A stretch of 45,770 nt of DNA from Flavobacteriales bacterium (GTDB lineage: Bacteria; Bacteroidota; Bacteroidia; Flavobacteriales_F; PHOS-HE28): positions 1 to 45,770 of the forward strand of contig JADLAI010000186.1 in assembly GCA_020848295.1 (NCBI GenBank), given 5' to 3'. Each line of letters begins with the position of its first letter. Positions within the stretch are counted from its first letter, which is position 1. The position numbers were made by a program, and so were the translations under genes. Below are positions 1-45,770 of this stretch, piece by piece. Below the pieces are notes generated by a model. The model did no database searches. It was not told where the DNA came from and worked only from the letters and a program-made list of their open reading frames with translations.

Positions 1-71
1 CAGCTATTTTTTCGTAGGGCGATCCGTGACGGGCGTTGCGTAGCGGTGCCTACGGAACGCATGGCACGGAG

Positions 72-136
72 AAGGCATGCGGAAAAAGAGCAAGCAGATC
101 GGCTGATATTGGATGTCTAATTGGTATAACTTGCGA
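72..136 (+). repeat. Upstream module copy 1 (shared with 23187-23251)
   Basis: A block starting CATGCGGAAAAAG, followed by GCAAGC and GATCGG, recurs at 23191 with only a few substitutions and two single-G insertions. A second matching block, TTGCGA, follows at exactly the same distance (55 nt from the first base of CATGCGG) in both copies. Both copies lie on the plus strand just upstream of a plus-strand gene. The function is unknown; it could be a promoter or regulator site, or a mobile-element relic. Confidence 0.6.
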
Positions 137-194
137 AAGTGCCGGTGGCGATCCCGTCGTCATTCTCCGGAGCCATATCGTACAACCATGGAAC

Positions 195-2579
195 ATGTCC
201 ATTCCGTATGAGCAACGCACTTCCGACCTTAGCGAAGTGAATTCAACCAGCCCTGTAGAGGAACAGCATATCGAGACCGAGATGGCCGTACTGGCCGCTC
301 GATTCATCAATAGCACCGATCGCCACGTCTTCCTCACGGGCAAGGCAGGCACAGGCAAGACCACCTTCCTGCACAAACTTGCGGCCAGTACGCACAAGCG
401 GTATGTGATCCTGGCCCCCACGGGCATTGCGGCACTGAACGCGAAGGGCGTCACCATCCACAGTCAGTTCCTATTGCCCTTCGGCACGTTCATTCCGGAG
501 AAGCGGATGCCGGCCGATATCACTTATGGCAACTTCCACGACCAGGACACGCTGACAAGACGACATCCGCTCAACAGCATCCGCCGGAATGTATTGCGCG
601 AGGTGGACCTGCTCATCATCGACGAGGTGAGCATGTTGCGGGCCGACCTGCTCGATGCGATCGATCACCGCATGCGGGTGGTGCGACAGAACCGGCAACG
701 GAGTTTCGGTGGCGCACAAGTGCTGCTGATCGGAGACCTCTATCAGCTGCCGCCGGTGGTGAAGGACGATGAGCTGCGGGTGCTTCGGCGTTGGTACCGG
801 AGCCCGCACTTCTTCGAGAGCCTGGTGATGCGCGAACACGGTTATGCCCACATCGAATTGGACCGTATCTTCAGGCAGCAGGATGGCGTTTTCATCGATA
901 TCCTCAACAACCTGCGCAACAACACCGTGACCGCCTCCGATGTCGCGGCGCTGAACGGCCACTACCGGGCCGTGGTCGATGCGACGGATACCGAAGGCAC
1001 GATCACGCTCACCACGCACAATCGGAAGGCCGATGAACTGAATCAGCAGGCGTTGACCGCCCTGCCTGGAAGCTCCCACACCTTCACGGCGATCACCGAT
1101 GGCGACTTTCCCGAGAGCATGTACCCGGTGCTCGAGCACATCGAACTGAAGGAGGGAGCGCAGATCATGTTCGTCAAGAATGACGTGGACAAGGCCTACT
1201 TCAACGGGAAACTGGCCCGCGTGGAGGCGTTGGACAAGGGCGGTATCACGGTGCGGGTGTACGAAGGAGTGGGCGACACGCTTGCGGACACCACGTACAG
1301 GTTGAAGCGGGAGATATGGGAGAACAAGCGGTATACCATCAACGCGAGCACCAAGGAACAGGAGGAACAATTGCTCGGCACCTTCGAACAGTACCCGATC
1401 AAACTGGCCTGGGCCATCACCGTACACAAGAGCCAGGGGCTTACGTTCAGCAAGGCCATCATCGACGTGGGTAGCGCCTTTGCACCGGGGCAGGTGTACG
1501 TGGCCTTGTCGCGCCTTCGATCCTTGGATGGTCTGATCCTGCGGACACGGATCGATCCATCGGTGGTGACCAGCGATGCGGAAGTGGTCGCTTTCACACA
1601 ACGTGGAGCGGAACAGGAACCCCTGCTGCAACAGTTGAAGGCCAGCCAACGCGAGTACTTGCAATTGTTGCTCACAGGCACCTTCGATCTTGACGACCTG
1701 CAACGGAAGGTGGAGTGGACGATGAAGGACCACCCGGAAACAACGCAGTTCGAGGACGACAGCATGAAGACCGCCCTGCAGATCCTTCGGGACAGGCTCC
1801 GGAGCGAGGAGGATAACACGCGGAAGTTCCGCGATCAGTTGATGCGATTGCTCTTCGAGGACAAGCGCGAGGAATTGCTCGTTCGCATCGGGAAGGGTGG
1901 TGCCTACTACAGCAGCATCCTCCAGGATAATATGCGGGCGCTCTTTGAGCATATCGCGCAGGTGGATCTGTTGAGCAAGGCCAAGGAATACGGGAATGCC
2001 CTGAAGGAGATCGACGGCATGTTGATGAAGAAGATCAGCACCATGGCCAAGGTGGGATACTTGGCCGGTTGCATCCTGAATGGGGAGGAGATCGCGCGGC
2101 AGAAGGATGTGGAGCAGGGCCTCGCCGCCCGGCGTGCGGCCATGGTGGGTGAGGTACGGGCTTGGGCGGAGGAGCACCGGCCGAAGAGCAAGAGCGGCAA
2201 GAAGCGGAAGAGAAGAAGTGCTGATGAAGGTGCAACGGATGGCACTCCGACCGATCGGCCCACGAAAGCGGTGAAAGGGGCGACCTACGTCACCACCTAC
2301 ACGATGGTGAAGGAGGGACTATCCGTGGAGCAGATCGCGCAGAAGCGGCAGATGGCACGGAGCACCATTGAGGGGCACCTGGCGCGGGGCATCGGAGAAG
2401 GACTTGTGGAGATCGACGGACTGATGCCGGAAGCGGAGCGTGAACTGATCGCCGACTGGATGCGCGAGAACCCCACCCAAGGCCTGAACGAGGCTGCCGG
2501 ATACTTCGATGGACGCTTCGGTTATGGCCAGTTGCGCATGGTGCAGGCGTGGGTGAAACGGGAAGGTGCAGGCGGGTGA
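195..2579 (+). CDS. PIF1-like superfamily 1 DNA helicase with C-terminal HTH
   Basis: An ATP-dependent DNA helicase of the PIF1/RecD-like group, 794 aa. The Walker A motif GKAGTGKTT is at residues 49-57, followed by the APTGIAA motif near 74-80 and Walker B IIDEVS at 141-146. Motif VI-like sequence (AITVHKSQG, then YVALSRLRSL) lies in the middle of the protein. The C-terminal 100 residues carry a helix-turn-helix (around 701-740), as in Bacteroidota helicases annotated with HTH_40 domains. The reading frame stays open back to position 36, but that N-terminal stretch looks non-coding. The start at 195 was chosen; 282 is an alternative. It probably acts in DNA repair or on replication structures. 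The repeat module at 72-136 lies upstream. Confidence 0.88.
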   Translation: MSIPYEQRTSDLSEVNSTSPVEEQHIETEMAVLAARFINSTDRHVFLTGKAGTGKTTFLHKLAASTHKRYVILAPTGIAALNAKGVTIHSQFLLPFGTFIPEKRMPADITYGNFHDQDTLTRRHPLNSIRRNVLREVDLLIIDEVSMLRADLLDAIDHRMRVVRQNRQRSFGGAQVLLIGDLYQLPPVVKDDELRVLRRWYRSPHFFESLVMREHGYAHIELDRIFRQQDGVFIDILNNLRNNTVTASDVAALNGHYRAVVDATDTEGTITLTTHNRKADELNQQALTALPGSSHTFTAITDGDFPESMYPVLEHIELKEGAQIMFVKNDVDKAYFNGKLARVEALDKGGITVRVYEGVGDTLADTTYRLKREIWENKRYTINASTKEQEEQLLGTFEQYPIKLAWAITVHKSQGLTFSKAIIDVGSAFAPGQVYVALSRLRSLDGLILRTRIDPSVVTSDAEVVAFTQRGAEQEPLLQQLKASQREYLQLLLTGTFDLDDLQRKVEWTMKDHPETTQFEDDSMKTALQILRDRLRSEEDNTRKFRDQLMRLLFEDKREELLVRIGKGGAYYSSILQDNMRALFEHIAQVDLLSKAKEYGNALKEIDGMLMKKISTMAKVGYLAGCILNGEEIARQKDVEQGLAARRAAMVGEVRAWAEEHRPKSKSGKKRKRRSADEGATDGTPTDRPTKAVKGATYVTTYTMVKEGLSVEQIAQKRQMARSTIEGHLARGIGEGLVEIDGLMPEAERELIADWMRENPTQGLNEAAGYFDGRFGYGQLRMVQAWVKREGAGG

Positions 2580-2645
2580 ACGGGCCGGTCCTCGCACACC
2601 ACGTCCTCTCACCGCCATGTCATCCCCAAATGCATCCCGCACACC

Positions 2646-4226
2646 TCACCGCATCTTGATGATCGCCTTCACCTGTTGTTGCATCCCGTTCTGTACGCGG
2701 CAATAGTAGGCGCCCGCAGGTAGGTCGGAGAGGTCCGTTCGCATCCGGTGTTCACCGCGCGCCAATGGCCCGTTCTGGAGCGTGCGCACCAGTTGGCCGT
2801 TCTCGCCATATAGCTGAACGAGCGTACGATCGCCGCTGGCCTCAAAGCGCAGGTTGAGCAGGTCCGTGAACGGATTGGGGAATACATCCAGCAACGAGGT
2901 GCCCGCCGCCTGGTTCGCTTCGCGCACACTCGTTCCCAAGCAACCGGCGGGGTCCACGAGGGCCAGCGTCTGGTACGTGTCCAGCATCACGCCATCCACC
3001 TCGGAGGCTTCCAGGCAGAACCAGTCCTTCAGCACCGAGGCGTAGACACTGCGGAAGTCGTACTGCATGGGCAGGTTGGTCTCGTAGGTCGTGTTGGCGG
3101 GTATATCGGGGTTGGTGCCGAGCATTCCGGGGACCACATGGGTGCCGAAGAGGAAGAGCGGTGCCGCTGTGCCGTGGTCGGTACCGATGGAAGCATTGCT
3201 CTTGATCCGCCGCCCGAACTCCGAGAAGGTCATGCCGATCACACGGTCATCAATGCCCAACAGTTCCAGGTCGTTCTGGAAGGCGTGTATGCTGTCTGAG
3301 AGGCCGCGGAGCAGGTTGGCGTGCGTGCCGGTGGTGGTGTTGCCCGCCACCACCTGCTGTGCATGGGTATCGAACCCGTCGATCCCCACCCAGTAGATCC
3401 TGGTCTTGAGGCCGCCGCAGATCAGCTGGGCCACGATCTTCAGGGCATTGGCCAGTTTAGCTCCGGGTTCTTCACCGGTAGGGTAGAGGGTGCTCAGGTT
3501 GCATCCGGGTTGTGCTGCGGCCTGGATCACATCGCCGTACAGATCGGCCTGGCGTTGTACCGTGCGCACGAAGTCCAGTTTGGACCCCATGCAATCGGCG
3601 GTCACGGGGTCGTTGAAGAGGTTGCCCGTAAGGTTGAGGGAATCCTCGGTGTTGTAGATCGAGGCGCCCATGGACACGCCTTGGTGTTGCAGGCCGATGC
3701 TGATGGGGCCACCGATCCGGATCGCCAACGGGTCGGGCATCGTCGCGTTCGGGTACCCGTTCGGGAAGTTCGGGTACTCGAAGTGCAGGTAGCGCCCCGT
3801 CCATCCGCTGGCAAGTAGTTCATCGCTATCGGCGCCGGTCTCCCAGATGTCCGTGCTGCGGAAGTGTGAGAAGTCAGGGTCGGGATAGCCCACACCTTGT
3901 ACAATGCTGAGTTTGCCGTTCTGCCAGAGTTCGCGCATGCCGCCCATGGAAGGGTGCAGGCCGGTGCCATCTGCGCCGGGGAGGTCCAGTACGGCACTCT
4001 CCGGGATAAGCACGTTGCCCCGTACGGTGGAGAGCACACCGTATTGGTCGAGCGGGATCACGGTGTTCAGTCCGTCGTTACCGCCGTACAGTTGTACGAT
4101 GACCAGCACCCGGTCGTCCGTGGAGCGGTTCAACAGCGGGGTCAGCAACGGATTGGAGAAGCCACGGACAGCGAACCCACCGATGGTGGCGGCCGAGGCG
4201 GTGCGGAGGAAGGAGCGGCGGCGCAT
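2646..4226 (-). CDS. DUF1501 protein with Tat-like signal and T9SS sorting domain (pair A)
   Basis: 526 aa. The N-terminus reads MRRRSFLRTA followed by a hydrophobic stretch, matching the twin-arginine pattern RRxFLR. DUF1501 is related to the alkaline phosphatase/sulfatase fold. Its signature motifs are visible: GGNDGLN at 48-54, FDTH at 285-288, FSEFGR at 334-339 and DHG at 350-352, probable metal or active-site positions. From residue 445 a T9SS type A sorting domain begins with DVFPNPF and ends in a basic tail, so the protein is predicted to reach the cell surface. The DUF1800 gene lies 11 nt upstream and is surely co-transcribed. A full-length paralogue is at 6442-8025. The enzymatic substrate of this family is not known. 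Confidence 0.9.
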   Translation of the reverse strand: MRRRSFLRTASAATIGGFAVRGFSNPLLTPLLNRSTDDRVLVIVQLYGGNDGLNTVIPLDQYGVLSTVRGNVLIPESAVLDLPGADGTGLHPSMGGMRELWQNGKLSIVQGVGYPDPDFSHFRSTDIWETGADSDELLASGWTGRYLHFEYPNFPNGYPNATMPDPLAIRIGGPISIGLQHQGVSMGASIYNTEDSLNLTGNLFNDPVTADCMGSKLDFVRTVQRQADLYGDVIQAAAQPGCNLSTLYPTGEEPGAKLANALKIVAQLICGGLKTRIYWVGIDGFDTHAQQVVAGNTTTGTHANLLRGLSDSIHAFQNDLELLGIDDRVIGMTFSEFGRRIKSNASIGTDHGTAAPLFLFGTHVVPGMLGTNPDIPANTTYETNLPMQYDFRSVYASVLKDWFCLEASEVDGVMLDTYQTLALVDPAGCLGTSVREANQAAGTSLLDVFPNPFTDLLNLRFEASGDRTLVQLYGENGQLVRTLQNGPLARGEHRMRTDLSDLPAGAYYCRVQNGMQQQVKAIIKMR

Positions 4227-4237
4227 GGTGGTGTGGT

Positions 4238-5887
4238 TCAGAAGAGGTGACGTTCAGCCGCTTTTTGCATGTCCCCGATGAGCCAGCGGAGGATATCGGG
4301 CACGAGCTGCGCGGTCATGTTCGTGGTGTTCGGGTCGCTGATGTAGAGCTGATAGGCCTCGGTCCAGTAGATGTCGCTCACCTGGCCGAAGAGCAGGTAT
4401 TGTTGCTTCAACTGTTGCTTCACGGTCGCCGAGATGGGGTTCACGTAGAAGAGGTCGACCAGGTCCTGGATCAAGGTATTGGGGTTGGCCGGATCGCTCA
4501 GCTGTTGGGCGAAGGCCACGATGTCCACACCGAAGACCAGGTTGGCGTTGTCGGGCAGCACGGTATCGCTTGGGGTGTCCACGGTGCCATACAGGATGCC
4601 AAGCAATGAATTGTTCCGTTGCGGATAGGTCGCCGTATCGAGCCAGAGCTCGTCATAGCTGGGGTAGAGGTAATAGGCGGGCCACCCGGCCACGTTCGGC
4701 GGCTCCAGCAGGCTCATGCCGGCATAGGAGACAAGCCAGTATTGTTCGAGGTTCACGATGTGCCGAGCTTCGGGCAGTGATGTGCCCGGCGTGGGGAATC
4801 CCAGGAGCCGGTAGTCGCCCACAACGAGGTCCACGGGGTTCTTCACCATGCAGCCACGAATGGTACTGCTGAAGAAGTGGTCACTGGTGAAAAGAGCCTG
4901 AAGCACGATCGCGATCTGGTCGGGCGCATCCACGTTATCGCGGAAGAGTTCGGCGAGCGGCTCGATGACCTCGGTCTCGGCCGCCTCGCTGATCTCGCCG
5001 TGTACGAAGAAGCGGTACAGTTCACGGCAGATGAAACGGGAGCATTCCGGGTTGGCCAGGATCATGGCAAGTAAAGCGTTCAACTCGGTCTCGCCCGCCC
5101 CGGGGCCACTCTGCCCCTGGATCACGGTATTGTTGAAGAAGCTGCTGAACGCCTTGTCCGCGGTGGTGTGGTTCGCCGGGATGAAGATCGACGAAGGCAG
5201 CACCGGGACATCATTCTCCTCGTACCTGATGGTCCAGCCGGTGAGCACCCGTGCCGAGGCCTGCACGTCCGCCTCGGTATAGCCACTGCCCTGGCCAAGG
5301 GTGAACAGCTCAAAGAGCTCACGCGCGTAGTTCTCATCCGGTGCCGCTGCAACGTTGAGGTAGCCGTTGAGGTAGAAGAGCATGCCGGGCTGCAGGGTCA
5401 CATCGTGGATCAGCTGCTTGAAGTTGCCTTTGCACCGGGTGCGCAGGAGCTGATTCATCTGGTACTGCGCTTCGGACTGGTACACGATGGCCACCTGGGT
5501 GGGCATGTGGTTGTGCCAGAAGAGGGTGAGCTTCTCGCGCAGGTTGCGCTGCTGGTCCACCAGCTGCCCCATCCACCAGGCGGCCCAACTGCGCAGCCGT
5601 AGTTCGATGATGTCCGTGTCGTTCAACGGAACGATCGGCGTGTCCACCCAGGTCTGCCCGAAGGGCACTGCCGGGTCAATGCCATTGGGATCCCCGTTCG
5701 CATCGGTGTAGGTACGCACCGGTGGGGTGGTGTCGTTGGTGAAGTCGAGCAGCTCATCCACCACGGCGGCCAACGACATGCCCTCGAAATGGGCGCGGTC
5801 GGCCACGGTGCAACCGAAGAGCGTTCGACGCAACAGGTGCTGGAGTTCCGGCCTGCCGAAGGGGCCGGTATAGGGCGTGATGGGCAT
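4238..5887 (-). CDS. DUF1800 family protein (pair A)
   Basis: 549 aa. Recognised as DUF1800 from the N-terminal HLLRRTLFGC region, the REKLTLFWHNH motif, NYARELFELFTLG and VLTGW, followed by the C-terminal PPNVAGWPAY motif. DUF1800 and DUF1501 genes are commonly paired in bacteria and their biochemical role is unresolved. No signal peptide is visible: the protein begins MPITPYTGPFG, although its partner is predicted to be exported. A TAGCTTTC element at 5905-5912 (minus strand) is a plausible -7 box 17 nt before the start. It is first in a two-gene operon with the DUF1501 gene downstream. Confidence 0.9.
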   Translation of the reverse strand: MPITPYTGPFGRPELQHLLRRTLFGCTVADRAHFEGMSLAAVVDELLDFTNDTTPPVRTYTDANGDPNGIDPAVPFGQTWVDTPIVPLNDTDIIELRLRSWAAWWMGQLVDQQRNLREKLTLFWHNHMPTQVAIVYQSEAQYQMNQLLRTRCKGNFKQLIHDVTLQPGMLFYLNGYLNVAAAPDENYARELFELFTLGQGSGYTEADVQASARVLTGWTIRYEENDVPVLPSSIFIPANHTTADKAFSSFFNNTVIQGQSGPGAGETELNALLAMILANPECSRFICRELYRFFVHGEISEAAETEVIEPLAELFRDNVDAPDQIAIVLQALFTSDHFFSSTIRGCMVKNPVDLVVGDYRLLGFPTPGTSLPEARHIVNLEQYWLVSYAGMSLLEPPNVAGWPAYYLYPSYDELWLDTATYPQRNNSLLGILYGTVDTPSDTVLPDNANLVFGVDIVAFAQQLSDPANPNTLIQDLVDLFYVNPISATVKQQLKQQYLLFGQVSDIYWTEAYQLYISDPNTTNMTAQLVPDILRWLIGDMQKAAERHLF

Positions 5888-6007
5888 GGTGGTGGCGTGG
5901 TTCCGAAAGCTAAGTCGTGCTCAGGGGGTGTAACGCAAGGGAGTGCGGGAAGGGATCAACAAGTAGACGGTATGACGCTGGAACGGCGACGAAGTTCAAT
6001 TCATTGC

Positions 6008-6325
6008 CTACGAAAGCGGCTCGGAAGACCTGTCATCGTGCAGCCGTCCACCGTGAAGATCGTCATGCAAAGGGGTGGAAGCGGACCGCCACCCCACACC
6101 AATTCGCATTGGAAGATCGGTGGGATCTGAGTGTCGAACAGGGTATAAGCACCCGTTGAAGTAGTCCGAGGTGCCCTCCGTAGGCCGGAACCAACCCGTG
6201 GCACGATCGATCTGGCTGACATAGTCGGGGCAGGCTGTGAATTCTTCGGGATCGCCGTTGGTCACCGGATCCTGCGGTGCCGCGGTGAGCGGTAGGAGTC
6301 CGAGCAACAGGTGTGTGTGGCGCAT
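6008..6325 (-). pseudogene. Remnant of a secreted surface-protein gene
   Basis: The first 59 residues look real: a signal-like segment (MRHTHLLLGLLPLTAA), then NGDPEEFTACPDYVSQID, RATGWFRPTEGTSDYFN and GC. This matches, from memory, the N-terminal module of large Bacteroidota OmpA-like or T9SS-linked surface proteins (NGSFE...CP...ISQ...A..W..PT.GTSD.FN.C). After about 6148 the homology stops, the frame continues as unrelated sequence and ends at 6008. The normal protein would be several hundred residues. I read it as a decayed 5' fragment between the two DUF1800/DUF1501 pairs. A small secreted protein of about 105 aa is less likely. Confidence 0.45.
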
Positions 6326-6441
6326 TCTTCCCAAGAGATGCGCGGATGCGAGGTTCCGTTGCACGCAGCGGGACAAAAGGCCGGTTCGCTGATGGATGGT
6401 GTGTCAGCTCGGGGGTGGAGGAACCCGTCAAGGGCCGCTGT

Positions 6442-8025
6442 TCAACCCCGCACCTTGAGCAGGTTGCGTACTTGCTGGTCGGTCCCGTTCTGTAAACGGG
6501 CATAATACACGCCGCTCTGCATGTCGCCCAGGTCCACGTCCACCTTGTAGGTACCTGGCGCCATCACCTTGTTCAACACCAGGCGCACGAGCTGGCCTTG
6601 TTCGTTGAAGACCTGTAGCATGGTAGGTCCGCCGAGGGTGGTGTATTCGAGTGTGGTTCGTTCCACGAATGGATTGGGGTAGGCGTGCAGCAACTCCACA
6701 CCGGCCGCTTGGTTGGCCTCGCGGATGTCCGTGCTGAGGCAACCGGCCCCATTGATCAGGTTCAGCGCCTGGTAGTTCTCGAGCAGCACACTATCGATCG
6801 CGCTCTGTGGTAGGCAGAACCAGTCGCGGAGCACACTCGCATACACGCTGCGGAAGTCGTACTGCATGGCCAGGTTCGTGGCCGAGGTGGTGTTCGCTGG
6901 GATCACCGGATTGGTACCGAGCATACCGGGCAATACCTGTGTACCGAACAGGAACATGGGCTGGGTGCTGCCATGGTCGGTGCCGTAGGAGGCGTTGCTC
7001 GTGATGCGACGCCCGAACTCGCTGAAGGTCATCCCCAGCACACGGTCCTGCAGACCCATCAGTTGCATATCATGCTGGAATGCCCGGATGTTATCGCTCA
7101 CCGCACGCAACAGGTTGGCATGTGTGCCGATGGTGTGGTCGCCGGGATTCACTTGTGAGGCGTGTGTATCAAAGCCCCCGATGCTCACCCAATAGATCTT
7201 CGTCTTCAGGCCACCGCAGATCAATTGTGCGACCACCTTCAGGGCTTGTGCCAGTCGGTTGGCCTCGGTGCTGAACGTGGGGTACAGTGGGCTGTGCGCA
7301 CAGGTGGCGCTCGCGGCCGCTTCGATCACATTGCCGTAGAGGTCGGTTTGGCGCTGGATCGTCCGGACCTCGGCAAGCTTCGCTCCCTTGCAATCGGCGG
7401 TCACGGGGTCCACGTACAGGTTGCCGGTGAGGTTGAGCGGATCATTCGTGTTGTTGATGCTCACGCCCATGTTCACCCCCATGTTCTGCAGGCCACCACC
7501 GATGCCACCACCGACGCGGATGGCCAGCGGATGCGGCATCGTTTCGTTCGGGTAACCCACGGGGTAGTTGGGGTATTCGTAATTGAGGTAGCGGCCCACC
7601 CATCCCGAATACAGGATCTGATCATGGTCGGCCCCGGTCTCGTAGATGTCCGTGGCCCGGAAATGGCTGAAGTTCGGATTCGGATAGCCTACACCTTGCA
7701 CGATGGCGAGCTTGCCTTCGTTCCAAAGGGTCTGCATCCCTGTCATCGCCGGGTGGAAACCCGTGCCGGTAAGACCCGAAAGCGGCAGTACCTGGCCCTG
7801 GGGGATCAGCACCTGCGATCGCAGGGTGCTCAATTGGCCGTACGCACTGGTAGGGATCACCGTGTTCAGGCCATCATTTCCACCGAAAAGTTGGATGATC
7901 ACCAGTACCCGGTCCTCGGCCACGGTGTTGTTCAAGGCGCTCAGGAGCGGGCTGCTCATGCCACGCACCGCCAGGCCTCCGACGGTGACCGTCCCCGCCG
8001 TTCGGATGAAGTTCCTTCTGTTCAT
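6442..8025 (-). CDS. DUF1501 protein with Tat-like signal and T9SS sorting domain (pair B)
   Basis: 527 aa, paralogous over its whole length to the protein at 2646-4226. The start at 8025 gives MNRRNFIRTAG and a hydrophobic stretch, again fitting a twin-arginine signal (RRNFIR). An upstream extension of the frame to 8256 overlaps the DUF1800 gene and is not used. The DUF1501 motifs GGNDGLN, FDTHASQ, FSEFGRR and GTDHGS are all present. The C-terminus is a T9SS type A sorting domain starting around HAYPNPFVE. The DUF1800 gene of the same pair ends 5 nt upstream, so translation is probably coupled. Predicted to be exported and surface-anchored or released; substrate unknown. Confidence 0.9.
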   Translation of the reverse strand: MNRRNFIRTAGTVTVGGLAVRGMSSPLLSALNNTVAEDRVLVIIQLFGGNDGLNTVIPTSAYGQLSTLRSQVLIPQGQVLPLSGLTGTGFHPAMTGMQTLWNEGKLAIVQGVGYPNPNFSHFRATDIYETGADHDQILYSGWVGRYLNYEYPNYPVGYPNETMPHPLAIRVGGGIGGGLQNMGVNMGVSINNTNDPLNLTGNLYVDPVTADCKGAKLAEVRTIQRQTDLYGNVIEAAASATCAHSPLYPTFSTEANRLAQALKVVAQLICGGLKTKIYWVSIGGFDTHASQVNPGDHTIGTHANLLRAVSDNIRAFQHDMQLMGLQDRVLGMTFSEFGRRITSNASYGTDHGSTQPMFLFGTQVLPGMLGTNPVIPANTTSATNLAMQYDFRSVYASVLRDWFCLPQSAIDSVLLENYQALNLINGAGCLSTDIREANQAAGVELLHAYPNPFVERTTLEYTTLGGPTMLQVFNEQGQLVRLVLNKVMAPGTYKVDVDLGDMQSGVYYARLQNGTDQQVRNLLKVRG

Positions 8026-8030
8026 CGGGG

Positions 8031-9689
8031 TCAGAATTGCTGGGTTTCGGCCGCCTTGGCCATGTCGAGCAGCAGGAAGTTGATCAGGTTCGGCACCATC
8101 TGCGCGGTCGGGTCCGAGGTGCTTGGGTCGGAGACATAGAGTTCGTACGGCTCCGTCCAGTAAATGTCGCTCGCCTGTCCCAGCAGCAGGCGTTGTGTCT
8201 TCAGGGTGTCCTTCACCTCCTGCGAGATGGGGATCGCATACAGTAGGTCGGCACAACCATCCACCACGTTACCGGGACTGGAGGGGTTGCTGAATTCTCC
8301 CACGATAGCGATGTAGTCCGGGTCGATGGATACGTTCCGGCTCGCCACCTCGTAGTGATCCGTTCCCGTGTTGAAGCCCTGCCCGATCAAGCCCTGCACG
8401 GCGAAGTTCCGCGCGGCATAGGAGGCGCTGTCCACCCAGATGGAGTCGAACGCCGGGCTCTGGTGGTAGGCGGGCCAGCCCGCCACGTTCGGCGGGTCGA
8501 AGAGGTTCTGGTCACAGTTCACGCAGATGTAATAAATGTCCAGGAACATCCGGTACCGCGCTTCCAACTTGGTGGCCTCGCTGGGGAAGGTGTACTTCAG
8601 CTTGCGCACCATGCCGATGATCAGGTCCGCAGGGCTCATCATCATGCAGGCCCGGTTGTCGGCACTGAAGAAGTGGGCGCTGGTGAGCAGGGCGCGCATC
8701 ACGGTCTCCATTTGGTCCGCAGCACCCAGGTTGGCGCGGAACACCTCGGCCAGCGGCACGATCAACTCCGTTTCGGCCTGTGCGCTGATCTCCCCGTGGA
8801 CGAAGAAGCGATAGAGCTGCCGACAAATGAAAAGGGAACACTCCTCCTTGGCACAGATCATGTCCAGCAAGGCGTTCAACTCGATCTGGCCCGCGTTCGC
8901 ACCGGATTGACCCTGGATCGTGGTGTTGTTGAAGAACGCGCTGAACTGTTTGTCGGCGGTGGTGTGATTGGCAGGTGTGAAGGTGGTCTCCGGCATGATC
9001 GGTGTGCCACCGATATCCTCCCTGAAGTCCCACCCGGTGAGCACACGTGCGGCGGCCTGTACATCCGCTTCGGTGTACCCGCTGGATTCACCCAGGGTGT
9101 ACAGTTCCATCAACTCCCGCCCGTAGTTCTCATCCGGAGCCGAGGCGACGTTCTGGTCCCCGTTCAGGTATTCGAGCATGCACGGGGTCACCGATATGTC
9201 GTACATCAGCTGCCTGAATTTTCCGAGACCCTGTGTGCGCAGGATCCGATCGAAGTCCCACCAGAGCAACCCATTGAACACCACGCTCACCTGAATGGCC
9301 AGGTGGTTGTACCAGAACAGCCGCATCTTCTCATGGATGGTACGGTCCTGGTGGATCATTTGGCCAACGGTCCAGGAGATGTAACTGTACATGCGCCCCA
9401 CATTGGCATCCACGGCCGCTACGGTATTCGGCGTGTTCACCCAGGTCTGCCCGAAGGCCACCGCGGGGTCCATCGCATTCGGATCGCGCACGCCGTTGTT
9501 CAGCGCCCAGTAGTTCTTCAACGGGGCCGAGGTGGGTACGGTCGTGTTCAGCAAGGCGTCCACCACCTGTGCAAGGGACTGGCCGTTGAAGTGGGCGAGG
9601 TCGGCATTGGTGGCGCCGAACATGGTCCGGCGAAGCAGATGTTGGAGTTCCTCTCTGCCGAAGGTGCCGTTGTAGGGAGTTACAGGCAT
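8031..9689 (-). CDS. DUF1800 family protein (pair B)
   Basis: 552 aa, paralogue of the 4238-5887 protein. Family motifs are HLLRRTMFG near the N-terminus, IHEKMRLFWYNHLA, NYGRELMELYTLG, VLTGW and PPNVAGWPAYH. The start at 9689 (MPVTPYNGTFG) lines up with the start of the first copy; the longer frame to 9785 adds sequence with no counterpart there. As in pair A there is no export signal. A run of nine G residues lies about 58 nt upstream. It is first in an operon with the DUF1501 gene at 6442. Confidence 0.9.
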   Translation of the reverse strand: MPVTPYNGTFGREELQHLLRRTMFGATNADLAHFNGQSLAQVVDALLNTTVPTSAPLKNYWALNNGVRDPNAMDPAVAFGQTWVNTPNTVAAVDANVGRMYSYISWTVGQMIHQDRTIHEKMRLFWYNHLAIQVSVVFNGLLWWDFDRILRTQGLGKFRQLMYDISVTPCMLEYLNGDQNVASAPDENYGRELMELYTLGESSGYTEADVQAAARVLTGWDFREDIGGTPIMPETTFTPANHTTADKQFSAFFNNTTIQGQSGANAGQIELNALLDMICAKEECSLFICRQLYRFFVHGEISAQAETELIVPLAEVFRANLGAADQMETVMRALLTSAHFFSADNRACMMMSPADLIIGMVRKLKYTFPSEATKLEARYRMFLDIYYICVNCDQNLFDPPNVAGWPAYHQSPAFDSIWVDSASYAARNFAVQGLIGQGFNTGTDHYEVASRNVSIDPDYIAIVGEFSNPSSPGNVVDGCADLLYAIPISQEVKDTLKTQRLLLGQASDIYWTEPYELYVSDPSTSDPTAQMVPNLINFLLLDMAKAAETQQF

Positions 9690-9746
9690 GGCGGGCGAAT
9701 AAGCTGAAGGGGATGTTGCGCGACCACAAAGAACACTCCGGCACGA

Positions 9747-9755
9747 GGGGGGGGG
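9747..9755. repeat. Homopolymer G9 tract upstream of DUF1800 gene B
   Basis: Nine consecutive G residues on the plus strand (C9 on the coding strand of the minus-strand gene), 58 nt before the start at 9689. Such tracts are prone to slippage; the position fits a promoter or leader region. Confidence 0.8.
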
Positions 9756-9869
9756 CAGGAATTTTGCCGGATCGCGGTCCTCCACTGGCGAAGTTGAGGA
9801 TCCGCCCGATGAAAGGAAAGGCCACAGGTCAGCGTACCGCCGGTAGATATGAACGATCGGTGGTTCGTT

Positions 9870-9881
9870 GGTTCATGAACC
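9870..9881. promoter_or_regulatory. 12-bp perfect palindrome GGTTCATGAACC
   Basis: A perfect dyad in the intergenic region between the divergent DUF1800 gene B and exonuclease III. Its symmetry and placement suggest a dimeric repressor site, but no regulator can be named. Confidence 0.35.
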
Positions 9882-9899
9882 GGCCATGCACATCTCCGA

Positions 9900-9927
9900 C
9901 CTACGGCGACCGGATGCCGTAGGTTCG
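9900..9927 (+). promoter_or_regulatory. Promoter of xth with overlapping inverted repeat
   Basis: TAGGTTCG at 9920-9927 fits the Bacteroidota -7 pattern TAnnTTCG and ends 18 nt before the ATG at 9946. The 8-bp arms CCTACGGC (9900-9907) and GCCGTAGG (9915-9922) form an inverted repeat that overlaps the -7 box, so a bound protein could block the promoter. Confidence 0.45.
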
Positions 9928-9945
9928 CAAGCCAGAACGGTATCC

Positions 9946-10707
9946 ATGAAACTCATCTCATTCAATGTGAACGGCATCCGGGCCAGTGTGGGCAAGGGTC
10001 TTTACCGGACCATCGCTGATCTGGCGCCGGACATCATCTGTTTCCAGGAGACCAAGGCTACGCCGGAGCAGGTCGCCGTGGCGCTGGGTGAGGCGAAAGG
10101 GTACCATGTACAGGCCGTTGGTGCGCAGCGACCCGGTTACAGTGGCACTGCGATCGCCAGCAAGGAGAAGCCGACCAAAGTGGCCTTCGGGATCGGCATC
10201 GTCGACCATGACCAGGAAGGGCGCGTGGTCACCTGCACCTTCAAGGACGTGGTGGTGGTCTGTGTGTACACCCCGAACAGCGGCGAAGGCATGAAGCGCT
10301 TGGGCTACCGCACGGAATGGGATACCGCTTTCCGCAACTATGTGAATGGACTGGCCAAGGGTAAGGTGCCGGTCATCGTCACGGGCGACCTCAACGTCGC
10401 GCATCAACCCATCGACATCGCACGCCCCAAGGAGAATTACAACAAGACCAGCGGCTACACGCAGCAGGAGATCGATGGCATCGGTGCCCTGCTTGCGTCA
10501 GGTTGGGTGGACACCTTCCGGCATTTCCACCCCGAAACGGTGAAGTACAGCTGGTGGAGCCAACGCTTGGGGGCCCGTGCGAAGAATGTGGGCTGGCGCC
10601 TCGATTACGTGCTGGTGTCCAAAGGCTTTGAGAAGAAGGTGCGAGCGGCCTTCATTCTGGATGAGGTGATGGGCAGCGATCACTGCCCGGTGGGGATCGA
10701 GTGGTGA
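9946..10707 (+). CDS. xth: Exodeoxyribonuclease III
   Basis: 253 aa, usual length for the family. It cleaves DNA at abasic sites and degrades 3' ends in base-excision repair. Visible motifs of the exonuclease-endonuclease-phosphatase fold: NVNGIR near the N-terminus, CFQETKA (catalytic Glu), YTPNSG, VTGDLNVAH (Asp and Asn), NVGWRLDY and the C-terminal GSDHCPV with the catalytic His. The start at 9946 gives MKLISFNVNGIRA, the standard N-terminus, and is preceded by a -7 box. The longer frame beginning at 9868 is not supported. Single gene, divergent from the DUF1800/DUF1501 operon. Confidence 0.95.
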   Translation: MKLISFNVNGIRASVGKGLYRTIADLAPDIICFQETKATPEQVAVALGEAKGYHVQAVGAQRPGYSGTAIASKEKPTKVAFGIGIVDHDQEGRVVTCTFKDVVVVCVYTPNSGEGMKRLGYRTEWDTAFRNYVNGLAKGKVPVIVTGDLNVAHQPIDIARPKENYNKTSGYTQQEIDGIGALLASGWVDTFRHFHPETVKYSWWSQRLGARAKNVGWRLDYVLVSKGFEKKVRAAFILDEVMGSDHCPVGIEW

Positions 10708-10803
10708 TGATGTTCAATGCTGTTCCATGAACGGCTTGGTCCAGTGCGCGAAGGTCCGGATGGGCGAAGCGATCAACACGATCACCTTGAATACCGATCA
10801 TCG

Positions 10804-11229
10804 ATGAGATCCCTGCTCAAACTTGAGGAACTGGCACAATTCCTTTTCTGCGTACTGGTGCTCCTTTATTCCATCGGTGTACCCTGGTGGGTCTTCCTGC
10901 TCTTGCTGCTGGGCCCGGATATCGGCATGGTCGGCTACCTTGTCAATGTGCAGGTGGGAGCGGTCACGTACAACCTGTTGCACCACAAGGGGGTGGCGAT
11001 CCTGCTGGGCTTATGTGGGTATACCTTGGGGTTGTTCACAGGCGATGTGCCGGAAGTGTACAGCATGTCCCCGGTGCTCCTGGTGACCGCATTCATTCTT
11101 TATGGCCACGCATCGCTTGACCGGATCTTCGGGTTCGGCCTCAAATTCGGCGATGGCTTCCAACACACCCACCTGGGGTGGATCGGCAAGAAGGCCGTGT
11201 CTGGATCAGAAGGCCACCCAGGGCGATGA
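10804..11229 (+). CDS. DUF4260 family membrane protein
   Basis: 141 aa. It has three to four hydrophobic segments, beginning with LAQFLFCVLVLLYS and WWVFLLLLLGPDIGM. The GPDIGMVGYL, YNLLHHKG and C-terminal GHASLDRIFGFGLK motifs point to DUF4260, a small bacterial membrane family of unknown function. The conserved HH and H..LDR..G residues could be a metal site, but that is inference. The start at 10804 (MRSLLKLEELAQ) is preferred over the longer frame from 10717, whose added residues look non-coding. No clear -7 box is seen. Confidence 0.75.
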   Translation: MRSLLKLEELAQFLFCVLVLLYSIGVPWWVFLLLLLGPDIGMVGYLVNVQVGAVTYNLLHHKGVAILLGLCGYTLGLFTGDVPEVYSMSPVLLVTAFILYGHASLDRIFGFGLKFGDGFQHTHLGWIGKKAVSGSEGHPGR

Positions 11230-11280
11230 TCCATCCTCCAGAACGAACCGGTCACCACGATCGATACGCCGATCCTGTTC

Positions 11281-11844
11281 ATGCGCATCCTCCTGCTCGA
11301 TAACTACGACAGCTTCACCTGGAACCTGCATCATCTGCTGGATCCCCACGCCGAGGTGGATGTCGTATTGAACGACCGGATCACCGTGGATCAGGCTGCG
11401 GCCTACGACCGGATCGTCATTTCTCCAGGTCCCGGACTCCCTCGCGAAGCAGGTATCACCATGGATCTGTTGGACAGGCTCCGCACCACCCGTCCGATCC
11501 TCGGTGTCTGCCTGGGCATGCAAGCGATCATGGAGGTGTACGGTGGTGCGTTGTACAACCTGGGAACGGTGAACCACGGAGTGGCGGTGAGGTGTATACC
11601 CACTGCCCCGCACGATCCCTTGTTCCAGGGAATGCCTGCCGAGTTCGAGGTGGGCCTGTACCACAGTTGGGCCGCCGATGAGGCCACCTTGCCCATCGAC
11701 CTTCAGGTGAAAGCACGTTCGGAGGAAGGTGTGATCATGGCACTGCGAGCGGATGCGCATCCGGTTTGCGGGGTCCAGTTCCATCCGGAAAGTGTGCTCA
11801 CACCGCTGGGCCGTGCGATCATCGACAACTGGGTCCGAAGCTGA
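11281..11844 (+). CDS. pabA: Anthranilate/aminodeoxychorismate synthase glutamine amidotransferase subunit
   Basis: 187 aa, full length for a class I glutamine amidotransferase. It releases ammonia from glutamine for a chorismate-using partner in tryptophan or folate synthesis. The N-terminus is MRILLLDNYDSFTWNL, the oxyanion motif is SPGPGLP, the nucleophile Cys sits in GVCLGMQ, and the catalytic His-Glu pair is in QFHPES. No trpE or pabB neighbour is in the window, so TrpG versus PabA cannot be decided from context. The lone position slightly favours PabA. Confidence 0.9.
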   Translation: MRILLLDNYDSFTWNLHHLLDPHAEVDVVLNDRITVDQAAAYDRIVISPGPGLPREAGITMDLLDRLRTTRPILGVCLGMQAIMEVYGGALYNLGTVNHGVAVRCIPTAPHDPLFQGMPAEFEVGLYHSWAADEATLPIDLQVKARSEEGVIMALRADAHPVCGVQFHPESVLTPLGRAIIDNWVRS

Positions 11845-11966
11845 TCCGCTGAATGGACGTTACGGCACCTGGCGCATGGTCATGCCCATCGCGTTCTTGA
11901 AAACTCATCCGGCCAACACGACGGAGGAGGGCTTGGGGTTCGCACCTTGCGCAGAAGAAGGTGTTG

Positions 11967-12374
11967 ATGCGTTCAGAATCCGCACGTTGGACCGGTACCC
12001 TGCTGCATGGCTGGGTGGAGGTGCTCACGCTCCTCGGCATGCTCTTGGTGGCGGTGGTCCTCATTGCCTGGTGCTGGAACCGGGGGGTGCGGCCATCCGA
12101 TCGGCAGGGGCTGCTCCCGTGGCCGCTGTTCTTATCGGGTGCGGCCCTGACGCTCCTGCTACGCCATTTCGATCAGGGCCTGCTTCCCGCAGTGATCATC
12201 GCTGCTGGGGTGATGATCGCTGGTGTCATAGCACGGGTGGGCACCCATCGTGGCCTGTGGATCCCGGTCATGCTGCTGGCCTCGCTGCTCGGCCTTGGGC
12301 TGAACCTCAGCTTCGTGCTGCTCATGTTGCTGATCATGATCGTCCTGCTCATTAGCGCAGGTCGCGACCGATGA
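11967..12374 (+). CDS. Small multi-spanning membrane protein upstream of CotH genes
   Basis: 135 aa, unrecognised. About four hydrophobic helices are evident (VEVLTLLGMLLVAVVLIAW; LFLSGAALTLLL; LLPAVIIAAGVMIAGVI; then a long Leu/Met-rich C-terminal helix pair). It ends in SAGRDR, and its stop overlaps the ATG of the CotH gene (ATGA at 12371-12374), so the two are translationally coupled. The first ATG at 11967 is used rather than a GTG six bases earlier. It does not show the features of DUF4956, the membrane family often linked to CotH elsewhere. Possibly a membrane partner of the two following proteins. Confidence 0.65.
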   Translation: MRSESARWTGTLLHGWVEVLTLLGMLLVAVVLIAWCWNRGVRPSDRQGLLPWPLFLSGAALTLLLRHFDQGLLPAVIIAAGVMIAGVIARVGTHRGLWIPVMLLASLLGLGLNLSFVLLMLLIMIVLLISAGRDR

Positions 12375-13969
12375 AGCGGGGTGTTGGCGGCACCGGGTTG
12401 CTCGTGCTGCTGGCGATCGTGCTCGTTTCGTTCGTCGTGTTCGCTGTCATGCTGGGGCCGGGGCGTGCCGTGCGGATCGCAGTGGCATCCTTTCTCACCA
12501 CCACGGTCGATGGGTTGGCCGAGGACCTGCCACCTCACCGCCTACGCGTAGTGGATGTGCGCATCGACCCGGAACACCTTGATCGAATGAACAGCGACCT
12601 GCCCTGGAGCGGCGGGGAGTACCGACCGGCCGAACTCGTGGAACATGGGGTCCACTACCCGGCGAAGTTCCGCTATCGGGGGATCTACTCCGCCTCACAC
12701 TACCTCGGCGGGAAGAAGTCGTTCCGGTTGGCGCTCAAGAAGGACAACCCGTTCAAGCCATTCCGACGCCTCAACTTCATCAACCCCAAGTCGTTCAACA
12801 TGCTCAACAACCACATGGGCATATGGATCGCTGGGCGCATGGGAGTGGCGGTGCCATGGAACGAGATGGTGTACGTACGGCTGAACGGGGCCGACTACGG
12901 CGTGATGGAGATGTACGAGCAACCGAACGGCGAATTCGAGCGCGATCGGAAGCTCACCAAGGAGGAGGTGCCGGTCTATAAGGGCGAGTACCCGCCGGTC
13001 ACCCAGCGCGCGATCCCGGAGAAACGCACGTTGTGGCGGAAAGCATCGAACTGGGAATACGAGAGCAAGGCGGACAGTACCATCTCCCATGCACGGTTGG
13101 CGGCGTTGGTGGAAGTGATCGACGACAGCACGCTCACCATCGCGGCACGGCGGGATACGCTCGCGAAGCTGATCGACATGGATGCTTATGCGCGGTACCT
13201 GGCCGCCATGCTCGTGGTGAACACCAAGCACATGGATCAGTTCCACAACCAGTGGTTGGTCATGTCCGCCCGCACGGGGCTCTTCTATCCGATCTTCTGG
13301 GATGCCTTGCTGATGTTCCCACCGGCCGGGGAGCCGCTCTATTTCATCAACGACGCGCTCGCGCACTGGTTCCTGCGGATCCCGGAATGGCGCCTGCTGC
13401 GCGACCGGTATGCCTATGGCGCTTTGCAGGACCTGCACACCGGCGGGGCCTTCATGCGGCATTACGACCAGGCGATCGAGCGGATCAAACCATCGATCCT
13501 TGCCGACCGGAACAAGTTCGGGCACGTATCACCCATCCCTTCCGATGTGCATCAGTTCTCCGTGGCTCACGTGATCAGCTCGTTCGCAGGGATGCGTGCC
13601 ACCGTGAACGCCTACTGGGATCGTACCATCGCACGCCTGGCCGATCGTTCGGTCAAGGTGGAACGAGGCGAACAACTGCACCTGACCACCACCAACGAAG
13701 CCCCACTGGAACTGCGTTGGCACAGCTTCGATGCACAGGCACCACAGGTGGTGGCCGGTACGGATACACTTACCGCCGAGCGCAAGGAGGGCTGGTGGTC
13801 CGTGACCATCCACCGCACCCTTACCCTGCCCGAAGGGAGCTGGGACCGCCCTTTCGCCAACTGGCAGCACTACGTGGTGGAGCCCCTGGACCTCTCGGTA
13901 TCCTTTGCGGCCGGCATCCCGAACGACCTCCGGATCAGCAACGCCATCACCGATGAAGAGATCCGTTAG
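12371..13969 (+). CDS. CotH-family protein kinase, membrane-anchored
   Basis: 532 aa. An N-terminal hydrophobic segment (residues 8-30) anchors a large extracytoplasmic domain. CotH features: GGKKSFRLALKKDNPF near 115, the LNFINPK...LNNHMG region, VYVRLNGADYGVMEMYEQ, and VYKGEY with Lys204. The likely catalytic and metal residues are D289 and N293 (HMDQFHNQW) and D311 (PIFWDAL). CotH proteins are atypical kinases related to Fam20C that phosphorylate secreted or coat proteins; spore coat is irrelevant here, so the target is unknown. It overlaps the preceding gene by 4 nt and the following one by 17 nt, giving a tight three-gene operon. Confidence 0.8.
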   Translation: MKRGVGGTGLLVLLAIVLVSFVVFAVMLGPGRAVRIAVASFLTTTVDGLAEDLPPHRLRVVDVRIDPEHLDRMNSDLPWSGGEYRPAELVEHGVHYPAKFRYRGIYSASHYLGGKKSFRLALKKDNPFKPFRRLNFINPKSFNMLNNHMGIWIAGRMGVAVPWNEMVYVRLNGADYGVMEMYEQPNGEFERDRKLTKEEVPVYKGEYPPVTQRAIPEKRTLWRKASNWEYESKADSTISHARLAALVEVIDDSTLTIAARRDTLAKLIDMDAYARYLAAMLVVNTKHMDQFHNQWLVMSARTGLFYPIFWDALLMFPPAGEPLYFINDALAHWFLRIPEWRLLRDRYAYGALQDLHTGGAFMRHYDQAIERIKPSILADRNKFGHVSPIPSDVHQFSVAHVISSFAGMRATVNAYWDRTIARLADRSVKVERGEQLHLTTTNEAPLELRWHSFDAQAPQVVAGTDTLTAERKEGWWSVTIHRTLTLPEGSWDRPFANWQHYVVEPLDLSVSFAAGIPNDLRISNAITDEEIR

Positions 13970-16136
13970 ACCACGAAAGGTGGGGCCGGGATCCTGGTTG
14001 ATCGGGATGCTCGTGGTGGGAGGTGGCCTGCTGGGTCTCTTCTCACTTGGCCGTGCGGCCTGGCTGCGTCAACTCCCCGGTATAACGGTGGATCCTGCGG
14101 AATGGTCGTTCTTCGCGCGGCTCTTCGATCGGCATCCGGTCGCTACCACTGTTCCAACTTTGCCCGTGCTGGCATTCGGTAACTCCAATGAGGTTTCGGA
14201 ATGCCTCCATGCACAACGTGGCGGTGCCTGGCGCTCGCGGTGGTTCGAAGGGGATGGGAAGAGCGATTCCGTTGAGGTACGCCATCAATTGGACCGCATG
14301 GGATATGTGGTCCGGTTCCACAAGGAAGGTCCTGCTGGAACGATACGAGGTGTTCACTTGATCCCGGCCGACTCCTTGGCGTTGCGCGAGCGTTGGTCCC
14401 ATATCCTCGCGACCGAGCTCGGCCTGCTGACGCCTGCGTTACGGCTGGTGCGGGTGCGATCGTGCGACGTGGACCTGGGGCCACACCTGGAACTGGAACG
14501 GATCGACGACCGGTTCCTGCTCCGGCATGGCCTGCGCGGTGTCACGCTGGTGAAGATGGGAATGGATCCGATGCGTCCTGATCGGCAATTCCCCGTGATC
14601 GATGCCGATAGTACCGAACAGGTGAAGCTGCGTGGACTGATCGTGCGGGCCATGGCCGAGGTGGCCGCAGGTCGTACGGCCATGCTCACGCGGATCATGG
14701 ATCCCGATGCGGTGGCCGCTTGGGCCTTGATGGCCTGGATGGACCAACGCGACCTGCGAAGCGCTACGGTCACCTTCGCCTATGATCGGATCGCCGGGCA
14801 TTTCCGACCGATCCATCAGGTGGCCCTGGCAACAGAGCCGGAGGCCGAAGGGAACGAACTGCTTTACAACATGATCACCCCGCTCCTCGAACTGCCGGAG
14901 GTTCGATCCCGATTCATGGAGTTGCAGGAAAGGATCGCCTCCAATTGGTCGGCATGGCACCAACGGGAGGCCGCCACGGACAATTTGTGGCGTTCGTTGC
15001 TGGGTGTCCCGGATCGCGCGCTGCACACCGTGGAAAGGGCCACCGACCCCGGTGCGCTGGATCATTTCAAGTGGACCATGCGTGCCGGTCCGGGCCATGC
15101 TACCCTGGCGCATGGGATCCCGCTTCCACCAGCGGAGGTCACCTCCCCCTCGGATACCGTTGAACTGGTCCGGCTCGCCGAACGGTACGACCTCATCCTG
15201 CAAGGCGATTCCATCCTCTTCCCCCGCGGCAAATACACGATCGAGGAGGACCTGGAGTTCCCCGCCGGACACACGGTGGTCATGCAACAAGGAGCGCGGC
15301 TCTTCCTGGCGCCCGGCCGTAGCATCCTGGTGAAGGGCGACCTGCACATCCGGGGCACATTGCGCAATCCGGTCTTCATCCGGCCCTTGGAGGAAGGGGT
15401 GGGTTTCGGCACGATCGCCCTGTTGGGGAATGGCACCCAGCAATGTGCCATCAGTGGTCTCTACATCTCCGGCGGCACCGGTGCGAAGCTCGCTGGGATG
15501 CATTGCGAGGGCATGGTGACCATCCTGGCTGCGGCACGCACCGCGATCACATCGAGCGTACTCCAGGAGAGCACCGCGGAAGCCTCATTGGTCGTGGATG
15601 GGGGAGAGCTTCGGATGGACGAGGTGCGCTGGGAGGATGGTGCCAGGCATTTCGCCCGTTTGGACCAGGTGCGTGCGGTTGTTCGGGACCCGGTCATGAT
15701 CGGCGCACGCACGAACGCCACCACCGGCCTTTGGCTGCGCAGCGGGACGGTGGCGGTGTTGGGTGGTACGTTCACTGCCATGCGGGGCGAAGCGATCCGG
15801 GCGGAAGGTTCAGCACAGGCGCTCGTGCGCCACGCCAGGCTCTCGAGGAACGCAACGGCCTTGTACAGTGGGGGCCAGGCAGAGGTGCTTGTGGAGGGCT
15901 GCACGATCGATGCGAACGAGGTGGCCTTCGCACCGGCGACGGGTTCCCCTGGCGATCGTTTCATCCGTTACCCCAACACGATGTTGGAGAATGGCAAGGA
16001 GCACACCTCGGCTTCAGGTATCAAGGACGCTTCGGCGCTGGATGCGGCGACGGTATCCCGGTTCGGGGTGCCGCTCACCGAAGCACCACCACCGGCACCG
16101 CGGCGTAGGGGTGGTGTCACACGCCAGGCGGATTGA
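13953..16136 (+). CDS. CotH-like probable pseudokinase fused to a beta-helix domain
   Basis: 727 aa. An N-terminal membrane segment (around 13-33) is followed by a divergent CotH-like region: LELERIDDRFLLRHG, then LVKMG with Lys201, then WMDQRDLRS with D264. By eye this aligns with the upstream kinase, but the Asn after the first Asp is lost, and the second catalytic Asp (FYPIFWDALL there) is replaced (FRPIHQVALA here, residues 284-293). Residues from about 400 to 660 form short Gly/Val-rich repeats typical of a right-handed parallel beta-helix (KGDLHIRGTLRNPVFIRP, then many V-E-G-T units). The tail is Pro/Arg-rich. The start at 13953 overlaps the kinase gene by 17 nt. Likely a surface scaffold or regulator; assignment is inference. 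Confidence 0.6.
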   Translation: MKRSVRPRKVGPGSWLIGMLVVGGGLLGLFSLGRAAWLRQLPGITVDPAEWSFFARLFDRHPVATTVPTLPVLAFGNSNEVSECLHAQRGGAWRSRWFEGDGKSDSVEVRHQLDRMGYVVRFHKEGPAGTIRGVHLIPADSLALRERWSHILATELGLLTPALRLVRVRSCDVDLGPHLELERIDDRFLLRHGLRGVTLVKMGMDPMRPDRQFPVIDADSTEQVKLRGLIVRAMAEVAAGRTAMLTRIMDPDAVAAWALMAWMDQRDLRSATVTFAYDRIAGHFRPIHQVALATEPEAEGNELLYNMITPLLELPEVRSRFMELQERIASNWSAWHQREAATDNLWRSLLGVPDRALHTVERATDPGALDHFKWTMRAGPGHATLAHGIPLPPAEVTSPSDTVELVRLAERYDLILQGDSILFPRGKYTIEEDLEFPAGHTVVMQQGARLFLAPGRSILVKGDLHIRGTLRNPVFIRPLEEGVGFGTIALLGNGTQQCAISGLYISGGTGAKLAGMHCEGMVTILAAARTAITSSVLQESTAEASLVVDGGELRMDEVRWEDGARHFARLDQVRAVVRDPVMIGARTNATTGLWLRSGTVAVLGGTFTAMRGEAIRAEGSAQALVRHARLSRNATALYSGGQAEVLVEGCTIDANEVAFAPATGSPGDRFIRYPNTMLENGKEHTSASGIKDASALDAATVSRFGVPLTEAPPPAPRRRGGVTRQAD

Positions 16137-17642
16137 TCAGAAGATATCCGCCCGGCTCAGCGGCCTTTCCGCACCGCGCCAGTCGGCGCCTTGCATGCGC
16201 AGTTCCTCCGGTGGTGCCTTCTCCAAGGGGTAGAGGATCGCATCCGGCCTATCCAGGAAGGTCACGGTGTTCGCCTTCCCATCCTTCAGATCAACACGTA
16301 TCCGGCTGCAATCGGCGCGGTTCACGCCCACGATCCCCTTCTTCCCCTCTTTCTCCTCCTGGGCGAAGTACACGGTGCGCGCATTGCCCTCCACCAGGAA
16401 GCTACGCAACCCCTCACCATCGAATTGACCGGTCATATCCGTGCCGGTGATCTGGTCGTAGTGGATACTGTCCACCTCCGATACCAGGAAGGCGTTCTTC
16501 TCCACGTACAGTCGATCGGCCTTGCCGTCGCGCAACGCGATCCGGATATGGTCGCCGGTGATCTGGTCCGCATCACTCCATAGCACGGGGTGATCGAACA
16601 TGCGGATGAGGCTGTCCGCTTCGCTGAAGATGAGCGTATCACAGGCGCCCTGCATGTCGTTCCGGAAAAAGCGCACACGGCGGTGGGCCTGCACCCGTTT
16701 GCCCTTCCCCTCGGATGTGGTGAACAGGGTGTCGCCGTGCAGGAACAGGGTGTCCTTGCCCATCCACAACTCCAGTTCCGCATGGCCGGTGATCACCGCA
16801 CTTTCCGAATTCTCGTCATATCGCCCGTGATCCCCGCGCACGATCATGTCGCTCGTTGTATCGGTCACCACCACGTTCCCCCAGGCCAGCCCCCGACCGC
16901 TTTTCCGGTCATAGTGCATGCTATCACCTTCCAGGGTGCGCCCTTCATCGTTGATCACCGACCGCTGGGTGAAGCGCGCACGTTCCTGCCGGGTGTCGTA
17001 CTGTCCACGTGGGGTGTGGATGGTGACCTTCTTCCGACTGATCACCGTGGGGCCGTGGAATTCCGCGATTCCGGTGGAGGTGACATAGTGCATCGTATCG
17101 CCCGTGATGGTGCGTTCCGGATGGGTGAGTCGCACATTGCGGCTGAAGATGAAGCGACGGGAATGAGTGAGGTAGGTGCCTTGGTCGCTGGTGAGCACGT
17201 CGTTGTTGGTACGACTTACGATGCGCCCACCCGCAGCGTACACGGCACGGCCATTGCGAAGGTCGTGGTCAAGGGTCGGGGTGCTCAACTCCATGTCGCT
17301 GTTGCGCAGCAACACATTCCCCTCCAGCCTCGCCGTGCGGTCGTGGCCGTTGTACAGCGCACGGTCTGCTTGCACATGAAGCGTATCGCCTTGGTCGATG
17401 GCCACGTGGCCGAAGGCATGCACGCGTTGGTCCTGGTACAGGTAGGCACTGTCACAGCGCATCATCGCATCCCGGTGCCTGAAGCGCACATTGCCCTTGA
17501 GCCGCTGTGCTCCGGGCGCGATACGGTCGTCGTATTCGCCGCGGTCGGCATTGAGCAGTTCGATCCGGTCTCCCTCTTTACCGGCCTGCCCGAACAGGTC
17601 GGTGGTGTGGGAGAGCAGGAGCAGGGTCAGGAAGCGCACCAT
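16137..17642 (-). CDS. OstA/LptA-like LPS transport protein
   Basis: 501 aa. A signal peptide (MVRFLTLLLLSHTTDLFG) precedes repeated beta-strand units of the OstA/LptA type: LKGNVRFRHRDAMMRCDSA, GHVAIDQGDTLHVQADRA, ARLEGNVLLRN and so on. The pattern of G-N-V strands and DTL...D motifs continues to the C-terminus. LptA-like proteins form a periplasmic bridge for lipopolysaccharide. Bacteroidota commonly encode such large OstA-like proteins. The start at 17642 gives a clean signal peptide; an in-frame ATG at 17672 is an alternative. It is last in the ompH-DUF4924-ostA operon. Its stop abuts the convergent stop of the gene at 13953-16136. Confidence 0.8.
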   Translation of the reverse strand: MVRFLTLLLLSHTTDLFGQAGKEGDRIELLNADRGEYDDRIAPGAQRLKGNVRFRHRDAMMRCDSAYLYQDQRVHAFGHVAIDQGDTLHVQADRALYNGHDRTARLEGNVLLRNSDMELSTPTLDHDLRNGRAVYAAGGRIVSRTNNDVLTSDQGTYLTHSRRFIFSRNVRLTHPERTITGDTMHYVTSTGIAEFHGPTVISRKKVTIHTPRGQYDTRQERARFTQRSVINDEGRTLEGDSMHYDRKSGRGLAWGNVVVTDTTSDMIVRGDHGRYDENSESAVITGHAELELWMGKDTLFLHGDTLFTTSEGKGKRVQAHRRVRFFRNDMQGACDTLIFSEADSLIRMFDHPVLWSDADQITGDHIRIALRDGKADRLYVEKNAFLVSEVDSIHYDQITGTDMTGQFDGEGLRSFLVEGNARTVYFAQEEKEGKKGIVGVNRADCSRIRVDLKDGKANTVTFLDRPDAILYPLEKAPPEELRMQGADWRGAERPLSRADIF

Positions 17643-17681
17643 GTTGGCCGATCGGGACAAAGGACATGCCATGCACCAGCC

Positions 17682-18230
17682 TCAGTTCATGGAGACCCCC
17701 GGCAACCTCCGCATATGTTTGTAGTGCTCGCCAAGGTCCTCCAACAACCGGCGCATGTGGCCTTCGGCCTTGGCGGTACCATCGCTCACCGCTTTGCCTT
17801 GTGCACGCAGCAGCAGCACACCGTAGATCGCGGTGAAACAGGTGGTGATGGGGCCTTCCGCCTGATCATCCGCCCGGTTCTGTAGGGAGATGATCCCGGG
17901 CTTGGCATCCTCGAACAAGGCGATATGGTCGGCATCCTTCACCACCTCGATCAGGGTGCGATGTAGGAACTCCAGTTCATTCACCACTTCCTCCACCTCG
18001 CTCAAGTGACCCTGGCGGTCCAGGCCTTCCGCCTTCATGCGGTGGATGATGTCGGTGTACCAATCCCGCACTTCCTCCTTCGCTTCCTCATCACCCTCCA
18101 TGGGTGCGATCAAAAGCTCCTCCACTTTCCGGATATCGAACTCGTTCGCACGCATGATGTCCTCCACGTGCCACATGCTGATCACGTAGTTCGCGATGTT
18201 GTTCCGCCGTTTCTCGTCCAGGAGGCCCAT
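17682..18230 (-). CDS. DUF4924 family protein
   Basis: 182 aa, conserved Bacteroidota family of unknown function. The start region reads MGLLDEKRRNNIANYVISM, followed by WHVEDIMRANEFDI, matching what I recall of DUF4924. The protein is mostly alpha-helical and acidic, with no signal peptide or membrane segment, so it is probably cytoplasmic. The ATG at 18230 lies 2 nt from the stop of the OmpH-like gene, and the frame could also start at a TTG overlapping that stop. Its position between two envelope genes suggests a link to envelope biogenesis, but nothing in the sequence shows a mechanism. Confidence 0.8.
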   Translation of the reverse strand: MGLLDEKRRNNIANYVISMWHVEDIMRANEFDIRKVEELLIAPMEGDEEAKEEVRDWYTDIIHRMKAEGLDRQGHLSEVEEVVNELEFLHRTLIEVVKDADHIALFEDAKPGIISLQNRADDQAEGPITTCFTAIYGVLLLRAQGKAVSDGTAKAEGHMRRLLEDLGEHYKHMRRLPGVSMN

Positions 18231-18232
18231 GG

Positions 18233-18874
18233 TCAACGACCCTTGGATCTTGCGGTCCGGTAACGCTCATTCAGGCCGATGATCAGGTCGTTCGTCACGT
18301 CCAGCCCCGGATTCCCCACCCAGACCTGCCCGCCGTTCTGCACGCTGAAGATGTAATCGAAGCCTGCTTGTTCATTGTACACGCCGAGGTAGTCGCGAAG
18401 TTCCCGGGTGATCTCGGTGAGCATCTCCGCTTCCAACTGCGCCATCTGCTCCTCGCTCCGGGCTTGCTGTCCTTGGATCCGGGCCATCAACTCCTGCAAT
18501 TCCTGTTCATCCTTGGCCACCTCGGCCTGTGTACTGTAGGTGTGGTCCTTGCGCATCAACTCCTCATAACGCGCCTGCGCTTTCGCCATCTGGTTCTTCA
18601 GGTCGCCTTCCAGGCGCTGCCCCTCGGTGCGGAATCGTTTGTCCTTCTCCGCGATCAGCTCATACTTCTTCTGTACGCTATCCATGTAGAAGAAGGCGAT
18701 CCGGGCATCTTTCAGGGCCGTCGTGTCGCGGTCCATTGCTGGCGGCGCATCTGCGACCGGCTCAGATGGAGGGCCAGCCTCCTCCTCGGCAGTGGTGCGT
18801 GTCATGACCCGGAACAGGAGAACGGACAGCAGCACGTTCCAGGCGATCAGGAGGTAGGCGATGTACTTCGGCAT
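18233..18874 (-). CDS. OmpH/Skp-like periplasmic chaperone
   Basis: 213 aa. The N-terminal hydrophobic segment MPKYIAYLLIAWNVLLSVLL serves as signal or anchor. Residues 60-160 form a long charged coiled coil (ARIAFFYMDSVQKKYELI, then Gln/Glu/Lys-rich helices). The C-terminal strand region (FDYIFSVQNGGQVWVGNPGLDVT) is typical of Skp/OmpH, which holds unfolded outer-membrane proteins in the periplasm. The start at 18874 fits the -7 box TAACTTTG at 18914-18921. First gene of the operon leading to DUF4924 and the OstA-like gene. The Ala/Pro/Glu-rich linker after the membrane segment suggests it stays anchored. Confidence 0.85.
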   Translation of the reverse strand: MPKYIAYLLIAWNVLLSVLLFRVMTRTTAEEEAGPPSEPVADAPPAMDRDTTALKDARIAFFYMDSVQKKYELIAEKDKRFRTEGQRLEGDLKNQMAKAQARYEELMRKDHTYSTQAEVAKDEQELQELMARIQGQQARSEEQMAQLEAEMLTEITRELRDYLGVYNEQAGFDYIFSVQNGGQVWVGNPGLDVTNDLIIGLNERYRTARSKGR

Positions 18875-18913
18875 TCGTACGGATAACGGTCGCCCTGGTT
18901 GGTTCAGGGTGTG

Positions 18914-18921
18914 CAAAGTTA
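18914..18921 (-). promoter_or_regulatory. -7 box TAACTTTG of the ompH operon
   Basis: Exact match to the Bacteroidota -7 consensus TAnnTTTG on the minus strand, 39 nt before the ATG at 18874. It supports that start over the longer open frame to 19015. Confidence 0.55.
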
Positions 18922-19064
18922 ACGGGGCTGTGCGGATCGGAACCGCTGAATGTGCCGCGATCACCGGCATGATCCGTTGTCCCCTTCGGTGGTCGTGCAA
19001 CCTGCTGTTCCGCACCTTGGTCCGGAAGGCTACCGCACCGCCACCTCGTGGAGGTGCAGGATCG

Positions 19065-19793
19065 CTACAGGCTCAGGAGGTCCTTGAAGCGTGCGGCCTG
19101 GCGCCTCGACACCTCCACGGTTTCGGGCTGGCCGTTCTTATCCACGCTCTTCAACTTCACCATGAGCCCTCCGTTGAACCAGGACTCGATCTTATCCACC
19201 CAGCGCAGATTGATGATGTGCTTCCGGCTTGCCCGGAAATACACGAGCGGGTCCAGCTTCTCCTCGAGTTTGTTCAACGATCTTAGCACCAGGGGTTTCT
19301 GGTCCTCGAAACGCACGCGCACATAGTTCCCTTCGCTTTCGAAGTAGCGTACGTCCTTCAAGGTCACGAACCAGCATTTCTCACCATCCTTCAGGAAGAT
19401 CTGATCGGTCTCATGGAGCACCTCGCGCTGCGGGGTGTCCGGATCGCGCTTCACCTGCAGTTTCCCCAGCGCAGCGGCCAGCCGGTCGGGATCGATCGGC
19501 TTCACCACGTAGTCCAATGCGTTCACTTGGAAGGCACGAAGAGCGTGCTCGTCGTACGCGGTCACGAAGATCACCTGTGGGGCCGGGTCCAATGAGGCGA
19601 GCAGTTCGAACCCATCGCGACCGGGCATGTTGATGTCCAGGAAGATGAGGTCAGGCCGCTTTTCGGCCACCAGGGTCTCCGCTTCATCCGCATTCGAGGC
19701 TTCGCCCACCACTTCGATGGTGTCGTGCTTTTCGAGCAGGCTGGCGAGTTCCTTCCGGGCGAGTCGTTCGTCGTCGATGATCAAGGCTTTCAT
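19065..19793 (-). CDS. LytTR-family response regulator
   Basis: 242 aa. An N-terminal receiver domain (MKALIIDDERLARKEL; phospho-acceptor D53 in FLDINMPG; Thr in VTAYDEH; Lys in YVVKPID) is followed by a C-terminal LytTR DNA-binding domain (around 140-240: DVRYFESEGNYVRV, FRASRKHIINL). Binds DNA when phosphorylated by its partner kinase. The kinase gene ends 14 nt upstream on the same strand, so the two form a standard LytS-LytR style pair. The target genes are not evident from the window. Confidence 0.93.
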   Translation of the reverse strand: MKALIIDDERLARKELASLLEKHDTIEVVGEASNADEAETLVAEKRPDLIFLDINMPGRDGFELLASLDPAPQVIFVTAYDEHALRAFQVNALDYVVKPIDPDRLAAALGKLQVKRDPDTPQREVLHETDQIFLKDGEKCWFVTLKDVRYFESEGNYVRVRFEDQKPLVLRSLNKLEEKLDPLVYFRASRKHIINLRWVDKIESWFNGGLMVKLKSVDKNGQPETVEVSRRQAARFKDLLSL

Positions 19794-19807
19794 GGTAGGG
19801 AGTGATA

Positions 19808-20899
19808 TCAGGATGGATCCGTGAGGACGGCTTCGGTCCGCAATGGCACATGAACTCGGCTTTCCACGCAGCCCTCCACGTTCACGATCTCGAACCGGGC
19901 CAGGCCGCCATAGATCATGGCCAGACGTTTACGCGTGTTCTTCAGACCGATGCCGTTCCCGCGTACCTCGCCGGGGGTGTATCGGCCGGTATTGCGAACG
20001 ACAAGGTCAAGGCCTTCCGGTGTCCGGCGGGCAATGATGTGCAGGTCCCCTCCGTTCACCAGCGGGGCGATACCATGTCTCACGGCGTTCTCCACCAGTG
20101 TTTGCAACAACATCGGCGGTACCTGCTCACGTTCGAGTTCAACAGGTACATCGAAGGTGTATCGGAGGCGTTCCTCGAAACGCATGTGCTCCAGTTCGAG
20201 GTAGGCCTTCACGATATCGATCTCCTCGCCAAGTGGCACCACACCTCGTTTCACGGTGGCCATGGCATTACGAAGGATCGCGCTCAGTTGCGTGATCGCA
20301 CGCTTGGCTTTTTCCGGATCCTCATCCACCAAGGCGCGTATCCCGTTGAGCGCATTGAACATGAAATGGGGGTTCATCTGCGCCCGCAGGGTGTTCAACT
20401 GATTGTCGCGGCTGGCGGTCTCCAGGCGCAGGTTCCGGATCTCTTCCCGACGGCTTCGGATGAAATAGACGTACGCGAAATACCCGAGCGACCAGATGAA
20501 CAGCAGCACCGTCCAGTTGATCGTGTTCAACAGGATCGCCAGCGGGTCCGCAACAAGCAGGGGGGCATAGCCGGGGAAGAACGAATCATGTACGACGGCC
20601 ATCAGAAGGAAGGCCACGATGCTCAACAGCAGTGCTACGAGCGATAGCCGCGGCAGGACGAACCCCAGGTCGCGCTCCAACCAGCCGTTGCGGATGATCA
20701 CATGCCGGAACCAGTGGCTGATGCCCAGCCCGGTGAAGTAGAAGAGCACCAGCACCTTGATCTGGTCCGGGCTCAACGATCGATCCTGGTAGAGGTAGAG
20801 ACCGATCACCGAGACCAGCAGGGCCCATGCCAGCAATTGAGTGCCCCAATAGATGGTCCGGGCACGCATGGGTGCGTGGTGTCGCTGCTCCGTGGTCAT
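19808..20899 (-). CDS. LytS-type membrane sensor histidine kinase
   Basis: 363 aa. Four hydrophobic helices occupy roughly residues 12-160 (TIYWGTQLLAWALL; VLVLFYFTGLGIS; LVALLLSIVAFLLMAVV; ILLNTINWTVLLFIWSL). The cytoplasmic part is a His_kinase domain with the phosphoacceptor in QMNPHFMFNALNGI and an N-box LVENAVRHGI, then GNGIGLKNTRKRL in the HATPase domain. No extracellular sensor domain is seen, so the membrane region itself may sense. It is followed by its response regulator gene. A TAACTTCG -7 box at 20913-20920 sits 13 nt before the start. Confidence 0.92.
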   Translation of the reverse strand: MTTEQRHHAPMRARTIYWGTQLLAWALLVSVIGLYLYQDRSLSPDQIKVLVLFYFTGLGISHWFRHVIIRNGWLERDLGFVLPRLSLVALLLSIVAFLLMAVVHDSFFPGYAPLLVADPLAILLNTINWTVLLFIWSLGYFAYVYFIRSRREEIRNLRLETASRDNQLNTLRAQMNPHFMFNALNGIRALVDEDPEKAKRAITQLSAILRNAMATVKRGVVPLGEEIDIVKAYLELEHMRFEERLRYTFDVPVELEREQVPPMLLQTLVENAVRHGIAPLVNGGDLHIIARRTPEGLDLVVRNTGRYTPGEVRGNGIGLKNTRKRLAMIYGGLARFEIVNVEGCVESRVHVPLRTEAVLTDPS

Positions 20900-20912
20900 T
20901 GATCCGCCCTCG

Positions 20913-20920
20913 CGAAGTTA
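20913..20920 (-). promoter_or_regulatory. -7 box TAACTTCG of the kinase/regulator operon
   Basis: Matches TAnnTTCG on the minus strand, ending 13 nt before the kinase ATG at 20899, so the leader would be about 9-10 nt. Confidence 0.45.
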
Positions 20921-20990
20921 CCGGTGTCCGAACGCCGGATCGGAAGGATCACATGAACGGCTTGTTGAAGTGGCCGTCGGAGTTGGTGGG

Positions 20991-20998
20991 TACCTTCG
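20991..20998 (+). promoter_or_regulatory. -7 box TACCTTCG of the AcpH-like gene
   Basis: Matches TAnnTTCG and ends 8 nt before the ATG at 21007. This supports the internal start over the upstream ATG codons, whose translated prefix is unlike the family. Confidence 0.5.
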
Positions 20999-21006
20999 CG
21001 GCCCGC

Positions 21007-21582
21007 ATGAATTTCCTGGCCCACCTTTTCCTTTCCGGCTCGGACACGGATGTGATCGTGGGCAATTTCATGGGCGATGCGGTGAAGGGTCGTGACCTGT
21101 CCCGCTTCGGGCCGGGCATCGAACGTGGCCTGCGCCTCCACCGTGCCATCGACTCGTTCACCGACACGCATCCCTTGGTCCGGCAGGGGCGGGAACGTTT
21201 GCTTGCCCATGCAGGCCGCTATTCCTCGGTGGTCATGGACCTCTTCCTCGATCACCTGCTGGCCTCGGACTGGTCGCGTTTTCACGCCGGATCGCTGCCG
21301 GTGTTCGCGCAACGGATGTACCGCCTGCTTGAGGCGAATGAACACCGCATGCCCGAACGCACCCGCCACATGTTGCCGTACATGGTTTCCCGGGATTGGC
21401 TCACGAGCTACGCCCACCTGCACGGGATCGGCATGGCATTGGATGGCCTTTCGAGGCGGGTGCCAGGTGGAGCGGGCATGCGTGGAGCGGAACAGGTACT
21501 TGCGAAGCATCTTGAAGCATACAGAGGGGAGTTCCTCGGATTCATGCCACGGATCATCGCCCATACGGAAGCGTACCGATGA
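21007..21582 (+). CDS. acpH: Acyl carrier protein phosphodiesterase
   Basis: 191 aa. The start at 21007 gives MNFLAHLFLSG, the classic N-terminus of ACP phosphodiesterase (DUF479), which removes the phosphopantetheine arm from acyl carrier protein. Other family motifs are VGNFMGDAVKG, RGLRLHRAIDSFTD (HD-like metal residues) and VVMDLFLDHLLASDW. The stop overlaps the start of the MltF-like gene (ATGA at 21579-21582), so the two are translationally coupled though functionally unrelated. Confidence 0.88.
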   Translation: MNFLAHLFLSGSDTDVIVGNFMGDAVKGRDLSRFGPGIERGLRLHRAIDSFTDTHPLVRQGRERLLAHAGRYSSVVMDLFLDHLLASDWSRFHAGSLPVFAQRMYRLLEANEHRMPERTRHMLPYMVSRDWLTSYAHLHGIGMALDGLSRRVPGGAGMRGAEQVLAKHLEAYRGEFLGFMPRIIAHTEAYR

Positions 21583-23060
21583 CAGTGAACCAACGCACGG
21601 GCATGTGGTTTCTGCTGGCAGCGGTGGGCGGTGCCGTACTGGTCACCTGGTACCTGCGATCACAGCGTGCTGATACGGCCGGTCGTGTACCGTGGGCACG
21701 ACCCTTGATCGATCGCGATCTGCCGGACATCCGGATGGATACCCTGCGCATGCTCACCTTGCGCGATCCCCTTACCTGGGAGGAACGACCTGCGGCGACC
21801 ACGGGCTTCGAGTTCGAAGTGCTGGAGCGGTTCGCCAGGCATATCGGCGTGCCGCTCAAGGTGCTGGTCATGGACGACCGTGACAGCATGTACATGGCCC
21901 TGCAGGAAGGGCGAGGGGATCTTATCGCCGCCGGGTATGCACCGGTGCGGTGGGAGCAGCGGTGGTTCACTTGCTCCAAGCCACTTTATTCGGTCCATCC
22001 GATGATCGCGCGCATCCGATCGGGTGCTCCGGAGGAGGGGAAGGACGAGGGAACGGATAGCGTGGTGGTGAGCGAATGGTCGCCCTATCGCCTGAGACCG
22101 CGGACCGGCCGCAACACCAAAGGTCGCGTGCTCGGCCGTTGCACCCCGGAGGAGGCGTTGGTCGATGTCGTCCTTGGGCGTTCGGCGGCATGCCTGGTCA
22201 CGGATGTGGCGGCCCGGCACGAGGGTACCCGGCTCACCGCTGTGGAATTCACACCGACCGAGGGTGGAAAGCAGGATATCGCCATGGCGATGCGGACGAA
22301 CGCACCGGAGTTGAAGGTGGCGTTGAACGCGTGGTTGTCCGAGCCGGAGGAGGTGCTGTTCCGTACCGCATTGTTGGATGGATACCAAGGTCGCTTGTCC
22401 AAACCGGGGCCATTACGCCAACGGACCATGCCTACGGCCGCTGATAGCATTTCTCCATACGACATGGCCTTTCGCAAGCACGGGAATGGATCCGGTTGGA
22501 AATGGCAGTTGCTCGCCGCAATGGCCTGGCGCGAATCACGCTTCGACAGCACCGCCGTCTCCCACATGGGCGCGCAGGGCATCATGCAGTTCATGCCGAA
22601 CACCGCGAGCCGTTTCGGGCTGGATACGGCCGGTGCCGTTGGCGATCACATCCGTGCGGCCGGCAGGTACGTGGCCCGGCTCGATACGGTCTGGATGCGT
22701 GGCGTACCGGATCGGGATCAGCGGCTCCGTTTTGTTCTGGCATCGTATAACGCCGGGGTGGGACACATCATCGACGCACAGCGCTTGGCGGAAAGGCTCG
22801 GACTGGATCCGAAGCGTTGGGAGGACAATGTGGAACGGGCCGTGTTACTGCTGGCCAAGCCGCAGTTCTATATGCGACCGGAGATGAAGAACGGCTTTTG
22901 TCAGGGCAGCCAGGTGTTCCAGTATGTGCGCGATATCGTGAACCTCTATGCGCAGTTATTGCGTTCGCACGGGTCGGACGCCGCGACATCGGGGATGTCC
23001 ACGACAACCACGGAGGTCCCGATCGCGGATGGAGACACCGCGTCGCCTGTGGCGCATTGA
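21579..23060 (+). CDS. MltF-like membrane-bound lytic transglycosylase
   Basis: 493 aa. An N-terminal hydrophobic segment (MWFLLAAVGGAVLVTWYL) precedes a periplasmic solute-binding-like domain (around 70-270) and a C-terminal SLT lytic transglycosylase domain from about 300. The catalytic Glu is in AWRESRFDSTAVS, followed by GAQGIMQFMP and FVLASYNAGVGHI. This two-domain order is that of MltF, which cleaves peptidoglycan to give anhydromuropeptides, with the first domain acting as an allosteric sensor. The ATG overlaps the acpH stop by 4 nt. The C-terminal Thr/Ser-rich tail is probably disordered. Confidence 0.87.
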   Translation: MTVNQRTGMWFLLAAVGGAVLVTWYLRSQRADTAGRVPWARPLIDRDLPDIRMDTLRMLTLRDPLTWEERPAATTGFEFEVLERFARHIGVPLKVLVMDDRDSMYMALQEGRGDLIAAGYAPVRWEQRWFTCSKPLYSVHPMIARIRSGAPEEGKDEGTDSVVVSEWSPYRLRPRTGRNTKGRVLGRCTPEEALVDVVLGRSAACLVTDVAARHEGTRLTAVEFTPTEGGKQDIAMAMRTNAPELKVALNAWLSEPEEVLFRTALLDGYQGRLSKPGPLRQRTMPTAADSISPYDMAFRKHGNGSGWKWQLLAAMAWRESRFDSTAVSHMGAQGIMQFMPNTASRFGLDTAGAVGDHIRAAGRYVARLDTVWMRGVPDRDQRLRFVLASYNAGVGHIIDAQRLAERLGLDPKRWEDNVERAVLLLAKPQFYMRPEMKNGFCQGSQVFQYVRDIVNLYAQLLRSHGSDAATSGMSTTTTEVPIADGDTASPVAH

Positions 23061-23186
23061 TCCGGTTGGTCCAGCCTCCGGGGCCTCGCGGCGTTCCGTG
23101 TTCACACCTGTTCCTGTTATACCATTTGTGCAGTCAAGGTCGGCCAGGGGATGCGCCGCGATCTTTTCGGAGAACGATCCGGTCGG

Positions 23187-23251
23187 AGGTCATGCGGAAA
23201 AAGGGGCAAGCGGATCGGGCTGGACCTTATTGCGAGATGGTACTATTGCGA
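23187..23251 (+). repeat. Upstream module copy 2 (shared with 72-136)
   Basis: Starts CATGCGGAAAAAG at 23191, with TTGCGA at 23246-23251, matching the copy at 72-136 in sequence and in the 55-nt spacing. It lies 45 nt before the start of the PAD-like gene. See the first copy for the alignment. Confidence 0.6.
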
Positions 23252-23295
23252 GGTGGTGGACCGTTCTCCCACGGGCGTTCCGTTACCTTGCCCTC

Positions 23296-25071
23296 ATGTT
23301 CCGCCAACTGTCCACGATCGTCCTATTGGTCTTCGGCCTCGCCTTGGCCACCATATCAACCGCACAGGAGGTCCTGCCGCATGGCCTGGCCCCTCACGAA
23401 GGAGGGCTCATACCGGCCTATCGGGACACCTACCTGCGGAACCGGGGCGGGTCCGTACCACCACAATTCCCGGTACGTACCATGGCCGAATGGGAGGAGG
23501 TGGAAAGTGTGGTGATCGCCTGGGCTGGTTATCCGGGCATCCTGAAACAGATCGTGCGCTATGCACTGGATGAATGCCGTGTGATCATTGCCTGCGAGGA
23601 CCAGGCGGAGGTGCAGAACTACCTTGGGAATGCGGAGTACGGCGGCCCCATCGCTGATCTTTCCGGTGTGACCTATGTGGTGGCCGACATCAACAGCATC
23701 TGGTCCAGGGACTATTTCGCCGAAACGATCTACTCGAACGAGGTCGATTCCATCTTCCTGCTCGATTGGATCTACAACCGGCCCCGCCCTGCGGATGATG
23801 TCCTGAGCAACGTGATCGGTGCAGCGGAGGACATCGTGGTATATGGGACCACGCAGGCGCCCAATGACCTGGTGCATACCGGCGGCAACTTCATGTGCGA
23901 TGGCGCAGGCACGGCCTTCAGTTCAGCCCTCGTCCTGGACGAGAATGGGGCAGGTGGCTCCTTCAACCTCACCGTGCGCGACCAGGTCGGCGTGGATTCG
24001 GTGATGCAGCGCTACATGGGGATCGATCGTTACATCATCATGCCCACCTTGCCCTACGACGGCATCCACCACATCGACATGCACATGAAGCTGCTGGATG
24101 AGGAGACGATGCTCGTGGGAGAATTCCCAATAGGGGAGAGCGATGGCCCGCAGTTGGAACAGAACGTGGCCACCGTCATCAACGAAGAGGTCTCCGTTTT
24201 CGGCGATCCGTACCGGCTGGTGCGCATCCCGATGCCATCCAGCGCGGGTGGCGCCTACCCGCCGAACGCGAGTTACCGCACATACGCCAACAATGTGTTC
24301 CTCAATAGGACCGTGCTCGTGCCCACCTACCGTACCGAGTATGACACCATCGGCCTGCGGATCCTGGAAGAGCAGCTACCCGGTTATCGCATCGTTGGCA
24401 TCGATTGCGATTCCGAACAGAACATCATCTCGGCGAGCGGTGCGATCCACTGCATCACCAAGGCCATCGGTGTGCAGGATCCACTGCTCATTCGCCACCA
24501 ACGTCTCCGCGATACCGACAATACGAGCGATCCGTACACCGTGGAGGCCTACATCCGGCATCGCAGTGGTATCGCCAATGCGTGGTTGTACTGGGCCACC
24601 AGCCCCAGTGGACCGTTCGTCGAAGTGCCCATGACGGATACGGGGGCCGCGATCTGGAGCGCGTTCATCCCCGCACAACCGGCGGGCACCACCGTCCACT
24701 ACTACATCCGGGCGGTCGCGGCGAGTGGCAAGGAACAAATGCGGCCCATGGTGGCGCCGGAAGGGGCGTGGCACTTCCGCGTCCTCGACCTCTCCATGGG
24801 GAACCAAGCACTCACCACCGATCCGATCACCGAGGTCTATCCGAACCCGGCATCCACCATCACCTGCATCCAGGTCGCCGTCCATGCCGTTGCCGAGGCA
24901 CGTATTGAACTGATCGATGCGGTCGGAAGGCAGGTGATGCTGGTCTCGGATGGACGCATACCAGCCGATGGCCGTTACTTCGTTGACCTTACCCGCCTAC
25001 CCGCCGGCCCATATCAAGTGGTGGTCACCACGTCTCAAGGTCGCGCTGTCGCGCGCTTGTTGCACCACTGA
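23296..25071 (+). CDS. Secreted PAD/agmatine-deiminase family protein with T9SS sorting domain
   Basis: 591 aa. Sec signal peptide (MFRQLSTIVLLVFGLALATI, cleaved near AQE). The catalytic domain spans about 60-400: D139 (WSRDYF), H259 and D261 (HHIDMHMK), Asn in NASYRTYANNVF and nucleophile C386 (GAIHCIT). This is the residue order of Porphyromonas peptidylarginine deiminase and of agmatine deiminases. An Ig/FN3-like domain (VEAYIRHRSGIANAWLYW) and a T9SS sorting domain (EVYPNPAST to the end) follow, as in secreted PAD. It should convert protein arginine or agmatine to citrulline products outside the cell; the substrate is unresolved. The start at 23296 follows a -7-like TACCTTG 5 nt away. No Shine-Dalgarno sequence is seen. 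Confidence 0.85.
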   Translation: MFRQLSTIVLLVFGLALATISTAQEVLPHGLAPHEGGLIPAYRDTYLRNRGGSVPPQFPVRTMAEWEEVESVVIAWAGYPGILKQIVRYALDECRVIIACEDQAEVQNYLGNAEYGGPIADLSGVTYVVADINSIWSRDYFAETIYSNEVDSIFLLDWIYNRPRPADDVLSNVIGAAEDIVVYGTTQAPNDLVHTGGNFMCDGAGTAFSSALVLDENGAGGSFNLTVRDQVGVDSVMQRYMGIDRYIIMPTLPYDGIHHIDMHMKLLDEETMLVGEFPIGESDGPQLEQNVATVINEEVSVFGDPYRLVRIPMPSSAGGAYPPNASYRTYANNVFLNRTVLVPTYRTEYDTIGLRILEEQLPGYRIVGIDCDSEQNIISASGAIHCITKAIGVQDPLLIRHQRLRDTDNTSDPYTVEAYIRHRSGIANAWLYWATSPSGPFVEVPMTDTGAAIWSAFIPAQPAGTTVHYYIRAVAASGKEQMRPMVAPEGAWHFRVLDLSMGNQALTTDPITEVYPNPASTITCIQVAVHAVAEARIELIDAVGRQVMLVSDGRIPADGRYFVDLTRLPAGPYQVVVTTSQGRAVARLLHH

Positions 25072-25124
25072 TCCGATCCAACGGCCGTGGGTGGTCCTCG
25101 TGGATGCTCGTTTCGTTCGGCACG

Positions 25125-27305
25125 TTACTGCTTCACCACGCGCCCCAGGATGGTGGCGTCGGGTCCAAGCGTACGGACCAGGTACGAACCGGCAGCGAGG
25201 TCGTTGAGGTGGAGACCGACGGTGGCCTGCCCGTTCACCGCTACATGCCGAAGCACCCGACCCTGAAGATCGACCAGTTGCAGCGACGAAGCGCCTTCGG
25301 GGATCCCCGTCACTTGAAGGTGATCAAGTGCCGGATTGGGCCAGAGGTGCGTGCCATCCGAAGCGGAGTGCTGCACATCAGTGGACAGGTCCGATTCGAT
25401 GCAGACCGCGAAAGTGCCCGCATCAGGCCCGCCACCATTCCACACGCGCAGGAGCAGTTCTGTGTTCGGGGCCAGGTCGTTCACGGTCCAAGGGCCGTCC
25501 ACATCGGTATCGCAATCGATGTACTCCACGGTGCCGCAGTTGGTGTACAAGGCGGCGCTCATGGCCTCGGCACCCATGGCCGCGATGAAGAAGGTCACGC
25601 TTTCCTGCTCGCCGGTATTGAAGCTATACCACAGGTCCACAGCAGGAACATACGGGTCGCAGGGCGGATTGGGCACCCCTGAGGCGAAGGCACAGGCATT
25701 GCTGCCCATCGTGGGGATGCACCCGCTGGTGTCCTCCACCAGAAGGGGCTCCGGGTTTGTACAATCGTCGTTCGCCGCGATGGGTGAACAGGTGGGCGTG
25801 CAGGTGGCCGTAAGGGTGAAATAGCCCACCGCGGTCTGGTAGGCATGTACAAGGATGAAGTAGGGTGTACCGGCCTCGGAAAGGAAGCTTGCTTCGGACC
25901 TGGTCTGCGGGCAGCCGGGCGCATCATCCGAGCCGCCCACACAGACCAGTGCATCGCAGGAGCCGGTGAGCACGCTGATCTTCGTGTCGAAGTCGGCTGT
26001 ATCGCAGGTGCTCACCGTGATGGTCTCGCCAGTGCCCATGATCGTGTACCAGAGGCCGGGCGAAGTGACATGGGCCGGTCCGCATTCGGGCAGTGGTAGG
26101 TAGAAGCCCTCGGAGGTGTTCCCTTCCACACTTCCGCCACAGGCCAAGGGCAGGGCACCGGCACAGGTCGCGTTCACCGCGGGTTCCTCGGCGAGGGTGA
26201 AGAAGGTGAAGGGCCCGATGCGCTGGCTCAGGTCGCCTGGTCCGCACTCTTCCTGCACGTAGAACGCATATTCCGTGCCGCTTGCAAGGCCGGTGATCAC
26301 CGCCGTGGCCGCATTGCCATTCACCGTCCCTGTGGTCACCACCCCGTTGCCGGGAACAAAGCCGAGCGGGCCGTGCTCGATCATGTACGTAGCGCCTGGA
26401 TTGAGGCTGGTCCAGAACACATAGGCCGTCTCATCGCTCGCTGTAGCGCTCACATCGCTCGGTGTACCACAGGTCTGGCAAGCCAGTTCAAGGAGGAAGT
26501 CGCCGGTCTGCCCATCGTAACCCTGTACCAGGATGTAGTAGGTGGTCGCCGGATCGGGAACGAGGCTCACTGTGCTGCAGAGACCCACGCCCTCGGTATC
26601 GTCGTCGCCAGCCACACAGGCGAGCGCACCGCAAGTGCCCGAATACACATTCAACCGCGTGTCGAAATCCGAGCTCTCGCAGGTGCTGATCAGGATCGGA
26701 TCACTGATCCCGGTGAACGTGTACCACACGCCCGGCGCCTGGATCCCGGTCACACAGAAGAACGGCACCGCGTCAGCGGTGGCTTCCACCGTGCTCCCTG
26801 GCAGGCTCTGGTTGCAGCTGATCGGCGTGGCGCCCTGGCAATGATCGTAGGTCACAGGGCCACAGCTCACCGATAGTTCGAAGTCACCGGTCTGTCCGTC
26901 ATAGCCCTGGATCAACACCAGGTAGGTGGTGCCCTGCTCCGAGAGGAAAGAAGCCGTGGAGCCGGTGCCGCAGCCGCCTCCATCATCATTGCCCGTCACG
27001 CACGAGGGTGTACCACAACTCCCGGTATACACGTTGATCTTGGTATCGAACGTATGGGAGGGGCAGGTGGAAAGGGTGATCACCTCACCGGTGCCCGCGA
27101 TGGAGTACCAGACACCGGCCGCACTGACCGCCGTTCCACAATTGCCTGCGGCCGGGTCCAACATGGCTTCCGATGTAGAACCACCCACGGTGATCCCACA
27201 ACTGATCGGGATAGCGTCCGCACAGGCATCGTTCGGCGCTTGTGCGATGGCGGTGAGGTCGGCACAAAGACAGGTAAGGAACAGAGCAGGTGTAGTGATC
27301 CGCAT
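25125..27305 (-). CDS. T9SS-sorted secreted protein with repeated Cys-rich modules and FN3
   Basis: 726 aa. A signal peptide (MRITTPALFLTCLCADL, to AQAP) is followed by at least three copies of a roughly 115-residue module. The modules carry ISCG...V.GST.EA, GVWYSI.GTG, LSTC...FDTKI.VY.GSC, CV.G.DD and YDGQTGDF...C. An FN3-like domain (SDVSATASDETAYVFWTSL, around 280-365) separates copies two and three. A further diverged module follows, and then a T9SS type A sorting domain (HLWPNPALDHLQVTG...). Each module has several Cys, likely disulfide-bonded outside the cell. Probable adhesin or surface protein. A -7-like TTAATTTG is at 27329-27336, minus strand. Confidence 0.85.
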   Translation of the reverse strand: MRITTPALFLTCLCADLTAIAQAPNDACADAIPISCGITVGGSTSEAMLDPAAGNCGTAVSAAGVWYSIAGTGEVITLSTCPSHTFDTKINVYTGSCGTPSCVTGNDDGGGCGTGSTASFLSEQGTTYLVLIQGYDGQTGDFELSVSCGPVTYDHCQGATPISCNQSLPGSTVEATADAVPFFCVTGIQAPGVWYTFTGISDPILISTCESSDFDTRLNVYSGTCGALACVAGDDDTEGVGLCSTVSLVPDPATTYYILVQGYDGQTGDFLLELACQTCGTPSDVSATASDETAYVFWTSLNPGATYMIEHGPLGFVPGNGVVTTGTVNGNAATAVITGLASGTEYAFYVQEECGPGDLSQRIGPFTFFTLAEEPAVNATCAGALPLACGGSVEGNTSEGFYLPLPECGPAHVTSPGLWYTIMGTGETITVSTCDTADFDTKISVLTGSCDALVCVGGSDDAPGCPQTRSEASFLSEAGTPYFILVHAYQTAVGYFTLTATCTPTCSPIAANDDCTNPEPLLVEDTSGCIPTMGSNACAFASGVPNPPCDPYVPAVDLWYSFNTGEQESVTFFIAAMGAEAMSAALYTNCGTVEYIDCDTDVDGPWTVNDLAPNTELLLRVWNGGGPDAGTFAVCIESDLSTDVQHSASDGTHLWPNPALDHLQVTGIPEGASSLQLVDLQGRVLRHVAVNGQATVGLHLNDLAAGSYLVRTLGPDATILGRVVKQ

Positions 27306-27606
27306 GGTACCAAGTGGGTTGGTCTGTCCAAATTAAGGATATTGGGAACTATCTGAGCACCCCCGACCCGTACGACTTGTCCACAGGTCGGAACGAGGCG
27401 GTGGTGAAGATCCGGTGTCGCCACGTGCAGCAGCGGGAGGGAATGAGGAAGCGAATGACATCCTTACATCTTCTCCTCTTCATCCCGACCATGGATCGAC
27501 CGTTGCCATTTCACCGTCCCAGGAACTTCTGCCCTGCTGGTGCAACAGCCGGGAACGCCTCTGAATCCGGATCGAGTAGCCGGGTGCCATATGCGCGACA
27601 CGGGTT
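27306..27606. other. Intergenic region, 301 nt, no gene found
   Basis: Lies between the start of the Cys-rich T9SS gene and the end of the outer-membrane gene, both on the minus strand. Apart from the -7-like element near 27329-27336 I see no convincing coding frame, terminator or repeat. A plus-strand open frame here has no recognisable features. Confidence 0.5.
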
Positions 27607-28347
27607 TCACCGCTTGTCGCGGGCAGGTCGGGATGGGTCCTCGTGGAAATAATAGCGGAGGTCGGCGGTGAAATAGCCCCCGTTCAAGGCACCGCGCATC
27701 GGGTAGGGGAGGTAGTTGCGTCGCACATCCCAATAGGTGAGGTCCGCGATGGCCATGTCGCCGAATGGCCGGTGTAGGGTCACTCCGAGATAGAGGATCC
27801 CGCTCTTCGGGGTACGGTATTCCCATCCCAGGTTGCCGACCACACCGAATTGTGCCCAGTTGTTCCGGTACAGGTAGATGAATCCCTCCTCCAACTCGCT
27901 CTGTACGTCGCTCGGATATAGGTCCGCCGAGAATCCGAGTGCCGCGTTCATGTAGGTGCGTTCCCCGGTGCGGATGTGCGCGAGCGCCGTGATCGGTACC
28001 TCATAGCCCACATAGCGCACGGTACCGGACTCGCTGTATCCGCTGGTGTCATTCACCAACCCGAAGCTGTACCGGCGTTGGATCTGCCCGATGCCCGTTT
28101 CAAGGCTGATGATCCGGGTGAGTCCCACGCGTACGCTCATGCCGAAAGCGATGCCTCCGTTCAGTTCGATGGTGCCGCTCAGGTCTGTACGCTTCAACTC
28201 GGTCAGCGGGTCGAAGTAGGGCAGGGCGAAAACGGGTTTCACCTGCAACCCGAAGCTGGTCACCCCTTGCTGTGCTACCAAGCCAAGGGTTGTTCCGGCC
28301 CAACCAACGGACCACAGGAGCACACGCCATATACCATCCAATGCCAT
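27607..28347 (-). CDS. Outer-membrane beta-barrel protein
   Basis: 246 aa, unrecognised at family level. After a signal peptide (MALDGIWRVLLWSVGWA, cleaved near LVAQQ), alternating amphipathic strands rich in Gly, Tyr and Phe follow: FGLQVKPVFALPYFD, LNGGIAFGMSVRVGL, YEVPITALAHIRTG, AQFGVVGNLGWEYRT and GGYFTADLRYYFHE at the end. This is the pattern of small Bacteroidota porins or OmpW/OmpX-like barrels. The start at 28347 is chosen because a -7 box (GATATTTG, 28353-28360) lies 5 nt upstream. The alternative ATG at 28365 would precede that box. Confidence 0.7.
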   Translation of the reverse strand: MALDGIWRVLLWSVGWAGTTLGLVAQQGVTSFGLQVKPVFALPYFDPLTELKRTDLSGTIELNGGIAFGMSVRVGLTRIISLETGIGQIQRRYSFGLVNDTSGYSESGTVRYVGYEVPITALAHIRTGERTYMNAALGFSADLYPSDVQSELEEGFIYLYRNNWAQFGVVGNLGWEYRTPKSGILYLGVTLHRPFGDMAIADLTYWDVRRNYLPYPMRGALNGGYFTADLRYYFHEDPSRPARDKR

Positions 28348-28352
28348 TGGCC

Positions 28353-28360
28353 CAAATATC
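28353..28360 (-). promoter_or_regulatory. -7 box GATATTTG abutting the barrel-protein start
   Basis: Seven of eight bases match TAnnTTTG on the minus strand. It ends 5 nt before the ATG at 28347, the same geometry as at fur and mntA. Confidence 0.4.
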
Positions 28361-28428
28361 GCCATGTATCCGGTTTTGTCCGGTCAGCGATCCAAGGGAA
28401 GGCGATGTCGAGGCAAGGATGGAGTGGT

Positions 28429-29016
28429 TCAGGCATCCACCCACTGGCAAACCGTTTCCAAGGGTCGCCGATGGCCCTTGGGCCATTCGCCAGCAGGATA
28501 ACCGATGTAGAACAGGCCAAGTGCCTGGCCCTGTTCGCTCAAGCCCAGATGCCGCCGCATGCCGTCACCCGTCAGTACCCCCGCGGTCGACCAAAAGCCT
28601 CCGAGGCCGTAGGCGGCACAGGTCAGGTACATGTTCTGCACCGCGCAGGCCACGGCCAACAACTCGTCCCGCTCCCCGATCCTGCCATGCGGGTCGCGTT
28701 CCATGCCGATGCCGATCACTACCGAACTCTGCAAGGGGCGCTGCGTCAGGTCCTCGAGCTTGCGCTGGGTGAATTTCTCCGGCGGGGTGATCCGGGTGTA
28801 TTCCTCGCCGATGAAGCGGGAGAGACCCTCTCGACCCGCACCGGTGTACACGGTGAATCGCCACGGTTGCGTGAGGCCGTGTGTCGGCGCCCAAGTGGCG
28901 TTGATGAGGATGCGCTCCACCATCTCCTTTTGGACGAGGCGGTCCGTGTGGCCCTTCGGGGGAATACTACGGCGGTGTCGGATCAGGTCGGTGATCTCGC
29001 TGATGCTGAATTTCAT
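28429..29016 (-). CDS. Nitroreductase family protein
   Basis: 195 aa, the size of a single-domain FMN nitroreductase. Motifs: IRHRRSIPP near the N-terminus (FMN phosphate contact), WAPTHGLTQPWRFTVYT, then ACAVQNMYLTCAAYGLGGFW and the C-terminal IGYPAGEWPK. It would reduce quinones or nitro compounds with NAD(P)H in the cytoplasm. The start at 29016 (MKFSISEITDLI) is preferred to the longer frame to 29088, which has no counterpart in the family. A -7-like TCTCTTTG lies at 29029-29036. Monocistronic. Confidence 0.88.
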   Translation of the reverse strand: MKFSISEITDLIRHRRSIPPKGHTDRLVQKEMVERILINATWAPTHGLTQPWRFTVYTGAGREGLSRFIGEEYTRITPPEKFTQRKLEDLTQRPLQSSVVIGIGMERDPHGRIGERDELLAVACAVQNMYLTCAAYGLGGFWSTAGVLTGDGMRRHLGLSEQGQALGLFYIGYPAGEWPKGHRRPLETVCQWVDA

Positions 29017-29092
29017 GGCTTCGGACCACAAAGAGACGAATAGGGGATCGTATTCCGATGACCAGGCAGCATTCCCGCGCTTCACCACGTCT

Positions 29093-29100
29093 TACCTTCG
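29093..29100 (+). promoter_or_regulatory. -7 box TACCTTCG of the T9SS cargo gene
   Basis: Matches TAnnTTCG, 22 nt before the ATG at 29123; supports that internal start over the long open frame that begins at 28631. Confidence 0.5.
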
Positions 29101-29122
29101 ACCGCTTAAATCGGAACCACGA

Positions 29123-30133
29123 ATGCGTAGAACATACACCCCTTCAGCCCTGGCCCTGCTGCTGTCCACACCACTGCTGGCGCAACCCACCCTGAACCAA
29201 TCGAACAACACGCCGGCCAACGGCGCGGAGTACAGCATCAATAATAACTCATCCTGGTCGTGGGCGGGTCCTACCGGTGCGGATGTCGATTTCGGGTTCT
29301 ACGACCTGATCAGCACCGGGCAGAGGACGTATTTCGTCCACGATGCGAGTGTCACATCTTCTTCGGCCTCGGTGCCCAGCGCCAACCGGATCACCACCGA
29401 TGGTGGCCAGGATACCTTGTTCTGGAACTTTGCGGCCGACGGCATGTACCAGGTGGGAGCAAAGACCGCACTGGAATTGCTCTCCAACTACACGGACCCC
29501 ATTCTGGAGTTGAAGTACCCGTGTACCTTCGGGACGACCTGGTCGGATATCACGGTCGCCTCATTCAATACGCCCGTCGGTCTGGCGGAGCGCACGGGAA
29601 CGATCACCGGTACTGCGGATGCCTACGGTGAGCTCGGCCTGGCCGGGGTGGTCTATCCGAATGTATTGCGCGTGAAGGTGCGTCGGAACCTGAACGATGT
29701 CGCGGCGGTCGCTTCGTACCGTCGCATCACCACGAACCATTACTTCTTCGAGGAGGGCACCGCATGGCCGGTCCTTAAACTCACGCTGGATTCCGTCTCC
29801 ATCAACAATGGCGGCTTCTCGGTCACGCGCACGGCCCAGTGGATCGGCGGGGCCGGCGGTGTGGGGATCACGGATCTGAATGTGGATCAAGTGAACTTCA
29901 CGCCCTATCCCAACCCGACCACCGGACAGGTGGACCTGGGCATGGGAACGGAGGAGCTGCGCGCGGTGGAGTTGTATACGAGTGCTGGTGCGTTGGTCAA
30001 TGCGCAAGTGCGCACCATCAACGGCACCACCAACAGGGCAGTGGACCTTTCAGGTCTACCCGCCGGTCTGTATGCCTTGAAGGTGACCAGCCTGGATGGC
30101 CGTACCGGAACGCGCCGCATCGTCGTCGAATGA
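29123..30133 (+). CDS. Secreted protein with T9SS type A sorting domain
   Basis: 336 aa. Signal peptide (MRRTYTPSALALLLSTPLLA, cleaved near AQP). The middle (25-250) is a beta-rich region I cannot assign to an enzyme family: GADVDFGFYDLISTG, TDGGQDTLFWNF, LELKYPCTFGTTW. The C-terminal 80 residues are a T9SS type A sorting domain (FTPYPNPTTGQVDL...LPAGLYALKVTS). It follows a clear promoter and ends before a strong terminator, so it is a single-gene unit. Probable surface or released protein of unknown role. Confidence 0.8.
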   Translation: MRRTYTPSALALLLSTPLLAQPTLNQSNNTPANGAEYSINNNSSWSWAGPTGADVDFGFYDLISTGQRTYFVHDASVTSSSASVPSANRITTDGGQDTLFWNFAADGMYQVGAKTALELLSNYTDPILELKYPCTFGTTWSDITVASFNTPVGLAERTGTITGTADAYGELGLAGVVYPNVLRVKVRRNLNDVAAVASYRRITTNHYFFEEGTAWPVLKLTLDSVSINNGGFSVTRTAQWIGGAGGVGITDLNVDQVNFTPYPNPTTGQVDLGMGTEELRAVELYTSAGALVNAQVRTINGTTNRAVDLSGLPAGLYALKVTSLDGRTGTRRIVVE

Positions 30134-30151
30134 CCGGCCCATTGGCCTGAT

Positions 30152-30189
30152 GAACGCGCCTTGGTAACCCCAAGGCGCGTTCGCTTTTT
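30152..30189 (+). terminator. Intrinsic terminator after the T9SS cargo gene
   Basis: A perfect 13-bp stem (arms at 30152-30164 and 30170-30182, with a 5-nt loop) is followed by GCTTTTT. It lies 19 nt after the stop at 30133 and is the best terminator in the window. Confidence 0.85.
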
Positions 30190-30208
30190 GGCGGTTGCCC
30201 TACCGCGT

Positions 30209-30622
30209 TCAGGCCTTCGGCATTTTATGGTAGTCCGTCAGGTCCTCGTCCATCCGACGCTTCACCACCTGCATCCGATGGCCGATCACGGCCAGTTCCT
30301 TGTAGCCATTCTCCAATAACCACTGCATGTCCTCCTCGCTGCCGCCACCGGTCAATGCCATGTGCTTCAGGGCGGTCAGGCCATGGCGTTCCAACCAGTC
30401 CAGCGCTTTCGTATCCCCTTCGATCCCACCGATGATCGCCATCAGGTGCGGGTGTCCGTTCTTCATCAACCACTCCCGAGCCTCCGGTTTATGGTGCATG
30501 GCGAATGTGAACAGCCCCAGTTCCGGGTAGCCATTCTTCATCAACCAATCGCGCAGTTCCACGTTCCCGGCGATGGCCTCGCCCCAAGCAAGGAGCACTT
30601 TGGCAGGGTATGTCGTTCGCAT
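30209..30622 (-). CDS. Small helical-repeat protein (WL..NG repeats)
   Basis: 137 aa, unrecognised. Four consecutive units of about 25 residues share the core W-L-x-x-(N/H)-G-x-x-x-L: RDWLMKNGYPEL, REWLMKNGHPHL, LDWLERHGLTAL and MQWLLENGYKEL. The repeats resemble helical ankyrin- or HEAT-like hairpins and suggest a protein-binding scaffold. No signal peptide. The start at 30622 (MRTTYPAKVLLAWGEA) is preceded by a -7 box TACTTTCG at 30636-30643 on the minus strand. The longer frame to 30712 would run into the divergent gene. It shares a 52-nt divergent promoter region with the TPR gene. Confidence 0.7.
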   Translation of the reverse strand: MRTTYPAKVLLAWGEAIAGNVELRDWLMKNGYPELGLFTFAMHHKPEAREWLMKNGHPHLMAIIGGIEGDTKALDWLERHGLTALKHMALTGGGSEEDMQWLLENGYKELAVIGHRMQVVKRRMDEDLTDYHKMPKA

Positions 30623-30635
30623 CCGTTCGCACCGG

Positions 30636-30670
30636 CGAAAGTACGTGGCGGATGGAGGGAGGTATCTTCG
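30636..30670. promoter_or_regulatory. Divergent promoter pair between the NG-repeat and TPR genes
   Basis: Minus strand TACTTTCG at 30636-30643 and plus strand TATCTTCG at 30663-30670 both match TAnnTTCG and face opposite ways. With only 52 nt between start codons the two polymerase footprints must overlap. The plus-strand box ends 4 nt before the ATG at 30675. Confidence 0.45.
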
Positions 30671-30674
30671 CGAC

Positions 30675-31691
30675 ATGCGCACCCTTCTCCTCGGGCTCCT
30701 GTCCTTGCTCATCGGTCATGTGGCCCAGGCCCAGTTCGATCAGTTGGAGGCCAGGACCCGTGCGGCGTTGGCCAAGGGCAAGGCGTACAAGGCGATCAAC
30801 CTTGCCGAACGGGCGCTTACGCGGAAGGATGCGCCGGGCCGTTTCCACATCCTGCGTGCCGAAGGGCTCAACCGCATCGGTCGGTATGATCAGGCGTTGG
30901 AGGAACTGAGCAAGGTGCCGGACATGCGCCAGGATCCCGAATATCGGACCAACCTCATCGGGGGGCTAACGGGGTCGGGGCGCATCGATAGTGCGTTGAA
31001 GCTGGTAAGCCCACGGCTACCGGATGATGCATCGGCAGAATACCTGTACCGGGCGGGCCGTGTGCTTGCCATACGGGAGCAATGGGCCGCGGCACTCGCG
31101 CATTTCGATGCGGGTGTTCGCAAGGAACCGGCTTCATCCCGCATGCTTCGCGAACGGGGGGCGTGCCATGCCATGCTGGGCGATGGAACCAGTGCAAAGG
31201 CCGATCTGGACGAGGCGGTGCGGCTTGCTCCTCGTGATGCGGCTTCGTACAACAGCAGGGGCTTTTACCTCCACATGCTGCATGGGGACCATGCGGCGGC
31301 CATCGCCGACATGGACCGCGCCATCAAACAGGACCCGAATTATGGCTATGCATTCAGCAACCGGGGCTGGTGCCATTTCCTGGCGGGCGATACGGCCAAG
31401 GCACTGCGCGACCTGCGGCTTGCGGTGCGCAAGAGCCCATCCAATGCGTACGCCTTCCGTAGTCTGGGCATCGTGGAACTTGCCACGGGAGCGCGGGAGC
31501 AGGGCTGTTCCAGCTTGCGTACAGCACTGGCACTGGGCTACCATGCGGTCTATGGCCCGGAAGTGCAGGGCTACATCGAGCGTTCCTGCCCACAGGTAGC
31601 AACTCCGGTACCCGCGCCGGTGGTCGCACCTACCACCGCGCCGGTGAGCAATGCACCCGATGCCCCGAAGGGTCGTACCAACGCACCCTGA
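30675..31691 (+). CDS. Secreted or periplasmic TPR-repeat protein
   Basis: 338 aa. Signal peptide (MRTLLLGLLSLLIGHVAQA). At least six tetratricopeptide repeats follow, for example AYKAINLAERALTR, RYDQALEELSKVP, QWAAALAHFDAGVRKEP, GDHAAAIADMDRAIKQDP and GDTAKALRDLRLAVRKSP. The C-terminus is a Pro/Ala/Thr-rich tail. TPRs mediate protein contacts; no partner is evident. The start at 30675 fits both the signal peptide and the TATCTTCG -7 box just upstream. The longer frame to 30573 is not used. Confidence 0.85.
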   Translation: MRTLLLGLLSLLIGHVAQAQFDQLEARTRAALAKGKAYKAINLAERALTRKDAPGRFHILRAEGLNRIGRYDQALEELSKVPDMRQDPEYRTNLIGGLTGSGRIDSALKLVSPRLPDDASAEYLYRAGRVLAIREQWAAALAHFDAGVRKEPASSRMLRERGACHAMLGDGTSAKADLDEAVRLAPRDAASYNSRGFYLHMLHGDHAAAIADMDRAIKQDPNYGYAFSNRGWCHFLAGDTAKALRDLRLAVRKSPSNAYAFRSLGIVELATGAREQGCSSLRTALALGYHAVYGPEVQGYIERSCPQVATPVPAPVVAPTTAPVSNAPDAPKGRTNAP

Positions 31692-31741
31692 TCGTCCTCA
31701 GAACACCCAATGGCCCGACCCACGGATCCGCCGGGCCGGGT

Positions 31742-32581
31742 CTACGGCTCCACCACGATCACCAGGAACTTGGAGATGCTCCAGAACTTGTCCGCATCGG
31801 TGATCACCAGGCGATCGCCACCTTCCAGCTTATAGCTGCCCGCCGGATGGGAGGTGGCCAGCTTGGCCTTCTTCCCACCGATCACGATCTCCGGTGTGGC
31901 GGTCACATCCACCACCGTGAATTGCTCCTTGGGCAGGCCGTCCATGTTCAGCTTGTTCACCGCACCGATGCCGACCACCCCACCTTCCTTCGTGAGCACG
32001 CCTTTCTCCTTCAATTCCTTGGCGGTGCCAATGATGTAGTGTGCGGTGTTCATCTCGTTCCGCTGAAGGTCGGCCAATTGCGACTTGTCCCGGTACATTT
32101 CGATCAATGTGGCCAGCGAACTGCTCGTGCTTGAAAGTTCCGCCTTCAGCGAATCGATCTCGGCGTTCTTGGCGTTCACGGTGAGCTCGTATTCGGCGAT
32201 GGTGCGCTCCAGTTCGGTAAGGCGCGCATTGGAAGCCTTGTTCTGCTTGCGCAAACCGGCCACCAATTGTTTGTTCTCGTCCAATAGCGCATCGATCCGG
32301 CCAAGGTCCTCCATCATCCTTTTTTCCAGATCGGCCGCGCTCTCATTGGCCCCTGCCGGATTGATCAGTTCGCCTTGTTTCGCACGTATCGTCCGCAGGT
32401 TCTCGCTGATCCGGTTGAAGGTGCCGAAGAGTTCATTGATCGTGGAGTCACGCTGCGCAACGGTCTCCAAGGTGCGCTGCTGGTCGGCCTCCAGTTGTTG
32501 GTACGGTTCGGTGGTCCTGGGGTCCTGCGCACAGGCACACAACAGGAGCATAAGCGCGGCCGGAAGGAACTTGGTTGCCAT
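31742..32581 (-). CDS. Coiled-coil lipoprotein
   Basis: 279 aa. Lipoprotein signal MATKFLPAALMLLLCAC, with the likely acylated Cys at residue 17 (lipobox LCAC). Residues 25-170 are a long coiled coil rich in Glu, Lys, Leu and Gln (QQLEADQQRTLETVAQRD ... LTELERTIAEYELTVNAKN). The C-terminal 90 residues form a globular domain (VDVTATPEIVIGGKKAKLAT, YKLEGGDRLVITDADKFW). It is probably anchored on the periplasmic face of a membrane. A TACCTTTG -7 box at 32615-32622 supports the start at 32581, not the longer frame to 32998. Family unknown. Confidence 0.78.
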   Translation of the reverse strand: MATKFLPAALMLLLCACAQDPRTTEPYQQLEADQQRTLETVAQRDSTINELFGTFNRISENLRTIRAKQGELINPAGANESAADLEKRMMEDLGRIDALLDENKQLVAGLRKQNKASNARLTELERTIAEYELTVNAKNAEIDSLKAELSSTSSSLATLIEMYRDKSQLADLQRNEMNTAHYIIGTAKELKEKGVLTKEGGVVGIGAVNKLNMDGLPKEQFTVVDVTATPEIVIGGKKAKLATSHPAGSYKLEGGDRLVITDADKFWSISKFLVIVVEP

Positions 32582-32614
32582 GATGCGATGAGCGGGCGTG
32601 TCATCCGCTCCCCG

Positions 32615-32622
32615 CAAAGGTA
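32615..32622 (-). promoter_or_regulatory. -7 box TACCTTTG of the coiled-coil lipoprotein gene
   Basis: Exact TAnnTTTG match on the minus strand, 33 nt before the ATG at 32581. The divergent gene has TACCTTTA at 32699-32706. Confidence 0.55.
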
Positions 32623-32719
32623 CCGGTATCCGGACCTTGTCGTAGGGGATCGGAGCATGGAACCATTGCGGTGCCGACCACGTATACCGCGCGCCAGGTA
32701 CCTTTAGCGGGTCCGGTCC

Positions 32720-33490
32720 ATGTGCCCAAGGCTGTTCCATATCCTGCTCCCGGTATTGCTCCTGATGGGGCCAGCACAGCGTGCCCAGGCGCAACCTGAT
32801 GAGTTGACCGGCGAATTCGGGAAGCTCAGTGCGAAGGAACGGGCACGCATCGCGCAGCGCGAAGAGTCCGGATCGTCCCAGGATCAGGTCTTCATCGCCC
32901 TGATGGCCGACGCCGAGGGGCTGTTCAAGGCGCAGGATTATGAGGGTGCCTTGGCCAAATTCCAGGCGGCACGCGCACGACGCCCGTATAATGTGCATGC
33001 CAAGGTGAAGATCGAGGACCTACAGGCCTTGATCCAACGCCGCGAGGAAGCGAAAGTGGCGGCTGTGAAGGAGGTGCCTCCAGTTGAGCCTCCGCTACCC
33101 CCTCTGCCATTGGTCGACCAGGAACCCGTGGTGGAGCCGGCCCCGCTTCCGACACCAGATCCGGTGGATCCAACCGAGGTGGAGACCCGGACGAAGGAGC
33201 CGGCAGTTTCCCTTGAGCCTGTGATCGACCCTGCCCCGAAGGCAGAACGGTCAACCCCAACGCCACAACCCCCACCATCGCACCGCACCATGACCGCTCC
33301 GGCGCTGCAACTGGAAGAAGGGGAGCGGGTGTACAAGGAGGGCCGTTCCGTGGTCGTGGAGTCCATCGTGGCGGAGGATGGCCACCTGGTGGTATACCGG
33401 AAGGTCTCCCATCCTTGGGGGGAGGAACATTATTTCCGGGAGGGGGCCACCATCACCGACCGGGCCTACCGCACCGCCATGGGCAAGTGA
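32720..33490 (+). CDS. Exported protein with TPR-like and proline-rich regions
   Basis: 256 aa. Signal peptide (MCPRLFHILLPVLLLMG, to about residue 24). Residues 50-100 contain one or two TPR-like helices (AEGLFKAQDYEGALAKFQAA). Residues 115-195 are rich in Pro, Glu and Val, with low complexity, probably a periplasmic spacer. The last 60 residues form a compact domain (GERVYKEGRSVVVESI, HPWGEEHYFREGATITDRAY). No family recognised. The -7-like TACCTTTA at 32699-32706 sits 13 nt upstream. Probably an envelope protein. Confidence 0.75.
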   Translation: MCPRLFHILLPVLLLMGPAQRAQAQPDELTGEFGKLSAKERARIAQREESGSSQDQVFIALMADAEGLFKAQDYEGALAKFQAARARRPYNVHAKVKIEDLQALIQRREEAKVAAVKEVPPVEPPLPPLPLVDQEPVVEPAPLPTPDPVDPTEVETRTKEPAVSLEPVIDPAPKAERSTPTPQPPPSHRTMTAPALQLEEGERVYKEGRSVVVESIVAEDGHLVVYRKVSHPWGEEHYFREGATITDRAYRTAMGK

Positions 33491-33494
33491 AGGC

Positions 33495-33881
33495 TCAGTC
33501 CGATCGGGCTTTCAATTTCACCGGAAGGTCGAGCAGCGAGCGATAATCCTCCCCGGCTTCCTTCATGTCCAGGTCATCCTTCGCATACCACCATTCCACC
33601 GTTACGCTCGACCGGCCGCTGGCGTGCAGGTCCGCCAGCAGTTTCATCAGATCAAGCAGGTACTTGGATGAGCTGGAGTTGAAGTAGGTGAGTTCGATGC
33701 GCAGCGTGGTCCGTGCCGCGGGAGCTACCGCATACCGTTCGGCCAGGTCCTGCAACGGGCTGTAGAAACGGTCCGCATTCTCCGGAATGGAGCATCCGGA
33801 GATGGTGAAGGCTCCTCGTTCCCCATCCACGGACACGGCCGGGGTTTTTTCGGTGGGGGAGAGTTCCAATCGAAGTTCCAT
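33495..33881 (-). CDS. SiaC-family regulatory phosphoprotein (DUF1987)
   Basis: 128 aa, family length. The hallmark is the ISGCSIPENADRFYSPLQDL stretch near residues 28-47, and the FNSSSSKYLLDLMKLL region in the middle. SiaC is phosphorylated and dephosphorylated by SiaB/SiaA in Pseudomonas, where it activates a diguanylate cyclase. No siaA, siaB or siaD genes are nearby. The start at 33881 follows TACATTCG (33893-33900, minus), 11 nt upstream. The longer frame to 34175 lies inside the divergent stress-protein gene and is rejected. Confidence 0.83.
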   Translation of the reverse strand: MELRLELSPTEKTPAVSVDGERGAFTISGCSIPENADRFYSPLQDLAERYAVAPAARTTLRIELTYFNSSSSKYLLDLMKLLADLHASGRSSVTVEWWYAKDDLDMKEAGEDYRSLLDLPVKLKARSD

Positions 33882-33892
33882 GGCGTAGCGCA

Positions 33893-33900
33893 CGAATGTA
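33893..33900 (-). promoter_or_regulatory. -7 box TACATTCG of the SiaC-like gene
   Basis: Matches TAnnTTCG on the minus strand, ending 11 nt before the start codon at 33881. Confidence 0.45.
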
Positions 33901-33986
33901 GGAGCCAACGCGGAGAATTGATGATCGTTTGGTCGGTAAGTGCAATGCTTCGTAGTTTCAGCGTGCCGAACACAACTTGCACCACC

Positions 33987-34790
33987 ATGGCCATTCGTAC
34001 CATCCTTGTTCCCTACGACTTCTCGGAGTGTGCAACGGATGCCCTGCGGGTCGCAGCGAAACTCGCGCGCCGCACGGGTGCGTGGATCGATGTGGTACAC
34101 CTCTATGAACAGAAGACGGATTTCCACACGGAGAATCAACGGGTGCGTGATGAGATCGAAGCGCGATTGGAACAAGTGCCCGACCTGCCCTTCCTCAAGG
34201 GGATCGAGTTGAAGAAATTCATGTTGCGGCAGATGGGCGTTACCGAGATCTTCAAGAATGAACGGCTACAGAAAGCGGATCTGGTGGTGATGGGCACACA
34301 CGGGGCCACCGGGATCCGGGGGGGCATCGTTGGCTCCAATACCCAACGGATCGTGCGCCAGGCACCCATGCCGGTGTTGGTGATCAAACACCGGATCGAG
34401 GACTTCGATGTGAAGGACCTGGTATATGCCTCCAACTTCACCCCGCAGGACGTGGACAAGTTCGATGCCTTCTCCCCGTTCATCGAGTTGTTCGACCCCA
34501 GGATCCACCTTGTGAAAGTGAACACGCCGCGCAGCTTCGAGCGCAGCGACGACAGCAACAAGGCGATCGATACCTTCTTGCAGCGGTATGACCTGAAGAA
34601 GTACACCGCCAGCGTGTACAACGACCTGAGCATCGAGGAGGGGATCCTCAACTTCGCCAAGGGGATCGATGCCGACCTCATCGCCATGGCCACCCACGGC
34701 CGCACCGGCTTCTTCCACGTGGTGAACGGCAGCCTCACCGAGGATATCGTGAACCGTACCAGCTTCCCGGTCCTCAGCGTGAAGCTCTGA
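33987..34790 (+). CDS. Universal stress protein, tandem UspA domains
   Basis: 267 aa. Two UspA units: residues 1-145 (MAIRTILVPYDFSECATDAL ... VVMGTHGATG, GSNTQRIVRQAPMPVLVI) and 150-267 (DLVYASNFTP ... LIAMATHGRTG, EDIVNRTSFPVLSV). The ATP-binding signature G-2x-G-9x-G(S/T) is visible in the first unit (GTHGATG..GGIVGSNT) and in altered form in the second. Cytoplasmic stress-response protein. The start at 33987 gives the family N-terminus; the longer frame from 33918 runs into the divergent SiaC promoter. A possible -7 TAGTTTCA lies at 33953-33960. Confidence 0.9.
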   Translation: MAIRTILVPYDFSECATDALRVAAKLARRTGAWIDVVHLYEQKTDFHTENQRVRDEIEARLEQVPDLPFLKGIELKKFMLRQMGVTEIFKNERLQKADLVVMGTHGATGIRGGIVGSNTQRIVRQAPMPVLVIKHRIEDFDVKDLVYASNFTPQDVDKFDAFSPFIELFDPRIHLVKVNTPRSFERSDDSNKAIDTFLQRYDLKKYTASVYNDLSIEEGILNFAKGIDADLIAMATHGRTGFFHVVNGSLTEDIVNRTSFPVLSVKL

Positions 34791-34793
34791 ACA

Positions 34794-34824
34794 ACCCTTG
34801 GTGTACGTAGCGACGGCCAAGGGT
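34794..34824 (+). terminator. Possible terminator hairpin after the universal stress gene
   Basis: ACCCTTGG (34794-34801) pairs perfectly with CCAAGGGT (34817-34824) across a 15-nt loop, just after the stop at 34790. There is no clear T-run behind it, so its strength is uncertain. Confidence 0.35.
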
Positions 34825-34872
34825 GGCGACCACCTTTCACATCCCTTATCTTTACGCCAAACGCACCGCTAA

Positions 34873-35274
34873 ATGAAATTCCTGTTCCGCTCCTTTGAAG
34901 CCAAACGCAAGGAGATCGTCGAAGTGGAGATCGACCAACCGACCAAGGTGAAGTTCATGACCGCACGTGAGCTCAAAGCCTATCGGATGGGGAAGACCTA
35001 TTCGTACCACGGCGGTACATTCGAGGAATCGCCGGTGCGTTTCGTGATCCCATACGATGGCCAGTGGACGGCCGTGGTGGAGAAGGGGACCTACCGGGAA
35101 CCTGTGCAAGTGGTAGCGCAATGTCGCGTCCTCTCACCCAACAGCCTGGTCCGTTCCTCCATCGCCACGGATGCGCCACCCGAGGTGCGCAATTTCGCGA
35201 TCGATCGTGAGAGCATGGAGGATGCAGCACAACATGCCTCGGAGATCAGTCGGGCCTCGCGTAGCGAGGGCTGA
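34873..35274 (+). CDS. DUF1883 domain protein
   Basis: 133 aa. The region VKFMTARELKAYRMGKTYSY, then HGGTFEESPVRFVIPYDGQW and TAVVEKG matches DUF1883, a small soluble bacterial domain of unknown function. The first 30 residues (MKFLFRSFEAKRKEIVEVEI) fit the family N-terminus. The last 30 residues are Ser/Ala/Arg-rich and probably disordered. A -7-like TATCTTTA lies at 34847-34854. No partner gene is evident. Confidence 0.72.
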   Translation: MKFLFRSFEAKRKEIVEVEIDQPTKVKFMTARELKAYRMGKTYSYHGGTFEESPVRFVIPYDGQWTAVVEKGTYREPVQVVAQCRVLSPNSLVRSSIATDAPPEVRNFAIDRESMEDAAQHASEISRASRSEG

Positions 35275-35315
35275 GGTACCGATCTGCCTTTGCTGGCGTT
35301 ATCAACACGGACGAC

Positions 35316-36026
35316 ATGGCGGCGCATACGGAAAGAGAACGGCTGGAACGCCTGCTCCGTGGGCAGGCTGAACTGATGCAGGAAGTGCATCTTCTGCTCG
35401 GTGCCGAACAGAAGCATGATGACATCCTGCGGGCGGCGGTGCTTAGCAGCACGGCGGAGAAGCCGATGGAACTGCCCTGGCCCGATCCGGACCGGGTATA
35501 TCACCGGGATACCATTAGGACCTTATGTGTCCGGTATCGCCTCCGCTTCCTTCCAGGCGGCCTGTTCAAAGGGGCTATTCCCAACCCCGCGATCCGTGCT
35601 TTGCGTGATCTGGAACGACGTGCCGAGGGGCCACTTTCCGGCTTCATGGTGATGGCGCCGGCCGGTCGGTTCAAACTGTGCGATAGCGAAGTGGATCCCC
35701 TATTGTTCGTTGCGTTGGGGAACAACCTGTACTACCTGGTACACAAATGGGGCAATGATCTCTCCTGGTCACGCCAACTGGTGAACTGGCCCGTACGCAC
35801 TGTGTTCACCTTGGCCATCACCGTACTTGCGGTGGGCCTGGTCCTGGGCTTGCTGCTGCCCACCGCCCTGGTCACCAGCGCCCCTGATGCCACCTACTGG
35901 GGTGGGCACCGCATCCTGGCCATGGCCTGGAGCACCATGATCTGTGCCAGTTTCACGGTGTTCGGTTGGTTCGCCTTCTTCGGACAGTTCAGTTCCGAAG
36001 CCTGGAACAGCCGTTACTTCAACTGA
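35316..36026 (+). CDS. Membrane protein with two C-terminal transmembrane segments
   Basis: 236 aa, unrecognised. The N-terminal half is soluble: a Glu/Leu-rich helix (ERERLERLLRGQAELMQEVH) and a compact domain with RFLPGGLFKGAIPNPAIRAL. Two hydrophobic segments follow, at about 165-190 (VFTLAITVLAVGLVLGLLLP) and 203-225 (ILAMAWSTMICASFTVFGWF). The soluble part probably faces the cytoplasm because no signal peptide is seen. A -7-like TGCCTTTG lies at 35285-35292. Its end overlaps the convergent small gene by 13 nt. Confidence 0.7.
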   Translation: MAAHTERERLERLLRGQAELMQEVHLLLGAEQKHDDILRAAVLSSTAEKPMELPWPDPDRVYHRDTIRTLCVRYRLRFLPGGLFKGAIPNPAIRALRDLERRAEGPLSGFMVMAPAGRFKLCDSEVDPLLFVALGNNLYYLVHKWGNDLSWSRQLVNWPVRTVFTLAITVLAVGLVLGLLLPTALVTSAPDATYWGGHRILAMAWSTMICASFTVFGWFAFFGQFSSEAWNSRYFN

Positions 36027-36235
36027 TCCGCGTTCGCCGGTACATGCACCGGGAGCATCTCGCCACCGGTGGTCTTACACACGCACGCCGAGCGGAACCA
36101 GCGCTTCAGTTCAGTGCGCTCCTCGGGTAGCAGGCGTTTGAACGCCTTGCGCATCTCCTTTCTGAAGATGCGGGCATCCGCGGTACTGATCTTGTCAAGC
36201 ACTTCCTGGTAGTAGGAGAGGAGGTCGCGTTTCAT
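36014..36235 (-). CDS. Small conserved-looking protein, 73 aa
   Basis: Short, basic and helical: MKRDLLSYYQEVLDKIS, then RIFRKEMRKAFKRLLPEERT and ELKRWFRSACVCKTTGGE. The composition and the amphipathic Arg/Lys helices look coding, and the frame has a normal ATG. The CxC near residue 51 might bind a metal, but this is speculative. Function and family not recognised. It converges on and overlaps the membrane gene at 35316-36026 by 13 nt. A weak -7-like CAACTTCG lies about 43 nt upstream. Confidence 0.55.
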   Translation of the reverse strand: MKRDLLSYYQEVLDKISTADARIFRKEMRKAFKRLLPEERTELKRWFRSACVCKTTGGEMLPVHVPANADQLK

Positions 36236-36303
36236 GTGGACGTTGAGGTGAGGTCCGTGGTCTACGGGATGGATGCGGTCGAAGTTGCGGACGATCCGAC
36301 GAA

Positions 36304-36340
36304 TGCTGAAATAAGGAAGACCGGCTGCCGCCGGCCTTCC
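36304..36340 (-). terminator. Intrinsic terminator of hsp20
   Basis: Arms at 36315-36325 and 36330-36340 form an 11-bp stem with one mismatch and a 4-nt loop. On the minus strand a T-rich stretch (TTATTTC) follows. It lies 18 nt after the hsp20 stop at 36359. Confidence 0.6.
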
Positions 36341-36358
36341 TCGTAACGTATTCCTCGG

Positions 36359-36799
36359 TCACCCGATCGTGATCTCCCGCGAGACCGGCTTTGCCGGTTC
36401 GCTCTTCGGGATGCTCACGTGCAATACACCGTTCACATGTTCGGCACTGATGGCATCCGGGCTCACGCTATCGGGCAGGTGGAAACTGCGACTGAAGGCG
36501 CTCGCATGGAACTCCCGACGCAGGAACCGCTCCTGCTCCGTATTCGTGCTGGTGGTCTTCTCCCCTTTTACCGTGAGGGTGTCCTTATCGGTGCTGATCT
36601 TCAACTCATCCTTTGCGAAGCCCGGTACTCGCAGGCTCACTACGAATTTCTCCGGGGTCTCGGTGATGTTCACACGTGGACTTACCATAGCCAGGTCGTC
36701 GTGCCCGAAGAACTGGCTGATGTCCTTGCCGAACACACCGGAGACCAGGTCGGTGAATGGGTGGGCGAAGGTGGCTTGGGGGCGATACTTGGTGATCAT
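36359..36799 (-). CDS. Small heat-shock protein, Hsp20 family
   Basis: 146 aa, usual length. It holds unfolding proteins in a soluble state without ATP. The alpha-crystallin domain spans about 40-140: VNITETPEKFVVSLRVPGFA, KDELKISTDKDTLTVKGEK, FLRREFHASAFSRSFHLPD, and the conserved A-x-x-x-N-G-V-L motif (AEHVNGVLHVSIPK). A C-terminal I-x-I motif (ITI) is present. The start at 36799 (MITKYRPQATF) is preferred over the longer frame to 36859. The region upstream is markedly AT-rich, unlike the rest of the window, and probably holds the promoter. Monocistronic with a terminator. Confidence 0.92.
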   Translation of the reverse strand: MITKYRPQATFAHPFTDLVSGVFGKDISQFFGHDDLAMVSPRVNITETPEKFVVSLRVPGFAKDELKISTDKDTLTVKGEKTTSTNTEQERFLRREFHASAFSRSFHLPDSVSPDAISAEHVNGVLHVSIPKSEPAKPVSREITIG

Positions 36800-36902
36800 G
36801 GTTTTTGGCCTTTTTGGTTGTGGACCATGGGTCAAACAAGATGCCCTATTAAAATACAAGACAAATCGACGCTATATTTATACTAAATGCGCCAATATGA
36901 CA
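36800..36902 (-). promoter_or_regulatory. AT-rich upstream region of hsp20
   Basis: About 100 nt of low-GC sequence between hsp20 and the TonB-like gene, including GCATTTAGTATAAATATAGC on the minus strand and TTTG-like elements (TCGATTTG and CTTGTTTG about 28 nt apart) suggesting -33 and -7 boxes. Probably the heat-inducible promoter and the downstream end of the fur operon. Confidence 0.45.
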
Positions 36903-37634
36903 TTATTGGGGCATGAACAAGAAATAGAGGGTGCCTTTTTGTGGGTTGGGTGCGTTGGCAAGGCTGCTGAAATGCGCACGTTTGGCCGAGGCCAGGGCAT
37001 GCTCCAGCATGCACTCATCGGCATGGTCGCTGCGTGCGGGATCGTGTTCGGCTTTCACCACCTGCCCTTGGCGGTCCACCGAGATGGAAATGGCCACGCG
37101 CCCCATCTCCTTGCACAGGTAGCCCGGGATGTCGTTCTCGCGGGTACGCCCCTTCAGGTCATGCCAGACCGTGGTGGCCCCTTCCACCTTCACCGGCTCG
37201 GCAGCGGTCTTCATGTACAGTTCCTTGTTCCATTTGCTTGGATCAAGTTCGGGGATCACGATCTCCTTGCCCTGGTCACGACGTTCCTGGGCCAGCCGGT
37301 CGAACTCTGCTTGTTCCATCGCCTTCAGGTCACTCTCCACCCGTTCGGCAAGTTTGGCTTGGGAGAACTGGCCCATCGTCCGTTCAGCCGTGATATTGCT
37401 GGTGGTATTGATCACTTCCCGTTGCGCCGCGAGTTCCGGGTGTTCGATCCGTTCGATCAATTCCTGGGCCTGTTCGGGTTCGAGCACCTCCACATAGGGT
37501 GAAGCCATCGTTTCGGAGGTCGGCTGGGTACGCAGCTCGACCATCGTGAACACGAAGAGCAGCATCGAGTGAAGGGCCAGTGTGCCGATCACACTCACCT
37601 TGTGCTCCTCGAACCAATCCAGGAAGCGCTCCAT
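36903..37634 (-). CDS. TonB-like energy transducer
   Basis: 243 aa. The cytoplasmic N-terminus (MERFLDWFEEHK) is followed by one membrane helix (VSVIGTLALHSMLLFVFTMV). A Glu/Gln-rich helical linker replaces the usual Pro-rich spacer. A C-terminal domain (GRVAISISVDRQGQVVKAEH, ECMLEHALASAKRAHFSS, GTLYFLFMPQ) matches the TonB/TolA C-terminal fold. It would transmit proton-motive energy to outer-membrane transporters. No ExbB/ExbD in the window. Last gene of the fur operon, 40 nt after the rRNA methyltransferase gene. The start at 37634 precedes the helix; the longer frame overlaps the upstream gene. Confidence 0.75.
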   Translation of the reverse strand: MERFLDWFEEHKVSVIGTLALHSMLLFVFTMVELRTQPTSETMASPYVEVLEPEQAQELIERIEHPELAAQREVINTTSNITAERTMGQFSQAKLAERVESDLKAMEQAEFDRLAQERRDQGKEIVIPELDPSKWNKELYMKTAAEPVKVEGATTVWHDLKGRTRENDIPGYLCKEMGRVAISISVDRQGQVVKAEHDPARSDHADECMLEHALASAKRAHFSSLANAPNPQKGTLYFLFMPQ

Positions 37635-37674
37635 CTTCTGTTGGGCCAGGAGTGGTGGCGCGCGGGCCACCGCA

Positions 37675-39072
37675 TCAGGCCGACCAAGATACGAGCGGCG
37701 CCGATGGTCGTGCGGACCGGATACGCCAGGCTGCGGGCCAGCGGTTGTTCCAACGATCGCCCGCGCCCTGCAACCAACCCAACGGAACATCCTGGTAGGT
37801 GGCCAGGCCGGCCCCACGCGCATCGCTTGTGCTCAGTGCGTTCCCGCGCAACATGGTGATGGCTTGCGTGTGGTCCAGCGGAATGGAATGGAACCGGCTG
37901 CGGTCCAGGTCCTGGGCGAAAGCAAGTCCGGGATGGGGACGCCAAGTGATGCCTTTCCGCTCGGCATACGGTACGCCGCTGGACCAGGTCGGTACCGCCG
38001 AACGGATCCGCTCGACCATCGCGGACCAGGTGGCATCAATGGCGAATTGCTGCGCGTTCATTTCGATCAAATTCCACGCTCGTGAGGGCAGTAGCCACGG
38101 CGCGGTTCCGGTTACCTCCTGGGTGTTCCGAGGAACAGCGTGCCCGGTACGTTCACCGGCCTTGCGAAGCAGTGCGATGAAGGATCCCTCCCCACGCACG
38201 CGATGCGGATAACAACGCACCGCATCGATGCCGTGGCGGCTGGTGCGGTGCATACCCCACTCCGGAAGGGTGGGGATGGCGATGGTGTGCCCACCACGCG
38301 CCATGAGCGCGGCCACCTGTGCTTCGTTCTCCTCGATCTCCCAGGTGCAGGTGCTGTAGATCAACATACCACCCGGTCTCAAGCAGTTCCAAGCGTGTTC
38401 CAAGGCATCGTGCTGCATGGCACTGCACTGTTTCACCAGTGCGGGCTTCCATTGTTCGCGTGCGAACGCATCCTTGCGGAACATGCCCTCCCCGGAGCAG
38501 GGCGCATCCACCACGACCAGGTCGAAGACCTCCTGAAGGTGTGCGTATCGTTGCGGTGCCGCACAGGTGACCATACTGTTCGCCGCCCCCCACTTCCACA
38601 GGTTCTCTTGTAGCACGGTGGCCCGCTTGGGGTCGATCTCGTTGCTCACCAGCAGCGTATCGGCATGGAGCAGGCTGCGCAGGTGCGTGCTCTTGCCACC
38701 GGGTGCGGCGCAGAGGTCCAAGGCTGCGATGCGTTCATTGGCCAGCCCGCTGGCCAGGACGGCTTGTTCCAACAACATGCTGCTGGCCTCTTGCACATAA
38801 TAGGCTCCGGCGTGCAGGAGGGGGTCGAAGGTGAAGGCTGGCCTTTCCGCGAGGTAGTGCCCTGTGCCACACCAAGGGACGGGCTCGGTGTTCTGTGGCC
38901 CGCTCCACTTGTTCGGATTGACCCGTATGCTCACCACCGGCTCGGTCGCCAGTGCGTTCTCAAGTCCATCCACCTCGTCGCCGAGTTGCTCGCGAAGCCG
39001 TGCGACCAGTGCGCTATTGGCCTCCGGCACACCGATAGGGATCCCGGTTCGGTGGCGCCCTGAACGCCCCAT
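37675..39072 (-). CDS. RsmB/RsmF-type RNA (cytosine-5) methyltransferase
   Basis: 465 aa. The class I fold begins with LDLCAAPGGKSTHL (SAM binding). Catalytic Cys192 is in VVDAPCSGEGMFRKD and Cys242 in YSTCTWEIEENE. This NOL1/NOP2/Sun pattern, with a C-terminal RNA-binding extension (around 330-450: GLAFAQDLDRSRFHSIPLD), is typical of RsmF/YebU, which makes m5C in 16S rRNA. The ATG at 39072 lies 4 nt from the purA stop, so the genes are coupled. The exact rRNA target cannot be assigned. Confidence 0.88.
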   Translation of the reverse strand: MGRSGRHRTGIPIGVPEANSALVARLREQLGDEVDGLENALATEPVVSIRVNPNKWSGPQNTEPVPWCGTGHYLAERPAFTFDPLLHAGAYYVQEASSMLLEQAVLASGLANERIAALDLCAAPGGKSTHLRSLLHADTLLVSNEIDPKRATVLQENLWKWGAANSMVTCAAPQRYAHLQEVFDLVVVDAPCSGEGMFRKDAFAREQWKPALVKQCSAMQHDALEHAWNCLRPGGMLIYSTCTWEIEENEAQVAALMARGGHTIAIPTLPEWGMHRTSRHGIDAVRCYPHRVRGEGSFIALLRKAGERTGHAVPRNTQEVTGTAPWLLPSRAWNLIEMNAQQFAIDATWSAMVERIRSAVPTWSSGVPYAERKGITWRPHPGLAFAQDLDRSRFHSIPLDHTQAITMLRGNALSTSDARGAGLATYQDVPLGWLQGAGDRWNNRWPAAWRIRSARPSAPLVSWSA

Positions 39073-39076
39073 GGGA

Positions 39077-40351
39077 TCAGTTCACGAGCGTCTTGTCCCG
39101 CAACAGGGTCTGGTCGCGGTCCGGACCCAGGGACACCAGTTTCACGGGGACCCCCACATGTTGCTCGATCAGCCCGATGTAGTGTTGCAGGCCGGTCGGG
39201 ATCGGGCGGTCAGCGCGCAGTTCGCCCCATCCCTCCACTGGTTCCAGCACGGGTTCGATCGTGCTGGAGATATCGTAGGGCATTCGATCGGTCACCTGGC
39301 CATTCACCCGGTAGGCGGTGCATACCCGCAGGTCGCTCATGCCGCTCAGCACATCGGCCTTCATCATGGCCAGTTCGGTCACGCCATTGATCATCACGGC
39401 GTAGTGCAGGGCGGGCAGGTCGAGCCAACCGCAACGGCGGGCACGGCCGGTGGTGCTGCCGAACTCGCGGCCCACCTGCCGGATCCGTTCACCGGTGGCA
39501 TCCGACAGTTCGGTGGGGAAGGGGCCGCTGCCCACCCGGGTGCAGTAGGCCTTGAAGATCCCGATCACCTTGCCGATCCTGGTCGGCGCGATCCCCAGGC
39601 CGGTGCATGCGCCTGCGGAAACGGTGTTGCTGCTGGTGACGAACGGGTAGGTACCGAAGTCGATGTCGAGCAGGGTGCCTTGGGCGCCTTCGGCCAGGAT
39701 GCGTTTGCCCTGGCGCAGGGCCTGGTCCAGGTAGTGTTCGCTGTCCACCAACTGCAGGGTGCGCAGTGTTTCGATGGCCGTGAGCCATTCCTCCGAGGCC
39801 TCCGGTGCTGCTCCTGGTCGGTCGTGCAGGGCCAGCAGCCGCTCGTGTTTGCGGGTGAGGGCCTGGTAGCGCTCCATCCGGTCGGTCAGTTCCAGGTCAC
39901 CCACACGCAAACCATTGCGCCCGGTCTTGTCCATGTACGTGGGCCCGATGCCCTTCAGGGTGCTACCGATCCGGCCGACCCCCTTTTCCGCCTCACTGGC
40001 CGCATCGAGCGCACGATGCGTCGGGAGGATCAGGTGCGCACGACGTGAGATGAGCAGGTTCTTCCGCACATCAACACCGGCCGCCTCCAGGTCGCGTATC
40101 TCCTTCACCAGGGTCACCGGATCGATCACGACGCCATTTCCAACGAGGTTCACCGTGCCCTCGCGGAACACGCCGCTCGGAATGGTGTGGAGCACATGTT
40201 TGCGGCCATCGAAGATCAAGGTATGGCCCGCGTTGGGTCCCCCTTGGAAGCGCGCGATGATGTCGTAATCCGGTGCGACCACATCGACCACCTTGCCCTT
40301 GCCCTCGTCGCCCCATTGGGCACCCAGGAGCACATCCATCCGTGCGGTCAT
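39077..40351 (-). CDS. purA: Adenylosuccinate synthetase
   Basis: 424 aa, family length. It joins IMP and aspartate using GTP, the first committed step to AMP. Motifs: GAQWGDEGKGKVVD (P-loop and catalytic Asp) and NAGHTLIFDGRKHVLHTIPSG near the N-terminus. Further on are LPTHRALD, GIGPTYMDKTGRNG, ILAEGAQGTLLDIDFGTYP and GRARRCGWLD. The start at 40351 overlaps the stop of the STAS gene (ATGA, 40348-40351). Third gene in fur-STAS-purA-methyltransferase-tonB-like. Confidence 0.97.
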   Translation of the reverse strand: MTARMDVLLGAQWGDEGKGKVVDVVAPDYDIIARFQGGPNAGHTLIFDGRKHVLHTIPSGVFREGTVNLVGNGVVIDPVTLVKEIRDLEAAGVDVRKNLLISRRAHLILPTHRALDAASEAEKGVGRIGSTLKGIGPTYMDKTGRNGLRVGDLELTDRMERYQALTRKHERLLALHDRPGAAPEASEEWLTAIETLRTLQLVDSEHYLDQALRQGKRILAEGAQGTLLDIDFGTYPFVTSSNTVSAGACTGLGIAPTRIGKVIGIFKAYCTRVGSGPFPTELSDATGERIRQVGREFGSTTGRARRCGWLDLPALHYAVMINGVTELAMMKADVLSGMSDLRVCTAYRVNGQVTDRMPYDISSTIEPVLEPVEGWGELRADRPIPTGLQHYIGLIEQHVGVPVKLVSLGPDRDQTLLRDKTLVN

Positions 40352-40713
40352 GCGTTCAGTTTGGCCACCGCCTCATCGATCGTGGCCGTCATGGTGAACA
40401 CCGTGTCGAGCTTGGTGACCAGGAAGAGTTGGCGCACGCTGTTGGAAACACCGGCGATGAGCGTGTCGCCACCGGCATTTCGGGTGCGGGTGAGCACGTT
40501 GATCAGGATGTTCAGCCCGGTGCTGTTCATGTACTGGAGTTCGGTCATGTCCAGGATCACGGTCTTGTGATCACCACCCAGTTCATCATCCAGGGTGGAC
40601 ATGAGGCGGTCGGCCTGTTGCTGGTCCATCAGGCGCCCTTTGAGGTGGAATACCTTGCAGTTCCGTTCGGCGGAAACAGCGAGATCGAACATCGGGCGGT
40701 CGGTCACGGTCAT
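40348..40713 (-). CDS. STAS-domain anti-anti-sigma factor
   Basis: 121 aa, single STAS domain. The probable phosphorylation site is Ser64 in ELQYMNSTGLNILINV, with the flanking strand TVILDMTEL. Such proteins sequester anti-sigma factors or similar kinases when unphosphorylated. No cognate RsbW-like kinase or SpoIIE phosphatase is in the window. The start at 40713 is set by the ATGA overlap with the end of the fur gene; the longer frame to 40953 is rejected. Its placement between fur and purA suggests a link between stress signalling and metabolism, by inference. Confidence 0.87.
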   Translation of the reverse strand: MTVTDRPMFDLAVSAERNCKVFHLKGRLMDQQQADRLMSTLDDELGGDHKTVILDMTELQYMNSTGLNILINVLTRTRNAGGDTLIAGVSNSVRQLFLVTKLDTVFTMTATIDEAVAKLNA

Positions 40714-41171
40714 GGTCGTTGTCGTTTTTCTTGGCAGCTGGCGCAGGTCCCATGGATCTGCAGGGTGTGGTAGCGCACCTCGAACCCCATCACATCGCTG
40801 GCGGTGTTGCGGATCTGTTGGATGCGTGGGTCGCAGAATTCCTGGACCTGGCCGCAGCGGATGCAGATCAGGTGGTCGTGTTGGCGGAAGGCATGCGAAC
40901 GTTCGAATTGGGAGTGGGCCCCATTGAAGTGGTGGCGGCGCACCAGTTCGCAATCCAGAAGGAGGTCCATGGTGTTGTACAACGTGGCACGGCTCACCCG
41001 GTACTTCTTCACCTTCATGCGGCCATAGAGCCGCTCGATGTCGAAATGGCCGTCGTGGGCGTACACTTCGCTCAGGATCGCGAACCGCTCGGGTGTCTTG
41101 CGGTGCCCGTGGCGCTCCAGGTACTCGCTGAAGATCCGTTGCACACTGGTCTGTTGGTCCCCCACCACCAT
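40710..41171 (-). CDS. Fur-family metalloregulator
   Basis: 153 aa. N-terminal winged helix (RKTPERFAILSEVY, RVSRATLYNTMDLLLD) and C-terminal metal-binding domain with C103xxC106 (CIRCGQ) and C143xxC146 (CASCQ), the structural zinc site, plus His-rich stretches (RRHHFNG, RQHDHLIC). Fur, PerR and Zur cannot be separated by eye. The start at 41171 is chosen because TACCTTTG at 41177-41184 lies 5 nt upstream and leaves no room for a leader. It heads an operon of five coupled genes, so iron, zinc or redox control could extend to purA. Confidence 0.9.
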   Translation of the reverse strand: MVVGDQQTSVQRIFSEYLERHGHRKTPERFAILSEVYAHDGHFDIERLYGRMKVKKYRVSRATLYNTMDLLLDCELVRRHHFNGAHSQFERSHAFRQHDHLICIRCGQVQEFCDPRIQQIRNTASDVMGFEVRYHTLQIHGTCASCQEKRQRP

Positions 41172-41176
41172 GGTCG

Positions 41177-41184
41177 CAAAGGTA
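41177..41184 (-). promoter_or_regulatory. -7 box TACCTTTG abutting fur
   Basis: Perfect TAnnTTTG on the minus strand. Only 5 nt separate it from the ATG, so transcription should start at or within about 2 nt of the start codon. Confidence 0.6.
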
Positions 41185-41283
41185 ATGGTCTGCTACCAGC
41201 CGGGAACCGCTTGCTGGCAGGGTGCCCGCGAGGCCCCAAGGCCATGGCTTTCAGGACGGCACGACCGCGCTGCCAGGGCGGGT

Positions 41284-43542
41284 TCAATGCTCCGCCCGCT
41301 CCACGCTGCGCACCCCGCGCACCCGGCGCAATTTCTCCATGAGCGAGTCCAGGTGGTCGGTATCGTGTACGAAGGCCATCACCTTGCCTGAGAAGATGCC
41401 GTCATTGCTCTCGAAGCTGATGGCACGCATGTTCACGTTGTGCTCGTGGCTGATGATGCTGGTGATCTTGTTCACCAGCCCCACCTCGTCGATACCGCTG
41501 AAGCGGATGCTGGCCAGGAACTCCACGGTATCCTTGCCCTTCCAGCGGGCCTTCACGATGCGGTAGGCGAAGTTGCTCATCAACTGCACCGCGTTGGGAC
41601 AGTTCACGCGGTGGATCTTGATGCCATCATCCGGGCTGATGAAGCCGAACACATCGTCGCCGGCGATGGGGTTGCAGCAACTGGAGAGCTGGTAGTGGAT
41701 CCGCTCCAGGTCATCGCCGAGCACCAGGGCGGCGTTCTTATCGCCACCGCGGATCTCGGCAACGACCTCCTCCAGGGATCGTTCATCCTCGCTCCGCACG
41801 GCCTTGGGCAGTGTGATCCGTCCACCCCTCACCTGCAGGTCGGCGATGTGTTCCAGTTGGTGTTTCCCACGTGCCACCTGGTAGTACAGGTCGGTGGGGT
41901 CCTTCCGGCCGAAGTGTTCCATCAGCACCGTCACGTTGGTGTCGTCCACGCGGGCACCCCAGCCGCGCAGGTGGCGTTGCACCACCTCGCGGCCCACCAC
42001 GGCCAGTTTGCGTTTCTGCTCGCGCAAGGCCTGTTTGATGCGGTGCTTGGCCTTGGCGGTCACCGCATAGGTGAGCCAGTCTTCCTTGGGTTGTTGTTTC
42101 TTGCTGGTGATGATCTCGATCTGGTCGCCGCTCTTCAGGGGTTGGCTCAAGGGCACCAGTTTGTGGTTCACCTTGGCCCCGATGCAGTGTTTCCCGATCT
42201 GGGTATGGATCTCGAAGGCGAAGTCCAGGGCGGTGGCACCGGCGGGCAGGTTGCGCATCTCGCCGTTGGGGGTGAAGACCACGATCTCGTCGCTGAAGAG
42301 GTCCAGTTTGAAGTCGCGCACGAAATCAATGGCATTCCCCCCGGTATCGTCGAGCATCTCGCGGATGCGGCCCAACCAGCTATCGAGCGCGCTGGTGTGC
42401 TCCTCGTCGTCCTTGTAGCGGTAGTGCGCGGCCAGGCCCATCTCCGCGATCTCGTCCATCCGTTTGCTGCGGATCTGCACCTCGACCCAGCGCCCACCGG
42501 GGCTCATCACGGTGGTCTGCAGGCTTTCGTACCCGTTGGTCTTCGGCGTGCTGATCCAGTCGCGCAGGCGGTCCGGGTTCGGTTGGTAGTAGTCCGTTAC
42601 GATGCTGTACACCTTCCAGCAATCGGCCTTCTCCAGTTCGGGCCGCGTATCCACGATGATGCGGATGGCGAAGACGTCGTACACCTCCTCGAAGGCCACG
42701 TGTTTCTTGAGCATCTTGTTGTAGATGCTGTGGATGCTCTTGGGCCGCCCCTTGATGTCGTACGTGAATCCCTCCTTGTCCATGGCCTCGCGGATGGGCA
42801 GGATGAAGCGGCTGATGAAACGACGGCGCACGGCCTCCCCCTTCTTCAGGCGCTGGCTGATGTCCTCGTAGATCGCGGGTTCCTTGAACTTCAATGCAAG
42901 GTCCTCCAGTTCGCTCTTGATGGAATACAGCCCGAGGCGGTGTGCCAGCGGTGCGTACAGGAACAGGGTCTCGCTGGCGATCTTCAGCTGTTTGTCCCGC
43001 GCCATGCTGTCCAGGGTGCGCATGTTGTGCAGGCGGTCGGCGAGTTTCACCAGGATCACGCGCACGTCCTGCGCCAAGGTCATGAGCACCTTGCGGAAGT
43101 TCTCGGCCTGGATGCTGTCCGTGCCGAACTGCATGCCACTGATCTTCGTGAGCCCATCGATGATGGTGGCCACCGTGGGGCCGAAGAGATCGCGCACATC
43201 GTCCAGGGTGAGGTCGGTGTCCTCCACCGTATCGTGCATGAGCGCGGCCACCACACTGGTGGTTCCCAGGCCGATCTCCTCGGCGCAGATCCGGGCCACG
43301 GCGATCGGGTGGTAGATGTACGGTTCGCCGGTCTTGCGCCGCTGCTCCTTGTGCGCCTCCACCGCGATATTGAAGGCCTTCCGGATCATCCGGTTGTCCT
43401 CGGGGGTGCGTTCGCCACGGATCGTTCGCAGCAAGCCCCGGTACCGGCGCAGGATCTCCGCCCGCTCCTTCTCCAGGTCGATCGGAGGCATGGAAGACTT
43501 TTCCTTCGAGGGAGATCCCTCGGTGTGGCGGCCCTTATCCAT
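41284..43542 (-). CDS. rel: RelA/SpoT (p)ppGpp synthetase/hydrolase
   Basis: 752 aa, long-form RSH. HD hydrolase domain with HDTVEDTD at 103-110 (metal site intact), synthetase domain with YKMLKK-like RNA-contact region and AIRIIVDTRPELEKADCWKV, TGS domain (VVFTPNGEMRNLPAGATALD) and C-terminal ACT domain (IRFSGIDEVGLVNKITSI). Both activities are predicted, making it the bifunctional stringent-response enzyme. The start at 43542 overlaps the end of the repaired hepT frame by 8 nt. Its own promoter must lie inside hepT, or it is read from mntA. The antisense 840-codon open frame is a shadow. Confidence 0.95.
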   Translation of the reverse strand: MDKGRHTEGSPSKEKSSMPPIDLEKERAEILRRYRGLLRTIRGERTPEDNRMIRKAFNIAVEAHKEQRRKTGEPYIYHPIAVARICAEEIGLGTTSVVAALMHDTVEDTDLTLDDVRDLFGPTVATIIDGLTKISGMQFGTDSIQAENFRKVLMTLAQDVRVILVKLADRLHNMRTLDSMARDKQLKIASETLFLYAPLAHRLGLYSIKSELEDLALKFKEPAIYEDISQRLKKGEAVRRRFISRFILPIREAMDKEGFTYDIKGRPKSIHSIYNKMLKKHVAFEEVYDVFAIRIIVDTRPELEKADCWKVYSIVTDYYQPNPDRLRDWISTPKTNGYESLQTTVMSPGGRWVEVQIRSKRMDEIAEMGLAAHYRYKDDEEHTSALDSWLGRIREMLDDTGGNAIDFVRDFKLDLFSDEIVVFTPNGEMRNLPAGATALDFAFEIHTQIGKHCIGAKVNHKLVPLSQPLKSGDQIEIITSKKQQPKEDWLTYAVTAKAKHRIKQALREQKRKLAVVGREVVQRHLRGWGARVDDTNVTVLMEHFGRKDPTDLYYQVARGKHQLEHIADLQVRGGRITLPKAVRSEDERSLEEVVAEIRGGDKNAALVLGDDLERIHYQLSSCCNPIAGDDVFGFISPDDGIKIHRVNCPNAVQLMSNFAYRIVKARWKGKDTVEFLASIRFSGIDEVGLVNKITSIISHEHNVNMRAISFESNDGIFSGKVMAFVHDTDHLDSLMEKLRRVRGVRSVERAEH

Positions 43543-43875
43543 GGTCGTTCAGCAGAGCTTCCACCTCCGTTCGCAGCACCGGGATGTCCCGTTCGCATAT
43601 CCGCCAAGGAACGTGAGGTTGATAGCGTCGTATTCGTGTATGATCTTGTTGCGGGTCTGCACGATGCGCCTGGCGTTGGTGATCACGATGGCGGGATCCT
43701 GATCCAGGATGCGCCGCATGGCTTCGCCGATCTTCTCGATGGAGCGTTCAACAGCGAGTTGTGTACGCCGGTCCCGCTCGAAGGAGGAGTACGTCGTCCC
43801 CGGAGCGATGCACATGTCGATAACCTGTATGGCTTGCAGGATGTCGAACAGCCAGGCTTTGACCTCAAGCTCCAT
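43535..43875 (-). pseudogene. HepT-type toxin gene with a one-base frameshift
   Basis: As read, the protein is 108 aa and carries the HEPN RNase motif Rx4HxY (R75, H80, Y82 in RNKIIHEYD). After residue 90 the frame continues as GGYANGTSRCCERRW and stops at 43549. Adding one base near 43606-43607 (missing A in the CCAAGG of the plus strand) restores FLWRICERDIPVL, then RTEVEALLNDHG and a stop at 43535. This is the expected HepT C-terminus (W......DiP.L...v..LL), and the repaired length is 113 aa. So the toxin is either truncated by mutation or the sequence has an error. It overlaps mntA by 11 nt and rel by 8 nt. Confidence 0.75.
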
Positions 43876-44167
43876 ACAGCGCCACCTTGTCGCGATCGAT
43901 CAGGCGTTCGCGGTACGGGTTCTTCACGTTCTTCCGTTCGAGCAGGTCCACCGGGCGGTTGAAAAGCGATTCGGATCCATCGAGCAGTGCCCAGTAGCTG
44001 TCGGCGTATTCATGCGCGTCGGTCATCGGCAGATCGATCAGCAGGTCCACGTCGCTATCGGGCTGCAACGATCCCCGGGCGGCCGATCCGAAGGCATGGA
44101 GCGATGCCACATGGTGCTGGCGGCACAGCTCGGCGATCCGGTCCATGTAGGGGGCGAAGAATTCCAT
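43865..44167 (-). CDS. MntA-type nucleotidyltransferase antitoxin
   Basis: 100 aa. The minimal nucleotidyltransferase motif GSx10DxD is exact (G27-S28, D39, D41). The start at 44167 (MEFFAPYMDRIAEL) and the C-terminus (NPYRERLIDRDKVALYGA) match MntA proteins, which adenylylate the HepT toxin to silence it. The gene overlaps hepT by 11 nt. A TAACTTTG -7 box at 44173-44180 leaves only 5 nt before the ATG. The longer frame to 44269 lies in the inverted repeat and is rejected. Confidence 0.88.
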   Translation of the reverse strand: MEFFAPYMDRIAELCRQHHVASLHAFGSAARGSLQPDSDVDLLIDLPMTDAHEYADSYWALLDGSESLFNRPVDLLERKNVKNPYRERLIDRDKVALYGA

Positions 44168-44172
44168 GCCAT

Positions 44173-44180
44173 CAAAGTTA
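44173..44180 (-). promoter_or_regulatory. -7 box TAACTTTG abutting mntA
   Basis: Exact TAnnTTTG on the minus strand, 5 nt from the start codon at 44167, predicting a leaderless mRNA. Confidence 0.6.
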
Positions 44181-44208
44181 CTGACACGGTGGAGAAGAAA
44201 CGGTCGAT

Positions 44209-44282
44209 CAAGGGTGAAAGGGTGCGAAAGTGCGAGGGTGCGGAGCGGTCGACCCTCGCACTTTCGCACCCTTTCACCCTTG
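44209..44282. repeat. Perfect 31-bp inverted repeat with a 12-nt loop
   Basis: Arms at 44209-44239 and 44252-44282 are perfectly complementary. The loop (44240-44251) is GCGGAGCGGTCG. The arm itself consists of reiterated GGGTG/CGAAAG-like words. It lies about 28 nt upstream of the mntA -7 box and about 200 nt downstream of the fumarylacetoacetase stop. No T-run abuts it, though a T-rich stretch follows about 10 nt away on the minus strand. Confidence 0.9.
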
Positions 44283-44310
44283 GTGGCTGAGTGGGGTGCA
44301 ACGACCGGAT

Positions 44311-44346
44311 CTTCACCACCGGATCAGTAATGAGCCGGTGATGAAG
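44311..44346. repeat. Second hairpin, 12-bp stem with one mismatch
   Basis: CTTCACCACCGG (44311-44322) pairs with CCGGTGATGAAG (44335-44346) apart from one base, with a 12-nt loop. It lies between the large inverted repeat and the fumarylacetoacetase stop; no T-run seen. The remaining sequence to 44484 contains no gene. Confidence 0.5.
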
Positions 44347-44484
44347 AAGGTGTGGGGCGGCCATTGTGTGGAGCGATGAAGGCATGCGAGCGTGGGAGGG
44401 AAGCGCCTTTCACCCCCGCACGCCTGCACGCTCAGACCATTGCACGCACCGCTTCAGTATTGCCGTCCCTGTAGCATACGCAGC

Positions 44485-45768
44485 CTAAGCGAAGGGAATG
44501 GCGGGCAGCACTTTGGAGTCCACGCTACCGAAACCGACGCGCACCCCGTCCTTCTCGCAATGGCCGGTCATGGATACCGTGTCCCCATCGGCGATGAATT
44601 TGCGCTCTTCGCCATTGGCCAGGGTGATGGGCTTGGTGCCGCGCCAGGTGAGTTCCAGCATGCTGCCAAAGCTGTCCGGCGTGGGACCGCTGATGGTGCC
44701 ACTGGCCATGAGGTCGCCGCAGCGCACGTTGCAGCCATTCACCGTGTGGTGCGCCAGTTGCTGGGCCATGCTCCAGTACAGGTGTTTGAAGTTGCTCCGG
44801 CAGACGACGGTCGGTGCTTCGTTCTCCGGTGCGATCCGCACTTCCAGGTTGATGTCGAACGCGCCCGCCCCCGTGGCTCTCAGGTAGGTGAGGGGCTCGG
44901 GGTCCTGCACCGGACCTGCGGTCCGGAATGGTTCCAGCGCATCCAGCAGCACCACCCATGGCGACATCGACGAGGCGAAGTTCTTGGCCAGGAAAGGCCC
45001 CAGGGGCACGTACTCCCAGCTCTGGATGTCGCGTGCGCTCCAATCGTTGAAGAGCACCAGCCCGAAGATGTGATCCTCTGCTTCGGCCGTGCTGATGCGT
45101 TGGCCGAGCGGTTTGCCGGGGTAGGTGAAGAAGCCCACTTCGAGCTCGAAGTCCAGTTGCTTCGTTGGGCCGAATACGGGCGGTGCGTTGGGGTCCGGAC
45201 GCGTTTGCCCCATGGGACGATGGATCGGAGTGCCGCTCGTCAACAGACTGCTCGCGCGTCCATGGTAGCCAACAGGCAGGTGCAGCCAATTGGGCAGCAA
45301 CGCGTTCGCCGGATCACGGAACATGGTGCCCACGTTGGTGGCATGCTCCCGGCTGCTGTAGAAGTCGGTGTAGTCGCCCACCTCCACGGGCACATGCATG
45401 GCAACCTGGTCGTTGGGCAACAGGGCGTCTTCGCGCAACGGGTTATCGTCGCGCAAGGAGGTATTGCCTTCGCGCAGTAACTCGCTGAGTCGTTGGCGCA
45501 AGGCACGTACAGCCGGCTTACCGCAGGCCATGATCGCATTCAACGTTGGTTCAAGGAATGCCTCCCGTGGGATCCCCAGCCCATCGAGCAGGGCCACATC
45601 GGCGAGGATGCTCAGGTCCACCACGGTGTTTCCCACGCGAGTGGCGGGCACGGGTGGTTCACCGTTCCAAGCGGCGATGCCGAGGGGCAGGTTCTGAATG
45701 GGGAAGTCGCTGCCTTTGGGGACGTTGATCCAGGAGCGCAGCTTGGGGTCGTTGGGGGCGATGGGCAT
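44485..45768 (-). CDS. fahA: Fumarylacetoacetase
   Basis: 427 aa, full length. It hydrolyses fumarylacetoacetate to fumarate and acetoacetate, the last step of tyrosine/homogentisate breakdown. The N-terminus (WINVPKGSDFPIQNLPLG) matches the eukaryote-like FAH N-terminal domain. The catalytic domain shows YTDFYSSREHATNVGTMFRD (catalytic His), LDFELEVGFFTYPG and FGLVLFNDWSARDIQ (metal Asp). GDLMASGTISGP and SFGSMLELTWRGT follow. The start at 45768 is at the very end of the window, so any upstream neighbour is unseen. Confidence 0.95.
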   Translation of the reverse strand: MPIAPNDPKLRSWINVPKGSDFPIQNLPLGIAAWNGEPPVPATRVGNTVVDLSILADVALLDGLGIPREAFLEPTLNAIMACGKPAVRALRQRLSELLREGNTSLRDDNPLREDALLPNDQVAMHVPVEVGDYTDFYSSREHATNVGTMFRDPANALLPNWLHLPVGYHGRASSLLTSGTPIHRPMGQTRPDPNAPPVFGPTKQLDFELEVGFFTYPGKPLGQRISTAEAEDHIFGLVLFNDWSARDIQSWEYVPLGPFLAKNFASSMSPWVVLLDALEPFRTAGPVQDPEPLTYLRATGAGAFDINLEVRIAPENEAPTVVCRSNFKHLYWSMAQQLAHHTVNGCNVRCGDLMASGTISGPTPDSFGSMLELTWRGTKPITLANGEERKFIADGDTVSMTGHCEKDGVRVGFGSVDSKVLPAIPFA

Positions 45769-45770
45769 GG

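Follow-up and report, generated by a model that had tools for sequence, protein, structure and literature searches.

A three-gene operon in the window, by which we mean the whole 45,770 bp stretch of DNA that was analysed, encodes a small membrane protein (memb), a CotH-like protein with an intact Asp/Asn/Asp triad (CotH1) and a second CotH-like protein that has lost this triad and is fused to a beta-helix (CotH2). Sequence comparison gives about an even chance that the operon specifies an envelope-glycan module, in which the pseudokinase-beta-helix protein would be the core scaffold and the kinase an optional catalytic partner. As the dead kinase often outlasts the live one, CotH2 is probably a cell-surface scaffold and the operon not a simple copy of the Fam20A/Fam20C pair.

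The genes are all on the + strand, at 11,967 bp–12,374 bp (memb, 135 aa), 12,371 bp–13,969 bp (CotH1, 532 aa) and 13,953 bp–16,136 bp (CotH2, 727 aa). memb and CotH1 overlap by 4 bases and CotH1 and CotH2 by 17 bases; the ATG starts of CotH1 (12,371 bp) and CotH2 (13,953 bp) were kept among orthologues. The overlaps and the outer coordinates agreed with a sequence-only reading of this DNA, which had described three overlapping genes between 11,967 bp and 16,136 bp. The same three-gene order was kept across a genus, which argues that the arrangement is not due to chance. The window's own genome is 66% complete, so absences from that genome carry little weight.

CotH1 has N-terminal membrane helices (residues 9–49), followed by a kinase-like domain (residues 59–425, 12,545 bp–13,645 bp) and a C-terminal beta domain (residues 426–532, 13,646 bp–13,966 bp), the domain limits being taken from the structure model and the orthologue alignment. 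It matched PF08757 with 65.3 bits (cut-off 23.8, E 8.7e-18), as did 16/19 of its orthologues at E ≤ 0.001. The predicted structures of CotH1 and CotH2 were built on shallow alignments (19 and 29 sequences, respectively). That of CotH1 (pLDDT 82.6) had Bacillus cereus CotH (5jda) as its best PDB match in Foldseek (E 1.2e-17, TM 0.77 on the target), and its earlier description as CotH-like was therefore upheld. The fold of the Bacillus spore-coat kinase CotH (5jd9, 5jda; PF08757) is common to CotH1 and the N-terminal half of CotH2, and the KKS motif, the Asn and the metal Asp of Bacillus CotH are shared with CotH1. Unlike Bacillus CotH, the window proteins have no spore context and are predicted to be membrane-anchored; the N-terminal membrane helices on both CotH1 and CotH2 suggest an envelope location.

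CotH1 had been read as carrying K204, D289, N293 and D311 in place. These letters are present, the last three at 13,235 bp–13,237 bp, 13,247 bp–13,249 bp and 13,301 bp–13,303 bp, but K204 follows the hinge strands in the fold and is replaced by Arg in five orthologues with an intact D/N/D, which makes it an unlikely beta-3 ATP lysine. From the fold order, K115/K116 of the GGKKSFR motif (12,713 bp–12,718 bp), ahead of the equivalent of kinase helix C, is the likelier candidate. The D/N/D (D289, N293, D311) was kept in 18/21 CotH1 orthologues, in one of these with N changed to D. The spacing between D289 and N293 is 4 (D-x3-N) in CotH1 and in every intact orthologue, whereas it is 5 (D-x4-N) in B. 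cereus CotH and in the CotHa proteins of related operons described below. With a catalytic loop one residue short, CotH1 may not be a conventional kinase.

It is doubtful, however, that the operon encodes no kinase at all, with CotH1 also dead or repurposed and both proteins serving in binding or as structural components. Besides the short spacing, this explanation draws on the loss of the D/N/D in three CotH1 orthologues (genomes G024, G037 and G014), whose matches also end before the C-terminal beta domain, and on solitary CotH/beta-helix relatives in other Bacteroidia, most of which keep N (HNQ) and D and lack an Asp in the canonical place. Against it, the 18 non-degenerate orthologues show strong conservation of H-[MI]-D-[QN]-[FY]-H-[ND]-Q, of WD and of the lysines in KKSFR, and the CotH1 fold matches that of an active CotH at E 1e-17.

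CotH2 carries an N-terminal membrane helix (residues 12–32), a CotH-like pseudokinase domain (residues 71–372, 14,163 bp–15,068 bp) and a right-handed beta-helix (residues 413–695, 15,189 bp–16,037 bp). Its PF08757 score of 18.1 bits falls under the cut-off of 23.8. The predicted structure (pLDDT 83.9) nevertheless had B. cereus CotH (5jda) as its best PDB match (E 7.6e-10, TM 0.59 on the target), and the order of helices and strands in the models of its first 370 residues and of CotH1 is parallel; the second protein is thus predicted to adopt the CotH fold. Neither of the two outcomes that were to refute the sequence-only reading, a different fold for this protein or genes that do not occur together in other genomes, was observed. 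The next Foldseek matches were beta-helix proteins (tailspikes, AlgE epimerases, alginate lyases and RbmB), and PF13229 was matched by 23/29 CotH2 orthologues. Relative to Bacillus CotH, CotH2 is missing the catalytic residues and has gained a beta-helix. Alignment and model bore out the earlier description of a protein without the Asn and metal Asp and fused to a beta-helix, and none of the aligned CotH2 orthologues has an intact D/N/D. The two residues that CotH2 was said to keep, K201 and D264 (numbered from 13,953 bp), are indeed present in the window, but both vary among orthologues.

The beta-helix is the best conserved large part of CotH2, with a median all-pairs identity of 0.35; the N-lobe has 0.29 and the kinase-like C-lobe, the least conserved part, 0.23. 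That the beta-helix is better conserved than this C-lobe counts in favour of the module. The invariant residues D419, R425, R449 and R477 all lie within the beta-helix. The spacing of the invariant Arg residues (24–28 residues) is close to one coil, and they could line up as a ridge of charge opposite an acidic ligand.

Linkage was counted over 45 genomes of the genus; an order-level search gave the same 45. CotH2 was present in 35/45 genomes and memb in 34/45, all 34 being among the 35 with CotH2, and the one exception (G036) ends at a contig edge. CotH1 was found in 21/45 genomes, each time with both other genes, and ten genomes had none of the three. This fixed order and co-occurrence, which the sequence-only reading had proposed as a check, favours the module. 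In 13 genomes memb is followed directly by CotH2. Relocation of CotH1 in these genomes was rejected, as no match to it was found genome-wide at E ≤ 1e-5. Together with the three genomes in which CotH1 is degenerate, CotH2 lacks a CotH1 with an intact triad in 16/35 genomes. CotH2 thus has a role for which an active CotH1 is not required.

In a tree of the CotH domains, the root of which is not firmly placed, CotH1 formed one clade (99/98) and CotH2 another (100/100), and CotH1 grouped weakly with CotHa and B. cereus CotH. As each has its own clade, a recent tandem duplication giving rise to CotH1 and CotH2 was unsupported. Eleven CotH2 sequences from two-gene loci formed a single nested clade (99/97) beside three-gene loci, with the three-gene locus L071 outside it. 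A single loss of CotH1 is therefore the simplest history, and the sequences suggest one such loss in the genus; to explain the decay of its catalytic residues, one or two more events are required. In the two-gene clade the CotH-like domain of CotH2 is 167–201 residues long, against 213–222, a difference consistent with constraint having relaxed when the partner was lost, although the shortening is a single event on one branch.

Extracytoplasmic kinase-pseudokinase pairs are known from animals, and the operon had been proposed as a bacterial counterpart of Fam20C/Fam20A. In such a pair CotH2 would be an allosteric activator dimerising with CotH1, and its beta-helix a targeting arm. The Fam20C/Fam20A system (PMC7948968) likewise consists of a kinase and a catalytically altered relative beyond the cytoplasm, where the window proteins are also predicted to reside. 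The part of the proposal that concerns linked, adjacent folds stood: the genes overlap, one product has the D/N/D and the other does not, CotH1 is always accompanied by CotH2, and pairs of intact and altered CotH proteins recur in other Bacteroidia. The shortened CotH2 domain of the two-gene clade, which looks as if constraint had relaxed once the partner was lost, also speaks for such a pair. A role for CotH2 as a Fam20A-like activator that switches on its partner was unsupported. Unlike Fam20A in its pairing, CotH2 persists without its kinase, CotH1 being absent from 13 genomes and degenerate in 3, and its retention in those 13 speaks against activation as its sole role. The catalytic spacing of CotH1 is itself unusual. 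The kinase-like domain is moreover its fast-evolving part, and the domain shortening happened once, on one branch. The Fam20A pseudokinase retains ATP binding (PMC7948968); in CotH2, by contrast, the conserved Lys region, the Asn and the Asp are gone. No likeness to the Fam20 families emerged, as the window proteins matched no Fam20 model in Pfam or NCBIfam scans at the thresholds used, and no Fam20 structure was among the 50 best Foldseek matches listed for CotH1 and CotH2. We consider a Fam20-like pair unlikely. That the three genes are linked by position only, with separate functions, is very improbable: CotH1 is dispensable in 13 genomes, but the overlapping starts and stops, the fixed order, the near-strict co-occurrence of memb and CotH2 across a large divergence and an analogous arrangement at a second locus (contig C62, L127) all speak against it.

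This second, parallel operon is encoded by the same genome (L127:2,521–10,439). A search of genome contigs for loci related to CotH2 returned nothing. The C62 operon encodes, in order, a 133-aa membrane protein, a CotH protein (E 3.6e-39), Wzy_C (E 2.7e-15), an 824-aa CotH/beta-helix protein, a weakly matching metallophosphoesterase and a gene that by eye is NAD-dependent epimerase-like. Profile matches (E 1e-11 to 1e-17) and hhalign (probability 89.5) relate its membrane protein to DUF4956.

The product of the window's memb gene, which the sequence-only reading had called a small membrane protein, has about four hydrophobic helices, with a conserved WNRGxRPxDRG motif between helices 1 and 2. 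Strong matches to the memb profile were confined to the genus; the best non-self matches included DUF4956 proteins at E 0.07 or worse. memb had no accepted match in Pfam, PF16316 (DUF4956) included, and hhalign profile comparison gave E 0.51 against DUF4956 directly and E 0.006 against the DUF4956-related protein of C62. Membership of memb in DUF4956 was accordingly not accepted; at the level of sequence, homology between the two is only suggestive.

A CotH2 profile search over 395 genomes of the class, after which neighbourhoods were examined, found CotH/beta-helix proteins in other Bacteroidia either beside DUF4956 and VTC or in Wzy_C operons; the counts that follow cover only loci matching this profile and are not a frequency in the class. 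A recurrent operon had the order DUF4956, VTC, CotHa, Wzy_C, CotHb/beta-helix and metallophosphoesterase. All six genes were present at L138, L170, L173, L175, L177 and L179, with the domains confirmed by Pfam in L138 and L170, and the operon was partial at L139 and L169. Solitary CotH/beta-helix proteins were encoded beside DUF4956 and/or VTC at L131, L136, L146, L163, L164, L167 and L168. CotHa had D-x4-N and the metal Asp in 13/13 cases. CotHb was compared at L138, L139, L169, L170, L173, L175, L177 and L179 and at the genus loci L127, L140 and L143–L145, and had DWSDxK and YE (N to K, D to E) in 13/14 cases. An altered triad shared so widely points away from decay and towards either an activity of its own or a pseudokinase under conservation. 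At the presumed beta-3 lysine region, CotHa reads QHALR in the genus (L127, L140, L143, L144 and L145), where D, N and D are kept, and QKSLR in other Bacteroidia.

Like the window operon, the six-gene operon has a membrane protein, an intact CotH and an altered CotH/beta-helix protein. Its altered protein, CotHb, differs from CotH2 in retaining the Asp and the Lys, with conserved changes of the Asn to Lys and of the metal Asp to Glu. The window operon has no Wzy_C, VTC or metallophosphoesterase and is probably a reduced relative of the six-gene form. Possibly, though we put this forward tentatively, both belong to a recurrent surface-polysaccharide system of Bacteroidia that combines an intact CotH kinase with an altered-site CotH fused to a glycan-binding beta-helix, the version in the genus being a derived one in which the pseudokinase has outlived the kinase. 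No description of the CotHa/CotHb operon was found in the literature searched, in which subscription papers were thinly covered; there, searches on CotH with exopolysaccharide, Bacteroidetes and kinase found nothing, and those on CotH kinase with polysaccharide and operon found only a cellulosome review.

The fullest CotH2 relative outside the genus was found at L129:6,924–9,002 (E about 1e-60); it has a lipoprotein-like start and its gene is divergent from a VTC-DUF4956 pair. Most genomes of the genus have an adjacent VTC-DUF4956 pair elsewhere (39/45 and 40/45, respectively), and at this third locus (L184–L187) no CotH was detected by profile within 15-kb stretches.

In Gram-positive pel polysaccharide clusters, cotH, a polyphosphate polymerase, DUF4956 and DUF4832 are accessory genes, according to the accessible text of PMC7112168. 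CotH thus goes with DUF4956 and a polyphosphate polymerase in an exopolysaccharide setting, and the Bacteroidia operons likewise combine CotH with VTC and DUF4956. The window operon differs in that VTC, pel genes and a recognisable DUF4956 are all absent, and the same text makes no mention of a pseudokinase-beta-helix partner. The related operons, the beta-helix fold and this gene set of the pel clusters together point to a glycan context.

The envelope-glycan module would be anchored in the inner membrane and face the periplasm. Its target may be a cell-surface polysaccharide or a protein of the polysaccharide assembly machinery. CotH2 would be the core, its beta-helix, to judge by the fold, binding glycan and its dead CotH domain and membrane helix docking onto memb and, where present, CotH1. 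CotH1 would act as a CotH-type kinase on a protein or glycan substrate delivered by CotH2. In evolution CotH1 is dispensable, and CotH2 with memb is the lasting part. Several points count against the module: polysaccharide genes are absent from the window operon itself, the homology of memb to DUF4956 is only suggestive, the case for glycan binding comes from the fold, the catalytic loop of CotH1 is one residue short, and ATP is thought to be scarce beyond the cytoplasm.

On the tentative reading of a recurrent Bacteroidia system, the genus would provide a natural series from an active pair through a dead pair to a pseudokinase alone. The stepwise loss of CotH1 with retention of CotH2 is a natural experiment on a pseudokinase without its kinase. 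A conserved bacterial pair tied to surface-glycan genes would open pseudokinase evolution to testing in culturable relatives. It would also hint at a role for the poorly understood DUF4956/VTC/CotH set in envelope-side phosphate transfer, for which polyphosphate is one possible donor.

Two neighbouring regions of the window were also noted. An OstA/LptA-like gene on the − strand (16,137 bp–17,672 bp) is convergent with CotH2. In most CotH1-bearing loci it adjoins CotH2, and in L071 it lies on the opposite side of the operon; at the two-gene loci no such gene was found in the vicinity of the operon. Two adjacent large genes on the − strand (6,442 bp–9,785 bp) resemble, by eye, what we take to be the common DUF1501/DUF1800 pair.
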